Origin: Sphingobacteriaceae bacterium
GTDB lineage: Bacteria > Bacteroidota > Bacteroidia > UBA7662
DNA: 64,000 bases
Reading direction: 5' to 3'
Assembly (NCBI GenBank): GCA_013824115.1
Contig: PNNG01000005.1
Span: forward strand, 67,075 to 131,074
This document shows positions 1 through 64,000 of this stretch, one piece after another. Under the pieces are notes generated by a model. The model had not been told where the DNA came from. It did not search any database and worked only from the letters and a program-made list of their open reading frames with translations. Position 1 is the first letter of the stretch. Each line of letters begins with the position of its first letter. Made by a program: the position numbers and the translations under genes.

Positions 1-394
1 AACGGTCGGCAAACATCAATCCGGCCAATTCGTAAGGCCCTTGTTCAAAGCGGCGCTCTTGGTTCAAGCGTACCTCATCGAGCATGGCCTCCGAAATTTG
101 TAGTCCGGTATCCGACGAGCAATAGAGCAATTCGTTCTTGTAATTGTAAATGAAAATCTGTTCGCCTATCAGTTCGGCCGCTCCCAATGCCCGCAATTCT
201 TGTAAGCGCTCTGGCTCTAAGCCTTCCACCTCCATCATCAATACAGTGCGGTTCATGGCCGATGCCTTGAGCTGTTCGTAAAAGCGGCTCTCACGGTAAC
301 TGGCCGAAACAAAATAAATGGCCAACGAAGCCAGCAACTGAATGAGGGCCACTATGACCACAAATTGTAACGTAAGCCGACTTCTGATTTGCAT
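1..394 (-). CDS. Sensor histidine kinase, N-terminal part (cut by window edge)
   Basis: The start codon shares one base with the stop of the response regulator (TGATG), so the two are translationally coupled. The visible 131 residues begin MQIRSRLTLQFVV and contain one strong hydrophobic helix at about residues 8-30, followed by a soluble stretch that would be the periplasmic sensor domain. HAMP, HisKA and ATPase domains would lie beyond base 1. The kinase call rests on position next to an OmpR-type regulator and on this membrane-sensor layout. The stimulus is unknown. Confidence 0.75.
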   Translation of the reverse strand, partial: MQIRSRLTLQFVVIVALIQLLASLAIYFVSASYRESRFYEQLKASAMNRTVLMMEVEGLEPERLQELRALGAAELIGEQIFIYNYKNELLYCSSDTGLQISEAMLDEVRLNQERRFEQGPYELAGLMFADR

Positions 395-1065
395 CAGGCA
401 TCAATCATATAGCCCATTCCAATAAGAGTTTGAATGAGCTTGGTTTCGTGGTCCTTGTCGATCTTCTTGCGTAAAAAATTCACATAAACGTCTACCACAT
501 TGGTGCCGGTATCGAAATGAATGTCCCACACATCGGCTGCAATTTGCTGGCGCGATACCACCTTGCCTTTGTGTTGCATAAGGTAGCTGAGCAGGGCGTA
601 TTCCTTGGCAGTGAGTGAAATGGGTTGGCCCGCACGTATGGCGACTTTTTTATCGGTATCAATTTCCAAATCTCCGGCAATGAGTTTGGGCTCCATGGCA
701 GCCGGGTTCGACCTGCGGACCAAAGCCTTGATGCGCGCCAATAGCTCGCTGAACTCGAAAGGCTTCACCAGATAATCGTCGGCGCCCGATTCAAAGCCAG
801 CCAGTTTGTCTTCACTGGTGCCCAGGGCAGTCAGCATCAAAATGGGCAAACGTGGTTGGCTTTTACGCAAGGCAACGCACACTTCGCGGCCGTTCATGCC
901 AGGCAGAAGCAGGTCGAGCACCAAAAGGTCGAAGCGCTTTTCTTCTGCCAAACGCTTGCCATTGAGGCCATCGAAAGCAACTTCTACCTGGTAACCCGCT
1001 TCTTCGAGGCCCTGGCGGATGAATGCTGCTACTTTTTGCTCGTCTTCTACTACCAGGATTTTCAT
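394..1065 (-). CDS. OmpR/PhoB-family response regulator
   Basis: This is a 223-residue DNA-binding response regulator. The receiver domain (about 1-120) has the acidic pair at E7/D8, the phospho-acceptor D51 in LVLDLLLPG, the conserved T near residue 79 (MLTA) and K near 101 (LVKPFE). The winged-helix output domain (about 125-222) ends in the usual VVDVYVNFLRKKID...GMGY pattern. It starts 4 bases after the carB stop and overlaps the kinase gene by one base, so carB, regulator and kinase may be one transcript. Its targets cannot be read from the sequence. The length is normal for the family. Confidence 0.95.
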   Translation of the reverse strand: MKILVVEDEQKVAAFIRQGLEEAGYQVEVAFDGLNGKRLAEEKRFDLLVLDLLLPGMNGREVCVALRKSQPRLPILMLTALGTSEDKLAGFESGADDYLVKPFEFSELLARIKALVRRSNPAAMEPKLIAGDLEIDTDKKVAIRAGQPISLTAKEYALLSYLMQHKGKVVSRQQIAADVWDIHFDTGTNVVDVYVNFLRKKIDKDHETKLIQTLIGMGYMIDA

Positions 1066-1069
1066 GATT

Positions 1070-3889
1070 TTATCGGCTTAGGTACATCGACTTCCGCTTG
1101 TACAACTCCCGGAAATAGGGGTCCTTTAAGTCTTTGATGAAGCGGATGGCCTCGCCGGTCGACTTCATCTCAGGGCCCAATTCCTTGTTGACATTTGGAA
1201 ACTTCTCGAAAGAAAACACAGGTTCTTTAATTGCCCAACCTTCTAATCGTTTTTTAATGTCGAAATCCTTGAGTTTGTGGGTGCCCAACATCACTTTGGT
1301 GGCAATGTTTACAAAAGGAACGTCATAGGCCTTGGCTAGGAAAGGCACCGTGCGCGAAGCCCTGGGGTTGGCTTCGATCACATACACCAATTCGTTTTTG
1401 ATAGCAAACTGCACATTCATCAAGCCTCTGATGTTGAGGGCATGCGCCAGTTTCTTGGTGTATTCTTCCATCTGCAGTACCACCAAAGGCGAAAGCCCAA
1501 AAGGAGGCAGCACCGAGTTTGAATCGCCCGAGTGAATGCCTGCAGGCTCAATGTGCTCCATTACGCCACACAATACCACGTCTTCACCATCGCAGATGCA
1601 GTCGGTTTCGGCTTCCATGGCCCGGTCGAGGAAGTGATCGATGAGGATGCGGTTGCCCGGAATTTTCCGCAGCAAATCTACCACCGCATGCTCCAACTCT
1701 TCTTCGTTGATGACGATGCTCATGCCTTGTCCGCCCAGTACATAACTCGGACGCACCAGTACCGGATAACCTACCTCACGCGCAATTTCGATGGCTTCTT
1801 CCGCTGTTTCTGCCACGCCGTATTTGGGATAAGGGATGTCGAGCTCCTTGAGCAAATCGCTGAATCGGCCGCGGTCTTCGGCCAGGTCCATGTTGGTGAA
1901 ATCGGTACCGATGATTTTAATACCGGCATTTTCGAGGTGTTCAGCCAACTTCAGTGCTGTTTGGCCACCCAGCTGCACAATCACCCCCTCGGGTTGCTCG
2001 TGCTCCACAATGTCGAGCAGGTGTTCCCAAAAAACAGGCTCAAAATACAGCTTGTCGGCCATGTTGAAATCGGTACTGACTGTTTCGGGATTGCAATTGA
2101 TCATGATGGCTTCGTAACCTACCTCGCGGGCGGCCAACAAACCATGCACACAGCTGTAGTCGAATTCGATGCCCTGGCCAATGCGGTTGGGACCCGAACC
2201 AAGTACGATGATTTTTTTCTTGTCGCTTTTTACCGACTCGTTTTCACTGTCATAAGCACTGTAGTAGTACGGCGTTTGGGCTTCAAATTCGGCCGCACAA
2301 GTGTCAACCAATTTCCAAACGCGGTTGAGGCCCAATTCCTTGCGGCGGGCACGCACCATGGCCTCGGTGGTGCCTTCGCCCAATACATGGGCTATTTGGG
2401 CATCGCAGAAGCCGTTTTTCTTGAGCTCCTCGAAGAGGCCTTTCGACAAAGAGTTGAGGGTATAACGACGCAGCTCCTGGGTTAAATCAACCAGATGCTG
2501 AATTTGTTTGAGGAACCATCGGTCGATGCGGGTGGCTTTCTGCACCGATTTTACCGGTACGCCCAAGGCCAAGGCATCGTATACGTGGAACAGGCGGTCC
2601 CAGCTGGCATTCTCAAGGCTGTGCATCAGCTTGTCGAGGTTGCGTTCTTCCTTGCCGTCCGCACCAATGCCTAGGCGGTTGATCTCGAGGCTCTGACAAG
2701 CCTTCTGCAGGGCTTCATTGAAGCTGCGGCCAATGCCCATCACTTCGCCTACCGATTTCATCTGGAAGCCAAGCGTTCGGTCGGCACCGGGAAATTTATC
2801 GAAGTTCCACTTCGGAATTTTCACAATCACATAGTCGAGCGTGGGCTCAAAATAAGCCGAAGTGCTCATGGTGATTTGGTTGGGCAACTCGTCGAGGTTG
2901 TAGCCAATGGCGAGCTTGGCAGCGATTTTAGCAATGGGATAACCCGTGGCTTTGGAGGCAAGTGCCGATGAACGCGAAACGCGCGGGTTGATTTCGATGG
3001 CGATGAGCTCTTCGGTTTCGGGATTCATGGCAAACTGCACATTACATCCACCGGCGAAGTTGCCAATGGCACGCATCATTTTGATGGCCTGGTTGCGCAT
3101 GTCCTGAAAAGCGGTGTCGCTCAAGGTCATGGCCGGTGCCACCGTAATGCTGTCGCCCGTATGGATGCCCATGGGGTCGAAATTCTCGATGGTACAGATG
3201 ATGCACACATTGTCGTTGTTGTCGCGCAGCAGCTCCAACTCGTATTCTTTCCAGCCCAAAACCGCCTTGTCTATCAATACCTCGTGGGTAGGCGAGGCTT
3301 GCAAACCCCGCATGAGGGCCTTTTCAAAATCTTCTTTGTGTCGAATGACCGCACCACCCGTACCACCCAAGGTGTAAGAGGGACGAATTACCAATGGAAA
3401 GCCAATCTCTTCGGCGGCTTCCTTTCCCTCGAGGAAGGAGTTGGCAATTTTCGATGGCGCCACGGCTACCCCAATTTGGCCCATCAACTTGCGGAATTCT
3501 TCGCGGTTTTCGGTGGTTTCGATGGCTGCAATGTCTACCCCGATCATACGTACGCCATACTTCTCCCAAATGCCCAATTCATCGGCCTCTTTACACAAAT
3601 TGAGCGCCGTTTGGCCGCCCATGGTAGGTAATACGGCATCAATGCGGCGCTCTTGCAAAATCTGCTCTATCGATTCAACCGTGAGGGGGAGCAGGTACAC
3701 ATGGTCGGCGGTCACCCGGTCGGTCATGATGGTAGCCGGATTCGAGTTGATGAGCGCCACCTCTATGCCTTCCTGCTTGAGCGACCGGGCTGCTTGTGAG
3801 CCTGAATAGTCGAATTCACAGGCCTGGCCAATGACGATAGGGCCTGAGCCTACAATGAGCACCGATTTGATGGAGTTGTCCCTGGGCAT
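1070..3889 (-). CDS. carB: Carbamoyl-phosphate synthase large subunit, short form
   Basis: CarB makes carbamoyl phosphate from bicarbonate, ammonia (from glutamine via CarA) and two ATP, feeding pyrimidine and arginine synthesis. The protein has the two homologous ATP-grasp halves. The first begins with VLIVGSGPIVIGQ and the second, near residue 555, with IIVLGSGPNRIGQGIEFDYS. Both carry the ENREEF/EDRGRF-type signatures and the MKS(V/T)GE ends. At 939 residues it stops about 20 residues after the second MKSTGE and so lacks the roughly 130-residue C-terminal MGS-like allosteric domain of the 1,073-residue E. coli enzyme. I believe this short form is normal in Flavobacteriia. No carA is adjacent. 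A TATCTTTG box lies 44 bases upstream of the start. Confidence 0.97.
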   Translation of the reverse strand: MPRDNSIKSVLIVGSGPIVIGQACEFDYSGSQAARSLKQEGIEVALINSNPATIMTDRVTADHVYLLPLTVESIEQILQERRIDAVLPTMGGQTALNLCKEADELGIWEKYGVRMIGVDIAAIETTENREEFRKLMGQIGVAVAPSKIANSFLEGKEAAEEIGFPLVIRPSYTLGGTGGAVIRHKEDFEKALMRGLQASPTHEVLIDKAVLGWKEYELELLRDNNDNVCIICTIENFDPMGIHTGDSITVAPAMTLSDTAFQDMRNQAIKMMRAIGNFAGGCNVQFAMNPETEELIAIEINPRVSRSSALASKATGYPIAKIAAKLAIGYNLDELPNQITMSTSAYFEPTLDYVIVKIPKWNFDKFPGADRTLGFQMKSVGEVMGIGRSFNEALQKACQSLEINRLGIGADGKEERNLDKLMHSLENASWDRLFHVYDALALGVPVKSVQKATRIDRWFLKQIQHLVDLTQELRRYTLNSLSKGLFEELKKNGFCDAQIAHVLGEGTTEAMVRARRKELGLNRVWKLVDTCAAEFEAQTPYYYSAYDSENESVKSDKKKIIVLGSGPNRIGQGIEFDYSCVHGLLAAREVGYEAIMINCNPETVSTDFNMADKLYFEPVFWEHLLDIVEHEQPEGVIVQLGGQTALKLAEHLENAGIKIIGTDFTNMDLAEDRGRFSDLLKELDIPYPKYGVAETAEEAIEIAREVGYPVLVRPSYVLGGQGMSIVINEEELEHAVVDLLRKIPGNRILIDHFLDRAMEAETDCICDGEDVVLCGVMEHIEPAGIHSGDSNSVLPPFGLSPLVVLQMEEYTKKLAHALNIRGLMNVQFAIKNELVYVIEANPRASRTVPFLAKAYDVPFVNIATKVMLGTHKLKDFDIKKRLEGWAIKEPVFSFEKFPNVNKELGPEMKSTGEAIRFIKDLKDPYFRELYKRKSMYLSR

Positions 3890-3932
3890 GGAGAGTGGTT
3901 ATAATATGGTTTGGGGGGATTTCAAAATTGTG

Positions 3933-3940
3933 CAAAGATA
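3933..3940 (-). promoter_or_regulatory. Bacteroidota -7 box for carB
   Basis: On the minus strand this reads TATCTTTG, an exact match to the Bacteroidota TAnnTTTG -7 element, with 43 bases between it and the carB start. No clear -33 TTTG was found at the expected distance. Confidence 0.6.
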
Positions 3941-3968
3941 GCAAATTGCGGCATGGGTACGAAGGCTT

Positions 3969-5198
3969 TTAAGGCTTCGGGGAATGCGCTTCCAGTCGTT
4001 CTAGCCAGCTATGTGCTTCAACCAAGTCGATGCTGCCTCGGTCGTAGCTCAGTCGGTCGTTTTGGTTGAAAGTAACGATGGTGCCCGTTTGCAAACCGAA
4101 GTAGGCCATGGCCTCGAGCAAGCCATTTACTTCTCGATCGAGGTTTTCGGGCGTTACTTCGTAGCAAACCTGTACCAATTGCTGACATTGACCCTGCTTC
4201 ATCAGCACAAAGTCGCATTCATGCTTTTCGGAGAAGTAAAAGAGGTCACTACTCACCCTGCGTAAGGCCAAGTACACCAAGTTTTCGAGTTTCCTGCCCA
4301 GGTCCTCTTGCATGGAGCCACTGTTGGCCTGCACGATGCCCGGGTCAACCACGTATATTTTACGGGGATTAACCAGTTGCTTGCGGGTAGAGGGACTGTA
4401 TTTGGGTAAGTAGAAGCATAAATAAGCATCTTCTAGATAGCTCATGTATTCGAGGAGGGTAGATTTTGATTTGAGGTCGATGAGACTCATCAAGCGACTG
4501 GCGGTGAAAAGCTTACCTACATTGGATAGCAGGTACCAGGCGAGGCGTTGCAGACTCTTTACGTCGCGCAGGGCGTAGCGCACTGCGATGTCGCGCAGCA
4601 GTATGTCTTCAAGCAGATGTTGCAGTATTTCGTCGCGTTGGTATTTCACATACTCGGGAAATCCGCCTTGATGGAGGTATTTGAGCAGGGTTTTTTCGCT
4701 GGCGACTTTCTTTTCAAAGGCCAAATACTCCCCAAACGAAAAGGGAAACAGTTCGAACGAAACATGCCGTCCGGTGAGTTTGGTGCCGAGCTCTTTGCTC
4801 AACAAGGAGGCATTGGAACCCGTTATTACCACACGATAGCCCGTGTCGAGCAAGTGCCGTATGTAGCGCTCCCAGTCTTCCACCACCTGTATTTCATCTA
4901 AAAACAGCGTTTTGCAACCCATTTCTGCCAGCAATTCATCCAGCCTGCTGTAATCGAATTTATCGAAAGGATACAGCTTAGGATCTTCAAAATTGAGGTA
5001 ATAGCTGCCTTCGCCAGTAGTGCCTAATAGCTGGTGTAGCAGGGTGCTTTTGCCGCTTCGGCGCACACCGCTTATGATGAGCGCGTGGCTTTCTGGCAAA
5101 AAAAGCTTTTGATGTACGCGTCGCTCTAGTCCGTGCGACTTGGTTTGAAGCTGTGAAAGCTGCGTTTTAAGCACGTTTTTGAGGGTAGACTTGAGCAT
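3969..5198 (-). CDS. AAA ATPase with DUF4143 C-terminal domain
   Basis: This 409-residue protein has a Walker A motif GVRRSGKST near residue 45, a Walker B/box II LFLDEIQ near residue 98, and a sensor-1 region VVITGSNASLLS, all typical of the AAA_14/DUF4143 ATPases that are abundant in Bacteroidota and archaea. The C-terminal third (LVNPRKIYVVDPGI and ECDFVLM...LVQVCYEV) resembles the DUF4143 domain, whose end looks like a degenerate PD-(D/E)XK fold. The biological role of this family is not established. The gene is monocistronic, and its promoter lies inside a remarkable tandem dyad array that starts 11 bases upstream of the ATG. Confidence 0.9.
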   Translation of the reverse strand: MLKSTLKNVLKTQLSQLQTKSHGLERRVHQKLFLPESHALIISGVRRSGKSTLLHQLLGTTGEGSYYLNFEDPKLYPFDKFDYSRLDELLAEMGCKTLFLDEIQVVEDWERYIRHLLDTGYRVVITGSNASLLSKELGTKLTGRHVSFELFPFSFGEYLAFEKKVASEKTLLKYLHQGGFPEYVKYQRDEILQHLLEDILLRDIAVRYALRDVKSLQRLAWYLLSNVGKLFTASRLMSLIDLKSKSTLLEYMSYLEDAYLCFYLPKYSPSTRKQLVNPRKIYVVDPGIVQANSGSMQEDLGRKLENLVYLALRRVSSDLFYFSEKHECDFVLMKQGQCQQLVQVCYEVTPENLDREVNGLLEAMAYFGLQTGTIVTFNQNDRLSYDRGSIDLVEAHSWLERLEAHSPKP

Positions 5199-5208
5199 CG
5201 GTAATATT

Positions 5209-5340
5209 GTTTGTTACAAATGTACAAAATCGTTTGTTAATAACAGCCATTATTGTTGTTTAGAAACAAACACATTAGTTCGTTAGCGACAAACAAATCT
5301 GTTCGTTAATATCGAACAATTTTGTTCGGCGGAGACGAAC
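5209..5340. repeat. Six tandem 23-bp units, each an imperfect dyad GTTYG-N7-CRAAC
   Basis: Units start at 5209, 5232, 5255, 5278, 5301 and 5324, exactly 23 bases apart. Each is a 17-base imperfect inverted repeat followed by a 6-base A/T-rich spacer. The best units are 5301-5317 (GTTCG, 7 bases, CGAAC) and 5324-5340 (GTTCG, 7 bases, CGAAC). Units at 5255 and 5278 have GTTGT/CAAAC and GTTCG/CAAAC arms. The units nearest the ATPase gene have decayed right arms. The array overlaps the -7 box of the ATPase gene, so it is more likely an operator or other protein-binding array than a neutral repeat. Confidence 0.85.
5217..5224 (-). promoter_or_regulatory. -7 box for the DUF4143 ATPase gene
   Basis: On the minus strand this reads TACATTTG, an exact TAnnTTTG match 18 bases upstream of the ATG. 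It lies within the array unit nearest the gene, so binding at the array would affect transcription initiation. Confidence 0.55.
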
Positions 5341-5596
5341 AGGTAGTCGGGTGTTCACATGAAGCATTGAAATGTTCCTACCTGGATTTATGACATAAAT
5401 CGGGACGCATGAGGTGCTAGCACAACCTTGGAAATAAGCCGTAGTACTCAGGAGCGAGTAAGATGAGCCTTAACCGACTACAGGCAACCCATCTTCTTTG
5501 GAGTGTGAGAGGCTTGTTACTTCAAAAAACAATCCTAAGCCTTCAAAGAACGCTTTTTATTACTTGCCATACATGGCTATGAAAGGCTACAAACAG
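5341..5596. other. Non-coding stretch with a self-complementary segment (about 5430-5520)
   Basis: No plausible coding frame was found. Between about 5430 and 5520 several complementary stretches nest: GTAGT with ACTAC, TACTC with GAGTA (hairpin with a 6-base loop), and AAGATG with CATCTT. This could be a structured RNA or the remnant of one, such as a group II intron or retroelement. I could not identify the family. Confidence 0.35.
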
Positions 5597-5624
5597 AAAA
5601 GCAGCACCCTCGGGTACTGCTTTT
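5597..5624 (-). terminator. Hairpin terminator downstream of pckG
   Basis: A stem of 13 positions with one mismatch (AAAAGCAG.ACCC / GGGT.CTGCTTTT) and a 2-base loop lies 17 bases beyond the pckG stop. The T run is longer on the plus strand (six T) than on the minus strand, so it may work in both directions. Confidence 0.7.
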
Positions 5625-5641
5625 TTGATGGTTAGCCGGCA

Positions 5642-7504
5642 TCAAATGCGCTCAGGTGCCATGCCCCACTTCTCGGGCGAACGCCAGAGCGACGATAACA
5701 TCAGCTCGCGCATGAAGATGAACTCCTTCGGAAGCTTGTCGTACATGCGGCCAAACAATTCGTCGTGGCTGAGGACTTCTTGCTTCCAGGTTTCGCGATC
5801 CACAAGCATGATGTTTTCAAACTGCTCGCGGCTGAAGTCGAGGCCTTCCCAGTTGATGTCTTCGTAGCGTGGCATCCAGCCAACAGGACTTTCTACAGCG
5901 CCGGTGCGGCCTTGCACGCGACCGATGATCCACTCCAACACACGGGCATTGTCGCCAAAGCCCGGCCAGAGGAAATTGCCATCGGCATCTTTGCGGAACC
6001 AGTTCACCACAAAAATGCGGGGAGGGTTGGGCAAATTGCGGCCAAACTGCAACCAGTGGTTGAAATAGTCGGCCATGTGGTAGCCACAGAAAGGCAACAT
6101 GGCAAATGGGTCGCGACGCACCTTGCCCAGCTCACCAAAAGCAGCGGCGGTCATTTCAGAGCCGATGGTGCTGGCAGCGTAAACGCCAAAGTTCCAATTC
6201 ACCGACTGATACACCAGCGGAACGGTAGTTGAACGGCGGCCACCAAAGATAAAGGCGCTAATAGGCACGCCAGCTGGGTTCTCCCAGTTCTCGTCGAGGC
6301 TAGGGCACTGCGATGCAGGAGCGGTGAAGCGCGCATTGGGGTGGGCTACAGGCTGACCGCTGTTGGGGTCGTGCACCTGGCCTTTCCAATTGATGATGCC
6401 CTCAGGCGCTTGTTTGCTCATGCCTTCCCACCAAACATCGCCATCGGTGGTTACACCCACGTTGGTGAAAATGGTATTGGCCTTTACCGAAGCCATGGCG
6501 TTCGGATTGGTTTTTTCGTTGGTTCCGGGAGCCACGCCAAAATAGCCGGCCTCGGGATTGATGGCGTACAAACGGCCATCTTTGCCTTTTTTGATCCATG
6601 CAATATCGTCGCCTACGGTGGTAATTTCCCAGCCCTTCATTTCTTTTGGCGGAATCAACATCGCAAAATTGGTCTTTCCGCAAGCGCTGGGGAAAGCAGC
6701 TGCCACATAGGTTTTGTCGCCTTTGGGGCTTTTCGCTCCCAAAATCAACATGTGCTCGGCCAACCAGGCCTCATCGCGGGCCATTACCGAAGCAATGCGC
6801 AAAGCGAAGCATTTCTTGCCAAGCAGGGCGTTTCCGCCATAACCTGAACCGTAGCTCACAATGCTGCGCTCTTCGGGGTAATGAACAATGTATTTGGTGG
6901 TAGGATTGCAAGGCCATTTGGCGTCTTGCTGTCCGGGTTGCAAAGGAGCTCCCACGGTGTGGAATGCCTTCACGTATTCGCCATTGGCACCCATATGGTC
7001 GAGGGCGGCCTTGCCCATACGGGTCATGATTTTCATATTGGTAACCACATATTCCGAGTCGGTAATTTCCACACCGTACTGCGAAATATCGCCACCTAGC
7101 GGACCCATGCAAAAAGGAATCACAAACATGGTGCGGCCTTTCATACAACCATCGAGCAAGGGCGCGAGGGTGGTCTTCATTTCGCTGGGGTCCATCCAGT
7201 TGTTGGTCGGGCCAGCATCCTCCATCCGGCGCGAGCAAATGTAGGTGCGGTCTTCCACGCGGGCTACGTCGCTGGGATCGGAGAAACAGGCAAAACTGTT
7301 AGGACGCTTTTCGGCATTGAGCCGGATAAAGGTTCCGGCCGCTACCAGGCGCTCACACATGAGCTGGTATTCGGCATCCGAGCCATCACACCAGTACACC
7401 TGGTCGGGTTTGGCGATGGCCACCATTTCGGCTACCCAATTTTTAAGCTCGGCGTGTTTTACGCTTGCGGAGTAGTCGGCAGGAAGTTGAAGATTGGCTG
7501 ACAT
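5642..7504 (-). CDS. pckG: Phosphoenolpyruvate carboxykinase (GTP)
   Basis: PEPCK converts oxaloacetate and GTP to phosphoenolpyruvate and CO2, the entry step of gluconeogenesis. The sequence is of the GTP class (EC 4.1.1.32). It has the P-loop region FPSACGKTN with the reactive cysteine, the GDDIAWI kinase-2 region, the [14 protein letters not shown] segment and the [14 protein letters not shown] nucleotide-site segment. I chose the start at 7504, giving 620 residues. The frame opens 51 bases further upstream, but that extension ([13 protein letters not shown]...) is not family sequence and the 620-residue form has the usual length. The gene stands alone, with a hairpin terminator downstream. 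No -7 box matching all defined positions was found, only a TACCTTAG-like sequence. Confidence 0.95.
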
Positions 7505-7745
7505 AGGCAGTGTTCGTTTGAAATCCGACGCTAAGGTAGCCAAAATACCACACAAAGTGGAGGCGGATATCCGTAATTAATGGGTTAAAATTTACGAGGG
7601 CCATAAAATTCACCTTGAAACAAACGTAGATATTTCGTCATTCCTAAGCGGGAAGCAACCGTCATAAACTTACACTCAGACCAATCATGCATGGCATGTG
7701 CCCAGCTTTCTGAAAAGCAAACTACCTCCACGCCTCCTTAATACC

Positions 7746-7753
7746 TATTTTTG
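7746..7753 (+). promoter_or_regulatory. -7 box for the E1 fusion gene
   Basis: TATTTTTG matches TAnnTTTG exactly and ends 7 bases before the ATG at 7761. The transcript would have almost no leader. This also argues against the in-frame ATG at 7698, which would lie upstream of the promoter box. Confidence 0.65.
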
Positions 7754-7760
7754 CAACATC

Positions 7761-9809
7761 ATGCAAAAAGCCCTTCTGCAGCAGGCCTGGGAACTTCTGT
7801 GCACCGCACGGGCCATGGCCGATATTTACGACGACAACCGACCCATTACCAAATACGTGCACTCTACCAGCAAGGGGCACGAGGCCATTCAAATGGCGGC
7901 CGGTTTGTTGTTGCAACCCTACGATTTCGCAAGCCTGTACTACCGCGACGAGTCGGTGCTGCTGGCCTTGGGTTTTCGTCCCTACGAACTCATGCTGCAG
8001 TTGCTGGCCAAGGCCGACGACCCCTTTTCGGGCGGCCGCACCTATTACGCCCACCCTTCGGTGAAGCGTGCAGGCATGCCCATCATTCCCCACCAAAGCA
8101 GCGCCACGGGCATGCAGGCCATTCCGGCTACCGGCATGGCGCAGGGAGTCGCTTACTTAGAAAAACAAGGTCTTCGTGAAGGTGACGAAAAACCGCTGGT
8201 ACTCTGCTCGCTGGGCGATGGTTCGGTGACAGAAGGCGAAGTGGCCGAAGCTTTTCAGATGGCTGTGCTGCACCAAATGCCTATTGTGTACCTGGTGCAA
8301 GACAACGAATGGGGCATCAGCGCCACCGGCAAAGAAATGCGCGCCATGGATGCCTATGAATACGCGGCCGGTTTTAAAGGCCTTAAGCGCAAGCAGGTAG
8401 ATGGTACCGATTTCTTGAAATCGTACAAGGCGCTCGACGAAGCTTTCTCCTATGTTCGCGAAAAGCGTGCGCCCATACTTTTGCACGCCACCGTCCCGCT
8501 GCTGGGCCACCACACCTCGGGGGTACGCCGCGAGTGGTACCGCACAGCCGACGACCTCGACAAACACAGTCGCAAAGATCCCTACCAAAAACTCCGCAAA
8601 ACCCTACTTGACGAAGGTTTTTGGGAAGAAGAACTCAACAAAATAGAAGCAGAAATGCGGGCCAAAGTGGCTGCCGATTTTAAAGCAGCCGTAGCCGCAC
8701 CTATTCCGGCTGACGAAACCCTCTTTTTACACGAATTTGCACCTACCCCCATTACCGCCGAACAAGGCGAACGCCAACCCGCCGGTCGTGAAAAAGTAGT
8801 GATGGTAGATGCAGCCTTGCATGCCGTAGAAGAAATTTTACGCAAGCACCCCGAAGCCCTGTTTTATGGTCAGGATGTGGGCCGCACCCTTGGCGGGGTT
8901 TTCCGCGAAGCCGCCACTTTGGCCGACAAATTTGGCGATGAACGTGTATTCAACACCCCCATTCAAGAAGCGTATTTGGTAGGTAGCACGGCAGGGATGT
9001 CGGCCGTGGGCACCAAACCCATTGTAGAAATTCAGTTTGCCGACTACATCTGGACCGGCGTAAACCAGCTGGTGGTGGAGCTCAGCAAAAGCTGTTACCT
9101 CAGCAACGGACAATTTCCGGTGCAAAGCCTTATCCGCGTGCCTTGTGGGGCGTATGGCGGAGGCGGACCCTACCACAGCGGATGTATTGAATCAGCTATT
9201 TTGAGTGTACGCGGCATCAAGGTGGTGTACCCCAGCAATGCAGCGGATATGAAAGGCCTGATGAAGGCGGCTTTTTACGACCCCAATCCTGTGGTGATGT
9301 TTGAGCACAAGGGCTTGTACTGGAGCAAAGTGCCCGGCACCGAAGGCGCTAAAACAGTGGAGCCCGACGAAGATTACATTGTTCCGCTGGGCAAAGGCCG
9401 CGTAGTGCAAGAAGCCATGCCGCACAAAATCGAACATGGTGAAAGCTGCGTAGTCATCACCTACGGCATGGGTGTTTATTGGGCGTTGAATGCGGCCAAA
9501 CACTTCCCTGGCTCGGTAGAAATCATCGATTTGCGTACGCTCAATCCGGTAGATGAGGAGCTGTGCCGCGCTGCCGTTGAACGCCATGGCAAAGCCCTCG
9601 TGCTTACCGAAGAGCAATTGCAGAACAGCTTTGCCGAAGCACTGGCACACCGCCTTGCCAAAGCCTGCTTCCGTTACCTCGACGCACCTGTGGATGCCAT
9701 GGGTGCCGAAAACTTGCCGGCCATTCCGCTCAACAATCGGCTTGAACAGGTGATGTTGCCTACCGCCGAAAAGGTGCAGGCACGCTTGGATGCGCTGTTG
9801 CACGGCTGA
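7761..9809 (+). CDS. 2-oxoacid dehydrogenase E1, alpha-beta fusion
   Basis: This 682-residue protein fuses the alpha and beta subunits of a thiamine-diphosphate E1 component, which decarboxylates a 2-oxoacid and passes the acyl group to lipoyl-E2. Residues 1-340 are E1-alpha, with the ThDP motif starting GDGSVTEGE near 152 and ending in DN, and the HHTSG loop. Residues from about 343 are E1-beta (YGQDVGRTLGGVFR, QFADY, RVPCGAYGGGGPYHSG). Branched-chain 2-oxoacid dehydrogenase is the likelier substrate class for this fused form in Bacteroidota, but pyruvate cannot be excluded. No E2 or E3 gene is adjacent. The start at 7761 is preferred over 7698 because of the promoter box. Confidence 0.9.
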   Translation: MQKALLQQAWELLCTARAMADIYDDNRPITKYVHSTSKGHEAIQMAAGLLLQPYDFASLYYRDESVLLALGFRPYELMLQLLAKADDPFSGGRTYYAHPSVKRAGMPIIPHQSSATGMQAIPATGMAQGVAYLEKQGLREGDEKPLVLCSLGDGSVTEGEVAEAFQMAVLHQMPIVYLVQDNEWGISATGKEMRAMDAYEYAAGFKGLKRKQVDGTDFLKSYKALDEAFSYVREKRAPILLHATVPLLGHHTSGVRREWYRTADDLDKHSRKDPYQKLRKTLLDEGFWEEELNKIEAEMRAKVAADFKAAVAAPIPADETLFLHEFAPTPITAEQGERQPAGREKVVMVDAALHAVEEILRKHPEALFYGQDVGRTLGGVFREAATLADKFGDERVFNTPIQEAYLVGSTAGMSAVGTKPIVEIQFADYIWTGVNQLVVELSKSCYLSNGQFPVQSLIRVPCGAYGGGGPYHSGCIESAILSVRGIKVVYPSNAADMKGLMKAAFYDPNPVVMFEHKGLYWSKVPGTEGAKTVEPDEDYIVPLGKGRVVQEAMPHKIEHGESCVVITYGMGVYWALNAAKHFPGSVEIIDLRTLNPVDEELCRAAVERHGKALVLTEEQLQNSFAEALAHRLAKACFRYLDAPVDAMGAENLPAIPLNNRLEQVMLPTAEKVQARLDALLHG

Positions 9810-9860
9810 GGTTTTGTGTTTTGATAGGTGTTTGGTACTTTAGCAGACCATCACACGCCT

Positions 9861-11426
9861 ATGAAAATTTTCTTTGCCTCCCTGCTTATGGCTTTGGCCA
9901 CTGCAGTGCATGCCCAAAGCCCACAAGTCAGCAACCTGCTCATTAACCGGCAAATGGCCGATACCACACAGGTAAGTCTGCAGTATACCCTCAGCCATCC
10001 TGCAAGCTTGAACTGCGAAGTCTGGTTGCGCTATTCGGTAGACGGTGGCCGGACTTACAAAAACGTGCCCGGCGCATCAGGCGATGTGGGCTTTCCGGTG
10101 AGTGCTGGCAGCCGCAACATCCAATTCAATACCACCCAACTACAAGGCGTAGGTGCTTTGCCTGTGAAGTTCAGGGTAGTGGCTAGCGATAGACAAGCGG
10201 TTGACATTGCCCTGCTGGTGGCACAGGTAGATAGCAACCGATTGAAGCAGGATGTACGCGCAATTGCAGTTCCCCGCAATTACAACGCCCAAACGCAAAC
10301 GCTGGCGAGGGTGAGAGACAGCATCCAAACCCGACTCGCGCAACTGAACCTCCCCACCTACCGCCATGAATTTATGTTCAACAACTTTTTGTGCGGCAAT
10401 GTGGTGGCCCGGCAGTCGGGACACCTGCGCGACACCTCTGTTTGGGTCATCGATGCGCATTTCGATGGGGTAAGCAACTCGCCCGGGGCCGACGACAATG
10501 CCTCAGGCGTGGCCGGAGTACTCGAAGCGGCGCGTATTCTCAGTCAATACGAATTTGAAGAAAGCCTTCAATTCATTGGCTTTGATGTGGAAGAAGAAGG
10601 CCTGGTAGGCAGCAATCGCTATACGATCAATGCCATTCCTGCAGGCGACCGCATCAAAGGGGTATTTAATTTTGAGATGATTGGTTATTACGATACCACG
10701 GTCAACAGCCAGCAACTACCGGCAGGTTTTAATCAGCTATTTCCAGCCTTGTACAACCAAATCCAGGCAGAGGGTTTTAGGGGCGATTTTTTATCGAATG
10801 TAGGCAATGTGACTTCTTTGCCACTCACGGCCATTTTCGACTCAGCAGCTGCGCGTTATGTGCCTTCCCTAAAAGTGCGCTCGCTCAACGTACCCGGAAA
10901 CGGCGCCATCGCGCCCGATTTGCGCCGCAGCGACCACGCCAGCTTTTGGGACCGCGGCTACCAGGCCCTCATGCTCACCGATGGGGCCAATTTCCGCAAC
11001 AGCCGCTACCACACCCCGGCCGACACTGCGCCCACCTTGAACTACCGTTTTATGCAACAGGTAGTGCAAGCCACAGTAGCGGCAGCAGCCTCTGCTGCCA
11101 AACCCATGCGTGCTGCCAAGGCCGATATCACGTATGGTTTTGCCTTGGGAGTAGATGGACATGAGAAACATGCCGATTGCGAAATGAAATTGCTTCCCAA
11201 TCCGAACAGCGGCCGTTTTGTGTTGCAAATCAGCGGTTGTGCGGTGCCTTATGGTCCGGCCAGTGTACGCGTTTTCAGCCTCGATGGCCGCCAGCATTAC
11301 GAAACCTGGCTGGAGCCGGCTACCGAACATCGTTTGGAAATCGATTTGCCTCTACCAGCCGGTACCTATTTGGTGGTTACCGACAATGGACACGAGAGTT
11401 ATACCCAGAAGTTGTTGGTTCGCTGA
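9861..11426 (+). CDS. Secreted M28-family metallopeptidase with T9SS sorting domain
   Basis: This 521-residue protein begins with a clear signal peptide (MKIFFASLLMALATAVHAQ). The M28 zinc-aminopeptidase core has the metal ligands in HFDGVSNSPGADDNASG (H and bridging D), the DVEEEGL catalytic/ligand glutamates and the later RRSDHASFW and RYHTPAD histidines. The N-terminal 130 residues look like a beta-sandwich. The last 75 residues (LPNPNSGRFVLQI...AGTYLVV...QKLLVR) form a T9SS type A sorting domain, so the enzyme is exported through type IX secretion and either released or anchored on the cell surface. I chose the ATG at 9861 because the signal peptide starts there. Its stop codon abuts the stop of the convergent amt gene. 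Confidence 0.9.
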   Translation: MKIFFASLLMALATAVHAQSPQVSNLLINRQMADTTQVSLQYTLSHPASLNCEVWLRYSVDGGRTYKNVPGASGDVGFPVSAGSRNIQFNTTQLQGVGALPVKFRVVASDRQAVDIALLVAQVDSNRLKQDVRAIAVPRNYNAQTQTLARVRDSIQTRLAQLNLPTYRHEFMFNNFLCGNVVARQSGHLRDTSVWVIDAHFDGVSNSPGADDNASGVAGVLEAARILSQYEFEESLQFIGFDVEEEGLVGSNRYTINAIPAGDRIKGVFNFEMIGYYDTTVNSQQLPAGFNQLFPALYNQIQAEGFRGDFLSNVGNVTSLPLTAIFDSAAARYVPSLKVRSLNVPGNGAIAPDLRRSDHASFWDRGYQALMLTDGANFRNSRYHTPADTAPTLNYRFMQQVVQATVAAAASAAKPMRAAKADITYGFALGVDGHEKHADCEMKLLPNPNSGRFVLQISGCAVPYGPASVRVFSLDGRQHYETWLEPATEHRLEIDLPLPAGTYLVVTDNGHESYTQKLLVR

Positions 11427-12731
11427 TCAGAGCTTTTCGTCGTGCTGACTTAAATCGAGGCCCAGGCTTTCGTCTTCGGCATTCACCCGTAGAGGTACGA
11501 GCAAGGCTGTGATTTTAAAGAGCAACCAAGCACCGGCCAATGAAAAGGCCGCGGCAATGGCCAGTCCCTTTAAATGGGCAATAAAGGTGGCGGTTTGGCC
11601 ATGCACCAAACCCACTTCGCGTGCAAAAACAGCAGTGAGTAACATGCCCACAATGCCGCCCAGGCCGTGGCAGGGAAATACATCCAGCGTATCGTCGAGG
11701 CGCGATTTGTTTTTGATGCCCACGGCCAGGTTGCTCACGATGGCAGCAAAGGCTCCAATAAAAATAGACGGACCAACATCAACAAAGCCAGCAGCCGGGG
11801 TAATGGCCACCAAACCTACCACTGCCCCAATACAAGCACCCATGGCGCTCACTTTGATGCCACGGATGGCATCGAAAAAGATCCAGGCCAGCATGGCAGC
11901 TGCCGAAGCGGTATTGGTAGTTGCAAAGGCACGCACGGCCACGGTATCGGCCGCCAGGGCTGAACCCGCGTTGAATCCAAACCAGCCAAACCACAACATG
12001 CCGGTGCCTAGTAGCACATAAGTGATGCGGGCCGGCTGGTGACCGTTTTCATCTTTGTGGCGGCGTGGACCAAGCAAGCGCGCGCCCACGAGGGCAGCAA
12101 AACCAGCCGACATATGCACCACCGTTCCTCCGGCAAAATCGAGAATGCCCATTTTGTAAAAAATCCCGTCAGGGTGCCAGGTCCAGTGGGCCAAGGGTGC
12201 ATAAATGAGCAGACTAAACAGCACCATGAACACCAAATAAGCCGAAAAACGCACCCGTTCGGCCAAACTACCCGTAATAAGAGCGGGGGTGATGATGGCA
12301 AACTTCAATTGAAATAACGCAAACAGCAGCAAGGGCAAACCGGCGCCAATGCGGTTGTGCGCTTGCAAACCAACTCCTTTGAAAAAGAAGAAGGTCCGAG
12401 GGTCGCCAATCAAACCACCTATGCTATCACCAAAAGCCAAACTAAAGCCTACTACCACCCACAAAATGCTGATCACACCCAGGGCAATGAAGCTTTGCAA
12501 CATGGTGCTGATCACGTTCTTTTTGCTCACCATGCCGCCGTAGAAGAACGACAAACCGGGCGTCATGAGCAGCACGAGACCCGTGGCGGTGAGCATCCAG
12601 GCCAGGTTGGCCGCATCAAAAGGGGTATCGGGGGTAGGCGTTGGGGTTTGCGCGGCGATTAGGCCACCCAATGAAATGCCTAGCAAAAGTAAAAAGGGCA
12701 ATGCCCAGCGGCTGTTGGTCAGTGTTTTCAT
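11427..12731 (-). CDS. amt: Ammonium transporter
   Basis: Amt/Rh-family channel for ammonium uptake in the inner membrane, 434 residues, with a cleavable-looking N-terminal hydrophobic segment and about eleven membrane helices. The family signature DFAGGTVVHMSAG is present, and the two pore histidines are seen in HMSAG and FPCHGLGG. The cytosolic C-terminus GLDLSQHDE matches the conserved tail that contacts PII proteins. No glnK/PII gene is adjacent, although these are often coupled. The gene converges on the M28 peptidase with no base between the two stop codons, so the transcripts overlap or share termination. Confidence 0.95.
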   Translation of the reverse strand: MKTLTNSRWALPFLLLLGISLGGLIAAQTPTPTPDTPFDAANLAWMLTATGLVLLMTPGLSFFYGGMVSKKNVISTMLQSFIALGVISILWVVVGFSLAFGDSIGGLIGDPRTFFFFKGVGLQAHNRIGAGLPLLLFALFQLKFAIITPALITGSLAERVRFSAYLVFMVLFSLLIYAPLAHWTWHPDGIFYKMGILDFAGGTVVHMSAGFAALVGARLLGPRRHKDENGHQPARITYVLLGTGMLWFGWFGFNAGSALAADTVAVRAFATTNTASAAAMLAWIFFDAIRGIKVSAMGACIGAVVGLVAITPAAGFVDVGPSIFIGAFAAIVSNLAVGIKNKSRLDDTLDVFPCHGLGGIVGMLLTAVFAREVGLVHGQTATFIAHLKGLAIAAAFSLAGAWLLFKITALLVPLRVNAEDESLGLDLSQHDEKL

Positions 12732-13067
12732 ATGGCAGTTTGTTGTTCAAACTTAAATAAATGGCCTACATCCGCCAAAATATCGCAACATTAGGCCGAA
12801 AATATGCAGACATGATATATTTAGCGCCGTTCTCTTGCGGTAGTCGAAATGCCAGGCTATGAATGGGCGTGTTTTCTATTCTTTTGACTAAAGCTTTGGC
12901 TGCAAAGCACTTTGGAAAATGCCGTAGAATCACTTTCTTTGTGCCGCTGTGGATTGATTTGTATCGATTGCAACCACGTTAAAAAAAGTGCTAAAGGTCG
13001 CCTTGTTTAGGGTGTAGCGCTTTCGGTTCGGTCAAGCCCACCATTCACCCTTAATAATAGAAAACGC
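12732..13067. other. Divergent intergenic region between amt and metK
   Basis: No coding frame and no exact TAnnTTTG box for either gene was found. Near misses are TATTTTGG on the minus strand toward amt and TATATTTA on the plus strand toward metK. The metK leader of about 200 bases contains partially complementary GC-rich segments (for example near 13010-13045), but I could not match it to a known SAM riboswitch class. Confidence 0.5.
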
Positions 13068-14366
13068 ATGTCGTATTTTTTCACCTCTGAATCGGTTTCG
13101 GAAGGGCATCCTGACAAAGTTGCCGACCAAATTTCCGACGCCCTCCTCGATGCTTTTTTGGCGCAAGACCCCAACTCGAAAGTGGCTTGTGAAACCCTCG
13201 TAACTACCGGCCTCACCGTATTGAGCGGCGAGGTGAAAACCGATGGTTATGTGGATGTACAAAAAGTAGCCCGCGAAACCATCCGCCGCATTGGTTATAC
13301 CAAGTCGGAATACATGTTCGATGCCGACAGCTGCGGTGTGATTTCTGCCATCCACGAGCAGTCGCCCGACATCAACCAAGGCGTTGAAAAGGCCAAGCCC
13401 GAAGAACAAGGTGCAGGCGACCAGGGCATGATGTTCGGTTACGCCACCAACGAAACCGACACCTATATGCCTTTGGCGCTCGAGTTGAGCCACCTCTTGC
13501 TCCGCGAATTGGCGGCCATCCGCAAAGAGGGCAAGGTGATGAAGTACCTCCGCCCCGATGCCAAAAGCCAAGTGACCATCCGCTACAGCGAAAAGCACAA
13601 GCCCGAGGCCATCGACGCCATCGTAATTTCAACCCAGCACGACGATTTTGTGAATACCGGCAATGCCAAAGCCGACCAAAAGGCCATGCAAGACCGCATT
13701 ACCGCCGACATCCACAAATTCCTTTTGCCACGCATTAAAAAATTGGTGCCTGCCCGAGTTCGCAAACTGTTCACTACCGACATCAAGTTCCACATCAACC
13801 CAACCGGCAATTTCGTAATTGGCGGACCCCATGGCGATACCGGTCTTACCGGCCGCAAAATCATCGTAGACACTTATGGTGGTAAAGGCGCGCACGGTGG
13901 TGGTGCTTTTTCGGGTAAAGATCCTTCAAAGGTTGACCGTTCGGCGGCCTATGCTACCCGCCACATCGCCAAAAACCTGGTGGCTGCAGGAGTTGCCGAA
14001 CAGGTATTGGTGCAGGTAGCTTATGCCATTGGTGTAGCTGAGCCAGTAGGTTTATACGTAAATACTTATGGCACTGCCAAGGTTAAGGATGGCGAAGGCC
14101 GCAAGCTGAGCGACAGCGTGATTGCCGAAAAAATCGCTGGCTTGTTCGATATGCGTCCGGGCATGCTCATCAAGCGTTTGGGCTTGTTGAACCCCATTTA
14201 CAGCGAAACTGCAGCCTATGGCCACATGGGTCGCGATTCACAGAAAATCAAAAAGACCATCAGCTGGGGCAGTCGTGCTACCGACAGCAAGACCGTGGAA
14301 GTAGAGCTCTTCACTTGGGAGAAGCTCGACATGGTAGAGCCAGTGAAAAAGGCATTCGGTTTGTAA
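13068..14366 (+). CDS. metK: S-adenosylmethionine synthetase
   Basis: MetK makes S-adenosylmethionine from ATP and methionine (EC 2.5.1.6). The 432-residue protein has the catalytic [15 protein letters not shown] region at the N-terminus, [12 protein letters not shown] near residue 115 and the glycine-rich loop [19 protein letters not shown] near 275-295. The length is slightly above the 380-400 usual in proteobacteria but common in Bacteroidota. SAM from this enzyme would also feed the BtaA-like transferase at 24.3 kb. A hairpin terminator follows 18 bases after the stop. Confidence 0.98.
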
Positions 14367-14384
14367 GAACCACGCCTGTTTGGA

Positions 14385-14416
14385 AAAAGCCGTTCTGAGA
14401 AATTGGAGCGGCTTTT
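14385..14416 (+). terminator. Rho-independent terminator of metK
   Basis: An 11-bp stem AAAAGCCGTTC / GAGCGGCTTTT (one G-T pair) with a 10-base loop is followed by GTGTTTTT. Confidence 0.85.
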
Positions 14417-14726
14417 GTGTTTTTAGACCTGGGATTATTCGATTTGGTTCTTGAGGGCGGAAAATTTAACACAGAGGACACGGAGGTCACGGAGAAGTTT
14501 GGCCTGATTGGCTGCACCGTTGCGCTTTATGGGCGACAAATGGCGGGTCGTTCAACGTGCTGCATTTGCCAGCTAACCGCGGTGTTTTAACGCCATCGAA
14601 ATCCATTAAAATGGGGAGCAGGCTTGTTGTGGTTCTGCTCATTGAATGTTGGCCCAGATAAGCTATATGATTAATTTAAGGCCTGTAAAAAGCAAAATGG
14701 CGGTCAAATCAATGATTCGTCGGGTG

Positions 14727-14928
14727 CGACCCCCTCGGGGTCGGCATTACATGGTGTACTGAATTACTACCCACATTTGACCCCCTCGGGGTCAAGGGCA
14801 AACACGATTCTGTAATTCTCGTATTCTAGGAATGATTTTGTGGCTTGAACAATCGACTAGCACCCCGAAGGGGTGCCATGTGGGTAGCATTAATATTTAC
14901 CGAGATCAAATCGACCCTGAAGGGGTCG
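14727..14928. repeat. REP-like cluster of four short palindromes in two inverted pairs
   Basis: Four 17-base palindromes lie in the 617-base gene-free stretch after metK: 14727-14743 and 14778-14794 (GACCCCCTCGGGGTC type) and 14860-14876 and 14912-14928 (ACCCCGAAGGGGT or its variant). The first two and last two are in opposite orientation, and flanking words match in inverted form (CTACCCACAT before the second, ATGTGGGTAG after the third). This layout resembles REP/BIME elements mobilised by RAYT transposases. Upstream at 14470-14496 is a CACAGAGGACACGGAGG-type sequence. The rest of 14417-14983 shows no gene. Confidence 0.75.
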
Positions 14929-14983
14929 TACTCCGAAGCTCAAGTGGTGACAGTTAACATTGACCAGTGAAGGCTGAAATTAA

Positions 14984-16105
14984 TTACATTGCCCTAAACG
15001 ACTTCACCCCCTCAACGATATAATTCAACGTTTCCTCATTGAGCTCGCTGTGCATGGGCAATGAAAACACGGTGCGGCAGAGTTTTTCGGTAACGGGGTA
15101 GTTGCCTTCTTGTTGGTAGGCCTTCTGTTCGTGCAAAGGAACAGGATAATAAATCATGCATGGAATGCCCTTGGCCGCTAAATGATCGCGCAGGGCTTGC
15201 CTATCCATGCCTTCGGCCAATTGCAGGGTGTATTGGTGGAAAACGTGGTTGCTGTAAGGGGCAATGCGCGGGGTAGTAAGCCAATCGGTGCTGGCAAAAG
15301 CCGCGCTGTAATAATCGGCAGCCCAACGGCGACTTTGGTTATAGCGGTCGAGATGCGGCAATTTGGCATTCAACACCACGGCTTGCAGGCTGTCGAGGCG
15401 TGAGTTTACGCCAACCTCATCGTGGTAATACTGCACGCTTTGGCCGTGGTTGGCAATCATGCGGATTTTTTGGGCCAAGGCAGCATCATTGGTGAACAGG
15501 GCACCGCCATCGCCATAACAACCCAAATTTTTGCTGGGGAAAAAGCTGGTGCAGCCAATGGTACCCATGGTGCCGGCTTTGGCTTGGCGTCCGTCGGCAA
15601 AGGTATAGGTGGCACCAATGGCCTGGGCCGTATCTTCAATGACAAACAGCTTGTGCTTGGCTGCAAGCTCCAGCAAAGGCTCCATGTGGGCGCATTGTCC
15701 GAATAAATGCACCGGCACAATGGCCTTGGTGCGTGGTGTAATGGCGGCGGCCACTTGCTCGGCATTGATGTTAAAGGTGAGCGGGTCAACATCTACCAAA
15801 ACCGGCTTCAGTTTGAGCAAGGCAATCACTTCGGCAGTGGCTACATAGGTAAAGTCGGCAGTAATGACCTCATCGCCGGGCTGCAAATCGAGGGCCATCA
15901 TGGCAATTTGCAAGGCATCGGTACCATTGGCACAAGGAATTACCTCGGCACCACCCAAATAGCTGCTCAAATCGTGTTGAAATTGTTTGACGGCCGGACC
16001 ATTGATAAAAGCGGCCGATTGCAGCACTTCCTGTATGCCGCTATCGATAGTTTCCTTGAGTTGTGCGTATTGGGTCTTCAAATCGACCATTTGGATGGAC
16101 TGCAT
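14984..16105 (-). CDS. WbpE-like DegT/DnrJ/EryC1/StrS sugar aminotransferase
   Basis: PLP-dependent aminotransferase of 373 residues acting on a nucleotide-activated keto-sugar. The sequence follows the WbpE/PglE subgroup closely: MVDLKTQY start, CANGTDALQIA, PGDEVITADFTYVATAE, GQCAHM, the internal aldimine lysine in FFPSKNLGCYGDGGA, and NHGQS.YYH...GVNSRLDSLQA. A likely role is making a 3-amino sugar for O-antigen or capsule, but no other surface-sugar gene is present here. I start at 16105 because a TATCTTTG -7 box lies just upstream; the frame stays open to 16189. A methionine 5 codons later (16090) is an alternative start. Confidence 0.9.
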   Translation of the reverse strand: MQSIQMVDLKTQYAQLKETIDSGIQEVLQSAAFINGPAVKQFQHDLSSYLGGAEVIPCANGTDALQIAMMALDLQPGDEVITADFTYVATAEVIALLKLKPVLVDVDPLTFNINAEQVAAAITPRTKAIVPVHLFGQCAHMEPLLELAAKHKLFVIEDTAQAIGATYTFADGRQAKAGTMGTIGCTSFFPSKNLGCYGDGGALFTNDAALAQKIRMIANHGQSVQYYHDEVGVNSRLDSLQAVVLNAKLPHLDRYNQSRRWAADYYSAAFASTDWLTTPRIAPYSNHVFHQYTLQLAEGMDRQALRDHLAAKGIPCMIYYPVPLHEQKAYQQEGNYPVTEKLCRTVFSLPMHSELNEETLNYIVEGVKSFRAM

Positions 16106-16121
16106 GCCGATAATTTTTTTG

Positions 16122-16129
16122 CAAAGATA
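16122..16129 (-). promoter_or_regulatory. -7 box for the aminotransferase gene
   Basis: Minus-strand TATCTTTG, an exact TAnnTTTG match, is 16 bases upstream of the chosen ATG and inside the longer open frame. It therefore supports the shorter start. Confidence 0.65.
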
Positions 16130-16151
16130 CGCGAGGACGACCAGTGAAGGC

Positions 16152-16184
16152 AAAAAAAAGCCGGTGTCAATCACAGACACCGGC
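16152..16184 (-). terminator. Rho-independent terminator after the T9SS cargo gene
   Basis: A perfect 9-bp stem GCCGGTGTC / GACACCGGC with a 7-base loop is followed on the minus strand by a run of eight T. Confidence 0.9.
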
Positions 16185-16207
16185 CTCACAATTGAATCAA
16201 AGAGAAA

Positions 16208-17506
16208 TTACTTGTTCACTACGAAACGTACTGTTTGGCTGCTGCCATTTACTTGTACGTTCAAGAGGTAGATACCTGCATTCAAACCAGCAGTGGCAAT
16301 TTCGATGCGGTGTTTGCCTTCGGCCATATTGCCCAGGCTTTCGGCAGCTACTTGCTGACCTACATAGTTCGAAATGCTGTAGCTTACTTCTGTGTTGCGC
16401 ACCAATTCCAAAGGCAGTACCATGCTGTTGCCGGCATTTACAGGGTTAGGATATACATTACCCATGCGGGCTACGCGGGCATCCAAACCTTGAACACTGG
16501 TGGTGAGGGTAGCCTCAATAGAGAAGTCGATGAGGTAACCTTGGCTCAATGCTGGGCTGCCCCAGAAACGACCGTTCAAATTGTAACGACCATCTTTCAG
16601 GGTGGTCATGCTCAATCCCGATGAATCGATGTAAAATACGTTCAAGGCAGGGCTGGCAGTTTCACGGAAGGCAACCGGACGGAAATAACCCATGGTCCAA
16701 GCAGCAGCGTCAAGTGGATCGTCGCTGAAGTTCAGTTGACCAGCAGTGGTAGCCTGACCGCTCTTAAAGCGAGCGCTGGCACTTACAAAGGCGTTGGCAG
16801 GAATGCTCAAGCCGCCGGGAATTACGAAAGGCCAGTAAGGACCATCGGGACGGTTGCGAACAGTGTCTTCAATGGTGAGCAAACGGGTTACGGTTACAGC
16901 GCGTGCGCTCAAACCACCGGCAAAACCATGCTGAGGTGAAGGCACCCACAACTGACCCAAAGCAGGACGGTTTTGCAAGCTAGGGAATACCAAACGTACC
17001 CAAGGCTGGCCTGAACCATTACCGCCATTTTGAGCCGCAGTACCAAAGTTCACTTCCAAACGGAGGGTATCGGGGATGTTGCCGGTTTGACGACGGTCAT
17101 AAAAACCACCCACCCAAATGGTGTCAACGCGATATACTGTGTTAAGCGGAAGTGGATTGTCGAAAATAGCATGGTAAGGGTTCAACATGCCGCCATAACC
17201 ATGGAAGTTGGCCGATTGACGGGTACCGCTGAGCTTGTAGTCAACGGTACTGTCGGTATAGAAACCTATGTAGCCTACTGAACCGAAAGAAGCCGCTCCC
17301 AAAGCATTCACAATAGCATCGGTTTGACTCATCCGTGCTTTGAAAATGTTGTTAGAAGTGCGGCTACTGTACTTAATACCCTGTGGGGTATAGTTGGGGA
17401 GGTGTACAGGCGAAAATGCAGGTTCGCCCGGTTGAATGGCATACTGCGCTTGTGTTGTACCGGCCAAAGAAGCTACGGCCAAAGCAAGTAAAAGGATTTT
17501 TTTCAT
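16208..17506 (-). CDS. Secreted protein of unknown function with T9SS sorting domain
   Basis: 432 residues with a signal peptide (MKKILLLALAVASLAGTTQAQ) and a C-terminal T9SS type A sorting domain (VYPNPVNAGNSMVL... GIYLLNVQVNGSSQTVRFVVNK). The middle is beta-rich and low in cysteine, and I recognise no catalytic family. The start at 17506 is set by the signal peptide and by an exact -7 box just upstream; the open frame extends to 17620 without signal-like sequence. It lies next to a second T9SS cargo gene in the same direction, but a strong hairpin separates them, so they are separate transcripts. Confidence 0.85.
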   Translation of the reverse strand: MKKILLLALAVASLAGTTQAQYAIQPGEPAFSPVHLPNYTPQGIKYSSRTSNNIFKARMSQTDAIVNALGAASFGSVGYIGFYTDSTVDYKLSGTRQSANFHGYGGMLNPYHAIFDNPLPLNTVYRVDTIWVGGFYDRRQTGNIPDTLRLEVNFGTAAQNGGNGSGQPWVRLVFPSLQNRPALGQLWVPSPQHGFAGGLSARAVTVTRLLTIEDTVRNRPDGPYWPFVIPGGLSIPANAFVSASARFKSGQATTAGQLNFSDDPLDAAAWTMGYFRPVAFRETASPALNVFYIDSSGLSMTTLKDGRYNLNGRFWGSPALSQGYLIDFSIEATLTTSVQGLDARVARMGNVYPNPVNAGNSMVLPLELVRNTEVSYSISNYVGQQVAAESLGNMAEGKHRIEIATAGLNAGIYLLNVQVNGSSQTVRFVVNK

Positions 17507-17527
17507 ACTTTCCTGTTGTTTGAATCT

Positions 17528-17535
17528 CAAATGTA
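17528..17535 (-). promoter_or_regulatory. -7 box for the T9SS cargo gene
   Basis: Minus-strand TACATTTG is an exact TAnnTTTG match 21 bases upstream of the ATG at 17506. Confidence 0.6.
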
Positions 17536-17617
17536 AGGATTTGACCAATTCATGCAGCCCATTGTCAATCATTTGACATTTCTTAGCCAAGGGGCGTAGA
17601 TTTTGTCGCATTGGGCA

Positions 17618-17641
17618 CAAAAAAGGGGGGCTAAGCCCCCC
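17618..17641 (-). terminator. Strong rho-independent terminator
   Basis: A perfect 7-bp G/C stem (GGGGGGC / GCCCCCC) with loop TTA is followed on the minus strand by a T run. It lies 24 bases after the stop of the 629-residue T9SS cargo gene. Confidence 0.9.
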
Positions 17642-17665
17642 TTAATCCGTCTGTATGTGTTGGAT

Positions 17666-19555
17666 TTATTTGGTAACTACGAGTTTTTGAGCAGCAACTG
17701 CACCATTGGCGCTGAGCTCAACAAAGTACATGCCTGCGTTCAGGCTGTTCAAAGCTACAACCGACTTGTGACCGCCCTCGGTCAACAGGCCTTCGTTGCT
17801 TTCAGCAACTACCCGACCAGCCAAATCACGCACACGAATAGTTACGTTAGCAGCTTCTTTCAAGCGGAAGCTTACGTTCACTTCGTTGTTCGCTGGGTTA
17901 GGGTAGAGGTGGTTAAACTTGAAAGTGCGGTTGTCGAGCTCATTCACAGAAACGGTTGAAGGAACACGGCCAAATACGGCACTAACACCCACGCCAGTAC
18001 CATTGGTGAACCAACGCGAAGTTCCTGTAGTAGGAGTAGGTAAGAAAATAATGGAGCTATAAAAGGGCATGAATGCTTCATAGGTCAGATCATCGATTAC
18101 ACGAACATGACTAGCGCCCGCATTAGAAATCAATTCGGCAGAAACAAAATAGGCACCAGGTTGTAATACGCGGTTTTGAGCTGTGCCAAAAAGATTTGCT
18201 GGAATACGAATGTCAACCACACGTGCGTTGGTATCAGCCGCTGTCAAGGTATAAGGCTCGCTTTCGATTAAAGTAGAGAATGAAAGCGGATTGGCGTATT
18301 GGCCCGCAGCAAGTCCGTTGGTGTCACGAACAGCAACTGTAATTACAGCACCAGGAACTGATACGCCCAAATTCAATCGAATGGCAGTGATGGTGTCGGC
18401 TTGACCAAGTTCTATTAGAGATGCTAATACAACTCCATCAGCATTGTTTGTAAATGACAGAGTGCCTAACGTAGTGGCTCGGTTGATGGTGGGTGACAAC
18501 ACACTCATCACTGTATCAGTAACTGCTATAGGAAAAGTAGTGGTATTATCTAATGGGGTTCCGTCGGTGGAATCAGAGCTTACTGCAATAGTGATGTTAT
18601 AATTACCTACCATATTCATAGCGGCAAGAGGGAATCTAGCTGAAGAAACCAAAGTATCGCGTGTGTTAGTAGCCATATTGCGTGTCGCTGAGTTGTTGTT
18701 GAACAACGCGTTGGTTCCACGCTCAACTTTTGAATTAACTTTCACATTGGGTTGACTGTTCAGACCAAAATTCTGAATTGCTCCTTCAAAAAACAAAGAG
18801 TCAGTTGCGAGCTGATTTGATGGGTAACGACCATAAAAACCAATGAAATTTTGGTTTACAGCAGCAAAGTTTTCAAGTGTAAGGTCATTGCCAGGAAGGT
18901 TGTCAACTACAACGTCGTCAATAGCCCAAAACCAGTCCCAAGCACCAATGTAATGAAAACGAACCCAAACATTGGCCTGGCCAGCAGCGACACTTGAAAT
19001 ATTGAAGCGTTGGTTAGTAACGTTGGTAATGGTGGTGTTTACAGGAACAATAAGGTCTGAATTATAAACAGTAGTCCAGTTAACTGAGTCGTTAGAAACT
19101 TGAACGATATGCTCTTCCAAAAAGCGACGGAAAAAATGCTGGAAACGCAATTGAACACCTACGTTGCTGGTAAGGTTGACACCCACTTTCAAAGTAAGAT
19201 AGTCGTCTTGTGTGCCTGTGTCGAAAGAGTCTGAATTGATGATGGCAAACGGAGCGCCTGATTCTGAATTCAAGCTGGTAGCGAAACCCGTCAGGTTAGG
19301 CGGCATGGCGCTGGTACGGTACCATGATGAACTATTGGCACCGCCGGTACCGCGGCTTACTGTCATGCCTGTACCAGTGCTAAAGTTGAATGTCCACAAC
19401 GCAGAGGTTGATTCGGGACGCACTTCATTGCGACTGGTAAATGATGTCATGTCTTCTGTACGCACTTCTTGGCGTACATTTAATGGACGGGTATTCTGCG
19501 CAAATGCACTCATACCCATGGTGCCGATAACGGCAAGGAGTAATAACTTCTTCAT
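17666..19555 (-). CDS. Secreted adhesin-like beta-rich protein with T9SS sorting domain
   Basis: 629 residues with signal peptide (MKKLLLLAVIGTMGMSAFAQ). Residues about 50-220 (SALWTFNFSTGTGMTV, YLTLKVGVNLTSNVGVQLRFQHFF, VQVSNDSVNWTTVYNSD, WFWAIDDVVV) look like the jelly-roll module often found in Bacteroidota surface proteins with Asp-rich edges ending in W.IDDV. Repeated beta domains follow, and a C-terminal type A sorting domain (LYPNPANNEVNVSF... AGMYFVELSANG...KLVVTK) ends the protein. A surface or extracellular adhesive/matrix role is inferred from architecture only. Confidence 0.85.
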   Translation of the reverse strand: MKKLLLLAVIGTMGMSAFAQNTRPLNVRQEVRTEDMTSFTSRNEVRPESTSALWTFNFSTGTGMTVSRGTGGANSSSWYRTSAMPPNLTGFATSLNSESGAPFAIINSDSFDTGTQDDYLTLKVGVNLTSNVGVQLRFQHFFRRFLEEHIVQVSNDSVNWTTVYNSDLIVPVNTTITNVTNQRFNISSVAAGQANVWVRFHYIGAWDWFWAIDDVVVDNLPGNDLTLENFAAVNQNFIGFYGRYPSNQLATDSLFFEGAIQNFGLNSQPNVKVNSKVERGTNALFNNNSATRNMATNTRDTLVSSARFPLAAMNMVGNYNITIAVSSDSTDGTPLDNTTTFPIAVTDTVMSVLSPTINRATTLGTLSFTNNADGVVLASLIELGQADTITAIRLNLGVSVPGAVITVAVRDTNGLAAGQYANPLSFSTLIESEPYTLTAADTNARVVDIRIPANLFGTAQNRVLQPGAYFVSAELISNAGASHVRVIDDLTYEAFMPFYSSIIFLPTPTTGTSRWFTNGTGVGVSAVFGRVPSTVSVNELDNRTFKFNHLYPNPANNEVNVSFRLKEAANVTIRVRDLAGRVVAESNEGLLTEGGHKSVVALNSLNAGMYFVELSANGAVAAQKLVVTK

Positions 19556-19628
19556 GTATGTGATTTAATCAAAACGCAAGTTCATAAAAAAAGCCCGTTT
19601 ACCCAAATAATAACACCTTTTGGTCTAT

Positions 19629-19664
19629 AAAAAAAGCCCGAATCCGCAAAAAACAGACTCGGGC
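19629..19664 (-). terminator. Rho-independent terminator of gcvP
   Basis: A stem GCCCGAaTC / GAcTCGGGC with one mismatch is followed on the minus strand by seven T, 22 bases beyond the gcvP stop. Confidence 0.85.
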
Positions 19665-19685
19665 ACGTAAAAAATAGCACTAAAT

Positions 19686-22562
19686 TCAGACTTCCATGTA
19701 GGATTCTATAGGCGGACAAACACACACCAAATTGCGGTCGCCGTAGGTGTTGTTTACCCGGCCTACCGAAGGCCAGAATTTGTTCTGCATTACATAAGGA
19801 GCTGGGAAAACAGCCTTTTCGCGGCTGTAAGGACGGTCCCACTCGCCAACAATTACTTTTGCAGTGTGGGGCGCATGCTTCAACACGTTGTTGTTGCGGT
19901 CGGCCAGGCCCATCTCCACTTCGCGGATTTCTTCGCGGATGCTCAACATGGCTTCGCAAAAACGGTCGAGCTCGGCCAAACTTTCCGATTCGGTAGGCTC
20001 AATCATCATGGTACCAGCCACGGGGAACGATACGGTTGGCGCGTGGAAACCGTAGTCCATCAAGCGCTTGGCCACGTCTTCAACTTCTACCCCGGCGCTT
20101 TGCTTGAACGGACGGAAATCGACAATCATTTCGTGGGCGCAACGGCCGTTGGCACCGGTATACAAAATAGGATACTCCTTTTGCAGGCGGGCCATGATGT
20201 AGTTGGCGTTGAGAATGGCATGCTCGGTGGCCTTGGTCAAGCCTTCGGCACCCATCATGCGGCTGTAGGTGTACGAAATGAGCAGGATGCTGGCGCTGCC
20301 CCAAGGTGCTGCCGAAACAGGCTTCATGGCGCTTTTGCTTCCAATGTTCACAATGGGATGACCGGGCAAGAAGGGCACCAGGTGCTCGGCTACACCGATG
20401 GGGCCCATGCCAGGACCGCCGCCGCCGTGCGGAATACAAAAGGTTTTGTGCAGGTTGAGGTGACAAACGTCGGCACCAATCAAACCCGGACTGGTTAAGC
20501 CTACCTGCGCGTTCATGTTGGCGCCGTCCATGTATACCTGTCCGCCATGCTGGTGGATGATGTCGCAAATTTCAATGATGCCTTCCTCAAACACCCCGTG
20601 GGTAGAAGGATAGGTGACCATGAGCGATGCCAGGTTGGCGCTGTGCTCTTCGGCACGGGCGCGCAAATCGGCGATGTCGATGTTGCCGTGCTCGTCGCAT
20701 TTCACCACTACCACCTTCATGCCAGCCATTACTGCTGAAGCCGGGTTGGTGCCGTGTGCCGACGATGGAATGAGGGCGATGTTGCGGTGGTGGTCGCCGC
20801 GGCTCTGGTGGTACGCACGAATCACCATCAAACCGGCGTATTCGCCTTGGGCACCAGAATTGGGCTGGAGGCTGATGCCGGCAAATCCGGTTACTTCTTT
20901 CAAATCGGCCGTCAACTCTTCAAAAAGCTGGCGGTAGCCCTGGGTTTGCGCCAAAGGTGCAAAGGGGTGGATATTGCCAAACTCAGGCCAGGTAACGGGC
21001 ACCATTTCGGTGGTAGCGTTGAGCTTCATGGTGCACGAACCCAAAGGAATCATGCTGTGGCACAACGAAAGGTCTTTGGCCTCCAACGATTTGATGTAGC
21101 GCAGCATCTCGTGTTCGCTGTGATAGCGGTTAAACACGGGGTGGCTCAGGACGTCGTCGCTGCGGAGGTAGTGGCCGGCAATGCCGTCGTTCAACTGCTG
21201 ATCGAGCTCCGCCACATTCACCTGGCGGCCGTTGGTAATGGCGGCAAATACACTTACAATTTGGGCTACATCGGCAACCGAAGTGGTTTCGTCGACCGAG
21301 ATGCCTACTTGTCCGGGTACAAAATAGTTGAGATTTAAGTGCTTGCTGTCGGCAATGTTGTGCAGCTTTTCGAGCTCCTCGGCCGAGAGTTTTACCTGCA
21401 GTGTATCGAAATATTGCTCGTTCACCTGGTTGAAGCCCAGCTCTTTCAAAGCTTTGCTCAACAGAGCGGCACGGCGGTGGATGCGACCGGCAATGGTGCG
21501 CAGTCCCTCCGGACCATGATACACCGCATACATACTGGCCATGATGGCCAACAATACCTGCGCGGTGCAGATGTTGGAAGTGGCTTTTTCGCGGCGGATG
21601 TGCTGCTCGCGGGTTTGCAAGGCCATGCGGTAAGCGGTATTGCCCTGGGCATCTACCGAAACGCCAATCAAACGGCCGGGAATTTGGCGTTTGAACTCGT
21701 CTTTGGTGGCGAAGAATGCGGCATGCGGACCGCCGTAGCCCATGGGCACGCCAAAACGCTGTGCCGAACCAATCACCACATCGGCGCCCCAGCTGCCGGG
21801 CGACTTGAGCAGCACCAGCGACATGAGGTCGGCCACTACAGCCACATAAATGCCTGCGGCTTTGGCCTGACTGCAGAAGTCGGTATAATCGCGTACACAA
21901 CCATATCCGTCGGGGTACTGGAACAGCACGCCGAAGAAGTCATTGTTGTTGAAATCGTAGTTTTCGATGAGTCCGTACACCAGCTCAATGCCCAGGGGCT
22001 CGGCGCGGGTTTCGAGTACGGCCTTGGTTTGGGGGAAGCACTTCTCTGAAACGAAGAACTTATTGCCCTTGTTGGCGCCCTTCATGCTGTGGAGCATGAG
22101 CATGGCTTCGGAGGCAGCGGTAGCTTCATCCAAAAGCGAGGCGTTGGCTATTTCCATGCCCGTGAGGTCGCACACCATGGTTTGGAAATTCAGCAGGGCT
22201 TCGAGGCGGCCTTGGGCAATTTCGGCCTGGTAAGGCGTGTATTGGGTATACCAACCCGGATTTTCGAGGATGTTGCGGAGAATCACGCCGGGCACAATCA
22301 CATCGTAATAGCCCAAACCGATGTAGTTTTTGTACACCTGGTTTTTGTTGGCCATGGCACGGAGGGCCTTGAGCATTTCAAACTCGTTGAGGGCTGGTGG
22401 CATTTGCATCAGTCCTTTGCGGCGGATATTGGCCGGCACGGTTTGGTCGATGAGCTCCTCGAGCGAGTCAACGCCAATGGTGCTCAACATATGGGCGAAA
22501 TCGGTGGCGTGGGTGCCAATGTGGCGGGCCTGAAACTCGGCGCTGCCTGCAATTTTTGTCAT
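19686..22562 (-). CDS. gcvP: Glycine dehydrogenase (decarboxylating), P-protein
   Basis: The P-protein of the glycine cleavage system decarboxylates glycine and passes the aminomethyl group to lipoyl-GcvH. The 958-residue protein is the long homodimeric form, with both halves in one chain. The PLP lysine lies in [16 protein letters not shown], preceded by GADVCHLN, and the first half has the degenerate counterpart. The start at 22562 ([16 protein letters not shown]) is typical of the family; the frame extends 55 codons further upstream through non-family sequence that crosses the -7 box. No gcvT or gcvH gene is adjacent, as is common in Bacteroidota. Confidence 0.97.
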
Positions 22563-22622
22563 GTGAAAAACCAGGTTTGAAACTAAATGCTTTTGGAGGC
22601 CCGAAGGTTTTGAAAAGCAGCA

Positions 22623-22630
22623 CAAAAGTA
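22623..22630 (-). promoter_or_regulatory. -7 box for gcvP
   Basis: Minus-strand TACTTTTG is an exact TAnnTTTG match 60 bases upstream of the ATG at 22562. Confidence 0.55.
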
Positions 22631-22916
22631 TGTTTTTCTGCTTTAAAATTTGGAAGGAGAATTGATTGAAAAGAGCGTCTTGCGAGATACATGGTGTTCG
22701 ATAGGCGGTAGCGGTGACGGCTAGCATTGTATTTAACCGTTAGGCAAATTCCCTTCGTTCAGTGTTTGCTTCCTGGCTTTATGTCGACTTCAGGCATCCA
22801 TGCTTGCATTGACTGAGTCAGAAACGCTTATTGGTTCCTAAAAAATGGGTACTTATCGCCCTAAAATCAAGCATGGCGGATGGGTGACTGCATGTGAAAA
22901 TCGTGTTCTTTTGCAT
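22631..22916. other. Divergent intergenic region between gcvP and the ligase cluster
   Basis: No gene was identified. The ligase reading frame is open back to an ATG at 22845, but the sequence before 22917 is not like the family. A near -7 box TTCTTTTG (22906-22913, one mismatch) sits directly before the ATG at 22917. Confidence 0.4.
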
Positions 22917-24332
22917 ATGCCCAACTTCATTCGCACCCTCTTCGATGGCATGGCACAAGCCGGTACACGCGTTTTGCTCCGTTGGCCCGCAGCTGGCATG
23001 GTAACAGACTGGCGTGCCGATGTGCTTTTGTCGCTGGCCCAAGGCTTTTGCCTGCAAATAGGCCCGATGAAGTCGGTGCAAGGCCAAGTTTACATGCCTT
23101 TACAGGCCTTAACGGCGCCACGTTTGATGGCCCTATTATCGGTCATGGGTATGGGAGGAAGTGTGGTGGTGCCGCCGCCGGGCAAATGGCTTCCGCTATT
23201 GTGGCAGTGGCGCAAGCAGCCCCATTTTGGCGGAGTATTGTTGGTAGATACTTCGCCATGGGTACTGCGCTTGATGCTCAAGATGTTGGGCGTTGCTGTG
23301 TACCAGCTGAAAGCAGAAATGCTGCCGGGCAAACCCCTGCTGCCCGATTTGACACCCGCTTCCACGGCCCTCATCAGCTACAGTTCGGGCAGTACGGGCG
23401 CTCCCAAAATGCTGCAGCGCACGCATGCCCTGCTGGAGGCCCAGCACCAATGCCTCAAAAATTGCTTTCCGCCTTTTGAAGGGCAAATCGATAGCTCCTT
23501 GTTTCCCAATGTGCTGCTTCACCAGCTGGCTACGGCTACTTGCAGCCGCCTGCCTTTTGAACCAGGCACCCCTTTGGCGCAATGGCCTTTGGAAGCCGTA
23601 GCCCAAAGTTGGCAGCGGGGCGAGACAAATACCTTTACGGGCAATCCTTACTTTTTTAGGGAAATGTTGGCCCAGCAACGTGGGCCGTTCCCCGCCATGC
23701 AAGCCTGTGGCATTGGAGGGGCTCCGGTGGATGAAGATTTGCTGGCGGCCGTTCAACAGCTTTTTCCAAACGCCCAGCTCTATGTGATTTATGGAGCTAC
23801 CGAGGCCGAACCCATGGCGCTGCGGCATTACAGCAGCCCAGCAAACAAACGCCTGGGCTATGGTGTAGGCAAGCCGGTGGAGCTTCTGGAGGGCATGGAG
23901 ATTCGCCAACCACAAATGATTCGCGCTGGGGAGCAGTGGGTGCAGGCAGGTGAAATTTTTGTGCGGGGCAAACATGTATTGGCTTCCGCCGATGGCTGGC
24001 ATGGCACGGGCGATTTTGGCTATTTTTTGGAAGGACAACTCTACCTCAGTGCTAGGCGCGGAAATACCGAAGTTTGTGCAGGTTACCAGCATTATATGGT
24101 AGAACATGTACTGCGGTCGGAAACAGGCATTGTCCAGCTGGCCGTGCTCAGCCGCAGCACGGGCATAGCGGTATTTTACAGTGGTGAAGCCAGTGAAAAA
24201 CAGGTTGAAGGGCTCGTTAAACAGCATTTTCCTGAAATTCAGGCAATGCGCATAAAGCGACAAAAAGCAATTCCCCTCGACCAAAGGCACCGAAGCAAGG
24301 TGTTGTATCATAAATTGCAGTATGGAAACTGA
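22917..24332 (+). CDS. Adenylate-forming acyl/aryl ligase (AMP-binding family)
   Basis: First gene of a six-gene cluster, 471 residues from the chosen start (an in-frame ATG at 22845 would add 24). It belongs to the ANL superfamily. The P-loop is SYSSGSTGAPK near residue 155, the YGATEAEPM motif near 305, and the GTGDFGYF motif near 370. The C-terminal RHRSKVLYHKL segment holds the lysine used for adenylation. Such enzymes activate a carboxylate as acyl-AMP and transfer it to CoA, ACP or an amine. The compact N-terminus and the RHxSK ending recall OleC/long-chain acyl ligases rather than acetyl-CoA synthetase. It overlaps the next gene by 11 bases. The substrate is unknown; neighbours suggest a lipid. 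Confidence 0.85.
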   Translation: MPNFIRTLFDGMAQAGTRVLLRWPAAGMVTDWRADVLLSLAQGFCLQIGPMKSVQGQVYMPLQALTAPRLMALLSVMGMGGSVVVPPPGKWLPLLWQWRKQPHFGGVLLVDTSPWVLRLMLKMLGVAVYQLKAEMLPGKPLLPDLTPASTALISYSSGSTGAPKMLQRTHALLEAQHQCLKNCFPPFEGQIDSSLFPNVLLHQLATATCSRLPFEPGTPLAQWPLEAVAQSWQRGETNTFTGNPYFFREMLAQQRGPFPAMQACGIGGAPVDEDLLAAVQQLFPNAQLYVIYGATEAEPMALRHYSSPANKRLGYGVGKPVELLEGMEIRQPQMIRAGEQWVQAGEIFVRGKHVLASADGWHGTGDFGYFLEGQLYLSARRGNTEVCAGYQHYMVEHVLRSETGIVQLAVLSRSTGIAVFYSGEASEKQVEGLVKQHFPEIQAMRIKRQKAIPLDQRHRSKVLYHKLQYGN

Positions 24333-25407
24333 GTTTCGCTACCTCTCTTTCGATCAAATTCGCTACTCCATGGTTTGGGAGGGACAAAGCAGTTTGTTAG
24401 CTGCCCTCGAGCCCCAGCCTGGCGATGAGCTCTTGGTGATTTGCTCGGGTGGCTGCAATGTGCTTAATACCCTGCTGAGCGAGGCCGATAAGGTGTGGGC
24501 GGTGGATCTCAACCCCTTGCAAATTCGCCTACTCAACCTCAAATGCAGGGTCATAGAGCGTTTTCCCTATGAGGTTTTCAGCGGTTTGATGGGTTTTGAC
24601 GGGGAAGCAGGCATAGCCACTGCTGCCCGCCAGGTTTTGGCCGATTTACCCACCGAGGACCAATCCTTTTGGGAACCGCTTTTTGAACAATACCCCCAGG
24701 GATTGCTCTTAGCCGGCAGGCTCGAAGCCTACATTTGCCAGTTTTATACCCGCTTGGCACCGCATCAACAAGCCTTGATGGATGCCCTTTTTGCCGCCAC
24801 GAGCCTCACCGAACAAAATGCGGTGTTTGAGGAGCTGCAGCAAACCACCTTTGAGGCCACGTTCATCGACTATTTCAGCAGGCAGCAGTTGAGCAAGGGC
24901 CGCGACGAAAGACTTTTCAAGTACACCCGCGACCCCGGTGGAGAGCGTTTTTACGAGCGTTTGTGCCGTTACTTGCAGCAGCACCTGTTGGGCGAAAGCT
25001 ACATCTCACGCTTCTTTTTTTACGGTCCGGCCGGCATGCCCATGCACCTCCGACCCTCGTGCTACCAAGCGCAAAACCACCAGCGGCTGCGAAGCCAGTT
25101 GCACCGCTTGCACCGCCACAATGGCGAAGCCATCGATTTTCTGAACAGCGAAGCAGGCAGTCGGGTGACCAAAGCCAGTTTGTCGAACATTTTTGAGTAT
25201 ACCAGTCCCGAAATTTTCGCCCAAACCGTTCACCAGCTGCTGCAGCGCCCGCAATTGCGCTTCGTTTATTGGAATTTATTGAACAACCAAGGCGAAGACT
25301 TGCTGCATTTGCCCAGTTACCAGGAAGCAAAATCGGCAGCATTGAGTGCCCGAGAAGACTGTTTTTACTTTGATGCCTTGCATGTTTTTGAAACCCAAAC
25401 GCCATGA
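24322..25407 (+). CDS. BtaA-like (DUF3419) S-adenosylmethionine 3-amino-3-carboxypropyl transferase
   Basis: 361 residues. The SAM-binding core has LLVICSGGCNVLNTLL near residue 36 and VWAVDLNPLQIRLLNLK near 58, matching the BtaA family (SAGCN and AVDLNP-type motifs). BtaA moves the 3-amino-3-carboxypropyl group of SAM to diacylglycerol, the first step in betaine-lipid (DGTS) synthesis. No BtaB-type N-methyltransferase is next to it, so the product here may be a homoserine-type headgroup that is modified differently. It overlaps the ligase gene (11 bases) and the kinase gene (4 bases, ATGA). The acceptor is inferred only from the family; another hydroxyl-bearing acceptor is possible. Confidence 0.85.
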   Translation: METEFRYLSFDQIRYSMVWEGQSSLLAALEPQPGDELLVICSGGCNVLNTLLSEADKVWAVDLNPLQIRLLNLKCRVIERFPYEVFSGLMGFDGEAGIATAARQVLADLPTEDQSFWEPLFEQYPQGLLLAGRLEAYICQFYTRLAPHQQALMDALFAATSLTEQNAVFEELQQTTFEATFIDYFSRQQLSKGRDERLFKYTRDPGGERFYERLCRYLQQHLLGESYISRFFFYGPAGMPMHLRPSCYQAQNHQRLRSQLHRLHRHNGEAIDFLNSEAGSRVTKASLSNIFEYTSPEIFAQTVHQLLQRPQLRFVYWNLLNNQGEDLLHLPSYQEAKSAALSAREDCFYFDALHVFETQTP

Positions 25408-26555
25408 AAGACCATCCTTTTTTACAAGCCGCGCATGTAAACCGCCTTTTGCAAAGCAGATACGGGGCAGATGCCACCGTCTGCCAGCTGCGGGCCTACC
25501 CCATCGACAACAGTGCCAGCATTTTGGTGACGCTCACCTCCCAGCAAACCGACAGTGTAATGGGGCATTTTGGATTGGAATTATCTTGGCAAGCCCAAGG
25601 CCAACTGCACACAGCGCCATTGGTACTCAAGGTAAAGCCACACGGGCGCGAAATTGCCGATATGCTGGCAGGTTTGGCCCAGCTGAGCGATGCCGCCTTG
25701 GGTGCTGCCTACGCACCCCACAGCCACAATACAGGCTTTTACCAAACCCATGTGCGCGAAATTGAGGTTTACAAGCACTTGCCCCATGCCATTCAGCCCC
25801 AGATTGCGGGCTATTTGCTCGAGCCCGAAACCGATACCTACCAGCTGCTGATGCAAGACCTAACGGGCTTTGCGCAGCTCAACTCGGTGATGGCGGTACA
25901 TAGCTGGACGAACAGCCAAATAGAACGCGCCCTGAGCGATTTGGCCGCTTGGCACGCCTTTGCCCGCAACCAACTCCAACCGCTTTCAGCTGCCGCCTGG
26001 GCCGATACCGACCATCCGCATTATTGGCAGCAGGAAGCCCCCTTGTGGCAGGTGCTGCTCGATAAAGGGGCAGCGCGTTTTGCCGACTGCTATGCCCCGC
26101 AACTGCCAGAAGTATTGGCTGCGGGCTTGAAACAAATAGAGGCACTGCAAGCCCGTTTTAACGAAATGCCCAAAACACTCATACACAACGACGCCAATCC
26201 GCGCAACAGCTGTTTCCGTGCCGATGGCAGTTTTTGTTTGTACGACTGGGAGCTCAGTTGTAGACATGTACCTGTTTACGATGTCATAGAGCTGCTTTCC
26301 TTTGTACTCGAACCCGACCGCTACCCCCTCATCGGGCATTTTTTGCAGCATTACCGCCGGCAGTTGTGTAGGTTGTGGGCGGTGTGGGAAGCAGACGAGT
26401 TGTGGCAAAATGCCTTGGAACTCGCCTGGTATGCGTTCGGCTGGCACCGCTTGGGCATGTACACGATGGCACATGCCGTGGCACCTTATCCTTTTTTGCC
26501 GAGGGTATGGCAGGCTTACGGCGCTTTGGGCAAACACATCAAGCTGCTAGACTAG
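25404..26555 (+). CDS. Choline/aminoglycoside-kinase-like phosphotransferase
   Basis: 383 residues of the protein-kinase-like small-molecule phosphotransferase fold. The catalytic loop is LIHNDANPRNSCF near residue 253 (HxDxxxxN) and the metal-binding motif is LYDWELS near 277. The family phosphorylates alcohols such as choline, ethanolamine, aminoglycosides or ecdysteroids. It starts in a 4-base ATGA overlap with the BtaA-like gene, so the two are almost certainly co-translated and may act in sequence on one metabolite. A 116-base gap follows, which holds a TAAATTTA near-match to a -7 box (about 26652) and may carry an internal promoter. Confidence 0.8.
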   Translation: MKDHPFLQAAHVNRLLQSRYGADATVCQLRAYPIDNSASILVTLTSQQTDSVMGHFGLELSWQAQGQLHTAPLVLKVKPHGREIADMLAGLAQLSDAALGAAYAPHSHNTGFYQTHVREIEVYKHLPHAIQPQIAGYLLEPETDTYQLLMQDLTGFAQLNSVMAVHSWTNSQIERALSDLAAWHAFARNQLQPLSAAAWADTDHPHYWQQEAPLWQVLLDKGAARFADCYAPQLPEVLAAGLKQIEALQARFNEMPKTLIHNDANPRNSCFRADGSFCLYDWELSCRHVPVYDVIELLSFVLEPDRYPLIGHFLQHYRRQLCRLWAVWEADELWQNALELAWYAFGWHRLGMYTMAHAVAPYPFLPRVWQAYGALGKHIKLLD

Positions 26556-26671
26556 CGGTGAAAGGCCTGTGCCCATGCCTGCGAAACCCAAATGATAGCC
26601 ATGATGATCGCTGCGATTTTTTCGGGCAGGGCCTGCCCTAAAAGCGGGTCAATTACCCTAAATTTAGCCAT

Positions 26672-27541
26672 ATGAAACGCATGCGTTTGGGAGCCTATTT
26701 GCAAGAGCGTTTTCCGCCGGTGAATATGATGCTGTTTGCCATTTTGTTTATGGCGGTGTACAGTGTGGCCATTCAACAATTTTCGGCCAGCTTTACCCTC
26801 CTGGGCGGCATGTTGGCCACCATCAGCTTCTTTTTCAGGCTGCGGGTGATGGACGAAATCAAGGATTATGCACAAGATGCGGTGAATCATCCGCAGCGGG
26901 TGCTACAATCGGGCGGCATCAGTTTGCGGTTTTTGATGGGCTTTTCAGCCGTGTTGAGCCTTTCCGAAATCGGCTGGTCGTACCTCCGAGGCGGCTGGTG
27001 TCTGACCTTTTGGTTGATAGCGGTAGGCTACGCCTTTTTGATGCGTTACGAATTTTTTGTGGGTGCTTGGTTGCGCAAACGTTTGGTATTGTATGCCTTC
27101 AGCCACATGCTCATTATGCCGCTGGTAATTGCCTGGCTGTGGTTTGCTTGGCAGTCGGCATTTTCGCCTGTGCTGCTATTGCTCATGCTGCTGAGTTTGT
27201 TGGGTGGCTTTGTGTTTGAGCTCGCACGAAAAACCCATGCCGCCACTGCCGAACGCCCGGGCATCGACACTTATAGTTCGCTTTTAGGCAGCAAAAGGGC
27301 AGTAATGCTCATTTTGACAGTATTGTTTGCGGGTTTGGCTGCGCAATTAGGGTTGTTTGTTGCGCTCCATTTGCCTTTTTGGGCCTATGGAGTGGCGACT
27401 GCTTGTGCCCTTTGGGTGACTTTCACTTATCGGCAAGCACTTCAATCCAACGAAGAAAAGCATTTCCGCAAGGCCGAATTGGCCAGTTCGGTATATATGT
27501 TGGCAAGTTACCTGGTACTGATTGTAGGATGTTTGGCTTGA
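26672..27541 (+). CDS. UbiA-like integral membrane enzyme
   Basis: 289 residues with about eight membrane helices. Two Asp-rich polar loops follow helices in the UbiA pattern. The first reads FRLRVMDEIKDYAQD...HPQRVL (NDxxDxxxD-like, residues about 58-80) and the second ELARKTHAATAERPGIDTY (about 185-203). UbiA enzymes attach a prenyl or related pyrophosphate-activated chain to an acceptor in the membrane. It overlaps the dikinase-like gene by 13 bases. I see the motifs clearly but cannot name the donor or acceptor. A role in placing a lipid chain fits the neighbours. Some divergent UbiA-like proteins have no known function, so this is a fold-level call. Confidence 0.7.
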   Translation: MKRMRLGAYLQERFPPVNMMLFAILFMAVYSVAIQQFSASFTLLGGMLATISFFFRLRVMDEIKDYAQDAVNHPQRVLQSGGISLRFLMGFSAVLSLSEIGWSYLRGGWCLTFWLIAVGYAFLMRYEFFVGAWLRKRLVLYAFSHMLIMPLVIAWLWFAWQSAFSPVLLLLMLLSLLGGFVFELARKTHAATAERPGIDTYSSLLGSKRAVMLILTVLFAGLAAQLGLFVALHLPFWAYGVATACALWVTFTYRQALQSNEEKHFRKAELASSVYMLASYLVLIVGCLA

Positions 27542-29898
27542 TTCAAAAACAACAATTGGGTGGCAAAGCGCGTGGATTGCGGCAACTGCGCGATGCAGGT
27601 TGCAGGGTACCGCCCTTCGTAACCCTTCCGGCGAATTGGTTCACTCCTTGGCTCGAAAACGATTACAGCCTGCGCCCGGGCTGGGAAAACAGCAGCAATT
27701 TGGCTTTGTTGCCCGGCATGCTGGCCGCCGTGGGCATCAACGAAGCCGTGCTGGCCGTACGCTCGTCGGCTTTGGGTGAAGACGGACAAGAACACGCCCA
27801 TCCGGGCATGCTCGATAGTGTGTTGGCCGTTGAGCCCACACAGTTGCATGCAGCCATTGCCCAAGTGGTGAAAAGCGCCAACAGCGAACGGGTGCAAGCT
27901 TACCGGCGCGAGAAGGGCTTATCAGGCCGACTGCTGCCCGCCGTGATGGTGCAGCAATGGCTCCAGGCCGACCTGAGCGGCGTGGTTTTTAGCACTAATC
28001 CACTTTATCCGCACGAAATGCTCATTCATACGGTCAGCGGGGCCGGCGAAGCTTTGGTGCAGGGACAAAAAGAACCTGCCGAATACGCCTTTGACAAAGC
28101 CAGCGGAAAGTGCTACTGGCAGCAGCTGCCTACAGACGAAACCTACCTTGATGCGGCGCTGCTGCAAGAACTTTTCGACACAGCCAAAAAACTTGAGCGC
28201 CAAATGGGCATGCCACTCGACCTAGAGTTTTGTGTGGTTCATGGCGAAATATTCTGGCTGCAAATGCGACCCATCACCACCCCACCCGTGAGCCAGTTGG
28301 TGCTCGACAATGCCAACATCCAGGAAAGTTATTGCGGACCCACCTCTGAGCTCGGTTTCAGCTTTGCCCGTCGCGCCTATGCTACAGTGTATACCCAAAC
28401 CATGCGGGCGCTCGGCTTGCCCGAGAGTAAGGTGCAAGCGCAAAAAGAAGTAGTGAACAACCTGCTTTACCACCACCAGGGCCGGGTGTACTACAACATC
28501 AACCATTGGTACCGGGGTTTGCAATTGTTACCGTCGTTCAAGCAAAACAAGGCCGATATGGAGCGCATGATGGGGCTCGAAAGTCCGGTTGCCCTGGTAA
28601 ACGACCGCCGCCTGCCCTGGTACCAGCTGCCTGGACGCTTGCCGGCTCTGTTGCTCAACCTGGGTCGGTTGCTTTGGGCTTTCAAACGACTTCCGTCGGC
28701 AACACAGCAATTCAACAAGCATTTTGATGCGGTTTTTACATCATTTTATGCCGCCCAACCTGCGCAATTTTCGGAAACCGACTGTCACAACTGGTTTCAA
28801 AAGCTCAACAGCGAACTGCTGCATCGCTGGGAGGTGCCCATTGTGAACGATTTTTATGTGATGATGCAAAACGGTGGTGCCCACCGCCGCCTACAAGCCA
28901 AGGGCATTGCCGAACCCGAGGCTTGGCTCCGTGAGCGCCTGCATCAACAAGCGGCCCTGCCCTCGTTGGCGCCTTTGCATGGGTTGCAAGCATTGGCCCA
29001 AGTAGCCCGCCAACAACCCGATTTGTTGGCGCTCTTGCTGGAAGAAAAGGAGCTCGATTTCAACGCATTGGCACAGCGTTTTTCGCACTTTCATGCCCAG
29101 TTGCAGGCATTCATCCACCAATTTGGCGACCGGGTGATGGGCGAGCTCAAGCTCGAAAGCCATACCATGCGCACCCATCCTTCCCTGGCCATCGGCTATT
29201 TGCGGCCGCTATTGCAGCGCGAAGCCACCCAAAGCAGCAAGCAGGCCGATGTGCCGATGGAAAAATGGCTCGATCCGCTGCGTGCAGGCATTTTCAGGCG
29301 CGAAGCCTTGCGCCTGCAACGCACCCGTTTGTTTGGCATGTACCGGAGTTTGTTCAGGCGCATGGGCGAATTGCTGGCTGCCAAAGGCACTTTGCCCGAA
29401 GCGGAGGCTATTTTTTATTGGCAATTGGAAGAGTTGGAAGCTTATTGGGAACAAGGCGCTGTGGTTACAACCGAAACGCTTCAGCTGCGCCAAAAGCAGC
29501 ATGCCGAATGGGTCCAATCGGAACCGCCGGGACGGGTGTATTTACCGGGCCGACAAGCCAGTTCCCATGTGCAGCCAACGGGTGATTTTTGGCAGGGACA
29601 AGCCGCCGTGGCCGGTACGGTAGAAGGCGAAGTGGTGTGCATTGCGGGTCAGGGCGACCTCAAAGACCTGCGCGGCAAAATTCTTTGCGCTTTGCGCACC
29701 GATCCGGGTTGGACGCCCCTTTTCCCCGGCTGCCGCGGTGTAATCATCGAACGCGGTTCAAGCCTGTCGCACTCGGTGATCGTGCTGCGCGAGCTGGGCA
29801 TTCCCACCATCATCAATGTGCGGGGCATTTCGGCCAGCCTACGCGATGGCGACCGGGTGCAGCTCGACGGCCAGGCCGGAACCCTTCAACGTCTATGA
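27529..29898 (+). CDS. PEP-synthase/rifampin-phosphotransferase-like dikinase
   Basis: 789 residues from the ATG at 27529, inside the end of the UbiA-like gene (the frame opens earlier at 27379, but that part overlaps real coding sequence). Residues 1-265 form an ATP-grasp domain of the PPDK_N type (GGKARGLRQL, LAVRSSALGEDG, QMRPITT). A long helical middle section follows. The last 75 residues are the swivelling phosphohistidine domain, with H in RGSSLSHSVIVLREL near residue 748. There is no C-terminal PEP/pyruvate barrel, so it is not a PEP synthase. The three-part layout matches rifampin phosphotransferase, where the middle domain binds the substrate that is phosphorylated. The substrate here is unknown. 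Confidence 0.8.
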   Translation: MFGLIQKQQLGGKARGLRQLRDAGCRVPPFVTLPANWFTPWLENDYSLRPGWENSSNLALLPGMLAAVGINEAVLAVRSSALGEDGQEHAHPGMLDSVLAVEPTQLHAAIAQVVKSANSERVQAYRREKGLSGRLLPAVMVQQWLQADLSGVVFSTNPLYPHEMLIHTVSGAGEALVQGQKEPAEYAFDKASGKCYWQQLPTDETYLDAALLQELFDTAKKLERQMGMPLDLEFCVVHGEIFWLQMRPITTPPVSQLVLDNANIQESYCGPTSELGFSFARRAYATVYTQTMRALGLPESKVQAQKEVVNNLLYHHQGRVYYNINHWYRGLQLLPSFKQNKADMERMMGLESPVALVNDRRLPWYQLPGRLPALLLNLGRLLWAFKRLPSATQQFNKHFDAVFTSFYAAQPAQFSETDCHNWFQKLNSELLHRWEVPIVNDFYVMMQNGGAHRRLQAKGIAEPEAWLRERLHQQAALPSLAPLHGLQALAQVARQQPDLLALLLEEKELDFNALAQRFSHFHAQLQAFIHQFGDRVMGELKLESHTMRTHPSLAIGYLRPLLQREATQSSKQADVPMEKWLDPLRAGIFRREALRLQRTRLFGMYRSLFRRMGELLAAKGTLPEAEAIFYWQLEELEAYWEQGAVVTTETLQLRQKQHAEWVQSEPPGRVYLPGRQASSHVQPTGDFWQGQAAVAGTVEGEVVCIAGQGDLKDLRGKILCALRTDPGWTPLFPGCRGVIIERGSSLSHSVIVLRELGIPTIINVRGISASLRDGDRVQLDGQAGTLQRL

Positions 29899-30953
29899 CA
29901 ATGATGGTACAAGACATCGAGCGGCAGCTGCCACCAGCCTTTTTCGATTGGGTGCCAGCACTCTACCAGCAGCTGCCCTATCAACCCGAAGAAAGTCCCG
30001 AAAAAGTACACGCACTTTTAGCCCTGCAGCACGGCCAAACCCGCATGCGGATGTTCCTCTTACCCGGCAAAGCCCGCTTGCTGGGCATGGTTAGGCCCGG
30101 CAGTAAAACCGCCCTTTTTGGTTTTTGGGAAGGCGAAAATGATTTGGAAAGTCATGCCCAGCTGTTTGTCGCCTTCGAACAATGGGCGCTCGAACAAGGC
30201 TGCGAACAGGTAGAAGGCCCCAAAAACTTCAATACCTTTCATGCCTACCGCTTGCGCACCAGCGAACCATCGTGGCAGCAGTTCAACCGAGAGCCTGTGA
30301 ATCCGCCCTATTACCCAGTCTTGTTGCAAGCTTTGGGTTTTGAGGTGCTCCATCATTTCGAAAGCCGCAAAATCAGCACATCGGTAGTGCCCGAGGTGTA
30401 TGGCAGCAAGCAACAGTTGGTCGACAGTGTGAAGGACCTGCCTTTTGCTTTCATTCCACTCAATGCCCAAAGCTGGCAAACCCACGCAGCTGCCATTTAC
30501 GAACTTGTGGGCGAAATATTTGGCCAAAATCCGGGTTACCAGGCCATTTCGCGGGCCGAATTTGAGTTGCTTTACAATGCCGAATATGCCGCCATGTTGT
30601 GTCGGCACAGCTCGGTGCTCTTGGCCGAACGCAGCAGCGGCCGCCTGGTAGCCATCAGCCTGTGTCACCCCAATTACAGTCCCCTGAAATTATCGGAGCC
30701 AGCCGTCTTCGAAAAACACTACCCCTTGCTCAAGCACCGCACCTTGCTGGCCAAAACCCAAGGCGTGCACCCCCATTACCGACAACAGGGCCTCATGAAT
30801 TACCTCGGCGCTTACGGCATGCTCAGCTTTAGGCAATTTTACGACGACATCATTTTTTGCCTCATGCGGCACGACAACCCCTCGCTGCGCTTCACCGATC
30901 CCTTTCCGTATGAAAGGGCCGCGTATGCGGTGTATGGGAAGGGGTTGGGATAG
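29895..30953 (+). CDS. GNAT-like (YghO-type) N-acyltransferase
   Basis: 352 residues, starting in a 4-base ATGA overlap with the dikinase gene; two further ATGs follow within 9 bases. The middle has the VEGPKNFNTF...NPPYYPVLLQALGF pattern of YghO-like proteins and the C-terminal half has HYRQQGLMNYLGAYGM, like an acyl-CoA-binding GNAT loop. Some relatives of this type act as N-acyltransferases in bacterial ceramide synthesis (from memory, not checked). Acylation of an amino group is therefore a plausible last step in this cluster, for example on the aminocarboxypropyl group that the BtaA-like enzyme adds. The reaction is inferred. Confidence 0.65.
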   Translation: MTMMVQDIERQLPPAFFDWVPALYQQLPYQPEESPEKVHALLALQHGQTRMRMFLLPGKARLLGMVRPGSKTALFGFWEGENDLESHAQLFVAFEQWALEQGCEQVEGPKNFNTFHAYRLRTSEPSWQQFNREPVNPPYYPVLLQALGFEVLHHFESRKISTSVVPEVYGSKQQLVDSVKDLPFAFIPLNAQSWQTHAAAIYELVGEIFGQNPGYQAISRAEFELLYNAEYAAMLCRHSSVLLAERSSGRLVAISLCHPNYSPLKLSEPAVFEKHYPLLKHRTLLAKTQGVHPHYRQQGLMNYLGAYGMLSFRQFYDDIIFCLMRHDNPSLRFTDPFPYERAAYAVYGKGLG

Positions 30954-31004
30954 TGCGAATTTGCTCGCCACCACTTTCCCATTAGTCATCAAAGAGAAAA
31001 GCGT

Positions 31005-31036
31005 TTTGGAAATATGTATCTAATTAGGTACATTTG
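31005..31036 (+). promoter_or_regulatory. Complete Bacteroidota promoter (-33 TTTG and -7 TACATTTG)
   Basis: TTTG at 31005-31008, a 20-base spacer and TACATTTG at 31029-31036 fit the Bacteroidota consensus well. Transcription would start near 31042, just ahead of the ATG at 31051. It is the best two-part promoter I see in the window. Confidence 0.75.
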
Positions 31037-31050
31037 ATTTCGCGTTTCAT

Positions 31051-31287
31051 ATGCCTAAAATCGACGAAATACAAGGCATCACCATTCACCTGTACAGCGG
31101 CGACCATCGGCCACCACACATACATGTGAAGTACAACGAATTTGAGGTCTTGTTAAAAATTGAAGATGGCGAGGTGTACGCCGGAAGCTTGCCGATTAAG
31201 CAAATGAAACTTGCGAATGAATGGCTTCATGAGCATTCAACATGGGCACTAAACGTGTTTTTCGAACTTAACCCCGAACTGCAATGA
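31051..31287 (+). CDS. DUF4160 domain protein
   Basis: 78 residues matching DUF4160, with the characteristic GDHRPPHIHVKYNEFE segment near residues 17-32. The function is unknown. It overlaps the next gene by 4 bases (ATGA), and that gene encodes a DUF2442-XRE protein. DUF4160/DUF2442 pairs recur in bacterial genomes and are sometimes flagged as toxin-antitoxin-like, but I know of no proof. The pair has its own promoter. Confidence 0.85.
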   Translation: MPKIDEIQGITIHLYSGDHRPPHIHVKYNEFEVLLKIEDGEVYAGSLPIKQMKLANEWLHEHSTWALNVFFELNPELQ

Positions 31288-31808
31288 GTCAAACCAAAAG
31301 AATACCCCGCATTTTGAAAGTGAATCACATAAAAGGAATGGCCATCTCCGTGGTTTTTAACAATGGCGAATCGCGGAGCATTCAATTTGAAGCGCTGCTC
31401 AATAGCCTTTCGCTCAATGCATCCAATCCGGGCCACGTACTTGTACAGCCCAATAAGTTGAAAGAAGTAGAACTGGGGGAAGGAACCTTACGCTGGCCAA
31501 ACATTGTGACAACTATCACGGGTAAAAACGGGCAAAAACTGTCGTATCCGTTTGAAATTGGAGCAGATGTATTGTTTCAATTTAGTACACCCGACCCGCT
31601 CCCCACTGCAACACGCATTGGGCGCAAGGTAAGAGAGGCTCGGAAAAAAGCCGGCTTAAGCCAAGAAGAGCTAGCCAAGGTGAGCGGCACCAGCCGTTCG
31701 TACATCTCACGGCTTGAAAACGACCATGCCGATATTGAATTAGGTACACTCCGAAAGATTGTAGAAACGGGTTTGGGTAAAAAGTTGGCGATAGATATTG
31801 CGGATTAA
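31284..31808 (+). CDS. DUF2442 domain protein fused to an XRE-type HTH
   Basis: 174 residues. The N-terminal 90 residues resemble DUF2442 (ISVVFNNGESRSI...GEGTLRWPNI). The C-terminal part is a clear XRE/Cro helix-turn-helix (VREARKKAGLSQEELAKVSGTS and SYISRLENDHADIELGTL, residues about 113-155). By analogy with type II antitoxins it may bind DNA and repress its own operon, with the DUF4160 protein as partner. No operator palindrome stands out at the promoter. Confidence 0.85.
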   Translation: MSQTKRIPRILKVNHIKGMAISVVFNNGESRSIQFEALLNSLSLNASNPGHVLVQPNKLKEVELGEGTLRWPNIVTTITGKNGQKLSYPFEIGADVLFQFSTPDPLPTATRIGRKVREARKKAGLSQEELAKVSGTSRSYISRLENDHADIELGTLRKIVETGLGKKLAIDIAD

Positions 31809-31878
31809 GTTATAGGTCCGCAACGGAGGCCGAAAATTAGCAACTCACTAAACGCTGCTTCAATTACGCCTTCTACCC

Positions 31879-32454
31879 TTACGCATCCCCCCCAATCTCA
31901 CTCCCCTCTCCCTGCAACTCCTTTAATTGCGGCAGCTCGTGCAAGCCATTGATGCCGAAATACTCCATAAAAAAGTCGGAAGTAGCGTATAATGTGGGGC
32001 GGCCCGGACCGTCGCTTTTGCCTTTGATGGCGATGAGGTTTTTTTCGAGCAGGCGCTGGATGCTGTAATCGCAGCTCACGCCGCGGATGGCTTCTAATTC
32101 GGCCTTGGTTACGGGCTGTTTGTAGGCAATGATGCTGAGGGTTTCGAGCGCGGCGGTGGAGAGACGCTTTTTGGAGCGCTCGGACAGGGCCAGGCTCAGC
32201 AAATCGTGGAAATCGGGTTTGGTGTAAAAAGCGTAGCCGCCACCTGCCATGCGCAGTTCAAAAGCGCGGTTTTGGCCAGCGATGTCGGCCATGAGTAACT
32301 GCATCAACTCAGCCACATCGCCTTCCTCCAAAGTGGTTTGATGAAACAAACCCAGCAGGCGGGTGAGTTCGGCCAGCGGAAGGGGCTTGTCGGCAGCAAA
32401 AACCAAGGCTTCGGCCTGGGCTTTGAGGAGCGAACGGTCGGGCTGATTTTCCAT
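31879..32454 (-). CDS. scpB: Segregation and condensation protein B
   Basis: ScpB, 191 residues, a winged-helix kleisin partner that works with ScpA and SMC in chromosome condensation. Diagnostic sequence includes SKKRLSTAALETLSIIAYKQPVTKAELEAIRGV (read in parts) near residues 93-125 and GRPTLYATS.FFMEYFGI near the C-terminus. scpA is not adjacent. An exact TAGATTTG -7 box lies 10 bases upstream of the ATG, which would leave almost no leader. Confidence 0.95.
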   Translation of the reverse strand: MENQPDRSLLKAQAEALVFAADKPLPLAELTRLLGLFHQTTLEEGDVAELMQLLMADIAGQNRAFELRMAGGGYAFYTKPDFHDLLSLALSERSKKRLSTAALETLSIIAYKQPVTKAELEAIRGVSCDYSIQRLLEKNLIAIKGKSDGPGRPTLYATSDFFMEYFGINGLHELPQLKELQGEGSEIGGDA

Positions 32455-32464
32455 GAGATGTGGG

Positions 32465-32472
32465 CAAATCTA
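32465..32472 (-). promoter_or_regulatory. -7 box for scpB
   Basis: Minus-strand TAGATTTG, an exact TAnnTTTG match, ends 10 bases before the scpB ATG. Confidence 0.6.
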
Positions 32473-32582
32473 TGTAATTTTTGCTTGCAGCTGCACATTC
32501 AAGCACGCACATTTGGCTGCATAGCCATGGATTGACGATCATCATCTCTGCGATCTCCGCTGGAAATGCGCAGCATACCCCA

Positions 32583-32740
32583 GCCAAAGGCTCCGGCGGC
32601 CACTGAGCGAAGTCGAAGTGCGGGGCCCGCCGAAGCTGTTAGTAGCACTGAATATAAGGGCCGCTAGGGAGCACATTGGCTGAATTACACGAAAACAGTT
32701 ATAAGAAACGACCAAAAACCTCCGCCCCTCTGCGGTTTTA
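32583..32740 (+). repeat. Dispersed non-coding element, copy A
   Basis: This lies in the 365-base gene-free stretch between scpB and the M49 gene. It starts CCAAAGGCTCCGGCGGCCAC, continues through CTGAGCGAAGTCGAAGTG and AGTAGCACTGA, and ends in CTCCGCCCCTCTGCGGTTTTA. The same order of words recurs at 48029-48188 and, inverted, at 52994-53140. It ends about 80 bases before the downstream gene. Confidence 0.7.
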
Positions 32741-32819
32741 ACCTGGCGTTTGCCTTGCGGATGCGCCGCGAAGCTCGTATTTTAGCCGTATTCTATCCAC
32801 TCACACACCCCAAAAAACC

Positions 32820-34883
32820 ATGTCAACCAACCGACTTATGATGGGACTTGCCCTTGGCAGCAGCCTGCTGTTTGGACCTCACGCACAAGCTCAGCAAACC
32901 GAAACAACTAAAATGGAGTTCAAAGTACTGGCAGACGAATTTGCCGACATTCAGGTGCTTCGGTATCAGATTCCCGGCTTCGATTTGCTAACGCTCCAAC
33001 AGAAGGAACTGCTCTATTATCTGAGCGAAGCCGCAGCCGCCGGTCGAGATATCATCTGGGACCAGAATTACAAATACAACCTCCTCGTGCGCAAAACCCT
33101 CGAAGGCATTGTAGCCAACTACGAAGGCGAGCGCTCTGGTGCCAATTGGGATGCCTTCATGGAATACGCCAAGCGCGTTTGGTTCAGCAATGGCATCCAC
33201 CACCACTACAGCATGCGAAAGCTCCAACCTGGTTTCGATGCTAGATACTTTGCCACACTAGTCAACGGTTCACCCAAAGGAAACTTCCCCCGAATCGCAG
33301 GAAAGATAAAAAACAACAAACAGCTGCTGGCCTTCCTCAACCCGATTTTGTTCGACCCCAATGTGGCTGCCAAGCGCGTCAACCAGGATGCCGGTGTAGA
33401 CCTCATCACCACCTCCGCCAACAACTTCTACGAGGGCGTAACCCAAGCTGAGGTGGAGGCCTTTTATGCCAAGCAGAAGGTGAAAGACGACCCTACCCCC
33501 ATTTGGTACGGCCTCAACTCCAAAGTGGTGAAAGAAAACGGCAAGCTGGTTGAAAAGACCTGGAAAGCGGGCGGCATGTACGGCGCAGCCATCGATAAGA
33601 TTGTATATTGGCTCGAAAAAGCCGTTAGCGTTGCCGAAAACGACAAGCAAAAAACAGCCCTCGAACTGCTCGTGAAATACTACAAAAGCGGCGATTTGCG
33701 CGATTGGGATGCCTACAACATCGCCTGGGTGGCCGATACCGAATCGATGATCGACGTGGTGAACGGCTTCATTGAAGTATATGGCGATCCCCTCGGGATG
33801 AAGGCCTCCTACGAATCGGTGGTATCGGTGCGCGACATGGTGGCTACCCGCCGCATCAAAGCCATTGGCGATGAAGCGCAGTGGTTCGAAGACAATTCGC
33901 CCATCTTGCCCGAACACAAAAAGAAGGAGGTAAAGGGCATTTCAGCCAAAGTAATCACGGTGGTGCAGGAATCGGGCGATGCCGCGCCGGCTACCCCCAT
34001 CGGCATCAACCTGCCCAATGCCGACTGGATCCGCAAAGACCACGGCTCCAAATCGGTTTCGTTAGGCAACATTGTGTATGCCTACAACGAGGTGGCCAGC
34101 AAAGGCAGCGCCATCGAAGAATTTGCCTGGGACCAAACCCAAATCGACCGCTCACGTCAGTACGGCGCATTGGCTGGCGACCTGCACACCGATTTGCACG
34201 AGGTAATTGGCCACGCCAGCGGTCAGCTTAACCCCGGCATTGGCACCCCTAAAGAAACCCTCAAGCAATATGCTTCAACGCTTGAAGAAGCCCGCGCCGA
34301 TTTGGTGGCACTCTATTTCATACTCGACCCTAAAATGGTGGAGCTGGGCGTGATGCCCTCGCTCGAAGTGGGCAAAGCCGAATATGATGGTTACATCCGC
34401 AACGGTTTGATGTTACAACTCCGCCGTTTGGAAGAAGGCGACAACCTCGAAGAATCGCATATGCGCAACCGACAGCTCAATGCCGGCTGGGCCTATGAAA
34501 AGGGTTTGGCCAATAAAGTCATCGAAAAGAAGGTGCGCGATGGCAAGACCTATTTTGTGATCAACGATTATGAAGCCTTGCGCGAGCTTTTCGGGCAGTT
34601 GCTCCGCGAAATCCAACGCATCAAAAGCGAAGGCGATTTTGCTGCAGGTGCTGCCTTGGTTGAAAATTACGGGGTGAAAGTAGACCAAGCTTTGCTGAAG
34701 GAAGTGAAGGCGCGCTATGCCAAAATTGGCTCAAAACCCTATTCAGGCTTCATCCAGCCCAAATTGGTGCCGGTTTACGAAGGCGAAAAGTTGGTGGATG
34801 TAAAAGTGGAATACCCCGATAATTTCACTGAACAAATGCTCGAATTCGGCAAGAAAAACGCGCATTTGCCGGTGGTGAATTGA
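32820..34883 (+). CDS. Dipeptidyl-peptidase III family (M49) metallopeptidase
   Basis: 687 residues, close to the usual DPP III length. The diagnostic M49 zinc motif HEVIGH (HExxGH) lies near residue 460 in DLHTDLHEVIGHASGQL, and the second motif EEARAD follows about 50 residues later. The N-terminus MSTNRLMMGLALGSSLLFGPHAQAQ (read in parts) looks like a signal peptide, so the enzyme is probably periplasmic, whereas classical DPP III is cytosolic. It would remove dipeptides from oligopeptide N-termini. It has no T9SS domain. A hairpin terminator follows 17 bases after the stop. Confidence 0.93.
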   Translation: MSTNRLMMGLALGSSLLFGPHAQAQQTETTKMEFKVLADEFADIQVLRYQIPGFDLLTLQQKELLYYLSEAAAAGRDIIWDQNYKYNLLVRKTLEGIVANYEGERSGANWDAFMEYAKRVWFSNGIHHHYSMRKLQPGFDARYFATLVNGSPKGNFPRIAGKIKNNKQLLAFLNPILFDPNVAAKRVNQDAGVDLITTSANNFYEGVTQAEVEAFYAKQKVKDDPTPIWYGLNSKVVKENGKLVEKTWKAGGMYGAAIDKIVYWLEKAVSVAENDKQKTALELLVKYYKSGDLRDWDAYNIAWVADTESMIDVVNGFIEVYGDPLGMKASYESVVSVRDMVATRRIKAIGDEAQWFEDNSPILPEHKKKEVKGISAKVITVVQESGDAAPATPIGINLPNADWIRKDHGSKSVSLGNIVYAYNEVASKGSAIEEFAWDQTQIDRSRQYGALAGDLHTDLHEVIGHASGQLNPGIGTPKETLKQYASTLEEARADLVALYFILDPKMVELGVMPSLEVGKAEYDGYIRNGLMLQLRRLEEGDNLEESHMRNRQLNAGWAYEKGLANKVIEKKVRDGKTYFVINDYEALRELFGQLLREIQRIKSEGDFAAGAALVENYGVKVDQALLKEVKARYAKIGSKPYSGFIQPKLVPVYEGEKLVDVKVEYPDNFTEQMLEFGKKNAHLPVVN

Positions 34884-34900
34884 GCCAAAGGCATGCATGA

Positions 34901-34931
34901 AAAAAGGCTGGTAGAAATACCGGCCTTTTTT
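34901..34931 (+). terminator. Rho-independent terminator of the M49 gene
   Basis: Stem AAAAAGGCTGGTA / TACCGGCCTTTTT (one G-T pair) with loop GAAA, ending in six T. Confidence 0.9.
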
Positions 34932-34959
34932 GTGAAGCTACATGTTGCGTATTCACAAT

Positions 34960-34990
34960 AAAAAAAGCCGTTTAGCGAACTAAACGGCTT
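34960..34990 (-). terminator. Rho-independent terminator of tRNA-Leu
   Basis: A perfect 11-bp stem AAGCCGTTTAG / CTAAACGGCTT with a 4-base loop is followed on the minus strand by seven T, immediately after the tRNA 3' end. Confidence 0.9.
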
Positions 34991-34993
34991 GGG

Positions 34994-35075
34994 TGCCGAA
35001 GGCCGGACTCGAACCGGCATGTCTTGCGACACACGCCCCTGAAACGTGCGTGTCTACCAATTTCACCACTTCGGC
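34994..35075 (-). tRNA. tRNA-Leu, anticodon CAG
   Basis: The minus strand gives an 82-base tRNA with acceptor stem GCCGAAG/CTTCGGC and discriminator A. The D-loop has TTGGTAGAC, the anticodon loop centres on CAG (TTTCAGG), a long variable arm (TGTC, GCAA, GACA) is typical of leucine, and the T-arm is GCCGG TTCGAGT CCGGC. The 3' CCA is not encoded (CCC follows the discriminator). A strong terminator follows. Confidence 0.95.
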
Positions 35076-35219
35076 GGCGGTCAAAAAAACCGGCAATTGC
35101 CGGCTCATTGGGTGGGGCAAAGATAGGGGCTTTTCACACCTGTACAACCGGCTGCCCGATTTTTTAGCGGTGTGCCTTTTAACCACATTTGTGTAGCTTA
35201 GCAACATAAACACCAACGC

Positions 35220-35765
35220 ATGCCTCCTGGATTTGTAGACGAATCGGCACTGGTGCTGGCACTACAGCAACGCAAAGAAGAGGTGATGGCCACCTTGTAC
35301 GACCGCTATGCTGCTGCTATGTACGGGGTGATTAAAAAGGTGGTGACCGACGAAGCCATAGCCGAAGATCTCCTGCAAGAGGCCTTTGTAAAGGTTTGGA
35401 AAGCCGGTGCGCAGTACGATGCCAGCAAAGGACGCCTGTTCACTTGGTTGATCAATGTGGCACGGAATACCGCCATCGACTACCTGCGGTCGAAAAGACA
35501 CAAAGAGTCAATCCAAACCGACGAACTCGACGTATATAGTCCTGTTACCGAGCGGGTAACCACGGCTGTTGACCACATAGGATTAAAAGACGTTTTAGCC
35601 ACGCTCAAGCCCGAGCAGCAAGAAGTGCTCGATTTATTGTACTTCAATGGCCTCACCCAGGAGCAGGCTGCCGAGGAACTGGGCATTCCCTTAGGCACGG
35701 TTAAAACCCGTGCCCGAACGGCCATTCAAGTATTGAGAAAAATATTAATCGACAAAAAACCGTGA
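35220..35765 (+). CDS. ECF-type RNA polymerase sigma factor
   Basis: 181 residues with region 2 (LYDRYAAAMYGVIKKVV...AEDLLQEAFVKVWKA, then LFTWLINVARNTAIDYLRSK) and region 4 (LKPEQQEVLDLLYFNGLTQEQAAEELGI...GTVKTRAR, read in parts). It is an SigK-like ECF factor. It shares four bases (GTGA) with the downstream anti-sigma gene, the normal arrangement for co-expressed sigma/anti-sigma pairs. Target promoters are not evident in this window. Confidence 0.95.
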   Translation: MPPGFVDESALVLALQQRKEEVMATLYDRYAAAMYGVIKKVVTDEAIAEDLLQEAFVKVWKAGAQYDASKGRLFTWLINVARNTAIDYLRSKRHKESIQTDELDVYSPVTERVTTAVDHIGLKDVLATLKPEQQEVLDLLYFNGLTQEQAAEELGIPLGTVKTRARTAIQVLRKILIDKKP

Positions 35766-36559
35766 CTCCCGAAGCCTACATATCCTCCGGCATCCTTGAG
35801 CTGTACGTGATGGGTTCGCTTGAATCCGAAGAAATGGCTGAAGTGGAAGCAATGGCACAACGCCACCCTGAGGTGCTTGCTGCCATCAACGACATACGCG
35901 ACACCCTGGGCGAATTTGGTGCCCTGCATGCCCAAAGTCCTCCACCCGCCTTGCGCAGCAAGGTGCTCGAAAGTATTGCCGCCGTGGCCGCCGAAGAACT
36001 GCCAGTGGTACCCATGATCAGCAAAGCCGAAATCAGCGTGAAATACGCCCGCGTGGCCATTGCCGCCAGTATTGCGCTCTTTTTGCTGAGTGCCTTAACA
36101 GCCGTGAATTTTTACTTGCGCTGGCAAGAAGCCGCTACTTTGGCCAACAGCCTCTTGGCAGAAAAAACGCAGCTGGCTGCCGAACGCGATGTGCTGCAAG
36201 CCCGCGCCAGCGAAAGCAGCGAGCTGCTGGCCCTCATTGCCCAGCCCGATTTCCGCCTGGTAAACCTCAAAGGCACCGAAAAACACCCCGAAGCCTCGGC
36301 ATTGGTGGCCTGGAACCCCGGCAGCGCCGAAGTATACCTGTGGGTGAACGACTTGCCGCAACCAGCTGCCGATGAGCAGTACCAACTCTGGGCCATTGTA
36401 GATGGTCAGCCACAAGATGCCGGCGTATTCGACCTGGGCCAGGGCAGCCTCAAGATGAAGGATTTTGGTAAGGCCCAGGCCTTTGCCATCACCCTCGAAC
36501 GCAAAGGCGGCAGTCCAACCCCCAATTTAGAGCAGTTGCATGTGATTGGGACGTTGTAA
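35762..36559 (+). CDS. RskA-like anti-sigma factor
   Basis: 265 residues starting at GTG, overlapping the sigma gene stop. The N-terminal 70 residues (LELYVMGSLESEEMAEVEAMA) form the sigma-binding domain typical of RskA-type anti-sigma factors and lack the HxxxCxxC zinc motif. One membrane helix lies at about residues 98-120. The rest is periplasmic and matches the C-terminal RskA domain (ALVAWNPGSAEVYLWVNDLP, QYQLWAIVDGQP). The signal that releases the sigma factor is unknown. Confidence 0.92.
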   Translation: MTPEAYISSGILELYVMGSLESEEMAEVEAMAQRHPEVLAAINDIRDTLGEFGALHAQSPPPALRSKVLESIAAVAAEELPVVPMISKAEISVKYARVAIAASIALFLLSALTAVNFYLRWQEAATLANSLLAEKTQLAAERDVLQARASESSELLALIAQPDFRLVNLKGTEKHPEASALVAWNPGSAEVYLWVNDLPQPAADEQYQLWAIVDGQPQDAGVFDLGQGSLKMKDFGKAQAFAITLERKGGSPTPNLEQLHVIGTL

Positions 36560-36578
36560 GCTTTTAAGCGGAATAGAC

Positions 36579-36740
36579 ATGAAAGACGGTGCTGCAAAAG
36601 TGTTTTCAGCAAAGCAATTGGAATGGCTAAGGTCAGCCATTCAAGCAGGGATTGACAGTGGGATAGACGAAACCTTCGATCCCATCAAGCACCTTGCGTT
36701 TCTAAAGCAGCAAGCCTCGAAAAAGAAAAAACAACGGTAA
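36579..36740 (+). CDS. Small ParD-like protein, probably an antitoxin fragment
   Basis: 53 residues starting MKDGAAKVFSAKQLEWLRSA. The segment LRSAIQAGIDSGIDETFDP resembles the C-terminal, toxin-binding half of ParD antitoxins (LRxAIxxGxxSG...FD). The N-terminal ribbon-helix-helix of ParD is missing and no ParE toxin follows, since the next gene is recX. It may be an orphan remnant or a small stand-alone protein. An in-frame ATG at 36546 overlaps the anti-sigma gene and is less likely. Confidence 0.45.
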   Translation: MKDGAAKVFSAKQLEWLRSAIQAGIDSGIDETFDPIKHLAFLKQQASKKKKQR

Positions 36741-36774
36741 TACAACCCGATTTGCCGATTGCCCTAAACAACCC

Positions 36775-37245
36775 ATGCCCCGCCCGCCCAAAAACGCCTC
36801 GCCCCTCGACCGCCTGCGGCACTACTGCGCCTACCAGGAACGCTGCCACAGCGAGGTAAAGGCCAAATTGCGCGATTGGGAAGTGCCCTGGCAAGAACAC
36901 GATGAACTGGTGGCTACCCTCGTGGCCGAAAATTACCTCAACGAACTGCGCTACGCCAAACTCTACGCCCGCAGCAAAATGCGGCAAAAGCAGTGGGGCG
37001 TGCAAAAAATCAAGCAGGGACTCAAAGCCAAACAGGTTTCAGACTACTGCATCCGCGAGGCCCTCAAAGAGCTAGTGGCCGACGAATACAACGATGCCCT
37101 CCAAAAAGCGGCCACCCGCAAATGGGAAGCGCTAAAAACCGAAACGCCATTGGTGCGCAAGCACAAACTGGTGCGTTACCTGCTAAGCAAAGGCTACGAA
37201 AGCGAAGCGGTGTGGGCGCTGGTGAACCGCTTGGCGGGGGAGTGA
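36775..37245 (+). CDS. recX: Regulatory protein RecX
   Basis: 156 residues of three-helix RecX repeats (LRHYCAYQERCHSEVKAKL; LVAENYLNELRYAKLYARSKMRQKQWG in parts; IKQGLKAKQVSDYCI; HKLVRYLLSKGYESEAVWALV). RecX binds RecA filaments and limits recombinase activity. recA is not adjacent. This is the last typical core gene before the AT-rich island. Confidence 0.9.
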   Translation: MPRPPKNASPLDRLRHYCAYQERCHSEVKAKLRDWEVPWQEHDELVATLVAENYLNELRYAKLYARSKMRQKQWGVQKIKQGLKAKQVSDYCIREALKELVADEYNDALQKAATRKWEALKTETPLVRKHKLVRYLLSKGYESEAVWALVNRLAGE

Positions 37246-37292
37246 TTGGAGGTTGGCCGGTCCCTGCGTTCCCTGCGTTACCTGAGCGCAGT

Positions 37293-37341
37293 CGAAGGGA
37301 GAAGCCGAAGGGAGGAGCCGAAGGGAGGAGTCGAAGGGCGG
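37293..37341. repeat. 13-bp tandem repeat plus CTGACCGCTGT repeats in the gap after recX
   Basis: Units CGAAGGGAGAAGC, CGAAGGGAGGAGC, CGAAGGGAGGAGT and a partial CGAAGGGCGG lie in tandem. Just upstream, CTGAGCGCAGTCGAAGG is the same word as in dispersed copies A and B. From about 37350 to 37425 the word CTGACCGCTGT occurs three times. The rest of the 387-base gap (to 37632) is AT-rich with no gene or clear promoter box. Confidence 0.7.
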
Positions 37342-37632
37342 CTTTCTGCTAATCGCTGACCGCTGTTGAGCTGACGGCTGACCGCTGTAGGCAAATCGCA
37401 GTACAACTGACCGCTGTTCAGCCACCTAGCCCCAACTCAAAAAATAATATAGGTTGGTGCGGTTTCGTGTGTTTTCTTTGTTAACTTGCTACAGCTAAGA
37501 AAATTTCGCCTTTCATTCCGAGTGGGGAGAATAGGCGGAAGTTTTTGGTGGGTATGAACACGAATCGGTCATTTTATTGACTAATGTGCAACTATTCAAC
37601 ATACTGGACATTAAGACTAAAAAATAAACAAC

Positions 37633-38898
37633 ATGAACGACATAATTTGCCCTAATTGCAAGAAAGCATTTAAAGTAGATGAAGCAGGATTTGCTGACAT
37701 TTTAAAACAAGTTAGAGACCATCAATTTGAAGAAGAATTGCTTAGCCGATTGGCACTTGCTGAAAAAGAAAAGGAAAGTGCCGTAAAACTTGCGGAAGCA
37801 AATCTTAGAAACTCTTTACAGGAACAACTTGCAAAGAAAGACAAAGAATTAACTGAACTAAAAGCACAAAAAGACGCAGAACTTTCCCAAAAACTAACTC
37901 AAAAGGAATCGGAATTACTTCAACTTAAAGCGAAACTTGAAAACATAGAAGTTGAGAAAAAACTTGCTGTTACCGAAGCCACTCAAAAAGTTGAAAAGGA
38001 AAGAGACGAGTTAGCAAACGCTATAAAACTTAAAGACACCGAAAAAGAACTTCTTGGAAAATCGCTAAGCGAAAAATATTTGGCTGAATTAAAGGAGAAA
38101 GATGCAATCATAAAACACAAGGACGAAGAAATTGCATTAAGAAAAGATATGAAGTTGAAACTATCAACCAAAATGATAGGTGAAACGCTTGAACAACATT
38201 GCGAAACTGAATTTAATAAACTTCGTGCAACGGCTTTTCAAAGAGCATATTTTGAAAAGGACAACGATTCCAAATCTGGAAGCAAAGGCGATTTTATTTA
38301 TCGAGAAACTGACGAAGCAGGAAATGAAATCATTTCAATAATGTTTGAAATGAAAAACGAAGGGGATGAAACTGCAACAAAAAAGAGAAACGAAGACTTT
38401 CTAAAAGAACTCGACAAAGATAGAACAGAGAAAAAATGTGAATACGCTGTACTTGTTTCGCTTTTAGAAGCTGATAGCGAATATTATAATTCAGGGATTG
38501 TTGATGTATCGCATAAATTCAGCAAAATGTATGTAGTCCGTCCGCAGTTTTTCATCCCTATAATTACATTGCTTCGAAACGCAGCTATGAACTCCTTGCA
38601 ATACAAAGCAGAACTCGCATTAGTAAAAAATCAAAATATAGATATTACAAATTTTGAAGAGAAGGTAAATAACTTCAAAGAAGGTTTTGCAAGAAACTAC
38701 GAATTGGCAAGTCGAAAGTTCAAGACAGCAATTGAAGAAATAGACAAAACCATAGACCACTTACAAAAGACAAAAGATGCTTTGCTCTCATCTGACAACA
38801 ATCTTCGCCTTGCCAATCAAAAAGCCGAAGACTTAACCATTAAAAAGTTAACTCACGGTAATCCCACAATGAAAGCCAAATTTGACGAACTAAAATAA
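37633..38898 (+). CDS. DUF2130 protein: zinc-knuckle-like start, coiled coil, nuclease-like C-terminal domain
   Basis: 421 residues. The N-terminus has a single CPNCKKAF motif. Residues about 30-190 are a long Glu/Lys-rich coiled coil. From about 190 the DUF2130 domain contains [21 protein letters not shown] and IMFEMKNE. The GD..., then ExK spacing is what a PD-(D/E)XK nuclease active site would show, and I recall DUF2130 being placed in that clan. Codon use is strongly AT-biased compared with recX. It lies 12 bases before the giant helicase gene, so the two form an operon and probably one module. Function is unproven; defence or DNA processing is inferred. Confidence 0.8.
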
Positions 38899-38910
38899 TT
38901 CATTCAAGTC

Positions 38911-41900
38911 ATGCAAGAACAATCTAATCTCTTAATACATAAGCAAACACTGCCCTTTTTAAATATCTCATTATATCTGAACGACATCAAGCCGATTCAG
39001 TCTTTGGTAATTGAAAATACTTCCGATACTGATTCTGCTCCGCTTAAAATAAAGATAACGGCTGACCTTGCTTGTATAGAGATATTTGATTTCAATGTTT
39101 CGCTTGTTCCTGCCAAGAAAGAAGTAAAAATTCCACTTGAGAATTTGAAAGTAAATCGTGATTTTTTAAATAAACTTTCAGAAACCGAAAAAGCAAATAT
39201 TACTATTGAGATTATAGAAAATGAAAAGGTATTAATCAAAGAAGAAATTGCGATTAATGTTCATCCGTTGGAGCATTTTGGTGGATTACAGATTCTACCT
39301 GAACTAATTGCTGCTTACATTACACCGAATCACCCATACATATACCATATCAAGCGAAAAGCAATTGAAATCCTTGAAAGGCAAGGTTTGAAAACGGCTT
39401 TTGAGGGCTATCAAAGCAACGACCAAGAACGGGTTTTACAAATCATGTCAGCAATTTATTCAGCTATACAAAGCGAAGAAATTGTTTACAGTTCATTGCC
39501 TCCTGGATATGAAGAAACAGGACAAAGGTTACGCTTATTAAACACTATTCAGCAAGAAAAATTTGGCAATTGCATTGACATAAGTTTATTGTTTGCTGCG
39601 TGTTTAGAAGCCGTTGACCTTAATCCAATTTTAATTATTGTTCGCGGTCATGCTTTTGTAGGATGTTGGCTACAAGACGACAAATTTCCCGAAGTAATTA
39701 ATGACGATAAAACAGCCATTACAAAACGTCTTTCTAAGGGCATCCGTGAAATGGCAGCCGTTGAAGCAACAAGCGTTTGCAAAGGCAATAACATCAAGTT
39801 CAGTGATGCACTTAATGCAGGTGAGGCACAATTGGTTCAGAAAGAAGAATTTTTGCTTTCAGTAGATATAAAACGTGCAAGAACACTTCGTATTCGCCCA
39901 CTGCCTTTGCTGACAAACTCAACTGGAGCGCAGTTGGATATAGAAGCATTAAAAGAGACTGAAACGGCTGCAATGGAAAAGCAGTTTGAAATTGGAACCA
40001 TTTATCAAGATGAGTTACTCCAAGGAAAACAGTCAAAAACGAAACAAAAAATATGGGAGCGTAAACTGTTAGACTTATCGCTTCGCAATAACTTATTAAA
40101 TCTTCATATCACCCGAAATATGCTCCAATTGGTTGATATTGATATCAGTCATTTGGAAGACACCCTGTCTGACGGCAAAAGTTTTTCAATTATGCCTAAT
40201 CCGAATGCCGAGGTTTTAAGGAAGTATAATGTATTTACTCAACCGCTTCATCATTCATCACCCTTATATCAATTAGCAAATGACGAACTAAAACACAATC
40301 GTTTACTAACACATTATCATCAACAAGACTTAGACAACATACTCGTATATATACATAAGAATGCAAAACAAGCCATTGAAGAAAACGGCTCAAGCACTTT
40401 ATATTTAGCGGTTGGACTTCTGAAATGGTTCGATAGAAAAACTCCTGAACAACCGAGATATGCACCTATTCTATTAGTGCCAGTTGAAATTAGTCGCAGG
40501 TCAGTTAATAGCAAGTTTACATTAAAGAGTCGTGAAGAAGAAACCATGATAAACATTACATTGGTTGAATTTCTTCGTCAAGAATATGAACTCAACTTAA
40601 GTGCTTTAGAGCAACTTCCAACGGATGATAAGGGTGTTGATGTTGCTAAAGTAATGGGTATTCTTCGCAGGGCTGTAATGCAATTGAAAGGATGGGATGT
40701 TGAAGAACAACTTGTATTAGGCAATTTCTCTTTTAGCAAACTTATTCTTTGGAAAGACATTGTTGCTCACCAAGAAGATTTGCTAAAAAGCGACATGGTG
40801 CGAAGTTTGGTTGATGGAAAATTAGTGCTTAGTGAAAATCATGAACCACATTCAGCCAGCGAATTTGACAGCATCGCTTCTCAGTCGGTAGTGTTGCCAA
40901 TTCCTACAGATGTATCACAAATGGAAGCTGTGCTTGCTGCACAAAAAGGACAAAGTTTTATTTTACATGGTCCTCCCGGAACAGGAAAATCACAAACAAT
41001 AACGAACATCATTGCAGACGCTTTGTATCGTGGTAAAAGAGTTTTGTTTGTTGCTGCTAAAAAAGCTGCATTAGATGTTGTGCATAGACGATTGGAGCAA
41101 ATCGGACTTGCTCCATTTACATTAGAATTACACTCCAACAAGTCAAAAAAATCAGATGCATTAGAACAGTTAGCAAAATCAATTGAAACGGCAAAACTTG
41201 CAAGAACAGCCGACTTTCAACAAGAAGCCCAACGTTTAGATGCTGCTAAAAAAGCTATCAGCGACTATGTGAATGTTTTACATAAAAAGCAACCTACAGG
41301 CTGGAGTTTATATGACAACATAACAGCCTTAGAAAACTATCAGGAATACAACTTTCCTAAGAACTTTATACCCGAATCAGTTCTTCAAAATTTAAACGCA
41401 TCACTTTTGCAACAATGGACGGATTGGCTTCCTCAATACCATTCTATTGCTGCTTTAATAGTGCATCCGTCAGAAAATCCTTTAGTCGCTCTTAATTTAT
41501 CGCTGTATTCCCCTACGTTAAACGATGAAATATTATTACAAACCCAAAAACTATTAAGACAATTGCCTAATTTGCAAGGCAACTCTGAAAGTTTAGCTAA
41601 ATCAATACACTTTCCTTTTTCAATTAAAGCAAAATCTGAATGGGAACATTTTGTGCATATTGTTTCCACACTTCAACAACTCCCAGACATACCATTAGAA
41701 CTTATTCGTTATTTGGCAGACAAGGAGAATTATAGCATTTATGAAGAATGGAGTAAGACGTATATCCAATATCAGAAAGTTTTAAGCAGCATTTTACAGA
41801 GTTATAATCGCAACATCTTAAACACAGATGTTTCGGCAATTGAAATACAATGGAAACAAGCTCAGCAAAGTTGGTTCTTACCCAAATGGTTACAAACAAG

Positions 41901-44721
41901 AAAAGTAAAAAAGGAGTTGTCTGTTTTTAGAAATGCTCCATTTAATAATGACAGCGAAGTTGAGCAACTCTTTTCCTTCAACAATGAGTTACAAGAAGTT
42001 AAAAGGCTTTTACAACTAAGTCGTTTTGCTCCTGTGCAACAGGCGTTGAAAAATTTGTTTAAAGACGAACAGACGGATTTAACTGATATAGGGAACAAAG
42101 CTGCATTAGTTCAACAGATTAGCACACTGACAAATTTATGGGAACGGAACGCACTCGTTAAATGGGTTCAGATTTTACAAGAGAAAAACTTGCACTATTC
42201 AGATGAGATAAAAACAAACAACTCATCTGTAATTACTGCTTTTATTGAAATTTCAACCGCATTCATCGAACAAAGAAAAAGCTATGAAACACTAACAGGT
42301 ATTCATTTTCAACAGACAGAAAATTGGAATTCTGAAACCATTACGCAGTTACAAAATATACAAACGAATTTACCACACCTAAAGAACTGGATGAACTATG
42401 TGCAACTACATAAACAAGGCGAATCTATGCGGTTGCAATGGCTTATAAGTGCTTATGAAAACAAAATCTGTAGCATTGAGAAGTTAGCAGATTATTTTCA
42501 TTACACCGTTCATACTTCTGTTGCTCAAAGAATTATTTCACAACATGAGGCACTAAGTTTGTTTAATGTTGGTTTGCTTGAAAGTAAAATTGAACAGTAT
42601 AAAAAGATTGCAAAAGACTTTCAATATCTCACTATACAGGAGTTGCGTGTAAAATTGGCTGCCCAGTTGCCAAACACAACAACCGAAGCAATGCAAAGTT
42701 CTGAAATTGGCATACTGCAACGTGCTATTAAAAACAGAGGACGAGGTTTAAGCATTAGGAAACTATTTGACCAAATTCCAACCTTGCTACCACGCATAGC
42801 ACCTTGTATGCTTATGAGTCCCATTTCGGTTGCACAGTATTTTGATGTAAGCAAGAAGCATTTTGATATTTTGATTTTTGATGAGGCATCCCAATTACCG
42901 ACTTGCGAAGCAGTAAGTGCCTTAGCAAGAGCGAAACAAGCGGTAATTGTTGGAGACCCAAAACAAATGCCCCCTACATCATTTTTCAGCACTATTAAGT
43001 TAGATGAGGAAAATATGGATGTTGAAGATTTAGAAAGCATATTGGATGATTGCTTGTCCTTGTCTGTTCCTTCAAAATACTTATTGCGACACTATCGTAG
43101 CAAACACGAAAGTTTAATTGCTTTCAGCAATGTAAATTATTACGAAAACAAGCTGCTCACATTCCCATCATCAGATGATTTAAACCGTAAGGTAAAATAC
43201 CATCAAGTAAAAGGCTTTTACGACAAGGGGAAAACACGAACAAACAAGTTTGAGGCTGATGAAATTGTAGAATTTGTAAAGTCGCACTACAACAATCCAC
43301 AAAAAAGAAAACTGAGTTTAGGCGTAGTTACATTCAGTCAGACACAACAAAATTTGATTGAAGATAAATTGCAGAAACTTTTTATGTCCGACCCGAAGTT
43401 AGAGGAATATGCAAACCAAAGTGATGAACCTTTATTCATCAAAAACTTAGAGAATGTTCAAGGCGATGAACGTGATGTTATTCTTTTTTCAGTTTGTTAT
43501 GCTCCTGATGAAGAAGGTAAAATGAGCATGAATTTTGGGCCTTTAAATCGGGATGGTGGTTGGCGAAGATTAAATGTAGCTGTTACACGTGCCCGTTACG
43601 AAATGCACATTTACGCTACACTTCATGCCGACCAAATAGATTTAAGTCGCACATCGGCAGAGGGTGTAGCTGGATTAAAAGCATTTTTGCATTTTGCCGA
43701 AAAAGGTCATTTGAGTGTTCGCCCCGAAGATGTTCAAGAAGCCATGAGCAAACAGCATTTGTCCGCAACTATAAGCAAAAAATTACAGGGGAAAGGGTTT
43801 GATGTTAAATGCAATATTGGAACTTCAGGCTTTAAAGTAGACATTGGCATTGTTCACCCCGACAAACCACAACAATATATTTTGGGCATTTTAATTGACG
43901 GTCATTACTATTTCAATGCACAAACAACCAATGACAGAGAAATGGTAATGCCTTCTGTGTTAAAAGCATTAGGTTGGAACGTTCACCGTATTTGGACAAT
44001 GGATTGGTTTGAAAATTCAGACAAGATTATTAATACAATAATTGAAAAGGTAAAGCATCTCCAAACACAGCCGGATATTAAGGAAGAGATAGTTTCTGAA
44101 CCGGTTGTTGAACCTGTGTTTGAACCCATAAAAGCCATTCCTGATGAAGTTCTAAGTAACAACAATGCAAGCAGACAAAAACCTTATGAAGCTGCTTCTT
44201 TAACTTCGATTTCTTCTGCAAGCAGTGAAACTATTTTTGAGTTTCAAAACCGTAACACTATTAAGCAACAATTACAAACTTTAATAGACACAGAAGCGCC
44301 TATCAGTAAAAGTTTGCTGTATAAAAAGGTATTGCAGGCATGGAACACAAGTCGTGCAGGAGCAAGATTAGACAAACATTTAGAAGGAATAATCAAAGAA
44401 ATGAATGTGGTTGAATCTACTCATCATCAACCCTTTTATTGGGGCAACAACACTACATTAGACTACTACCGTAGCAATGACATTGAAAAACGTAATATGG
44501 AAGACATTGCTCCGGAAGAAGTCATTGTAGCTTTAGTGGAAGTAGTAACAAACAATTTTAGTATAGAAGAAGATGAACTCCTTCGCTACTTAGCAAGAAC
44601 TTTCGGTTTTGCCAAGCTGGGCAAACAGATTGACACTTTACTTCGTTACACCATTGACATAGCCGTAAAACAAGGGAAAGTGAAAAGAGAAAGCAATAGA
44701 ATTAAATTAGTTGACAAATGA
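38911..44721 (+). CDS. Giant DUF4011/SF1 helicase/MTES_1575/DUF3320 protein, candidate anti-phage effector
   Basis: 1,936 residues in one AT-rich frame. In order: a beta-rich N-terminus; a transglutaminase-like domain with Cys near 220 (GNCIDISLLFAACLEA) and His near 247 (RGHAFVGCW); a DUF4011 segment near 380 (WERKLLDLSLRNNLLN); an SF1/UPF1-like helicase with Walker A GPPGTGKSQT near 688, Walker B LIFDEASQLP near 1325, GDPKQMPP near 1349, VQGDERDVI near 1517 and VAVTRAR near 1556; an MTES_1575/Vsr-like nuclease domain near 1640-1700 (VDIGIVHP, LIDGHYY, LGWNVHRIWTMDW); and a C-terminal DUF3320. DUF4011-helicase-Vsr proteins have been reported in defence surveys (Hhe type). In the nuclease motif the usual acidic residue of the IExDG strand appears to be Leu. 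Confidence 0.85.
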   Translation: MQEQSNLLIHKQTLPFLNISLYLNDIKPIQSLVIENTSDTDSAPLKIKITADLACIEIFDFNVSLVPAKKEVKIPLENLKVNRDFLNKLSETEKANITIEIIENEKVLIKEEIAINVHPLEHFGGLQILPELIAAYITPNHPYIYHIKRKAIEILERQGLKTAFEGYQSNDQERVLQIMSAIYSAIQSEEIVYSSLPPGYEETGQRLRLLNTIQQEKFGNCIDISLLFAACLEAVDLNPILIIVRGHAFVGCWLQDDKFPEVINDDKTAITKRLSKGIREMAAVEATSVCKGNNIKFSDALNAGEAQLVQKEEFLLSVDIKRARTLRIRPLPLLTNSTGAQLDIEALKETETAAMEKQFEIGTIYQDELLQGKQSKTKQKIWERKLLDLSLRNNLLNLHITRNMLQLVDIDISHLEDTLSDGKSFSIMPNPNAEVLRKYNVFTQPLHHSSPLYQLANDELKHNRLLTHYHQQDLDNILVYIHKNAKQAIEENGSSTLYLAVGLLKWFDRKTPEQPRYAPILLVPVEISRRSVNSKFTLKSREEETMINITLVEFLRQEYELNLSALEQLPTDDKGVDVAKVMGILRRAVMQLKGWDVEEQLVLGNFSFSKLILWKDIVAHQEDLLKSDMVRSLVDGKLVLSENHEPHSASEFDSIASQSVVLPIPTDVSQMEAVLAAQKGQSFILHGPPGTGKSQTITNIIADALYRGKRVLFVAAKKAALDVVHRRLEQIGLAPFTLELHSNKSKKSDALEQLAKSIETAKLARTADFQQEAQRLDAAKKAISDYVNVLHKKQPTGWSLYDNITALENYQEYNFPKNFIPESVLQNLNASLLQQWTDWLPQYHSIAALIVHPSENPLVALNLSLYSPTLNDEILLQTQKLLRQLPNLQGNSESLAKSIHFPFSIKAKSEWEHFVHIVSTLQQLPDIPLELIRYLADKENYSIYEEWSKTYIQYQKVLSSILQSYNRNILNTDVSAIEIQWKQAQQSWFLPKWLQTRKVKKELSVFRNAPFNNDSEVEQLFSFNNELQEVKRLLQLSRFAPVQQALKNLFKDEQTDLTDIGNKAALVQQISTLTNLWERNALVKWVQILQEKNLHYSDEIKTNNSSVITAFIEISTAFIEQRKSYETLTGIHFQQTENWNSETITQLQNIQTNLPHLKNWMNYVQLHKQGESMRLQWLISAYENKICSIEKLADYFHYTVHTSVAQRIISQHEALSLFNVGLLESKIEQYKKIAKDFQYLTIQELRVKLAAQLPNTTTEAMQSSEIGILQRAIKNRGRGLSIRKLFDQIPTLLPRIAPCMLMSPISVAQYFDVSKKHFDILIFDEASQLPTCEAVSALARAKQAVIVGDPKQMPPTSFFSTIKLDEENMDVEDLESILDDCLSLSVPSKYLLRHYRSKHESLIAFSNVNYYENKLLTFPSSDDLNRKVKYHQVKGFYDKGKTRTNKFEADEIVEFVKSHYNNPQKRKLSLGVVTFSQTQQNLIEDKLQKLFMSDPKLEEYANQSDEPLFIKNLENVQGDERDVILFSVCYAPDEEGKMSMNFGPLNRDGGWRRLNVAVTRARYEMHIYATLHADQIDLSRTSAEGVAGLKAFLHFAEKGHLSVRPEDVQEAMSKQHLSATISKKLQGKGFDVKCNIGTSGFKVDIGIVHPDKPQQYILGILIDGHYYFNAQTTNDREMVMPSVLKALGWNVHRIWTMDWFENSDKIINTIIEKVKHLQTQPDIKEEIVSEPVVEPVFEPIKAIPDEVLSNNNASRQKPYEAASLTSISSASSETIFEFQNRNTIKQQLQTLIDTEAPISKSLLYKKVLQAWNTSRAGARLDKHLEGIIKEMNVVESTHHQPFYWGNNTTLDYYRSNDIEKRNMEDIAPEEVIVALVEVVTNNFSIEEDELLRYLARTFGFAKLGKQIDTLLRYTIDIAVKQGKVKRESNRIKLVDK

Positions 44722-45349
44722 TCAATCACACCGGACTAAAGGAAAGATAAACGGCTTTTAACATCTGTTTGACGAAATGGTGGCTGACGTGTTTCTATTA
44801 CAGTGTAGTGCTTAATCAAGGTGCAGATTCCTGTTTGAACTTTTGTGATAAAAGAGCGCCACTACGCAAAGCTGAAAACTGTCTAAAAACCTCTTCACTT
44901 ATTTAGTGTCTGTTGTCGTTTATTTCGTTCGTTTTCCGTGTTTCGAATCATGGAAATTGCTCACCGGTGAAGAGCGCCAGAAGATTCCTTTTTTGTGGGA
45001 TTAATGGAGGAGGTCATGGAGGCTGACAATGAAGTGCGACACATATATGCCCTTGGGTAGGCCCTGCCGGTGCGACTAAAATTTACCACCGCCGTTAACC
45101 TTCGCCAGATCATCCACCTATTGCCCCGAAACGTGCTCCAAGCTTAGCTAAAAGGGCTTGGCCACATTTTTCGCTTTGTAAACGCATTGCTACACGCATC
45201 AGGCTTCAATCTGCTGAAGCTGTCCCAAGCAGGACAATCGTTCGAATAATTTTCGTGCTACGCTTACAACCCGCCGAAATGCGTTATATTGGGGGATGAA
45301 ACGGGGGTTTTGAGACAAACTGAGGTTATGTGCAACCCAAAGTCAAAAT
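44722..45349. other. Gene-free stretch inside the AT-rich island
   Basis: 628 bases with no intact gene. A plus-strand phrase at about 45077-45248 reads KFTTAVNLRQIIHLLPRNVLQ, then a stop, then LKGLGHIFRFVNALLHASG, and may be a decayed transposase or other protein fragment. I could not name a family. No promoter box matching TAnnTTTG was found for the gene at 45350. Confidence 0.35.
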
Positions 45350-46165
45350 ATGAACAAAGAATTTCAGGTTAAGGCTTTATTCCTTGCAACCAATAGAAAA
45401 AGGAACATTACGATTAGCGCCAAAGACGAATCTGATGTCAAGGAAAAATTGCACACAATGGGATATATAGAGCCCTTTGAAATTCAAGAATTGCCACCGG
45501 AACCACCGACAGAAGCACAATTGAACTATGCGAACAATTTGAAAATTCAAGTTCCATCTGATGCAACTAAGGAAGATTTAAGTGCTCTAATTCAAAAAAG
45601 CTTAGACCATGACTCTGACCCAAATCCTGACCTTATTGAATTTGCAAATGAAATGGGACTGCATTTCTCAAAATTTATAGGTAAGAAATCTCTTTACAGT
45701 TTCATTTTTCACAATTTAGAGCTAAAAGACAAAATAGCCTTCTTCGTCTTTTCAATTTATAGATGGTTATCTGATGATCGAAAAGGTAATCTCTCAAAAC
45801 ATCAACATAAAGAGGTGTTTTACGAGTTTGCGAATCAGCAATTGTCAAATAATCAATTCTTGAAGTCAATGACAAAATACTCAGGCTCAGAACTTAGATT
45901 TTTTGGATTGATCAAATTTGATGATGGTGGTGAATCTTATGGGGGTAGTGAGAACACAATTGCCTATAAAACATGTGCTGAATTCTTAAATCATAAATTT
46001 GGCGTCAAGAAATCAAAAACTATCACGCTCAAATCAAATGGCTCAAACCAACTAGGAAAGATGCTAAAACCTGATGAAGTCAAATCAGGATGTTTAAGTG
46101 GAACAGCAATACTCGTCGTCATAATTGTAAGTTCCATAATCATTCTGGGACAACTGATAGCTTGA
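45350..46165 (+). CDS. Uncharacterised protein with C-terminal membrane helix
   Basis: 271 residues, AT-rich. The N-terminal 50 residues (VKALFLATNRKRNITISAKDESDVKEKL) look like a small alpha/beta domain. Residues about 53-82 (PTEAQLNYANNLKIQVP.DATKEDLSALI) match a short helical module that I have seen attached to several otherwise unrelated proteins. The C-terminal 20 residues are a single hydrophobic helix, so it is probably a tail-anchored membrane protein facing the cytoplasm. I do not recognise an overall family. It lies between the helicase operon and a toxin-antitoxin pair. Confidence 0.7.
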   Translation: MNKEFQVKALFLATNRKRNITISAKDESDVKEKLHTMGYIEPFEIQELPPEPPTEAQLNYANNLKIQVPSDATKEDLSALIQKSLDHDSDPNPDLIEFANEMGLHFSKFIGKKSLYSFIFHNLELKDKIAFFVFSIYRWLSDDRKGNLSKHQHKEVFYEFANQQLSNNQFLKSMTKYSGSELRFFGLIKFDDGGESYGGSENTIAYKTCAEFLNHKFGVKKSKTITLKSNGSNQLGKMLKPDEVKSGCLSGTAILVVIIVSSIIILGQLIA

Positions 46166-46405
46166 CCTTGATTGAAGTGGGAAGCACATAATACGCGTTT
46201 GGCTGCAATGGGGGCTTAATCGCCAAACTGAAACCTTTTCATACTTTAGTACATCGTACTGGCGATCAAGTGAGGTGCTCCTAATCTCCCACTGCGCCAA
46301 GCGCGAGAAAGTTCTGCACAAGGCTGACAAACACTGTCTAGGAATTCTGCTTACTACGTCAAAACAAAAATCCGTATTATTGAGTAGTACTTAGCAAAAA
46401 GTAAG

Positions 46406-46870
46406 GTGAGACAACGAATTTACATAGACACATCCGTATTCGGCGGTTACTTTGACGAAGAATTCAAAGAACATACAATCCCGCTATTTGATAGAATTAG
46501 GGCAGGTGAGTTTATTGTTTTATACTCAACGGTCACTCAAGACGAAATCGAAAATGCACCTGAAAAAGTAAAAGAACTTGTTAAAAGCTTTAGAGCAGAT
46601 CAAACAGAGTTTTTAGATACAAGTGACGAATCGTTAGACCTGGCGGCAGAATACATTACCGAGAAAGTTGTTGGAGAAACAAGCTTTGCTGATTGTCTGC
46701 ATATAGCTTTAGCTACAATAAACCGAGCCGACTTTTTAGTCAGTTGGAACTTCAAGCATATAGTAAACATTGAAAGAATAAGAGGTTACAACGCTATAAA
46801 CATTAAAAACGGCTACAAACAATTAGAAATTCGTTCACCTCGAGAATTTGAAAGATATGAAGACGACTGA
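46406..46870 (+). CDS. PIN-domain ribonuclease, VapC-like toxin
   Basis: 154 residues starting at GTG. The PIN fold is clear: first acidic residue in YIDTSVFGGYFD near residue 8, a central acidic residue in VTQDEIENAP near 47, and the later FADCLHIALA and LVSWNFKHIV motifs. PIN toxins cleave RNA, often tRNA. Its stop lies inside the start of a 50-residue gene, which by position and character is the antitoxin, so the order is toxin first, the reverse of classical vapBC. It is AT-rich like its neighbours. Confidence 0.85.
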   Translation: MRQRIYIDTSVFGGYFDEEFKEHTIPLFDRIRAGEFIVLYSTVTQDEIENAPEKVKELVKSFRADQTEFLDTSDESLDLAAEYITEKVVGETSFADCLHIALATINRADFLVSWNFKHIVNIERIRGYNAINIKNGYKQLEIRSPREFERYEDD

Positions 46871-47009
46871 AAAAACTTTTGACGCTGTTGAATTTATGCG
46901 ACAGCAAAGAGACAAAATGAGCGAAAAGTTATCGAAAATGACAAAAGAAGAAATTTTGGAATACTTTAAGAATCGCAAGAAACAGATGACTATCAAGCCC
47001 TGTGCATAA
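46857..47009 (+). CDS. Small antitoxin candidate overlapping the PIN gene
   Basis: 50 residues read directly from the sequence: it begins MKTTEKTFDAVEFMRQQRD, continues with MSEKLSKMTKEEILEYF and ends in a basic tail. It overlaps the last 14 bases of the PIN gene. The MTKEEILEYFK segment is like the C-terminal toxin-binding helix of small antitoxins that pair with PIN proteins in cyanobacteria and Bacteroidota. There is no visible DNA-binding domain, although the first half could form a short helix. It is too short to appear in most automatic gene calls. Confidence 0.75.
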   Translation: MKTTEKTFDAVEFMRQQRDKMSEKLSKMTKEEILEYFKNRKKQMTIKPCA

Positions 47010-47021
47010 TCGAGTAGACGG

Positions 47022-47148
47022 CCCAATTGACTGTCGTCAGTTGGGAGCGCTCCATCAAGCGCAGCGTATCACGAAGACTTTTGAAAATAAGCACAGCTGA
47101 GTACACCACTGTATCCCGCACGTGCGGGAGTTCACGTATACAGCGGTT
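47022..47148 (-). other. Three strong hairpins, one resembling group II intron domain V
   Basis: These lie in the 305-base gap after the antitoxin. Stems: CCCAATTGAC/GTCAGTTGGG at 47022-47045 (10 bp, one G-T pair); GCGCT/AGCGC at about 47047-47062; and, on the minus strand, ACCGCTGTAT/ATACAGTGGT (10 bp) enclosing the 14-base palindrome 47115-47128. The last reads GAACCGCTGTATACG...ACAGTGGTGT, like domain V of some bacterial group II introns. Farther along the minus strand (47150-47300) there is an eroded coding-like phrase. A decayed retroelement end is my best guess. Confidence 0.4.
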
Positions 47149-47314
47149 CATTAAACCATGGGCAAATCTTGAGGTAGTATTCCTCCATGCTTTCGTAACC
47201 GCGTTTGGCCAGCTTTCAGAGGCATTTTTCTTAACTCATTTAAGACTTACAACCGCAGTAATGACGGGCATACAAGCCTTCCCCACGGGCCTTGTTGCCC
47301 AATAACCACAACCT

Positions 47315-47851
47315 ATGAAATATACCCTTCTCCTCTTAATGATGTTTGTATACCCCATTTCCGACGGCAAAGTGATCTATAAATTTTCAGCTCAATCTAA
47401 CACCAAAGCATGGCGCATTGTGAATGATGGCGTTATGGGAGGCATATCGAGCAGTGCGTTGACGTTAACTCCAGATGGGCACGGCAAATTTGCAGGGCAT
47501 GTTTCGTTGGCCAATTACGGGGGTTTTGCCTCGGTACAGTTAAACACCAGGGTGGAATTGCCTTCCAAAAAGTCGGTTATTGTTTTGCGCGTTAAAGGAG
47601 ACGGCAAAAATTATGAATTTCGTTTAAAGGGCCAGCTTGGCCAGGCAGAGTCGTACGTGCATGCATTCGGAACCTCGGGAGCATGGGAAGAAATCAAATT
47701 GGAAATAGGAGACTTTTACCCGCAGTTTCGGGGACGCAAATTGAACAGCCCAAATTTCAACTTTTCGAATATGGAGCAAATGAGTTTTTTAATTGCCAAC
47801 AAGCGAGAGGAAGACTTTGAGTTGTTGATAGATTGGATTCGGTTGGAGTAA
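47315..47851 (+). CDS. CIA30-family (NDUFAF1-like) protein
   Basis: 178 residues with an N-terminal signal-like segment (MKYTLLLLMMFVYPISDG). The rest matches the CIA30/NADH:ubiquinone oxidoreductase intermediate-associated family: WRIVNDGVMGGISSS near residue 33, GHVSLANYGGFASVQL near 63 and WEEIKLEIGDFYPQFRG near 128. In mitochondria the family helps complex I assembly; in bacteria the role is undefined, and the fold is a carbohydrate-binding-like jelly roll. GC content returns to the window norm here, so it lies outside the AT-rich island. Confidence 0.85.
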   Translation: MKYTLLLLMMFVYPISDGKVIYKFSAQSNTKAWRIVNDGVMGGISSSALTLTPDGHGKFAGHVSLANYGGFASVQLNTRVELPSKKSVIVLRVKGDGKNYEFRLKGQLGQAESYVHAFGTSGAWEEIKLEIGDFYPQFRGRKLNSPNFNFSNMEQMSFLIANKREEDFELLIDWIRLE

Positions 47852-48028
47852 TGCTCAGATGGGTTGGCCAGGAAGCCGTCCAACGCCCTCGGCTATGGAT
47901 GGTGCCTTTTTCAAAAGCAGCTTTCTGTTCATCCGCTTCTTAGCATTAAGCCGAAGGCTTGGCTCAGCGCCCTTCATTAGATGCCGACAGCATCGTCGGT
48001 ACCGGACGAGCTGCATTCGCAGCGCAGT

Positions 48029-48188
48029 CCAAAAGGCTCCGCCGGTCACTGAGCATAGCCGAAGTGCGCGGCCAGCCACTGCTTCTAGCAGCACTGATTT
48101 GAAAGGCTAATACAAGCTACTCGGCTAATATATACTGGTAATCAACCAGAAAAACCCAAATCCTCTGCGCCTCTGCGGTGAAAAAACT
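48029..48188 (+). repeat. Dispersed non-coding element, copy B
   Basis: Occupies much of the 493-base gap between CIA30 and fic. It has the same word order as copy A: CCAAAAGGCTCCGCCGG, CACTGAGCATAGCCGAAGTGCG, TAGCAGCACTGA, AAGGCTAA, then CCTCTGCGCCTCTGCGGTG. It ends 157 bases before fic. Short open frames here on either strand look non-coding. Confidence 0.7.
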
Positions 48189-48260
48189 ACGCCGCTCTAG
48201 TGGCACTTGCAATGCTGCGGATAAGCAGCTTTAAAGCCTTCCGCTTTTCCGTGTCACCAT

Positions 48261-48343
48261 CGTATCATTACGTATCATAGCGTATCATTTTTTGCATGGC
48301 TTTTCGTATCATTCTCGTATATTTGCGCATCATAGCGTATCAA
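48261..48343 (+). repeat. CGTATCAT iteron array upstream of fic
   Basis: Exact CGTATCAT octamers start at 48261, 48271, 48281 and 48305, with close variants at 48316 (CGTATATT), 48326 (CGCATCAT) and 48336 (CGTATCAA). Spacing is mostly 10-11 bases, one helical turn, so a protein would contact one DNA face. The array covers the -7 box of fic and runs to its start codon, as expected for an operator. A matching array lies just beyond the gene. Confidence 0.85.
48318..48325 (+). promoter_or_regulatory. -7 box for fic, inside the iteron array
   Basis: TATATTTG is an exact TAnnTTTG match 19 bases before the ATG. TTTG at 48291-48294 could be the -33 element, with a rather long 23-base spacer. Both lie within or between iterons. 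Confidence 0.6.
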
Positions 48344-48344
48344 A

Positions 48345-49385
48345 ATGAAGGAAAGCGTATACCATTTTCAGCTGCAAATCGATTGGAGGCTGATCAACCT
48401 CATCAGCGAAATCGATCGTTTTGATGCCCATTGGACGGCCATGGAGCGCAAAGAAGGGCAAAGCCTCAAAGAGCTGAAAAGCATGGCCACCGTGCGGAGT
48501 GTGGGTGCTTCGAACCGCATTGAAGGCAACCGCATGAGCAACGAAGAGGTAGATGTATTGCTGCAGCAATTAGATTTAACCAAACTCACCGACCGCGATG
48601 CGCAGGAAGTGGTTGGTTACTTTGAGGTGATGGATTTAATTTCGGAGTCTTACCCAAACATTGCCATCACCGAAAGCCAATTGAAGGGCCTGCACCACCG
48701 CTTATTGAAGTACAGCGATAAAGACCAATGGCACAAGGGCGATTACAAACAACACAACAACGCTGTTGAAGCCTCGTTTGCCGACGGAAGCAAGCAAATC
48801 ATCTTTCAAACCACCGAAGCCGGCTTTGCTACCCACGATGCCATGCGTGCCTTGTTCCATTGGTACCAAGCCGAAACCGAGGTGCATGCCTTGATCAAAA
48901 TAGCCGCCTTTGTGTATGAATTTTTGAGCATTCACCCATTCCAAGATGGAAACGGCCGATTGAGTAGGCTGATGTCTACCCTGCTCTTGCTACAAACCGG
49001 CTACAAGTGGATTGAATACGTAAGCTTTGAGCACGAAATAGAGCACCGAAAAAACGAATATTACCAGGTTTTGAGAAGTTGCCAGGCACAACGCCCCCAT
49101 GAAGACCTGAGCAGCTGGATACATTTTTTCTTGCATTGTTTGAGGAACATCCAACAGCAGTTGCTCCAAAAACTGCATCAAAGCGGTATCGAAACCCAAC
49201 TTTCGCCCAAAGAAAAAGCCATCTACTTCCTCATTCAAAGCCGTCCGAACATACAATCGGGCGAAATGGCCGAGAAGCTCAACATGCCTTTGCCTACTGT
49301 AAAACGCCTCTTGGCCGACTTAAGCAGCAAAGGCTTGATTGAAAAACAAGGCATAGGGCGTGGCGTGAGTTATGTGGTGAAGTGA
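48345..49385 (+). CDS. Fic-family AMP-transferase with C-terminal winged helix
   Basis: 346 residues. The catalytic Fic motif is HPFQDGNGRLSR near residue 206, complete with His, the acidic residue and both Arg. The inhibitory helix motif SNRIEGN ([S/T]xxxE[G/N]) lies near residue 57, making this a class II, auto-inhibited Fic protein. The last 60 residues (IQSGEMAEKLNMPLPTVKRLLADLSSKGLI in parts) are a winged-helix DNA-binding domain. Fic enzymes move AMP from ATP onto target proteins; targets here are unknown. The DNA-binding domain and the iterons over its promoter suggest self-regulation. The gene is bracketed by two similar iteron arrays. Confidence 0.93.
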   Translation: MKESVYHFQLQIDWRLINLISEIDRFDAHWTAMERKEGQSLKELKSMATVRSVGASNRIEGNRMSNEEVDVLLQQLDLTKLTDRDAQEVVGYFEVMDLISESYPNIAITESQLKGLHHRLLKYSDKDQWHKGDYKQHNNAVEASFADGSKQIIFQTTEAGFATHDAMRALFHWYQAETEVHALIKIAAFVYEFLSIHPFQDGNGRLSRLMSTLLLLQTGYKWIEYVSFEHEIEHRKNEYYQVLRSCQAQRPHEDLSSWIHFFLHCLRNIQQQLLQKLHQSGIETQLSPKEKAIYFLIQSRPNIQSGEMAEKLNMPLPTVKRLLADLSSKGLIEKQGIGRGVSYVVK

Positions 49386-49474
49386 CCCTGCTCGAGAATA
49401 AGCAAAAGCCTTTGAAAGCATACGGCAGGGGAACCTTATTGAACTGCAAAGGGGTATCAAGCAGCCTCCATTTG

Positions 49475-49513
49475 CGTATCACCATCGTATCATAGCGTAT
49501 CATACCGTATCAT
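49475..49513 (+). repeat. CGTATCAT iteron array downstream of fic
   Basis: CGTATCAC at 49475 and exact CGTATCAT at 49486, 49496 and 49506. The word string CACCATCGTATCAT, then AGCGTATCAT, repeats that of the upstream array in the same orientation, so the fic gene lies between two direct repeats. The array runs over the last codons of gluQ. Confidence 0.85.
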
Positions 49514-50351
49514 TTTTCCCTGCCCAGCGCGCTACCAAGGCCAACAAAGCCGCGCGACTGGGGTAGGCTTCTAACAACGAGCGCCCTTTTTGGTCGCCGG
49601 CCGATTTGCTGAGCTTGCGGCCATCGGGGGTGGTGAGCAAGGGGTGGTGCTCAAAGCGGATTTGGGTGAAGGCCGTTAAACCCAGGCAATGCGCCAAATA
49701 CAGCTGAATTAAAGTGCTTTCGTAGAGATCTTGCCCGCGCACCACGTGGGTGGTTTCGTACAACACATCATCGGCCACGCAAGCCAATTGGTAAGCCGGC
49801 CAGCGGAGGTCGTTTTCGGCCTTGCGCAATACCACCGGGTCGCCCAGCAAGCCAGCCAAGCGGATGGTTTGGGCATTGCCGTGTAAGTCGAGCAGCTGCA
49901 CGGCGGCATCTTCAGCAATACGCAAGCGCCAAGGCAGGTTGGAATCATCGAGTGAATGCTGTTTGGCGCGGCAAGTGCCGGGATACTGTGCGTGTCCGGC
50001 CAGCTGCGAGCGGCTACAACTGCAGGCATACACCAAGCCGGCATCGCGCAATTGTTGCAGGTAGGTTTGGTAGAGCGGCATCCGCAATTCCTGCCGGAAG
50101 TGGGCTAAAAAATCGGCGGCATCCGCTGGGCCCTCCTCCCAATGGATTTCCAAGGTGCGCAAAACCGCAAAAATATCTTCCAAATAAGCCTGTCGGAACC
50201 GACTGCGGTCGAGGTCGTCGATGCGCAAACGCAAACGCCAGCCGTGCTTCCGGGCCAGTTGTGCTGTATGCAAAAAGGCGTAAAGATTGCCCACATGCAA
50301 AAAGCCGCTGGGCGTGGGGGCAATGCGGGTTTTGCTGAGCTTCCCCACCAA
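49500..50351 (-). CDS. gluQ: Glutamyl-Q tRNA(Asp) synthetase
   Basis: 283 residues, the truncated glutamyl-tRNA synthetase that charges glutamate onto queuosine of tRNA-Asp. It has the class I motifs PTPSGFLHVGN (HIGH box) near residue 12 and RKLSKSAG (KMSKS box) near 250, the CSCSR...Y..TCR zinc-binding cysteines near 110-128, and no anticodon-binding domain. The final residues NDTV and the stop codon are encoded by the CGTATCAT iteron array, so the repeat has replaced or extended the natural 3' end. The start is 3 bases beyond the stop of the glycosidase-like gene, so they are probably co-transcribed. Confidence 0.9.
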   Translation of the reverse strand: MVGKLSKTRIAPTPSGFLHVGNLYAFLHTAQLARKHGWRLRLRIDDLDRSRFRQAYLEDIFAVLRTLEIHWEEGPADAADFLAHFRQELRMPLYQTYLQQLRDAGLVYACSCSRSQLAGHAQYPGTCRAKQHSLDDSNLPWRLRIAEDAAVQLLDLHGNAQTIRLAGLLGDPVVLRKAENDLRWPAYQLACVADDVLYETTHVVRGQDLYESTLIQLYLAHCLGLTAFTQIRFEHHPLLTTPDGRKLSKSAGDQKGRSLLEAYPSRAALLALVARWAGKNDTV

Positions 50352-50354
50352 AAC

Positions 50355-52883
50355 TCAATAAGTGCTTTTCACAAACTTGCGCACCACGGTTTGATCGGCC
50401 GATTGCAAACGCAACCAATACATGCCAACAGGCAGTTGGGTCACCGGCAGGCTGAAAATCAAACCCGGACGGTCCCAACTTTCCAACAACCGCCCGCTGC
50501 CATCGAGCAATTCTAAATACTGTATAGGCACTGCCGATTCGATGTACACTTCGCTGTTGGCCGGATTGGGGTACACCTGCACAAAACCCTTGCGTGTACC
50601 CGTTTCGGCTACCTGAATCCTTACGGTTACGGGTTGCGAGCGGTTAGACCCTTGCTGCAGTCGGTAGCTGAACGCATCGGTACCGCTGAAATCGACTTGC
50701 GGATGGTATGAAAAACTGCCATCGGCAAGGAGGAAAAGCCTGCCAAATCGAGGCAATCTATCTACTTGAACCGTCACCATGCCCGGTTCGGGTCGAAGGT
50801 CATTGGCCAACAGCCCTTGATTGGGGCCCACCTCTAACGATTCGTTCATGGCCACCGCATAAGTGTCGGTGCGTGGCGCCAAAATGCCCGGGTACAACGG
50901 CAGGCGTTCTTGCATGATGGCGTACGACTGTTTCTGGAAAGGCACTACGTCGAGCACATTGGTCCAGGTTGGCCACAAATAGCGGGTGGGCGTTACTTGC
51001 AGCTGCTGTCGGTACAAGCTGCTTACTTTGATGCCATCGGTAATGGTGTCGTTGCCCCCCGCGCGGCGGTGCAGCACTTTGTGGGCATCGGGGGCTACCA
51101 CATTCAAGAGGGTCCAAGGCAGGCGGATGCGGAGGTCTTGTCCGTCTTTTTGCACCGCATGATCGCTCATCAAAGGCGCCAAGGGCTCACGCATGCGCAG
51201 GTGGCCAATGTATTGGATCTCGGCCTCGCCCGTATTGTTGCGCCAACGCACGGTTTTCCAGGGCGCGCCAGTACTCGGAATGCTCCTGAACAGCTGTTGC
51301 GGACCGGCCACGTTGTGCCAAATGCCGTAGGTATCGTAGGCTTCGTTCACCAGTAAATCGGCCCGGGCATTGGTAATGCGCAGTACAAATTCGGCACCGT
51401 GCGACAGGGTATCGCCCGTGGGCAAGCGGCGTTCACCCAAGGCATCGGCGTAGGTATCGAGGGCCAGCCAGAGGGTGTCGTTGTTGCGGAACGAGCTGCC
51501 CAGGCGCAATTGCAGCTGCAAAAAGGTGGGGTCGCCCACTATATCGATTTTCTCAACGGCATTGCCTGCACCGAAATTGGTCCAATTTTGCGGCACACTG
51601 TTGGGCCGGCGGTAGCCAATGAGGCCAAAATTTTGCTCAGCAGAGGTGATGTTGTGCCAAATGATGCGGCTATCGGCAATGTAATCGGTGGGGTCGTTGA
51701 TCCAGGTGCGTTTGAACCACTCGTCCATCCATGCGAAATGCAATCCCCCGGCGCAACCGGTTTCGAGGATGTTTTCGAACAAACGCAGGTTGAGTTTGCC
51801 TTGGTCGAGTTCATTTAAGCCCCCATGGTGCATGCCGCTTTGGGCAAAATGCGCAATGCCCCAACTGCTGGGCACGCCATATTCGGCAATCACCAGGGGC
51901 AGGTTGGGGTAGTGCGATTTGAGGTCGCGCAGGTAACCGAGGTAAGAGTTTTGTCCGTAAGCATCGTAAGCCGACTGGTAAGCCGGGTCTTTGCTCATGA
52001 AATCGGGATAGTAGGGATAGGCGTGATAGCTCACAAAAAGTCCGGCCGGGGCCTGCGACACATCCACCCTACTCAAATCGATTTGTGCCGAATCTTCGAG
52101 GCTGTTCACTTCGCTGGGGTGCCTGATGGGGTCGAGGGTAGGCCAGCTCGAACAACTGATGGGCCTTTGGGTGCCAAAGTTGTTCATTTCGTACTGCAGC
52201 AGGAAGTCCATTTGCGCCGTTACCCAGGTTTCGGCGGGCGCTGCGCCGCGCAGACTAAGGTAGGTGCCCTCGTATACCGTATCGGCAGGGAAGGAAGCGT
52301 TGGTGTTCAGCACTTCCTCGGGATAAATCTCACGGCCGATGATATAGCCGATATTCCAGGCACTCACATCGGTGGTAAAGGTGCCATGGGCTTTGCCTAC
52401 CCGTGGCGCTATAAAGCGGTTGCCATGCACAGCACCTACATTTTCCTGTATTTCTTGCCTAAAAAAGGGCGTGAGGCTGTAAAGTTTGTGGTCGTAGTTC
52501 GGGATTTCTTCTTCGAGCCAAACGCCTTGGAAAAAGAGCAGGGGTTTGTTTGGATTGGCGCGGTTAAAGCTGTCGAGCGTTTGGTAAAATACCGGAAAGT
52601 GGAGGGTGTACAAGCGGATGCAGTTGAAACCTGCGGCCTGTATTTCGGTGAACCAGCGGCTGTAGTCGGCAGCCGTAGCCCGCAATTCACCCGGAAAAGT
52701 GCCCGGAACGGCTATGCCCAAATTGGTGCCTTTCACGGTGAAGGGCACGTATTTTTCGCCATCCCACACGGTAAGGTGCGAGGCATTGGTGCTGTAAGGA
52801 AAGCGTTGGGCGGGTTGACTGGCGCTGGAAGCCTGCGGACAGGTGAGCAGCACAACGGCAAACAGGATGAAGCGACTAAGCAT
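50355..52883 (-). CDS. T9SS-secreted glycoside-hydrolase-like protein
   Basis: 842 residues. After a signal peptide (MLSRFILFAVVLLTCPQASS) comes a TIM-barrel-like domain of the GH5/GH2-C kind: KGTNLGIAVPG, AAGFNCIRLYTLH, WNIGYIIGREIYPEE with candidate acid/base Glu near residue 185, and PLVIAEYGVPSSWG with candidate nucleophile Glu near 336. A beta-rich middle part, then an Ig/cadherin-like module (VGPNQGLLANDLRPEPG...DFSGTDAFSYRL) near 690-750, and a C-terminal type A sorting domain (VYPNPANSEVYIES...GMYWLRLQS). It probably cleaves a polysaccharide outside the cell; the substrate cannot be stated. Confidence 0.85.
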   Translation of the reverse strand: MLSRFILFAVVLLTCPQASSASQPAQRFPYSTNASHLTVWDGEKYVPFTVKGTNLGIAVPGTFPGELRATAADYSRWFTEIQAAGFNCIRLYTLHFPVFYQTLDSFNRANPNKPLLFFQGVWLEEEIPNYDHKLYSLTPFFRQEIQENVGAVHGNRFIAPRVGKAHGTFTTDVSAWNIGYIIGREIYPEEVLNTNASFPADTVYEGTYLSLRGAAPAETWVTAQMDFLLQYEMNNFGTQRPISCSSWPTLDPIRHPSEVNSLEDSAQIDLSRVDVSQAPAGLFVSYHAYPYYPDFMSKDPAYQSAYDAYGQNSYLGYLRDLKSHYPNLPLVIAEYGVPSSWGIAHFAQSGMHHGGLNELDQGKLNLRLFENILETGCAGGLHFAWMDEWFKRTWINDPTDYIADSRIIWHNITSAEQNFGLIGYRRPNSVPQNWTNFGAGNAVEKIDIVGDPTFLQLQLRLGSSFRNNDTLWLALDTYADALGERRLPTGDTLSHGAEFVLRITNARADLLVNEAYDTYGIWHNVAGPQQLFRSIPSTGAPWKTVRWRNNTGEAEIQYIGHLRMREPLAPLMSDHAVQKDGQDLRIRLPWTLLNVVAPDAHKVLHRRAGGNDTITDGIKVSSLYRQQLQVTPTRYLWPTWTNVLDVVPFQKQSYAIMQERLPLYPGILAPRTDTYAVAMNESLEVGPNQGLLANDLRPEPGMVTVQVDRLPRFGRLFLLADGSFSYHPQVDFSGTDAFSYRLQQGSNRSQPVTVRIQVAETGTRKGFVQVYPNPANSEVYIESAVPIQYLELLDGSGRLLESWDRPGLIFSLPVTQLPVGMYWLRLQSADQTVVRKFVKSTY

Positions 52884-52993
52884 AATTCAAATTTGCGGCA
52901 TTTTTTGTTTCAAACCTGAGATGCAAAGAGAAAATTCGAGGAAAAGGTATAATAACTCGACCTGATGCGCAATGTACCCACAAAAGCTGCTCT

Positions 52994-53140
52994 CTTTTAA
53001 CCGCGGAGATGAAGGAGTTTTTTGTGGCTCACTTTAAGCTACACTGCTGGAGGCCAGGCTGTCGTTCCGAACCTAGCTTACTTTCAGTGCAGCTAGAAAC
53101 GCCTGCCATGGCATGAGTTAGCGGAGCCTTTCGCCGGGAT
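52994..53140 (-). repeat. Dispersed non-coding element, copy C (inverted)
   Basis: On the minus strand it reads GCGAAAGGCTCCGC..., TTCTAGCTGCACTGA, AAGTAAGCTAGG..., and CTCCTTCATCTCCGCGGTTAAAAG, the same order as copies A and B but more diverged. It points toward the glycosidase gene and ends 111 bases before it, in the 398-base divergent gap with the TonB receptor gene. Confidence 0.55.
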
Positions 53141-53237
53141 GCTTCGCATTACCGGCGGAGCACGCAGAGAAAAAGCCATCGGCGGCTGTTTTTATACAAG
53201 TAGTTGCAGCTGAATTTAGAACATTTTGGATTTTAAA

Positions 53238-53253
53238 TTTAGACGAGCCTAAA
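53238..53253. promoter_or_regulatory. Palindrome TTTAGACGAGCCTAAA, candidate DtxR/MntR-family operator
   Basis: A 16-base inverted repeat (TTTAG.C / G.CTAAA, one mismatch pair), extendable to AATTTAG/CTAAATT, centred 25 bases before the -7 box of the TonB receptor gene. TTTAGnCnnGnCTAAA-like boxes are what DtxR/MntR-type metal repressors bind, so iron- or manganese-dependent control is likely. This is by resemblance only. Confidence 0.55.
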
Positions 53254-53269
53254 TTAAAAATAAGACTGC

Positions 53270-53277
53270 TATATTTG
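53270..53277 (+). promoter_or_regulatory. -7 box for the TonB receptor gene
   Basis: TATATTTG is an exact TAnnTTTG match ending 4 bases before the GTG start, so the transcript is nearly leaderless. Confidence 0.6.
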
Positions 53278-53281
53278 TGGC

Positions 53282-55624
53282 GTGAAAACGTGCTTTTTCT
53301 TTTTGTTTTGGCTGTTGGCGTTCGAAACGCAAGCTCAAATCGTTATTCAAGGGCGCTTAACCGATGGCAAACAGCCATTGGCCGGGGCACACATCCGCGC
53401 CTTGCAGGACGATGCAGGAAGCATCAGTGCCAGCGATGGCAGCTTCTCTATCACCACCGAACGGCTGCCAGTGCGGTTGCGCATCAGCTATTTGGGTTTT
53501 CAAAGCCTCGACACGCTCGTAGAAACCAACCACCTTCACTATCAGTTGGTGCTAAAAGCCGATAAGCTTGGCTTATCGCAGGTAGTGGTAAGTGCCAGCA
53601 GGGTAGAAACCGATCGCCGCGAGGCCACTGTTGCCGTGCAAGTGCTTCCAGCTGCCCAAATGCGGCAATTGCAGGCCCCAGCCCTTACCGAAGGCTTGCC
53701 CTTTGGTGCCGGTATCCGTACCGAAAATAATTGCCAGAGCTGCGGCTTTACTTCGGTGCGACTGAACGGCTTGCCCGGCGCCTACACCCAATTGCTGCTC
53801 GATGGAAGGCCGGTTTTCAGTGCCCTGAACGGGGTATACGGCCTCGACCAATTGCCTACAGCCATGATTGGCCGTTTGGAAGTGGTACGCGGCGGTGGCT
53901 CGGTGCTCTACGGCGGCAATGCCATTGCGGGCACCGTAAACCTCATCACCCGCGAACCGGTGGCCAATGGTTTTAGTTTGTGGCAACAAAACGGACTCAT
54001 CGGCGGCCGCAGTCTCGAAAGCAACACCCAGTTTCACCTCGATTTGGTGAGCGACGACCTCCGCTCAGGCGTAACCATTTACGGTACCCGGCGTTTTCGC
54101 GAGTGGTACGACCACAATGCCGACCAAATAAGCGACCTCACCCTGCTCAACGGGGGCAATGTGGGCGCCAACGGCTTCCACCGCTTCAGCAAAAGGCTTC
54201 ACTGGAAAGGACATGTGTATGGCATGCAGGAATTCCGCCGCGGAGGCAGCGATTTCGATCTCTTGCCCCACCAATCGGCCATAGCCGAACAGCTCGAACA
54301 CCGCGTTTTTGGTTTCCGCAACGAGCTGAGTTGGTACAGCGCCGATTACCGCCACCGCCTGCAAGTGTACAACGCCAGTCAGTTTACCCGCCGCAACAGC
54401 TATTACGGCGGAGGAGGAAGGGTGCTGGCACCGGGCGACAGCCTCACCGACGACGATTTGCTGGCCCTCAACGCCTATGGCGAGGCCAACGACCGCTCGC
54501 TGGTGAGCGGTGTGAATTGGCAGTGGAACCCCAGCGACCGGCTCCAATTGGTGAGCGGCCTTGAGCATTGGCACAACCGCATTACCGATGCCATGCCCGG
54601 TTACCGCCGCCTGCTCGACCAGGAATACCGCGTTTGGGGCAGCTTTGTGCAAGCCGAATACCGGTTGAATAAGCGTTTGAAGTTGTTGGGTGGCTTGCGT
54701 TTCGACCAGGTGCGCCTGCAGGGCCGTTACGATTTGGCCAACGATGTGGTGCTGCAAGACCGCGTTTTCCCCTTGTTGTTGCCCCGCACCAGCTTGCTTT
54801 TCAGCGTCGATGACCACAATCGCCTCCGCCTGAACTGGGCCCAAGGCTACCGCGCACCGCAAGCCTTCGACGAAGATTTGCACATTGCCCTGGTGGGTGG
54901 CTCGGCCCGCTTTGTGCGCCTGGGCGACGATTTGGTGCCCGAGCGCTCCAACAGCCTCTCGCTGGCTTATGAAAATGACCATCCATTTGGAAGAACCCAA
55001 CAGCGGTTCGGTTTCGAAGCCTTTTACACCCGCCTGCAAAATCCCTTTTTGCTGCTCGATGCCGAAGTGCTGCCCGGCGGAACCCAGGTCATCAACAAGC
55101 GCAACGGCAGTGGGGCCACGGTTTTTGGCATGAACCTCACCCAGCAACTGGCATTCGATGGGGGCGCTACCCTCGAGATGGGCTTTACCGCACAACAAGC
55201 CCTGCTGAGCGAAGCCGAAGTGCTGTGGCAGAGCGCCAATGGCGATACCATCACTACCACCAACCGCATGCTCCGTACCCCCGATGTTTATGGTTATGCC
55301 ACTTACCGCCAACCGCTGGGCCAAGGCTGGACCCTGCAAAGCAGCCTGCTTTATACCGGCCGCATGTGGGTACCCCATGTGTTGGATGCCGAAACAGCCT
55401 ATACCGAGCTCAAGCGTACCCCCCATTTTGTGGATGCCGGGCTTTTCGTAGAAAGGAACTGGGTGCTTACCAAACGCATGCGCCTCGAAAGCAGCTTAGG
55501 CGTGCAAAACCTGTTCAACAGCTTCCAGCGCGATTTGGATGTGGGTCCCGCTCGCGATGCGGCCTATGTATACGGACCGCTGCGCCCCAGAACCCTGCTG
55601 CTGAGTTTGCGCTGGGTGTATTGA
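53282..55624 (+). CDS. TonB-dependent outer-membrane receptor
   Basis: 780 residues from a GTG start with signal peptide (MKTCFFFLFWLLAFETQAQ). Residues 22-95 are a carboxypeptidase-regulatory-like domain (IQGRLTDGKQPLAGAHI). The plug domain follows (LSQVVVSASRVET...LNGLPGAYTQLLLDGRP, RLEVVRGGGSVLYGGNAIAGTVNLIT in parts), then a 22-strand barrel ending in an aromatic-rich strand (LLLSLRWVY). The plug contains an unusual NCQSC pair of cysteines. Substrate is unknown. The metal-repressor-like box upstream and the multicopper oxidase downstream suggest a metal chelate. The final strand and length are normal for a complete receptor. Confidence 0.93.
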   Translation: MKTCFFFLFWLLAFETQAQIVIQGRLTDGKQPLAGAHIRALQDDAGSISASDGSFSITTERLPVRLRISYLGFQSLDTLVETNHLHYQLVLKADKLGLSQVVVSASRVETDRREATVAVQVLPAAQMRQLQAPALTEGLPFGAGIRTENNCQSCGFTSVRLNGLPGAYTQLLLDGRPVFSALNGVYGLDQLPTAMIGRLEVVRGGGSVLYGGNAIAGTVNLITREPVANGFSLWQQNGLIGGRSLESNTQFHLDLVSDDLRSGVTIYGTRRFREWYDHNADQISDLTLLNGGNVGANGFHRFSKRLHWKGHVYGMQEFRRGGSDFDLLPHQSAIAEQLEHRVFGFRNELSWYSADYRHRLQVYNASQFTRRNSYYGGGGRVLAPGDSLTDDDLLALNAYGEANDRSLVSGVNWQWNPSDRLQLVSGLEHWHNRITDAMPGYRRLLDQEYRVWGSFVQAEYRLNKRLKLLGGLRFDQVRLQGRYDLANDVVLQDRVFPLLLPRTSLLFSVDDHNRLRLNWAQGYRAPQAFDEDLHIALVGGSARFVRLGDDLVPERSNSLSLAYENDHPFGRTQQRFGFEAFYTRLQNPFLLLDAEVLPGGTQVINKRNGSGATVFGMNLTQQLAFDGGATLEMGFTAQQALLSEAEVLWQSANGDTITTTNRMLRTPDVYGYATYRQPLGQGWTLQSSLLYTGRMWVPHVLDAETAYTELKRTPHFVDAGLFVERNWVLTKRMRLESSLGVQNLFNSFQRDLDVGPARDAAYVYGPLRPRTLLLSLRWVY

Positions 55625-55675
55625 TGTGCGCTTTACTTATGTGACTTCGGTTACAAACGGATAGAAGGTGGCGAC

Positions 55676-55683
55676 TACCTTTG
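55676..55683 (+). promoter_or_regulatory. -7 box for the multicopper oxidase gene
   Basis: TACCTTTG is an exact TAnnTTTG match 18 bases before the ATG, giving the oxidase its own promoter in the 77-base gap after the TonB receptor. Confidence 0.6.
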
Positions 55684-55701
55684 TTCGTCTAACCTGTTTG
55701 T

Positions 55702-57420
55702 ATGAAGCACATTGGCGCATTGTTTTTCTTGGCATTACTCGGCTTTGTAGCACAAGCACAGCAACCGCTGCACATACCCGATACGTTGCACGGTCCGGTT
55801 TACAACCTGCAAATCAGGCACGACAGCATGGCCTTTTACCCCGGGGCCAAAACACAAACCATGGGCATCAATGGGGCTTTTTTGGCTCCTACGCTGATTT
55901 TGCAAAAGGGTCAACAGGTACGCATGGTTGTAAACAATGCGCTTAACGATACTACTACCATCCACTGGCATGGCTTGCACGTAGCTCCGCATAACGATGG
56001 GGGTCCGTATGTGACCATTTTGTCCGGAACCACCTGGTCGCCAGAGTTTACGGTACTCGATTGGGCGTCGACGTATTGGTACCATCCGCACTTGCATTAC
56101 AAAACCACCCTGCATGTAGCCAAAGGAGCCGCTGGCTTTATCATTGTGCGCGATTCGCTCGAAGCCACCCTCAACCTGCCTCGTCGCTATGGGGTAGATG
56201 ATATTCCCCTGGTCATCCAAACCCGTCAGTTCGACGCTAACAACCAAATTGTAATCAAGCAGCACCTCGATACCGCGGTGATGGTTAACGGCACACGGAA
56301 CGCCTTTGTACAGCTTCCTGCGCAGGTGGTGCGTTTACGGGTACTCAATGGCTCGCTCGAACGGGTGTACAATCTCGGACTAAGCACCAATGAAACCTTC
56401 CACATGATTGCGTCGGATGGCGGCTTGTTGGCCGCTCCCGTAGCCATGACTCGCCTTCAACTGGCGCCCGGCGAAAGGGCCGAGTTGCTGGTGAATTTAT
56501 CGGGTAAAAACGGACAAAGCCTGCAGCTCATGAATTATGGCAGTACTTTGCCCAATGCGGTTTATGGCGCTGCTCAACCGGGCATGGGACCCGGACAACA
56601 GCTACCGGGCTATAGCCAAAATCCACGCAATGGCGCCAATTATACCCTGCTGCAAATCAATGTAGGCACCCCCACCGATTTGCCGGTAACTACCATTCCC
56701 ACCACCTTGGCAGCACATCAAATTCCTACTGTTGCGCAGGCCGATACCACCCGCATTTTCACCTTTATGTCGGCCAATATGGGCCCTACGGCCATTCAAG
56801 GTCCATTCATGATCAACAATGCTCATTTCGATATGAATGTGATCAACGAAAGGGTACCTTTTGACAATACCGAGATTTGGGAATTGCGCAACCAAACCCC
56901 TATTGGTCACCCATTCCACTTGCACAACGTTCCCTTTTATGTGCTTACCGTGAATGGCGCTGCTCCTGCCACCCATTTGCGCGGCCGCAAAGACGTGATT
57001 TTTGTACCCGCCATGGGCACGGTACGTTTTATCACCCAGTTCGAAACCTTTTGGAACGATACCTTGCCCTATATGTACCACTGCCACATGCTTACCCACG
57101 AAGACGATGGCATGATGGGCGCTTTTGTGGTTACATCGCCTTTCCCTACTTCGGTACGCAGCTTGGGGTCGGAAACGCGCTTGCAGCTGTATCCCAATCC
57201 TACGCAGGGCCAATTAAACTATCGCATTGCGGGATTAAATCCATGGGAGGAGGTACAGTTGCGCATCACCGACCTGCAAGGCCGCTTGGTACAGCAATCG
57301 AGCAGTATGCCAGCCGTGGGTACATTAGATTTACAAGGAAGGGCCGAGGGACTTTACCTTGTCCATTTCCAATCGGGCAGTATTACACTTACCAGCCGCA
57401 TTTTGGTACAACAGCACTGA
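55702..57420 (+). CDS. Multicopper oxidase with T9SS sorting domain
   Basis: 572 residues with signal peptide (MKHIGALFFLALLGFVAQAQ). All four copper-binding motifs are intact: HWHGLH near residue 88, YWYHPHLH near 128, HPFHLHNVPF near 405 and YHCHMLTHEDD near 458. The three-domain laccase/CueO/FtsP-like architecture oxidises metal ions or phenolics using O2. The last 80 residues (LYPNPTQGQLNYRI...GLYLVHFQSG) are a type A sorting domain, so the enzyme goes to the cell surface or outside via T9SS instead of staying in the periplasm. Close to a TonB receptor with a metal-type operator, it may oxidise Cu(I), Fe(II) or Mn(II). Convergent with the next gene, one base apart. Confidence 0.93.
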   Translation: MKHIGALFFLALLGFVAQAQQPLHIPDTLHGPVYNLQIRHDSMAFYPGAKTQTMGINGAFLAPTLILQKGQQVRMVVNNALNDTTTIHWHGLHVAPHNDGGPYVTILSGTTWSPEFTVLDWASTYWYHPHLHYKTTLHVAKGAAGFIIVRDSLEATLNLPRRYGVDDIPLVIQTRQFDANNQIVIKQHLDTAVMVNGTRNAFVQLPAQVVRLRVLNGSLERVYNLGLSTNETFHMIASDGGLLAAPVAMTRLQLAPGERAELLVNLSGKNGQSLQLMNYGSTLPNAVYGAAQPGMGPGQQLPGYSQNPRNGANYTLLQINVGTPTDLPVTTIPTTLAAHQIPTVAQADTTRIFTFMSANMGPTAIQGPFMINNAHFDMNVINERVPFDNTEIWELRNQTPIGHPFHLHNVPFYVLTVNGAAPATHLRGRKDVIFVPAMGTVRFITQFETFWNDTLPYMYHCHMLTHEDDGMMGAFVVTSPFPTSVRSLGSETRLQLYPNPTQGQLNYRIAGLNPWEEVQLRITDLQGRLVQQSSSMPAVGTLDLQGRAEGLYLVHFQSGSITLTSRILVQQH

Positions 57421-57421
57421 T

Positions 57422-58174
57422 TTAATCGGTGAGCGGCTCGCCGTCGATGTCGATACGCACGGCCTTGCCGTTTAACCTCGCCGGTGCCTCGCCATTTTTG
57501 AATTCGCCCAGCTGCTCAAAACGGGGCTCCACTTGCATGCGCGCGGCTTGGTGGTAGAGGCCCCATTTGCCTTTGCGCTGCACCCGCGCCAGACCATCCA
57601 CAAAAGGGTGGATGCTGTCGAATTCGGCCTTCAGGTAAACATGTCCATTTTCATCGAGCAATCCGAATTTGCCCTTATTGCCAAAAATATAGTAGCCAAA
57701 GCCAGCATCGACCAGCGATTGGTGCTGGGCGGCCACCACCCACTTTAACTCGCTGTTGAGGAGTCCCCAGCGGCCCTTTTGTTTCACCATGGCACGGCCG
57801 TTTTCAAACGGACCAATCCACTCGGCTTCAAGCTTCTTCTTCCAACGGCCGCTTTCGTCGATATTGCCGATGGTATTGCCCTGAATGGCTAGCGCGCGGC
57901 CATCTACAAATACATCTATAAAATCGAATTTAACGGGAATCACTTCCAGACCAGCCAGGTTCAAAAAGCCCGTTTTTTCTTCGCGGTAAGCCCGGGCACG
58001 TCCTTTTTCAAAGGCCTCAATTTCATCGTAAATGGCGGGTACGAGGGTTTTGCCGTCTTTGGTTTTGATGCCTTTGAGGCCGTTTTCGTAAAAGAAGCTC
58101 AGTCCGTTCGGCAGATTTTGTGCCGCAGCCGTTAAGGCCAAGAAGGTGCAGATAATTAGTAAATGGTAGCGCAT
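57422..58174 (-). CDS. WG-repeat protein
   Basis: 250 residues with signal peptide (MRYHLLIICTFLALTAAAQN) and at least five WG repeats, seen as W/F-G-L-L/Y with following D/E-G-H-V and F..L/I..F..G.A.V (GRWGLLNSEL, GKFGLLDENG, GKWGLYHQAA). WG repeats form beta-propeller or solenoid surfaces for protein binding. The function is unknown. A TATTTTTA near-match to a -7 box lies about 30 bases upstream. Confidence 0.88.
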   Translation of the reverse strand: MRYHLLIICTFLALTAAAQNLPNGLSFFYENGLKGIKTKDGKTLVPAIYDEIEAFEKGRARAYREEKTGFLNLAGLEVIPVKFDFIDVFVDGRALAIQGNTIGNIDESGRWKKKLEAEWIGPFENGRAMVKQKGRWGLLNSELKWVVAAQHQSLVDAGFGYYIFGNKGKFGLLDENGHVYLKAEFDSIHPFVDGLARVQRKGKWGLYHQAARMQVEPRFEQLGEFKNGEAPARLNGKAVRIDIDGEPLTD

Positions 58175-58581
58175 AAAAACGGACCAAATGAAGCCCGACC
58201 TCGTAAAAATAGCAGATTATGCAGTTTCTGCGGTCTCGTTATTGCTTGAGGTGGTGAATCCCAGCTGTTGCTCCGCTAGGTGCTGTCATCCCGTTAAGGA
58301 ATTAGCTAATCATAACCACGTACTTTTCACACATCAACTGCCTGCTCAGTGGCACTCCTGCAAAAGGGCGCCCTCCCGGCGGAGCATGGGCAAACAGCCA
58401 TTGCGCACATGAGCCGAAATTTTTCCTTGACCACCTGCCGCACCCCCTCTTTTCCTCCCGTTCCTTCGTATTGAAACGCCCGGTTACCTGGGAGTAAAAA
58501 GAAAAGTTGGAACATCTACCCCCTATGGTGAAAAAACCTGGTGCACAGCCCCCAACCCCCACCACTCTAAACCATTTTTCT
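58175..58581. other. Divergent gap between WG-repeat and biotin carrier genes
   Basis: About 400 bases with no convincing gene. Stretches such as GCTCCGCCGGGAGGG and GTGCCACTGAGCAGG on the minus strand (about 58340-58385) recall words of the dispersed element but are too diverged to call a copy. Confidence 0.4.
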
Positions 58582-58589
58582 TAGCTTTG
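58582..58589 (+). promoter_or_regulatory. -7 box for the biotin carrier gene
   Basis: TAGCTTTG is an exact TAnnTTTG match 24 bases before the ATG at 58614. Confidence 0.6.
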
Positions 58590-58613
58590 ACAACTCATTA
58601 ATTCCTCGTCCCC

Positions 58614-59105
58614 ATGTTTGAAGTGCAACTGCAAGGCAAAAAATACCTCATCGAGCAACAAGGCAATGCCTTTACCATCAATGGCAAAGCAGTGAACCCC
58701 GACTTGGTGCGCATCGACGAACACCGCCTGCACCTACTCATCAATGGCAAGGGTTACACCATTGAACGGCAAAATGCCGACGGTGCCGACAGCCGCATTT
58801 TGGTGAACAAACAGGCCTTCGAAAGCAGCCTGCGCACCGAACTCGACCTCATGCTCGAAAAAATGGGCATCAACAGCGGGGCCGAAGGCAAAGTGAACGA
58901 ACTGAAAGCACCCATGCCCGGCTTGGTACTCCGCATAGTGGCCCAACCAGGCGATGAAGTGAAAAAAGGCGACGCCCTTTTGGTACTTGAGTCTATGAAA
59001 ATGGAGAATGTGTTGAAATCACCCGGTCCCGGCATTGTTGATAAAGTGCTGGTAACCACCGGAAATGCTGTAGAAAAAGGCCAACCGCTGGTTTTGTTCC
59101 GTTGA
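58614..59105 (+). CDS. Biotin carboxyl carrier protein of an acyl-CoA carboxylase
   Basis: 163 residues. The C-terminal 75 residues are a biotinyl domain with the attachment lysine in ESMKMEN near residue 129 and the usual hairpin APMPGLVLRIV. The N-terminal 85 residues are a beta-rich domain like that preceding the carrier domain in propionyl-CoA/methylcrotonyl-CoA carboxylase alpha chains. This stand-alone form is common in Bacteroidota, where the biotin carboxylase and carboxyltransferase subunits are encoded elsewhere. None is adjacent here. The SMKM motif (not AMKM) is tolerated in biotinylated proteins. Confidence 0.9.
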   Translation: MFEVQLQGKKYLIEQQGNAFTINGKAVNPDLVRIDEHRLHLLINGKGYTIERQNADGADSRILVNKQAFESSLRTELDLMLEKMGINSGAEGKVNELKAPMPGLVLRIVAQPGDEVKKGDALLVLESMKMENVLKSPGPGIVDKVLVTTGNAVEKGQPLVLFR

Positions 59106-59300
59106 TAACTTCTTAGACACATTGTTTCATACAAATATGTAATTGCTTAGCTTGCAGCTTCATACGGCTCGATGTTTAACCGTTGAATCCGCTGGATGTA
59201 TTACATACGCAATATTATGCCGCTTTTCAATGCCCACATCTGTTTGAAGAGTGTATAACGATAACCGGCGCTACATGCGCCGATCATAGGTTTAGTTTGG

Positions 59301-59720
59301 TCAACTGGCGCCGGGAGGCGCTTGTTGCATTTTTAGGAAGTGCTGTACAACAGGAATGTCGGCAGGCGCCCAATTTCTATCCATTAAAGCGTGCGGCGCC
59401 ACCCATTCGATGGCATCGTGCTCGAGCAAACGCAACTCGCCTCGTAGCAACCGGCAAAGAAAGGGCAACAAACGGATGTGGCGTTTGCCGTCGTCCCAAT
59501 CACTGGCGGGGAGTGCCACCCCAACCTCTATTTCTAGCCCCAATTCTTCTTTGATTTCACGAACCAACGCCGCCTCCGCACTTTCATTCGTCTCTACTTT
59601 GCCTCCGGGAAATTCCCAATATCCAGCCATTCGCATCGAAGGTCCGCGCCGCGCTACCAGCACCTTGCCTTCGTGCTCTAAAAGGGCGCATACCACAAGC
59701 AAAGGCTCAGGCTTCTCCAT
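59301..59720 (-). CDS. Nudix hydrolase, MutT-like 8-oxo-dGTP diphosphatase
   Basis: 139 residues with a complete Nudix box GGKVETNESAEAALVREIKEELGL (read in parts; GX5EX7REUXEEXGU) near residues 38-60. MutT-type length and the preceding WEFPGG suggest nucleotide sanitising (8-oxo-dGTP), though NADH or CTP pyrophosphatase relatives look alike. It overlaps the HD-domain gene by 14 bases and ends the sprF-gldJ-HD-Nudix operon. Confidence 0.9.
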   Translation of the reverse strand: MEKPEPLLVVCALLEHEGKVLVARRGPSMRMAGYWEFPGGKVETNESAEAALVREIKEELGLEIEVGVALPASDWDDGKRHIRLLPFLCRLLRGELRLLEHDAIEWVAPHALMDRNWAPADIPVVQHFLKMQQAPPGAS

Positions 59721-60357
59721 GCCACTCGGCTAAAAACTGATCCACATAGGCTTGCAAAACCGCATGCCGTCCTTCGGCCAGGCGCTTGCCGCTTTCGGTA
59801 AGCATGCCCTCCTTTAACAGCAGCAATTTTTCGTGAAAATGATTCAGCGTAGGGGCGGTGCTGCTTTTGTACGCCTCTCTATCGGCGTACTGCACGGGAG
59901 GTATGGCCGGGTCGTACAAGGTCCGGTTCCTGAAACCGCCATAATGAAAGGTGCGGGCAATGCCTATGGCGCCCATGGCATCAAGGCGGTCGGCATCGCG
60001 CACCACGGCATATTCGAGCGAGTAAAATCTGCCTTCGTTGAAGCCACCTTTGAACGATAGATGTCTGATGATGTCTACTACGTGCTTTTGACGCTCAGCA
60101 TCCAACGCAGTTTGCGCCAGGTAGGCCGCAGCCCGGGCCGGACCCAGTTCTTCATCGCCTCCATGAAATTTGGCATCGGCTATGTCATGCAAAAGAGCCG
60201 ATAGCTGTACTACCAGCATATCGGCTCTTTCGGTTTCCCCCAGCTTGCAAGCCAGGGTGTGTACACGGTGGATGTGCCACCAATCATGACCCGCTTCTGC
60301 TTCTGCCAACTGTGCTTTTACATAAGCTTCGGTGGCTGCCAGCAGTGTTTCGGTCAT
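59707..60357 (-). CDS. HD-domain phosphohydrolase (YedJ-like)
   Basis: 216 residues. Metal-binding residues are visible as H in GHDWWHIHRV near 24-30, HD in ALLHDIADAKF near 57 and D in VVRDADRLDAMGA near 122. This pattern matches the YedJ-like HD group with probable nucleotide substrates. It starts 1 base after the gldJ stop and overlaps the Nudix gene, so all three are co-translated. Coupling of housekeeping hydrolases to a gliding/T9SS lipoprotein is probably only an operon accident. Confidence 0.88.
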   Translation of the reverse strand: MTETLLAATEAYVKAQLAEAEAGHDWWHIHRVHTLACKLGETERADMLVVQLSALLHDIADAKFHGGDEELGPARAAAYLAQTALDAERQKHVVDIIRHLSFKGGFNEGRFYSLEYAVVRDADRLDAMGAIGIARTFHYGGFRNRTLYDPAIPPVQYADREAYKSSTAPTLNHFHEKLLLLKEGMLTESGKRLAEGRHAVLQAYVDQFLAEWHGEA

Positions 60358-60358
60358 C

Positions 60359-61738
60359 TTATTTTTTTCCTCCGGGACTGCCCACGCGGGTCATGGCACA
60401 ACGGAAACCAATATCATCACGGCTCATGTTCTCGTCGAGGTAACGGCGAGTACCTGGGTTTGCCCAATAAGGAAGATCTCTCCAGCTACCGCCTTTGTAC
60501 ACGCGGGTTTGGTTCGACACCAAGCTGTTGCGCTCGTTGTACATGGCCAAGCTGTCGAGGTAATCAATCACGTTCGGGTTACTGTAGCGCTTGAAATCCA
60601 ATTCGGTAGAAATGCGACCTAAGCTGTCTTTTTCCATATAGCCATCAGCATCTTTCTTAGGCAAGGTGTACACGTTACCACGATAGGTGTTGAAGTCTTC
60701 GGCATCGGTATAAGTCATAGGGCGATAAATATCGGCCACCCATTCATTTACGTTACCAGCCATGTTGTACAAGCCATAATCGTTGGCCCAATAGTACTTC
60801 ACCGGACCCGTAGGAGCGGCATTGTCGTTCAAGCGGTTGGCAACACCCATATAGTCACCACGACCGCGCTTGAGGTTGGCCTGGATTTTACCTTGGCTCT
60901 TGCCTTTCGCATAGCGAATGCCATGTCCGTTCCAAGGATAAAGGCGACGGTCGCTGATATTCTCCCGATCGGAATTGCCTATCAAACCTTGCGCGGCATA
61001 TTCCCATTCCGCTTCTGTAGGCAGGCGAAACGACGGCAACATGATTCCATCCTCCGGGCGGATGTTGCGGGTGTCGTTGTTTGGATTGAGGTCTTTGCGT
61101 GCCTTTTTTACTTCGGGCTGGTACAAACCAGCGTAATAGGCGCCGGTATTGAAGTTTTCTTCACCTACCTGGTTCGGATTGGGTTTGATGTAACCGCGGT
61201 CCACCAAAATTTGCTCGTTCACACGGTCGGTACGCCATACGCAATAATCGCTGGCCTGTTTCCAACTCACACCCACCACAGGATAATTTTGATAAGCGGG
61301 GTGGCGCAGGTAATTGTCAACCAATGGCTCGTTGAACGCAAGATCTTTGCGCCAAACCGTGGTATCGGGCAAAGCTGCATTGTAAACTTCAGGATAGGTT
61401 TCGCCAAACACACGGCCCAACCAGTACAAATACTCCAACCAGTCAACATTCGATACTTCGGTTTCATCCATATAAAACGAAGCTACCGTCACCCTGCGAG
61501 GGGTATTGTCGTAGTCGTGAGCGATATTTTGTTCGGTGGCACCCATCACAAAGGTACCGCCTTGTACGAGCACCAATCCTGGACCGGTTTCTTGTTCGGT
61601 GTATTTCGACACCTCGAAGCCGCCATTTTTGGGGTCGTTGTAGTTCCAGCCTGTTTTGCTGGATTTTTGGGAACAAGCTCCTAATAAAAAGGAGGCTCCT
61701 AAGGCTGCTACGGTAAGCGTGCGCATGTTGCTTTTCAT
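60359..61738 (-). CDS. gldJ: T9SS/gliding lipoprotein GldJ
   Basis: 459 residues. A lipoprotein signal with lipobox LLGAC puts the acylated cysteine near residue 22. The rest is a formylglycine-generating-enzyme-like (SUMF1) domain: GLVLVQGGTFVMGATE, FYMDETEVSN, LRHPAYQNYPVVGVSW, LPTEAEWEYAA, NMAGNVNEWVAD and VYKGGSWRD. GldJ and GldK share this fold. The TGWNYNDPKNGGFEV start and the closeness to porU favour GldJ, since the GldK, L, M, N genes usually lie together and are not here. GldJ is an outer-membrane lipoprotein needed for T9SS function and, where present, gliding. A 40-base gap separates it from sprF. Confidence 0.88.
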   Translation of the reverse strand: MKSNMRTLTVAALGASFLLGACSQKSSKTGWNYNDPKNGGFEVSKYTEQETGPGLVLVQGGTFVMGATEQNIAHDYDNTPRRVTVASFYMDETEVSNVDWLEYLYWLGRVFGETYPEVYNAALPDTTVWRKDLAFNEPLVDNYLRHPAYQNYPVVGVSWKQASDYCVWRTDRVNEQILVDRGYIKPNPNQVGEENFNTGAYYAGLYQPEVKKARKDLNPNNDTRNIRPEDGIMLPSFRLPTEAEWEYAAQGLIGNSDRENISDRRLYPWNGHGIRYAKGKSQGKIQANLKRGRGDYMGVANRLNDNAAPTGPVKYYWANDYGLYNMAGNVNEWVADIYRPMTYTDAEDFNTYRGNVYTLPKKDADGYMEKDSLGRISTELDFKRYSNPNVIDYLDSLAMYNERNSLVSNQTRVYKGGSWRDLPYWANPGTRRYLDENMSRDDIGFRCAMTRVGSPGGKK

Positions 61739-61778
61739 TGTGGAAGCAATTATTTATTCAAAGCCGGGGCTAAATTAA

Positions 61779-62759
61779 CTAAAAAGTAGGGCATTTTATT
61801 TTAACCATCTTGCGACGGGGAATCCTTTCTTTCGATTCGAGCTGCAGGGCAAACGAAATCTCGTGGCTTCCCAAGGCCGCTGCCCGGAGTCGCGAAGTGG
61901 TGATGTCATAGCTGTATCCCATGCGGAAAACGCCTTGTTGCAGGCCCAGCGACACAATAAAGGCATCACCCAAACGGTACCACAAGCCACCCACAATAGG
62001 GCCGCGGGTAATGTATGAGCCAATGTTCACCTGGGTGGCTGGTCCTTGAAAAATGGCAATGATATTCGGCGACAGGGTGGTGCCGGGTACGTTGCGGCTG
62101 CCGCGAACCACCTCAAAATTGGCGCCTGCATGCAAAGTGGTGCGCAAGTTCCAGGGTACTACGCCGGGAGGAATGAGCGACTGATTGGGCTGGGTAAGGT
62201 GATGCACCGCAAATCCACCGTAAAATTGATCGGAAAACAAAATGGCCCCTGCACTGAAATCGTGCATATTGGCATTGGTTACATTTTGAAAAGGCAGAAT
62301 TTCTTGGGTAGTGCCCGGTTGGATGCCGAGACGTGCATCAATTTCGTCGGGAAATACCAAGCCGTTCCAATTCAACGACCGCTGGGCAAACATATATTGA
62401 AAACCGGTTTTCAACACCAAATTGCGGTTGATGGTGAGGTTGTTCGAATACATGATGGCTACCTGGTTGTGCTGGAAATTATTGTCGCCAATTTGATCCG
62501 ACAGCACTTGAATACCAAATCCACCGCTGATGGCGCTGAAGTACTGGTCGTAAGAGGCCGCATAGGTCACAAAATTTCCGGGTAGGCTGGGCCACTGGTT
62601 CCGATAATTCAGAATGATACGCGGACCCACGCCGCTTCCAGCAAAGGCTGGATTGAGGTAAAGTGGATTGGCGTAAAACTGAGAAAAAGCAACGTCCTGC
62701 GCTCCCGACAAAGAAGCCGTGAACAACAGTAAGAGAGCGAATGATAGCTTGCGAAGCAT
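61779..62759 (-). CDS. PorP/SprF-family type IX secretion outer-membrane protein
   Basis: 326 residues, with signal peptide (MLRKLSFALLLLFTASLSGAQ) and the family opening DVAFSQFYANPLYLNPAFAGS. The remainder alternates as a beta-barrel (LVLKTGFQYMFAQ, YGGFAVHHLTQPN, FRMGYSYDITTSRL). PorP/SprF proteins are outer-membrane parts of the type IX secretion system or anchors for surface adhesins; genomes often carry many paralogues. Located between porU and gldJ, it is probably tied to core T9SS function. Confidence 0.9.
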   Translation of the reverse strand: MLRKLSFALLLLFTASLSGAQDVAFSQFYANPLYLNPAFAGSGVGPRIILNYRNQWPSLPGNFVTYAASYDQYFSAISGGFGIQVLSDQIGDNNFQHNQVAIMYSNNLTINRNLVLKTGFQYMFAQRSLNWNGLVFPDEIDARLGIQPGTTQEILPFQNVTNANMHDFSAGAILFSDQFYGGFAVHHLTQPNQSLIPPGVVPWNLRTTLHAGANFEVVRGSRNVPGTTLSPNIIAIFQGPATQVNIGSYITRGPIVGGLWYRLGDAFIVSLGLQQGVFRMGYSYDITTSRLRAAALGSHEISFALQLESKERIPRRKMVKIKCPTF

Positions 62760-62934
62760 TTTTACAGATTATCGGAAACGTAAATTTTATACTTTTTAAG
62801 TTATGAACCAATTTTCACAGCCGTATTTTTATGTTTTTGGCCGAAAAAAATGAAAAACTGGGCTTGGGTCGCTTTTGTTGATACACTAAAAGACAAAAGA
62901 TGCAGTTATTAGCAGGTTCAATTACTTTTACCTG

Positions 62935-64000
62935 ATGATGCGATTGGTAGTGCTTTCGGTTCTTTTGCTGCTTTCTGTTGCAGTGGGAGCCCAAAACCGA
63001 GTGGAGCTGCGCTGGGGAGAACCCACCCGGCACGAGATGGATGAAAGCAGTGCGCTCCGCAGGATCAACTGTTTAGACTGCAGCTATTCTGGCGCCAAAG
63101 CCGAAACGCCTTATTATATAGGTGGGCTCAAAGGCGCTTTCGATTTACAGCTGGAGGTATTAGAAACAGAAATCATCCCCACCTCCGCGCTCCAAAACGT
63201 AGAAATGGCTGGCTGGCCTCAAGATTTTGAAATGGTGCAGCAGCGGGTGCGCGTGCGCAAACAAACCGAAACCCATTACCACCTCAAAGCCATCCGAAAA
63301 ACGGCCGATGGCAGGGTCGAACGCCTTCTGGCATTCCGTATCATCAGCAAGCCCGCCGCCCAAGAAGTGGTTAACAATACCGCTGCCTTTAGAGTAAGCA
63401 GTCAAAACTCGGTTTTACAAACCGGCGACTGGTACCGCATCGGCATCGTCAACGACGGTATGTACCGCATCACCCCGGCCTTTTTGAACAGCATTGGCAT
63501 CAATGCAGCCAATATCGACCCCCGCAACATCCGCATCTACGGAAACGGGGGCGGCATGTTGCCCGAGGCCAATGGTGTTTTCCGATACGACGATTTGGTT
63601 GAAAACCCCATACAGGTGGTAGGGGAAGGCGACGGCAGGTTTGATGCCAGTGATTATGTGCTTTTTTATGCCGAAGGCCCGCACAAATGGCGCTACAACA
63701 CCACCAGCGGCAACTACAACCACCAGTTTAATCTCTACGCCGACACCAATTATTACTTCATCACCGTAAGCTTGGGTGCCGGAAAACGCGTTGCCAACCA
63801 GACACCACCCGCGGCTGCGGCCGATTTTACCAGCACCAGTTTCGATATTTTGCAGTACCACCAACGTGACGAACAAAACCTCATCCGCAGTGGTAGAAAA
63901 TGGTACGGCGAAACTTTTGACTTGGTAAGTAGTCGCGATTTTTCATTCAATATGCCCAACCGGCTTACCAACGTGCCTGTTTTTATTCGAGCCGAAGTAG
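62935..64000 (+). CDS. porU: T9SS C-terminal signal peptidase PorU, N-terminal part (cut by window edge)
   Basis: About 355 codons visible out of an expected 1,100 or more; two adjacent ATGs at 62935 and 62938. A signal peptide (MMRLVVLSVLLLLSVAVGAQ) is followed by the PorU N-terminal region with GDWYRIGIVNDGMYRITPAFLNSIGI (read in parts), DPRNIRIYGNGGGMLPEANG and FDASDYVLFYAEGPHKW. PorU is a gingipain-like (C25) protease on the outer membrane that removes the sorting domain from T9SS cargo and helps attach it to A-LPS. The catalytic His/Cys lie beyond the window. Divergent from sprF-gldJ. Confidence 0.9.
   Translation, partial: MMRLVVLSVLLLLSVAVGAQNRVELRWGEPTRHEMDESSALRRINCLDCSYSGAKAETPYYIGGLKGAFDLQLEVLETEIIPTSALQNVEMAGWPQDFEMVQQRVRVRKQTETHYHLKAIRKTADGRVERLLAFRIISKPAAQEVVNNTAAFRVSSQNSVLQTGDWYRIGIVNDGMYRITPAFLNSIGINAANIDPRNIRIYGNGGGMLPEANGVFRYDDLVENPIQVVGEGDGRFDASDYVLFYAEGPHKWRYNTTSGNYNHQFNLYADTNYYFITVSLGAGKRVANQTPPAAAADFTSTSFDILQYHQRDEQNLIRSGRKWYGETFDLVSSRDFSFNMPNRLTNVPVFIRAEV

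Follow-up and report, generated by a model that had tools for sequence, protein, structure and literature searches.

Gene content and layout of the locus

The stretch of Sphingobacteriaceae DNA analysed here (the window, 64,000 nt) carries between positions 22917 and 30953 six plus-strand ORFs, A, B, K, U, D, and G, one of which encodes a relative of the betaine-lipid enzyme BtaA, and the question is what such a combination of enzymes makes. An earlier reading of the bare DNA (the sequence-only reading) had described six genes running in one direction with overlaps of 4–13 bases, and the ORF coordinates agree: A/B overlap by 11 bases, B/K by 4, U/D by 13, and D/G by 4, and the 116 bases separating K and U form the sole gap in the set (Table 1).

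Table 1. The six ORFs of the cluster, with positions in the window.
Gene	Predicted product	Position	Strand	Evidence
A	AMP-forming acyl ligase related to the PRK09274/OleC-like group	22917..24332	+	Pfam AMP-binding 1.2e-20
B	DUF3419 class I SAM-fold protein, putative 3-amino-3-carboxypropyl transferase, not of the BtaA subfamily	24322..25407	+	Pfam DUF3419 1.5e-35
K	APH/EcKL-type kinase	25404..26555	+	Pfam APH 5.3e-9, EcKL 3.3e-5; HNDxNPRN motif
U	UbiA-like membrane prenyltransferase homologue with altered second motif	26672..27541	+	Pfam UbiA 1e-14
D	ATP-grasp + phosphohistidine dikinase of rifampin-phosphotransferase/PigC layout	27529..29898 (ATG 27529)	+	Pfam PPDK_N 2.7e-36, PEP-utilizers 1.9e-18
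G	Tandem-GNAT acyltransferase, YghO-like	29895..30953	+	Predicted structure, Foldseek

Pfam matches were obtained for five of the six proteins, G having none. For A, a second in-frame ATG lies at 22845, and the NCBIfam model PRK09274 matched at 4.9e-35 with a score far under that model's cut-off. By eye, A appears to lack the Asp that binds the alpha-ammonium group in NRPS-type enzymes, which we counted against the model favoured below. K carries the HxDxxxxN-type kinase motif noticed earlier. U retains the first motif of the UbiA prenyltransferases (DExKDxxxD), whereas the second is exchanged for ExxRKxxxxxxE; its invariant residues are D61, E62, K64, D65, and D69 and E183, R186, K187, and E194. 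D meets the dikinase layout, an ATP-grasp domain plus a mobile phosphohistidine domain, and the latter conserves the motifs SxSHS, which contains a His, and DNxNIxESY. A sequence search of the PDB gave no match for G, and its predicted structure (mean pLDDT 94.3) matched the tandem-GNAT structures 2wpw (1e-12), MshD 2c27 (3e-10), and L-PGS 4v36 (1e-8) in Foldseek, bearing out the earlier YghO/GNAT-like label. G is a putative N-acyltransferase; N-acylation of a sphingoid amine is the reaction of bacterial ceramide synthase (CerS).

B is related to BtaA but lies outside its clade

B scored 123.5 bits with the DUF3419 model (cut-off 28.2), compared with 367–382 bits over the full length for real BtaA proteins. 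The structural model of B (pLDDT 94) gave weak matches to SAM-methyltransferase folds, and a sequence search of the PDB returned no match. As BtaA reference we used a Sinorhizobium plasmid gene followed by a methyltransferase gene. Six SAM-site residues (W19, E20, S42, G44, N46, and D62) are common to B and four BtaB-linked BtaA proteins. In the second half, however, cluster B proteins have LS[ND]IFEY and WNL (LSNIFEY in the window) where BtaA has LLDxxDW and R-T/S-x. In a tree in which long branches were noted, BtaA forms a single clade (SH-aLRT 99), with the cluster B proteins on the same side of a second branch (89). Because of this separate clade and the different second-half motif, B is, by its sequence, a DUF3419 superfamily member outside BtaA proper. 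The sequence-only reading had named a lack of BtaA-type residues in B as grounds for its refutation; those of the SAM site are there, in keeping with the family match, but the LLDxxDW motif is absent and the clade differs. Since B is only remotely related to BtaA, one should not presume that diacylglycerol is its acceptor.

The same reading had held that this is not the standard betaine-lipid route, and indeed no BtaB methyltransferase is found among the ORFs of the 18–36 kb region of the window. B might still yield diacylglyceryl-homoserine in a variant of that route, the other genes modifying the product, as the shared Pfam family and SAM-site residues would allow. We regard this as distinctly unlikely, given that B lies outside the BtaA clade with LSNIFEY in place of the LLDxQDW-type motif, that it has no BtaB neighbour, and that U and D are near-constant partners.

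Other DUF3419 arrangements were also seen. A Shinella plasmid (L103:3608-7080) has a further DUF3419 gene, adjacent to one for an adenylate-forming enzyme and to other genes, possibly a separate pathway. The locus L143:8973-10835 encodes a DUF3419 protein with a PEMT-type methyltransferase domain fused at its N terminus, and genes for a YegS-like kinase, a tandem GNAT, and a LysA-like decarboxylase lie nearby.

The gene set recurs in distant bacteria

Matches to B occurred in four of 100 relatives, the window's own genome being one of them; the 16 genomes listed from the same genus or family (G001–G016) had none. Because B is so patchy among near relatives, the cluster is sporadic and has probably moved horizontally. 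Scanning the genomes of bacteria and archaea with a profile yielded 80 loci, each of which was scored with profiles of every gene. The combination of families recurs in most of them, in Bacteroidota, Myxococcota, and one alphaproteobacterium, and is present in at least three bacterial phyla. Since most of these loci from other genomes repeat it, the grouping is not due to chance; the families thus occur together, as the co-occurrence check proposed with the sequence-only reading had asked, in two main orders.

In type I, found in Hymenobacter, Pontibacter, and Spirosomataceae, A-B-K lies divergent from or colinear with G-D-U. Type II has the order H-U-D-B-V-G-A and occurs in Dyadobacter, Chitinophagaceae, Flavobacteriales, and Saprospiraceae; here H is a homologue of HMG-CoA reductase (HMGR), and V, a small membrane protein, has VTE5/Dgk1-like motifs. 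On the alphaproteobacterial plasmid the order is that of type II, H being cut off by the end of the record.

High-scoring B proteins occur in about 12 of 395 Bacteroidota genomes, and lower-scoring DUF3419 proteins in 33 more; in the three of these 33 that we examined (L147, L149, and L152), a BtaB-type methyltransferase immediately adjoins BtaA. A search with U was positive in 27 of 284 Myxococcota genomes. Because several Myxococcota loci hold just U-D-B and an MMPL exporter, U-D-B looks like the core of the cluster. Two other Myxococcota loci (L213 and L216) have U, D, and G without B nearby; the core may work with other partners too. The MMPL exporter and the additional enzymes vary among loci: MMPL is present at 21 type I loci; the window's own genome has only distant MMPL homologues (23–24% identity). 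CDP-alcohol transferase genes occur at five type II loci, with a CdsA-like gene adjoining in four.

Relatives carry an altered HMG-CoA reductase homologue

The fate of the presumed headgroup is chiefly informed by modules that are not visible in the window, the HMGR-like and decarboxylase genes of its relatives. The substrate pocket of HMGR includes Ser684, and Lys735 is among the hydrogen-bonding residues (PMC3875450). Aligned with solved class I HMGR structures, the control chosen because the mevalonate-pathway HMGRs of the same genomes are too divergent, cluster H proteins retain the catalytic Glu, Asp, Lys, Asp, and His wherever covered, but have Glu at the Ser684 position in 36 of 36 covered sequences and Lys at the Lys735 position in none of 37. 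We take Ser684 and Lys735 to hold the HMG carboxylate, and because both are replaced, the natural reading is that H acts on something other than HMG-CoA. The acidic replacement residue suggests a substrate that bears an amine or amide.

H was also considered as a source of mevalonate for isoprenoids. Dyadobacter and similar bacteria have the MEP pathway, with the cluster H as their only HMGR, and the MEP-pathway genomes tested contain neither a mevalonate decarboxylase nor an HMG-CoA synthase (PF08540), which rules out this role there.

Altered HMGRs are not confined to clusters. Seventeen type I genomes (Hymenobacter and relatives) have unclustered copies with the same pattern at S684 and K735, and the closest relative of the window has an Asp version. 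Hymenobacter and Microscilla (L161, L160, and L162–L178) encode a solitary, N-terminally extended homologue that has lost the same HMG-carboxylate residues. In the window's own genome (85% complete), no cluster-type H was found, the only HMGR found there being a divergent mevalonate-type one. Of 31 type I genomes that we searched, 11 (Pontibacter, Spirosomataceae, and others) lack an HMGR of any kind, so a reduction step cannot be universal. Three Myxococcota genomes encode H-K fusion proteins.

Kinase and decarboxylase modules are exchanged among loci

Three unrelated families fill the kinase slot: K, V (VTE5/Dgk1-like), and a YegS/DAGK-type protein. We presume the family of V from its VTE5/FOLK-like motifs; a PDB sequence search with V gave no match, and weak Pfam matches to its long form were dismissed as noise. 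Four loci carry a decarboxylase, either a PS decarboxylase or a LysA-like protein. None of the four has A or H, whereas A is present in 88 of 108 others, in a small sample and with counts that ignore kinship. The PS decarboxylase gene overlaps the adjoining cluster genes in L141 and L142, and at another locus a LysA-like gene lies close to B. Decarboxylases linked to the cluster in this way fit an amino-acid product, and because kinases also occur in these variants, the kinase may act on something other than the product of the reductase.

The same modules could be arranged as isoprenoid salvage and prenyl transfer. Plant VTE5 and VTE6 perform two successive phosphorylations of an isoprenoid alcohol; similarly, A and H would make the alcohol from an isoprenoid acid, the kinase and D would phosphorylate it twice, U would attach the prenyl group to an acceptor, which B and G would decorate. 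This chain employs every enzyme in sequence, agrees with the presumed family of V, and fits the IPP isomerase and polyprenyl synthase seen by eye 3–4 kb downstream of the cluster at L141. Nevertheless, U is missing the second Asp motif, a purely hydrophobic substrate is not what the Glu of H at position S684 suggests, and decarboxylases in place of A and H would be left unexplained, so that we consider this route unlikely.

A proposed pathway to a SAM-derived polar lipid

Because relatives carry MMPL exporters, lipid kinases, CdsA, CDP-alcohol transferase, and PS decarboxylase, we read the cluster, from its sequence and its neighbours, as most likely devoted to polar-lipid synthesis. The polar lipid of the sequence-only reading thus gains from a conserved cluster with lipid-type neighbours, whereas the diacylglycerol acceptor of BtaA cannot be carried over. 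The same neighbours, together with the UbiA homologue, argue against a diffusible metabolite such as a metallophore or signal, and none of the recurrent neighbour families was recognised as a siderophore receptor, although one TonB-type outer-membrane-like family lies near the Hymenobacter loci. SAM aminocarboxypropyl transfer makes metallophores too, and the set of HMGR, ligase, and GNAT resembles the mevalonyl step of fungal siderophores; even so, we hold a diffusible product to be very unlikely. A related mevalonyl-CoA/siderophore scheme, with A as ligase and G as acyltransferase on mevalonate, loses ground because the HMG-carboxylate residues are gone and the neighbours are of lipid type.

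Returning to the polar lipid, we give somewhat less than even odds (about 45%) to the whole model, in which the headgroup derives from the 3-amino-3-carboxypropyl (homoserine-type) group of SAM. The gene set, its conservation, the module swaps, and the residue changes are observations; from these we infer the whole chemistry, which step follows which, and what U and D act on. U and D would ready a hydrophobic acceptor, onto which B would move the aminocarboxypropyl group of SAM. G would N-acylate the headgroup amine, and A would activate the carboxylate that B has introduced. Where the order is type II, H would in most relatives then reduce the activated carboxylate to an alcohol, whereas at the decarboxylase-bearing loci the carboxylate would be removed instead. 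A kinase, which is K in the window and a VTE5/Dgk1-like or YegS-type protein elsewhere, would phosphorylate an alcohol to give a SAM-derived analogue of ceramide phosphate, which the MMPL protein, where its gene is present, may export. That this amounts to a ceramide-like lipid class made without serine palmitoyltransferase, its SAM-derived amino-acid headgroup being reduced from carboxylate to alcohol by a repurposed HMGR before a kinase acts, is a tentative possibility.

If true, the model would add an undescribed polar-lipid route in Bacteroidota and Myxococcota, which could explain part of their unidentified aminolipids, and would give the HMGR fold a second use. Because the modules swap (reductase versus decarboxylase; three kinase families), the chemistry can be tested one gene at a time.

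Comparison with known systems

A description of this pathway was not found in the open-access literature searched; in one candidate paper (PMC12419801), "aminocarboxypropyl" appears solely in the reference list, and the UbiA neighbourhood is of another kind. Among known systems, D shares its ATP-grasp and phosphohistidine domains with rifampin phosphotransferase and the prodigiosin ligases PigC/RedH, which it matched in searches, but it forms a distinct family with a UbiA-like partner nearly always present. The H proteins of relatives have the fold family and catalytic residues of HMGR, but lack the Ser and Lys for the HMG carboxylate and are found in MEP-pathway genomes. With BtaA/BtaB betaine-lipid synthesis, the cluster has the DUF3419 family and SAM-site residues of B in common; it differs in having U and D and no BtaB, and in the motif and clade of B.

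In its set of roles, the cluster is reminiscent of the Caulobacter ceramide/phosphosphingolipid pathway (AasR, CerS, CpgB), in which an adenylating ligase, an N-acyltransferase, and a lipid kinase act on an amino-alcohol lipid (PMC11324152; PMC10331486). However, neither serine palmitoyltransferase nor CerR was recognised in the cluster, where the amino group would come from SAM via the DUF3419 protein.
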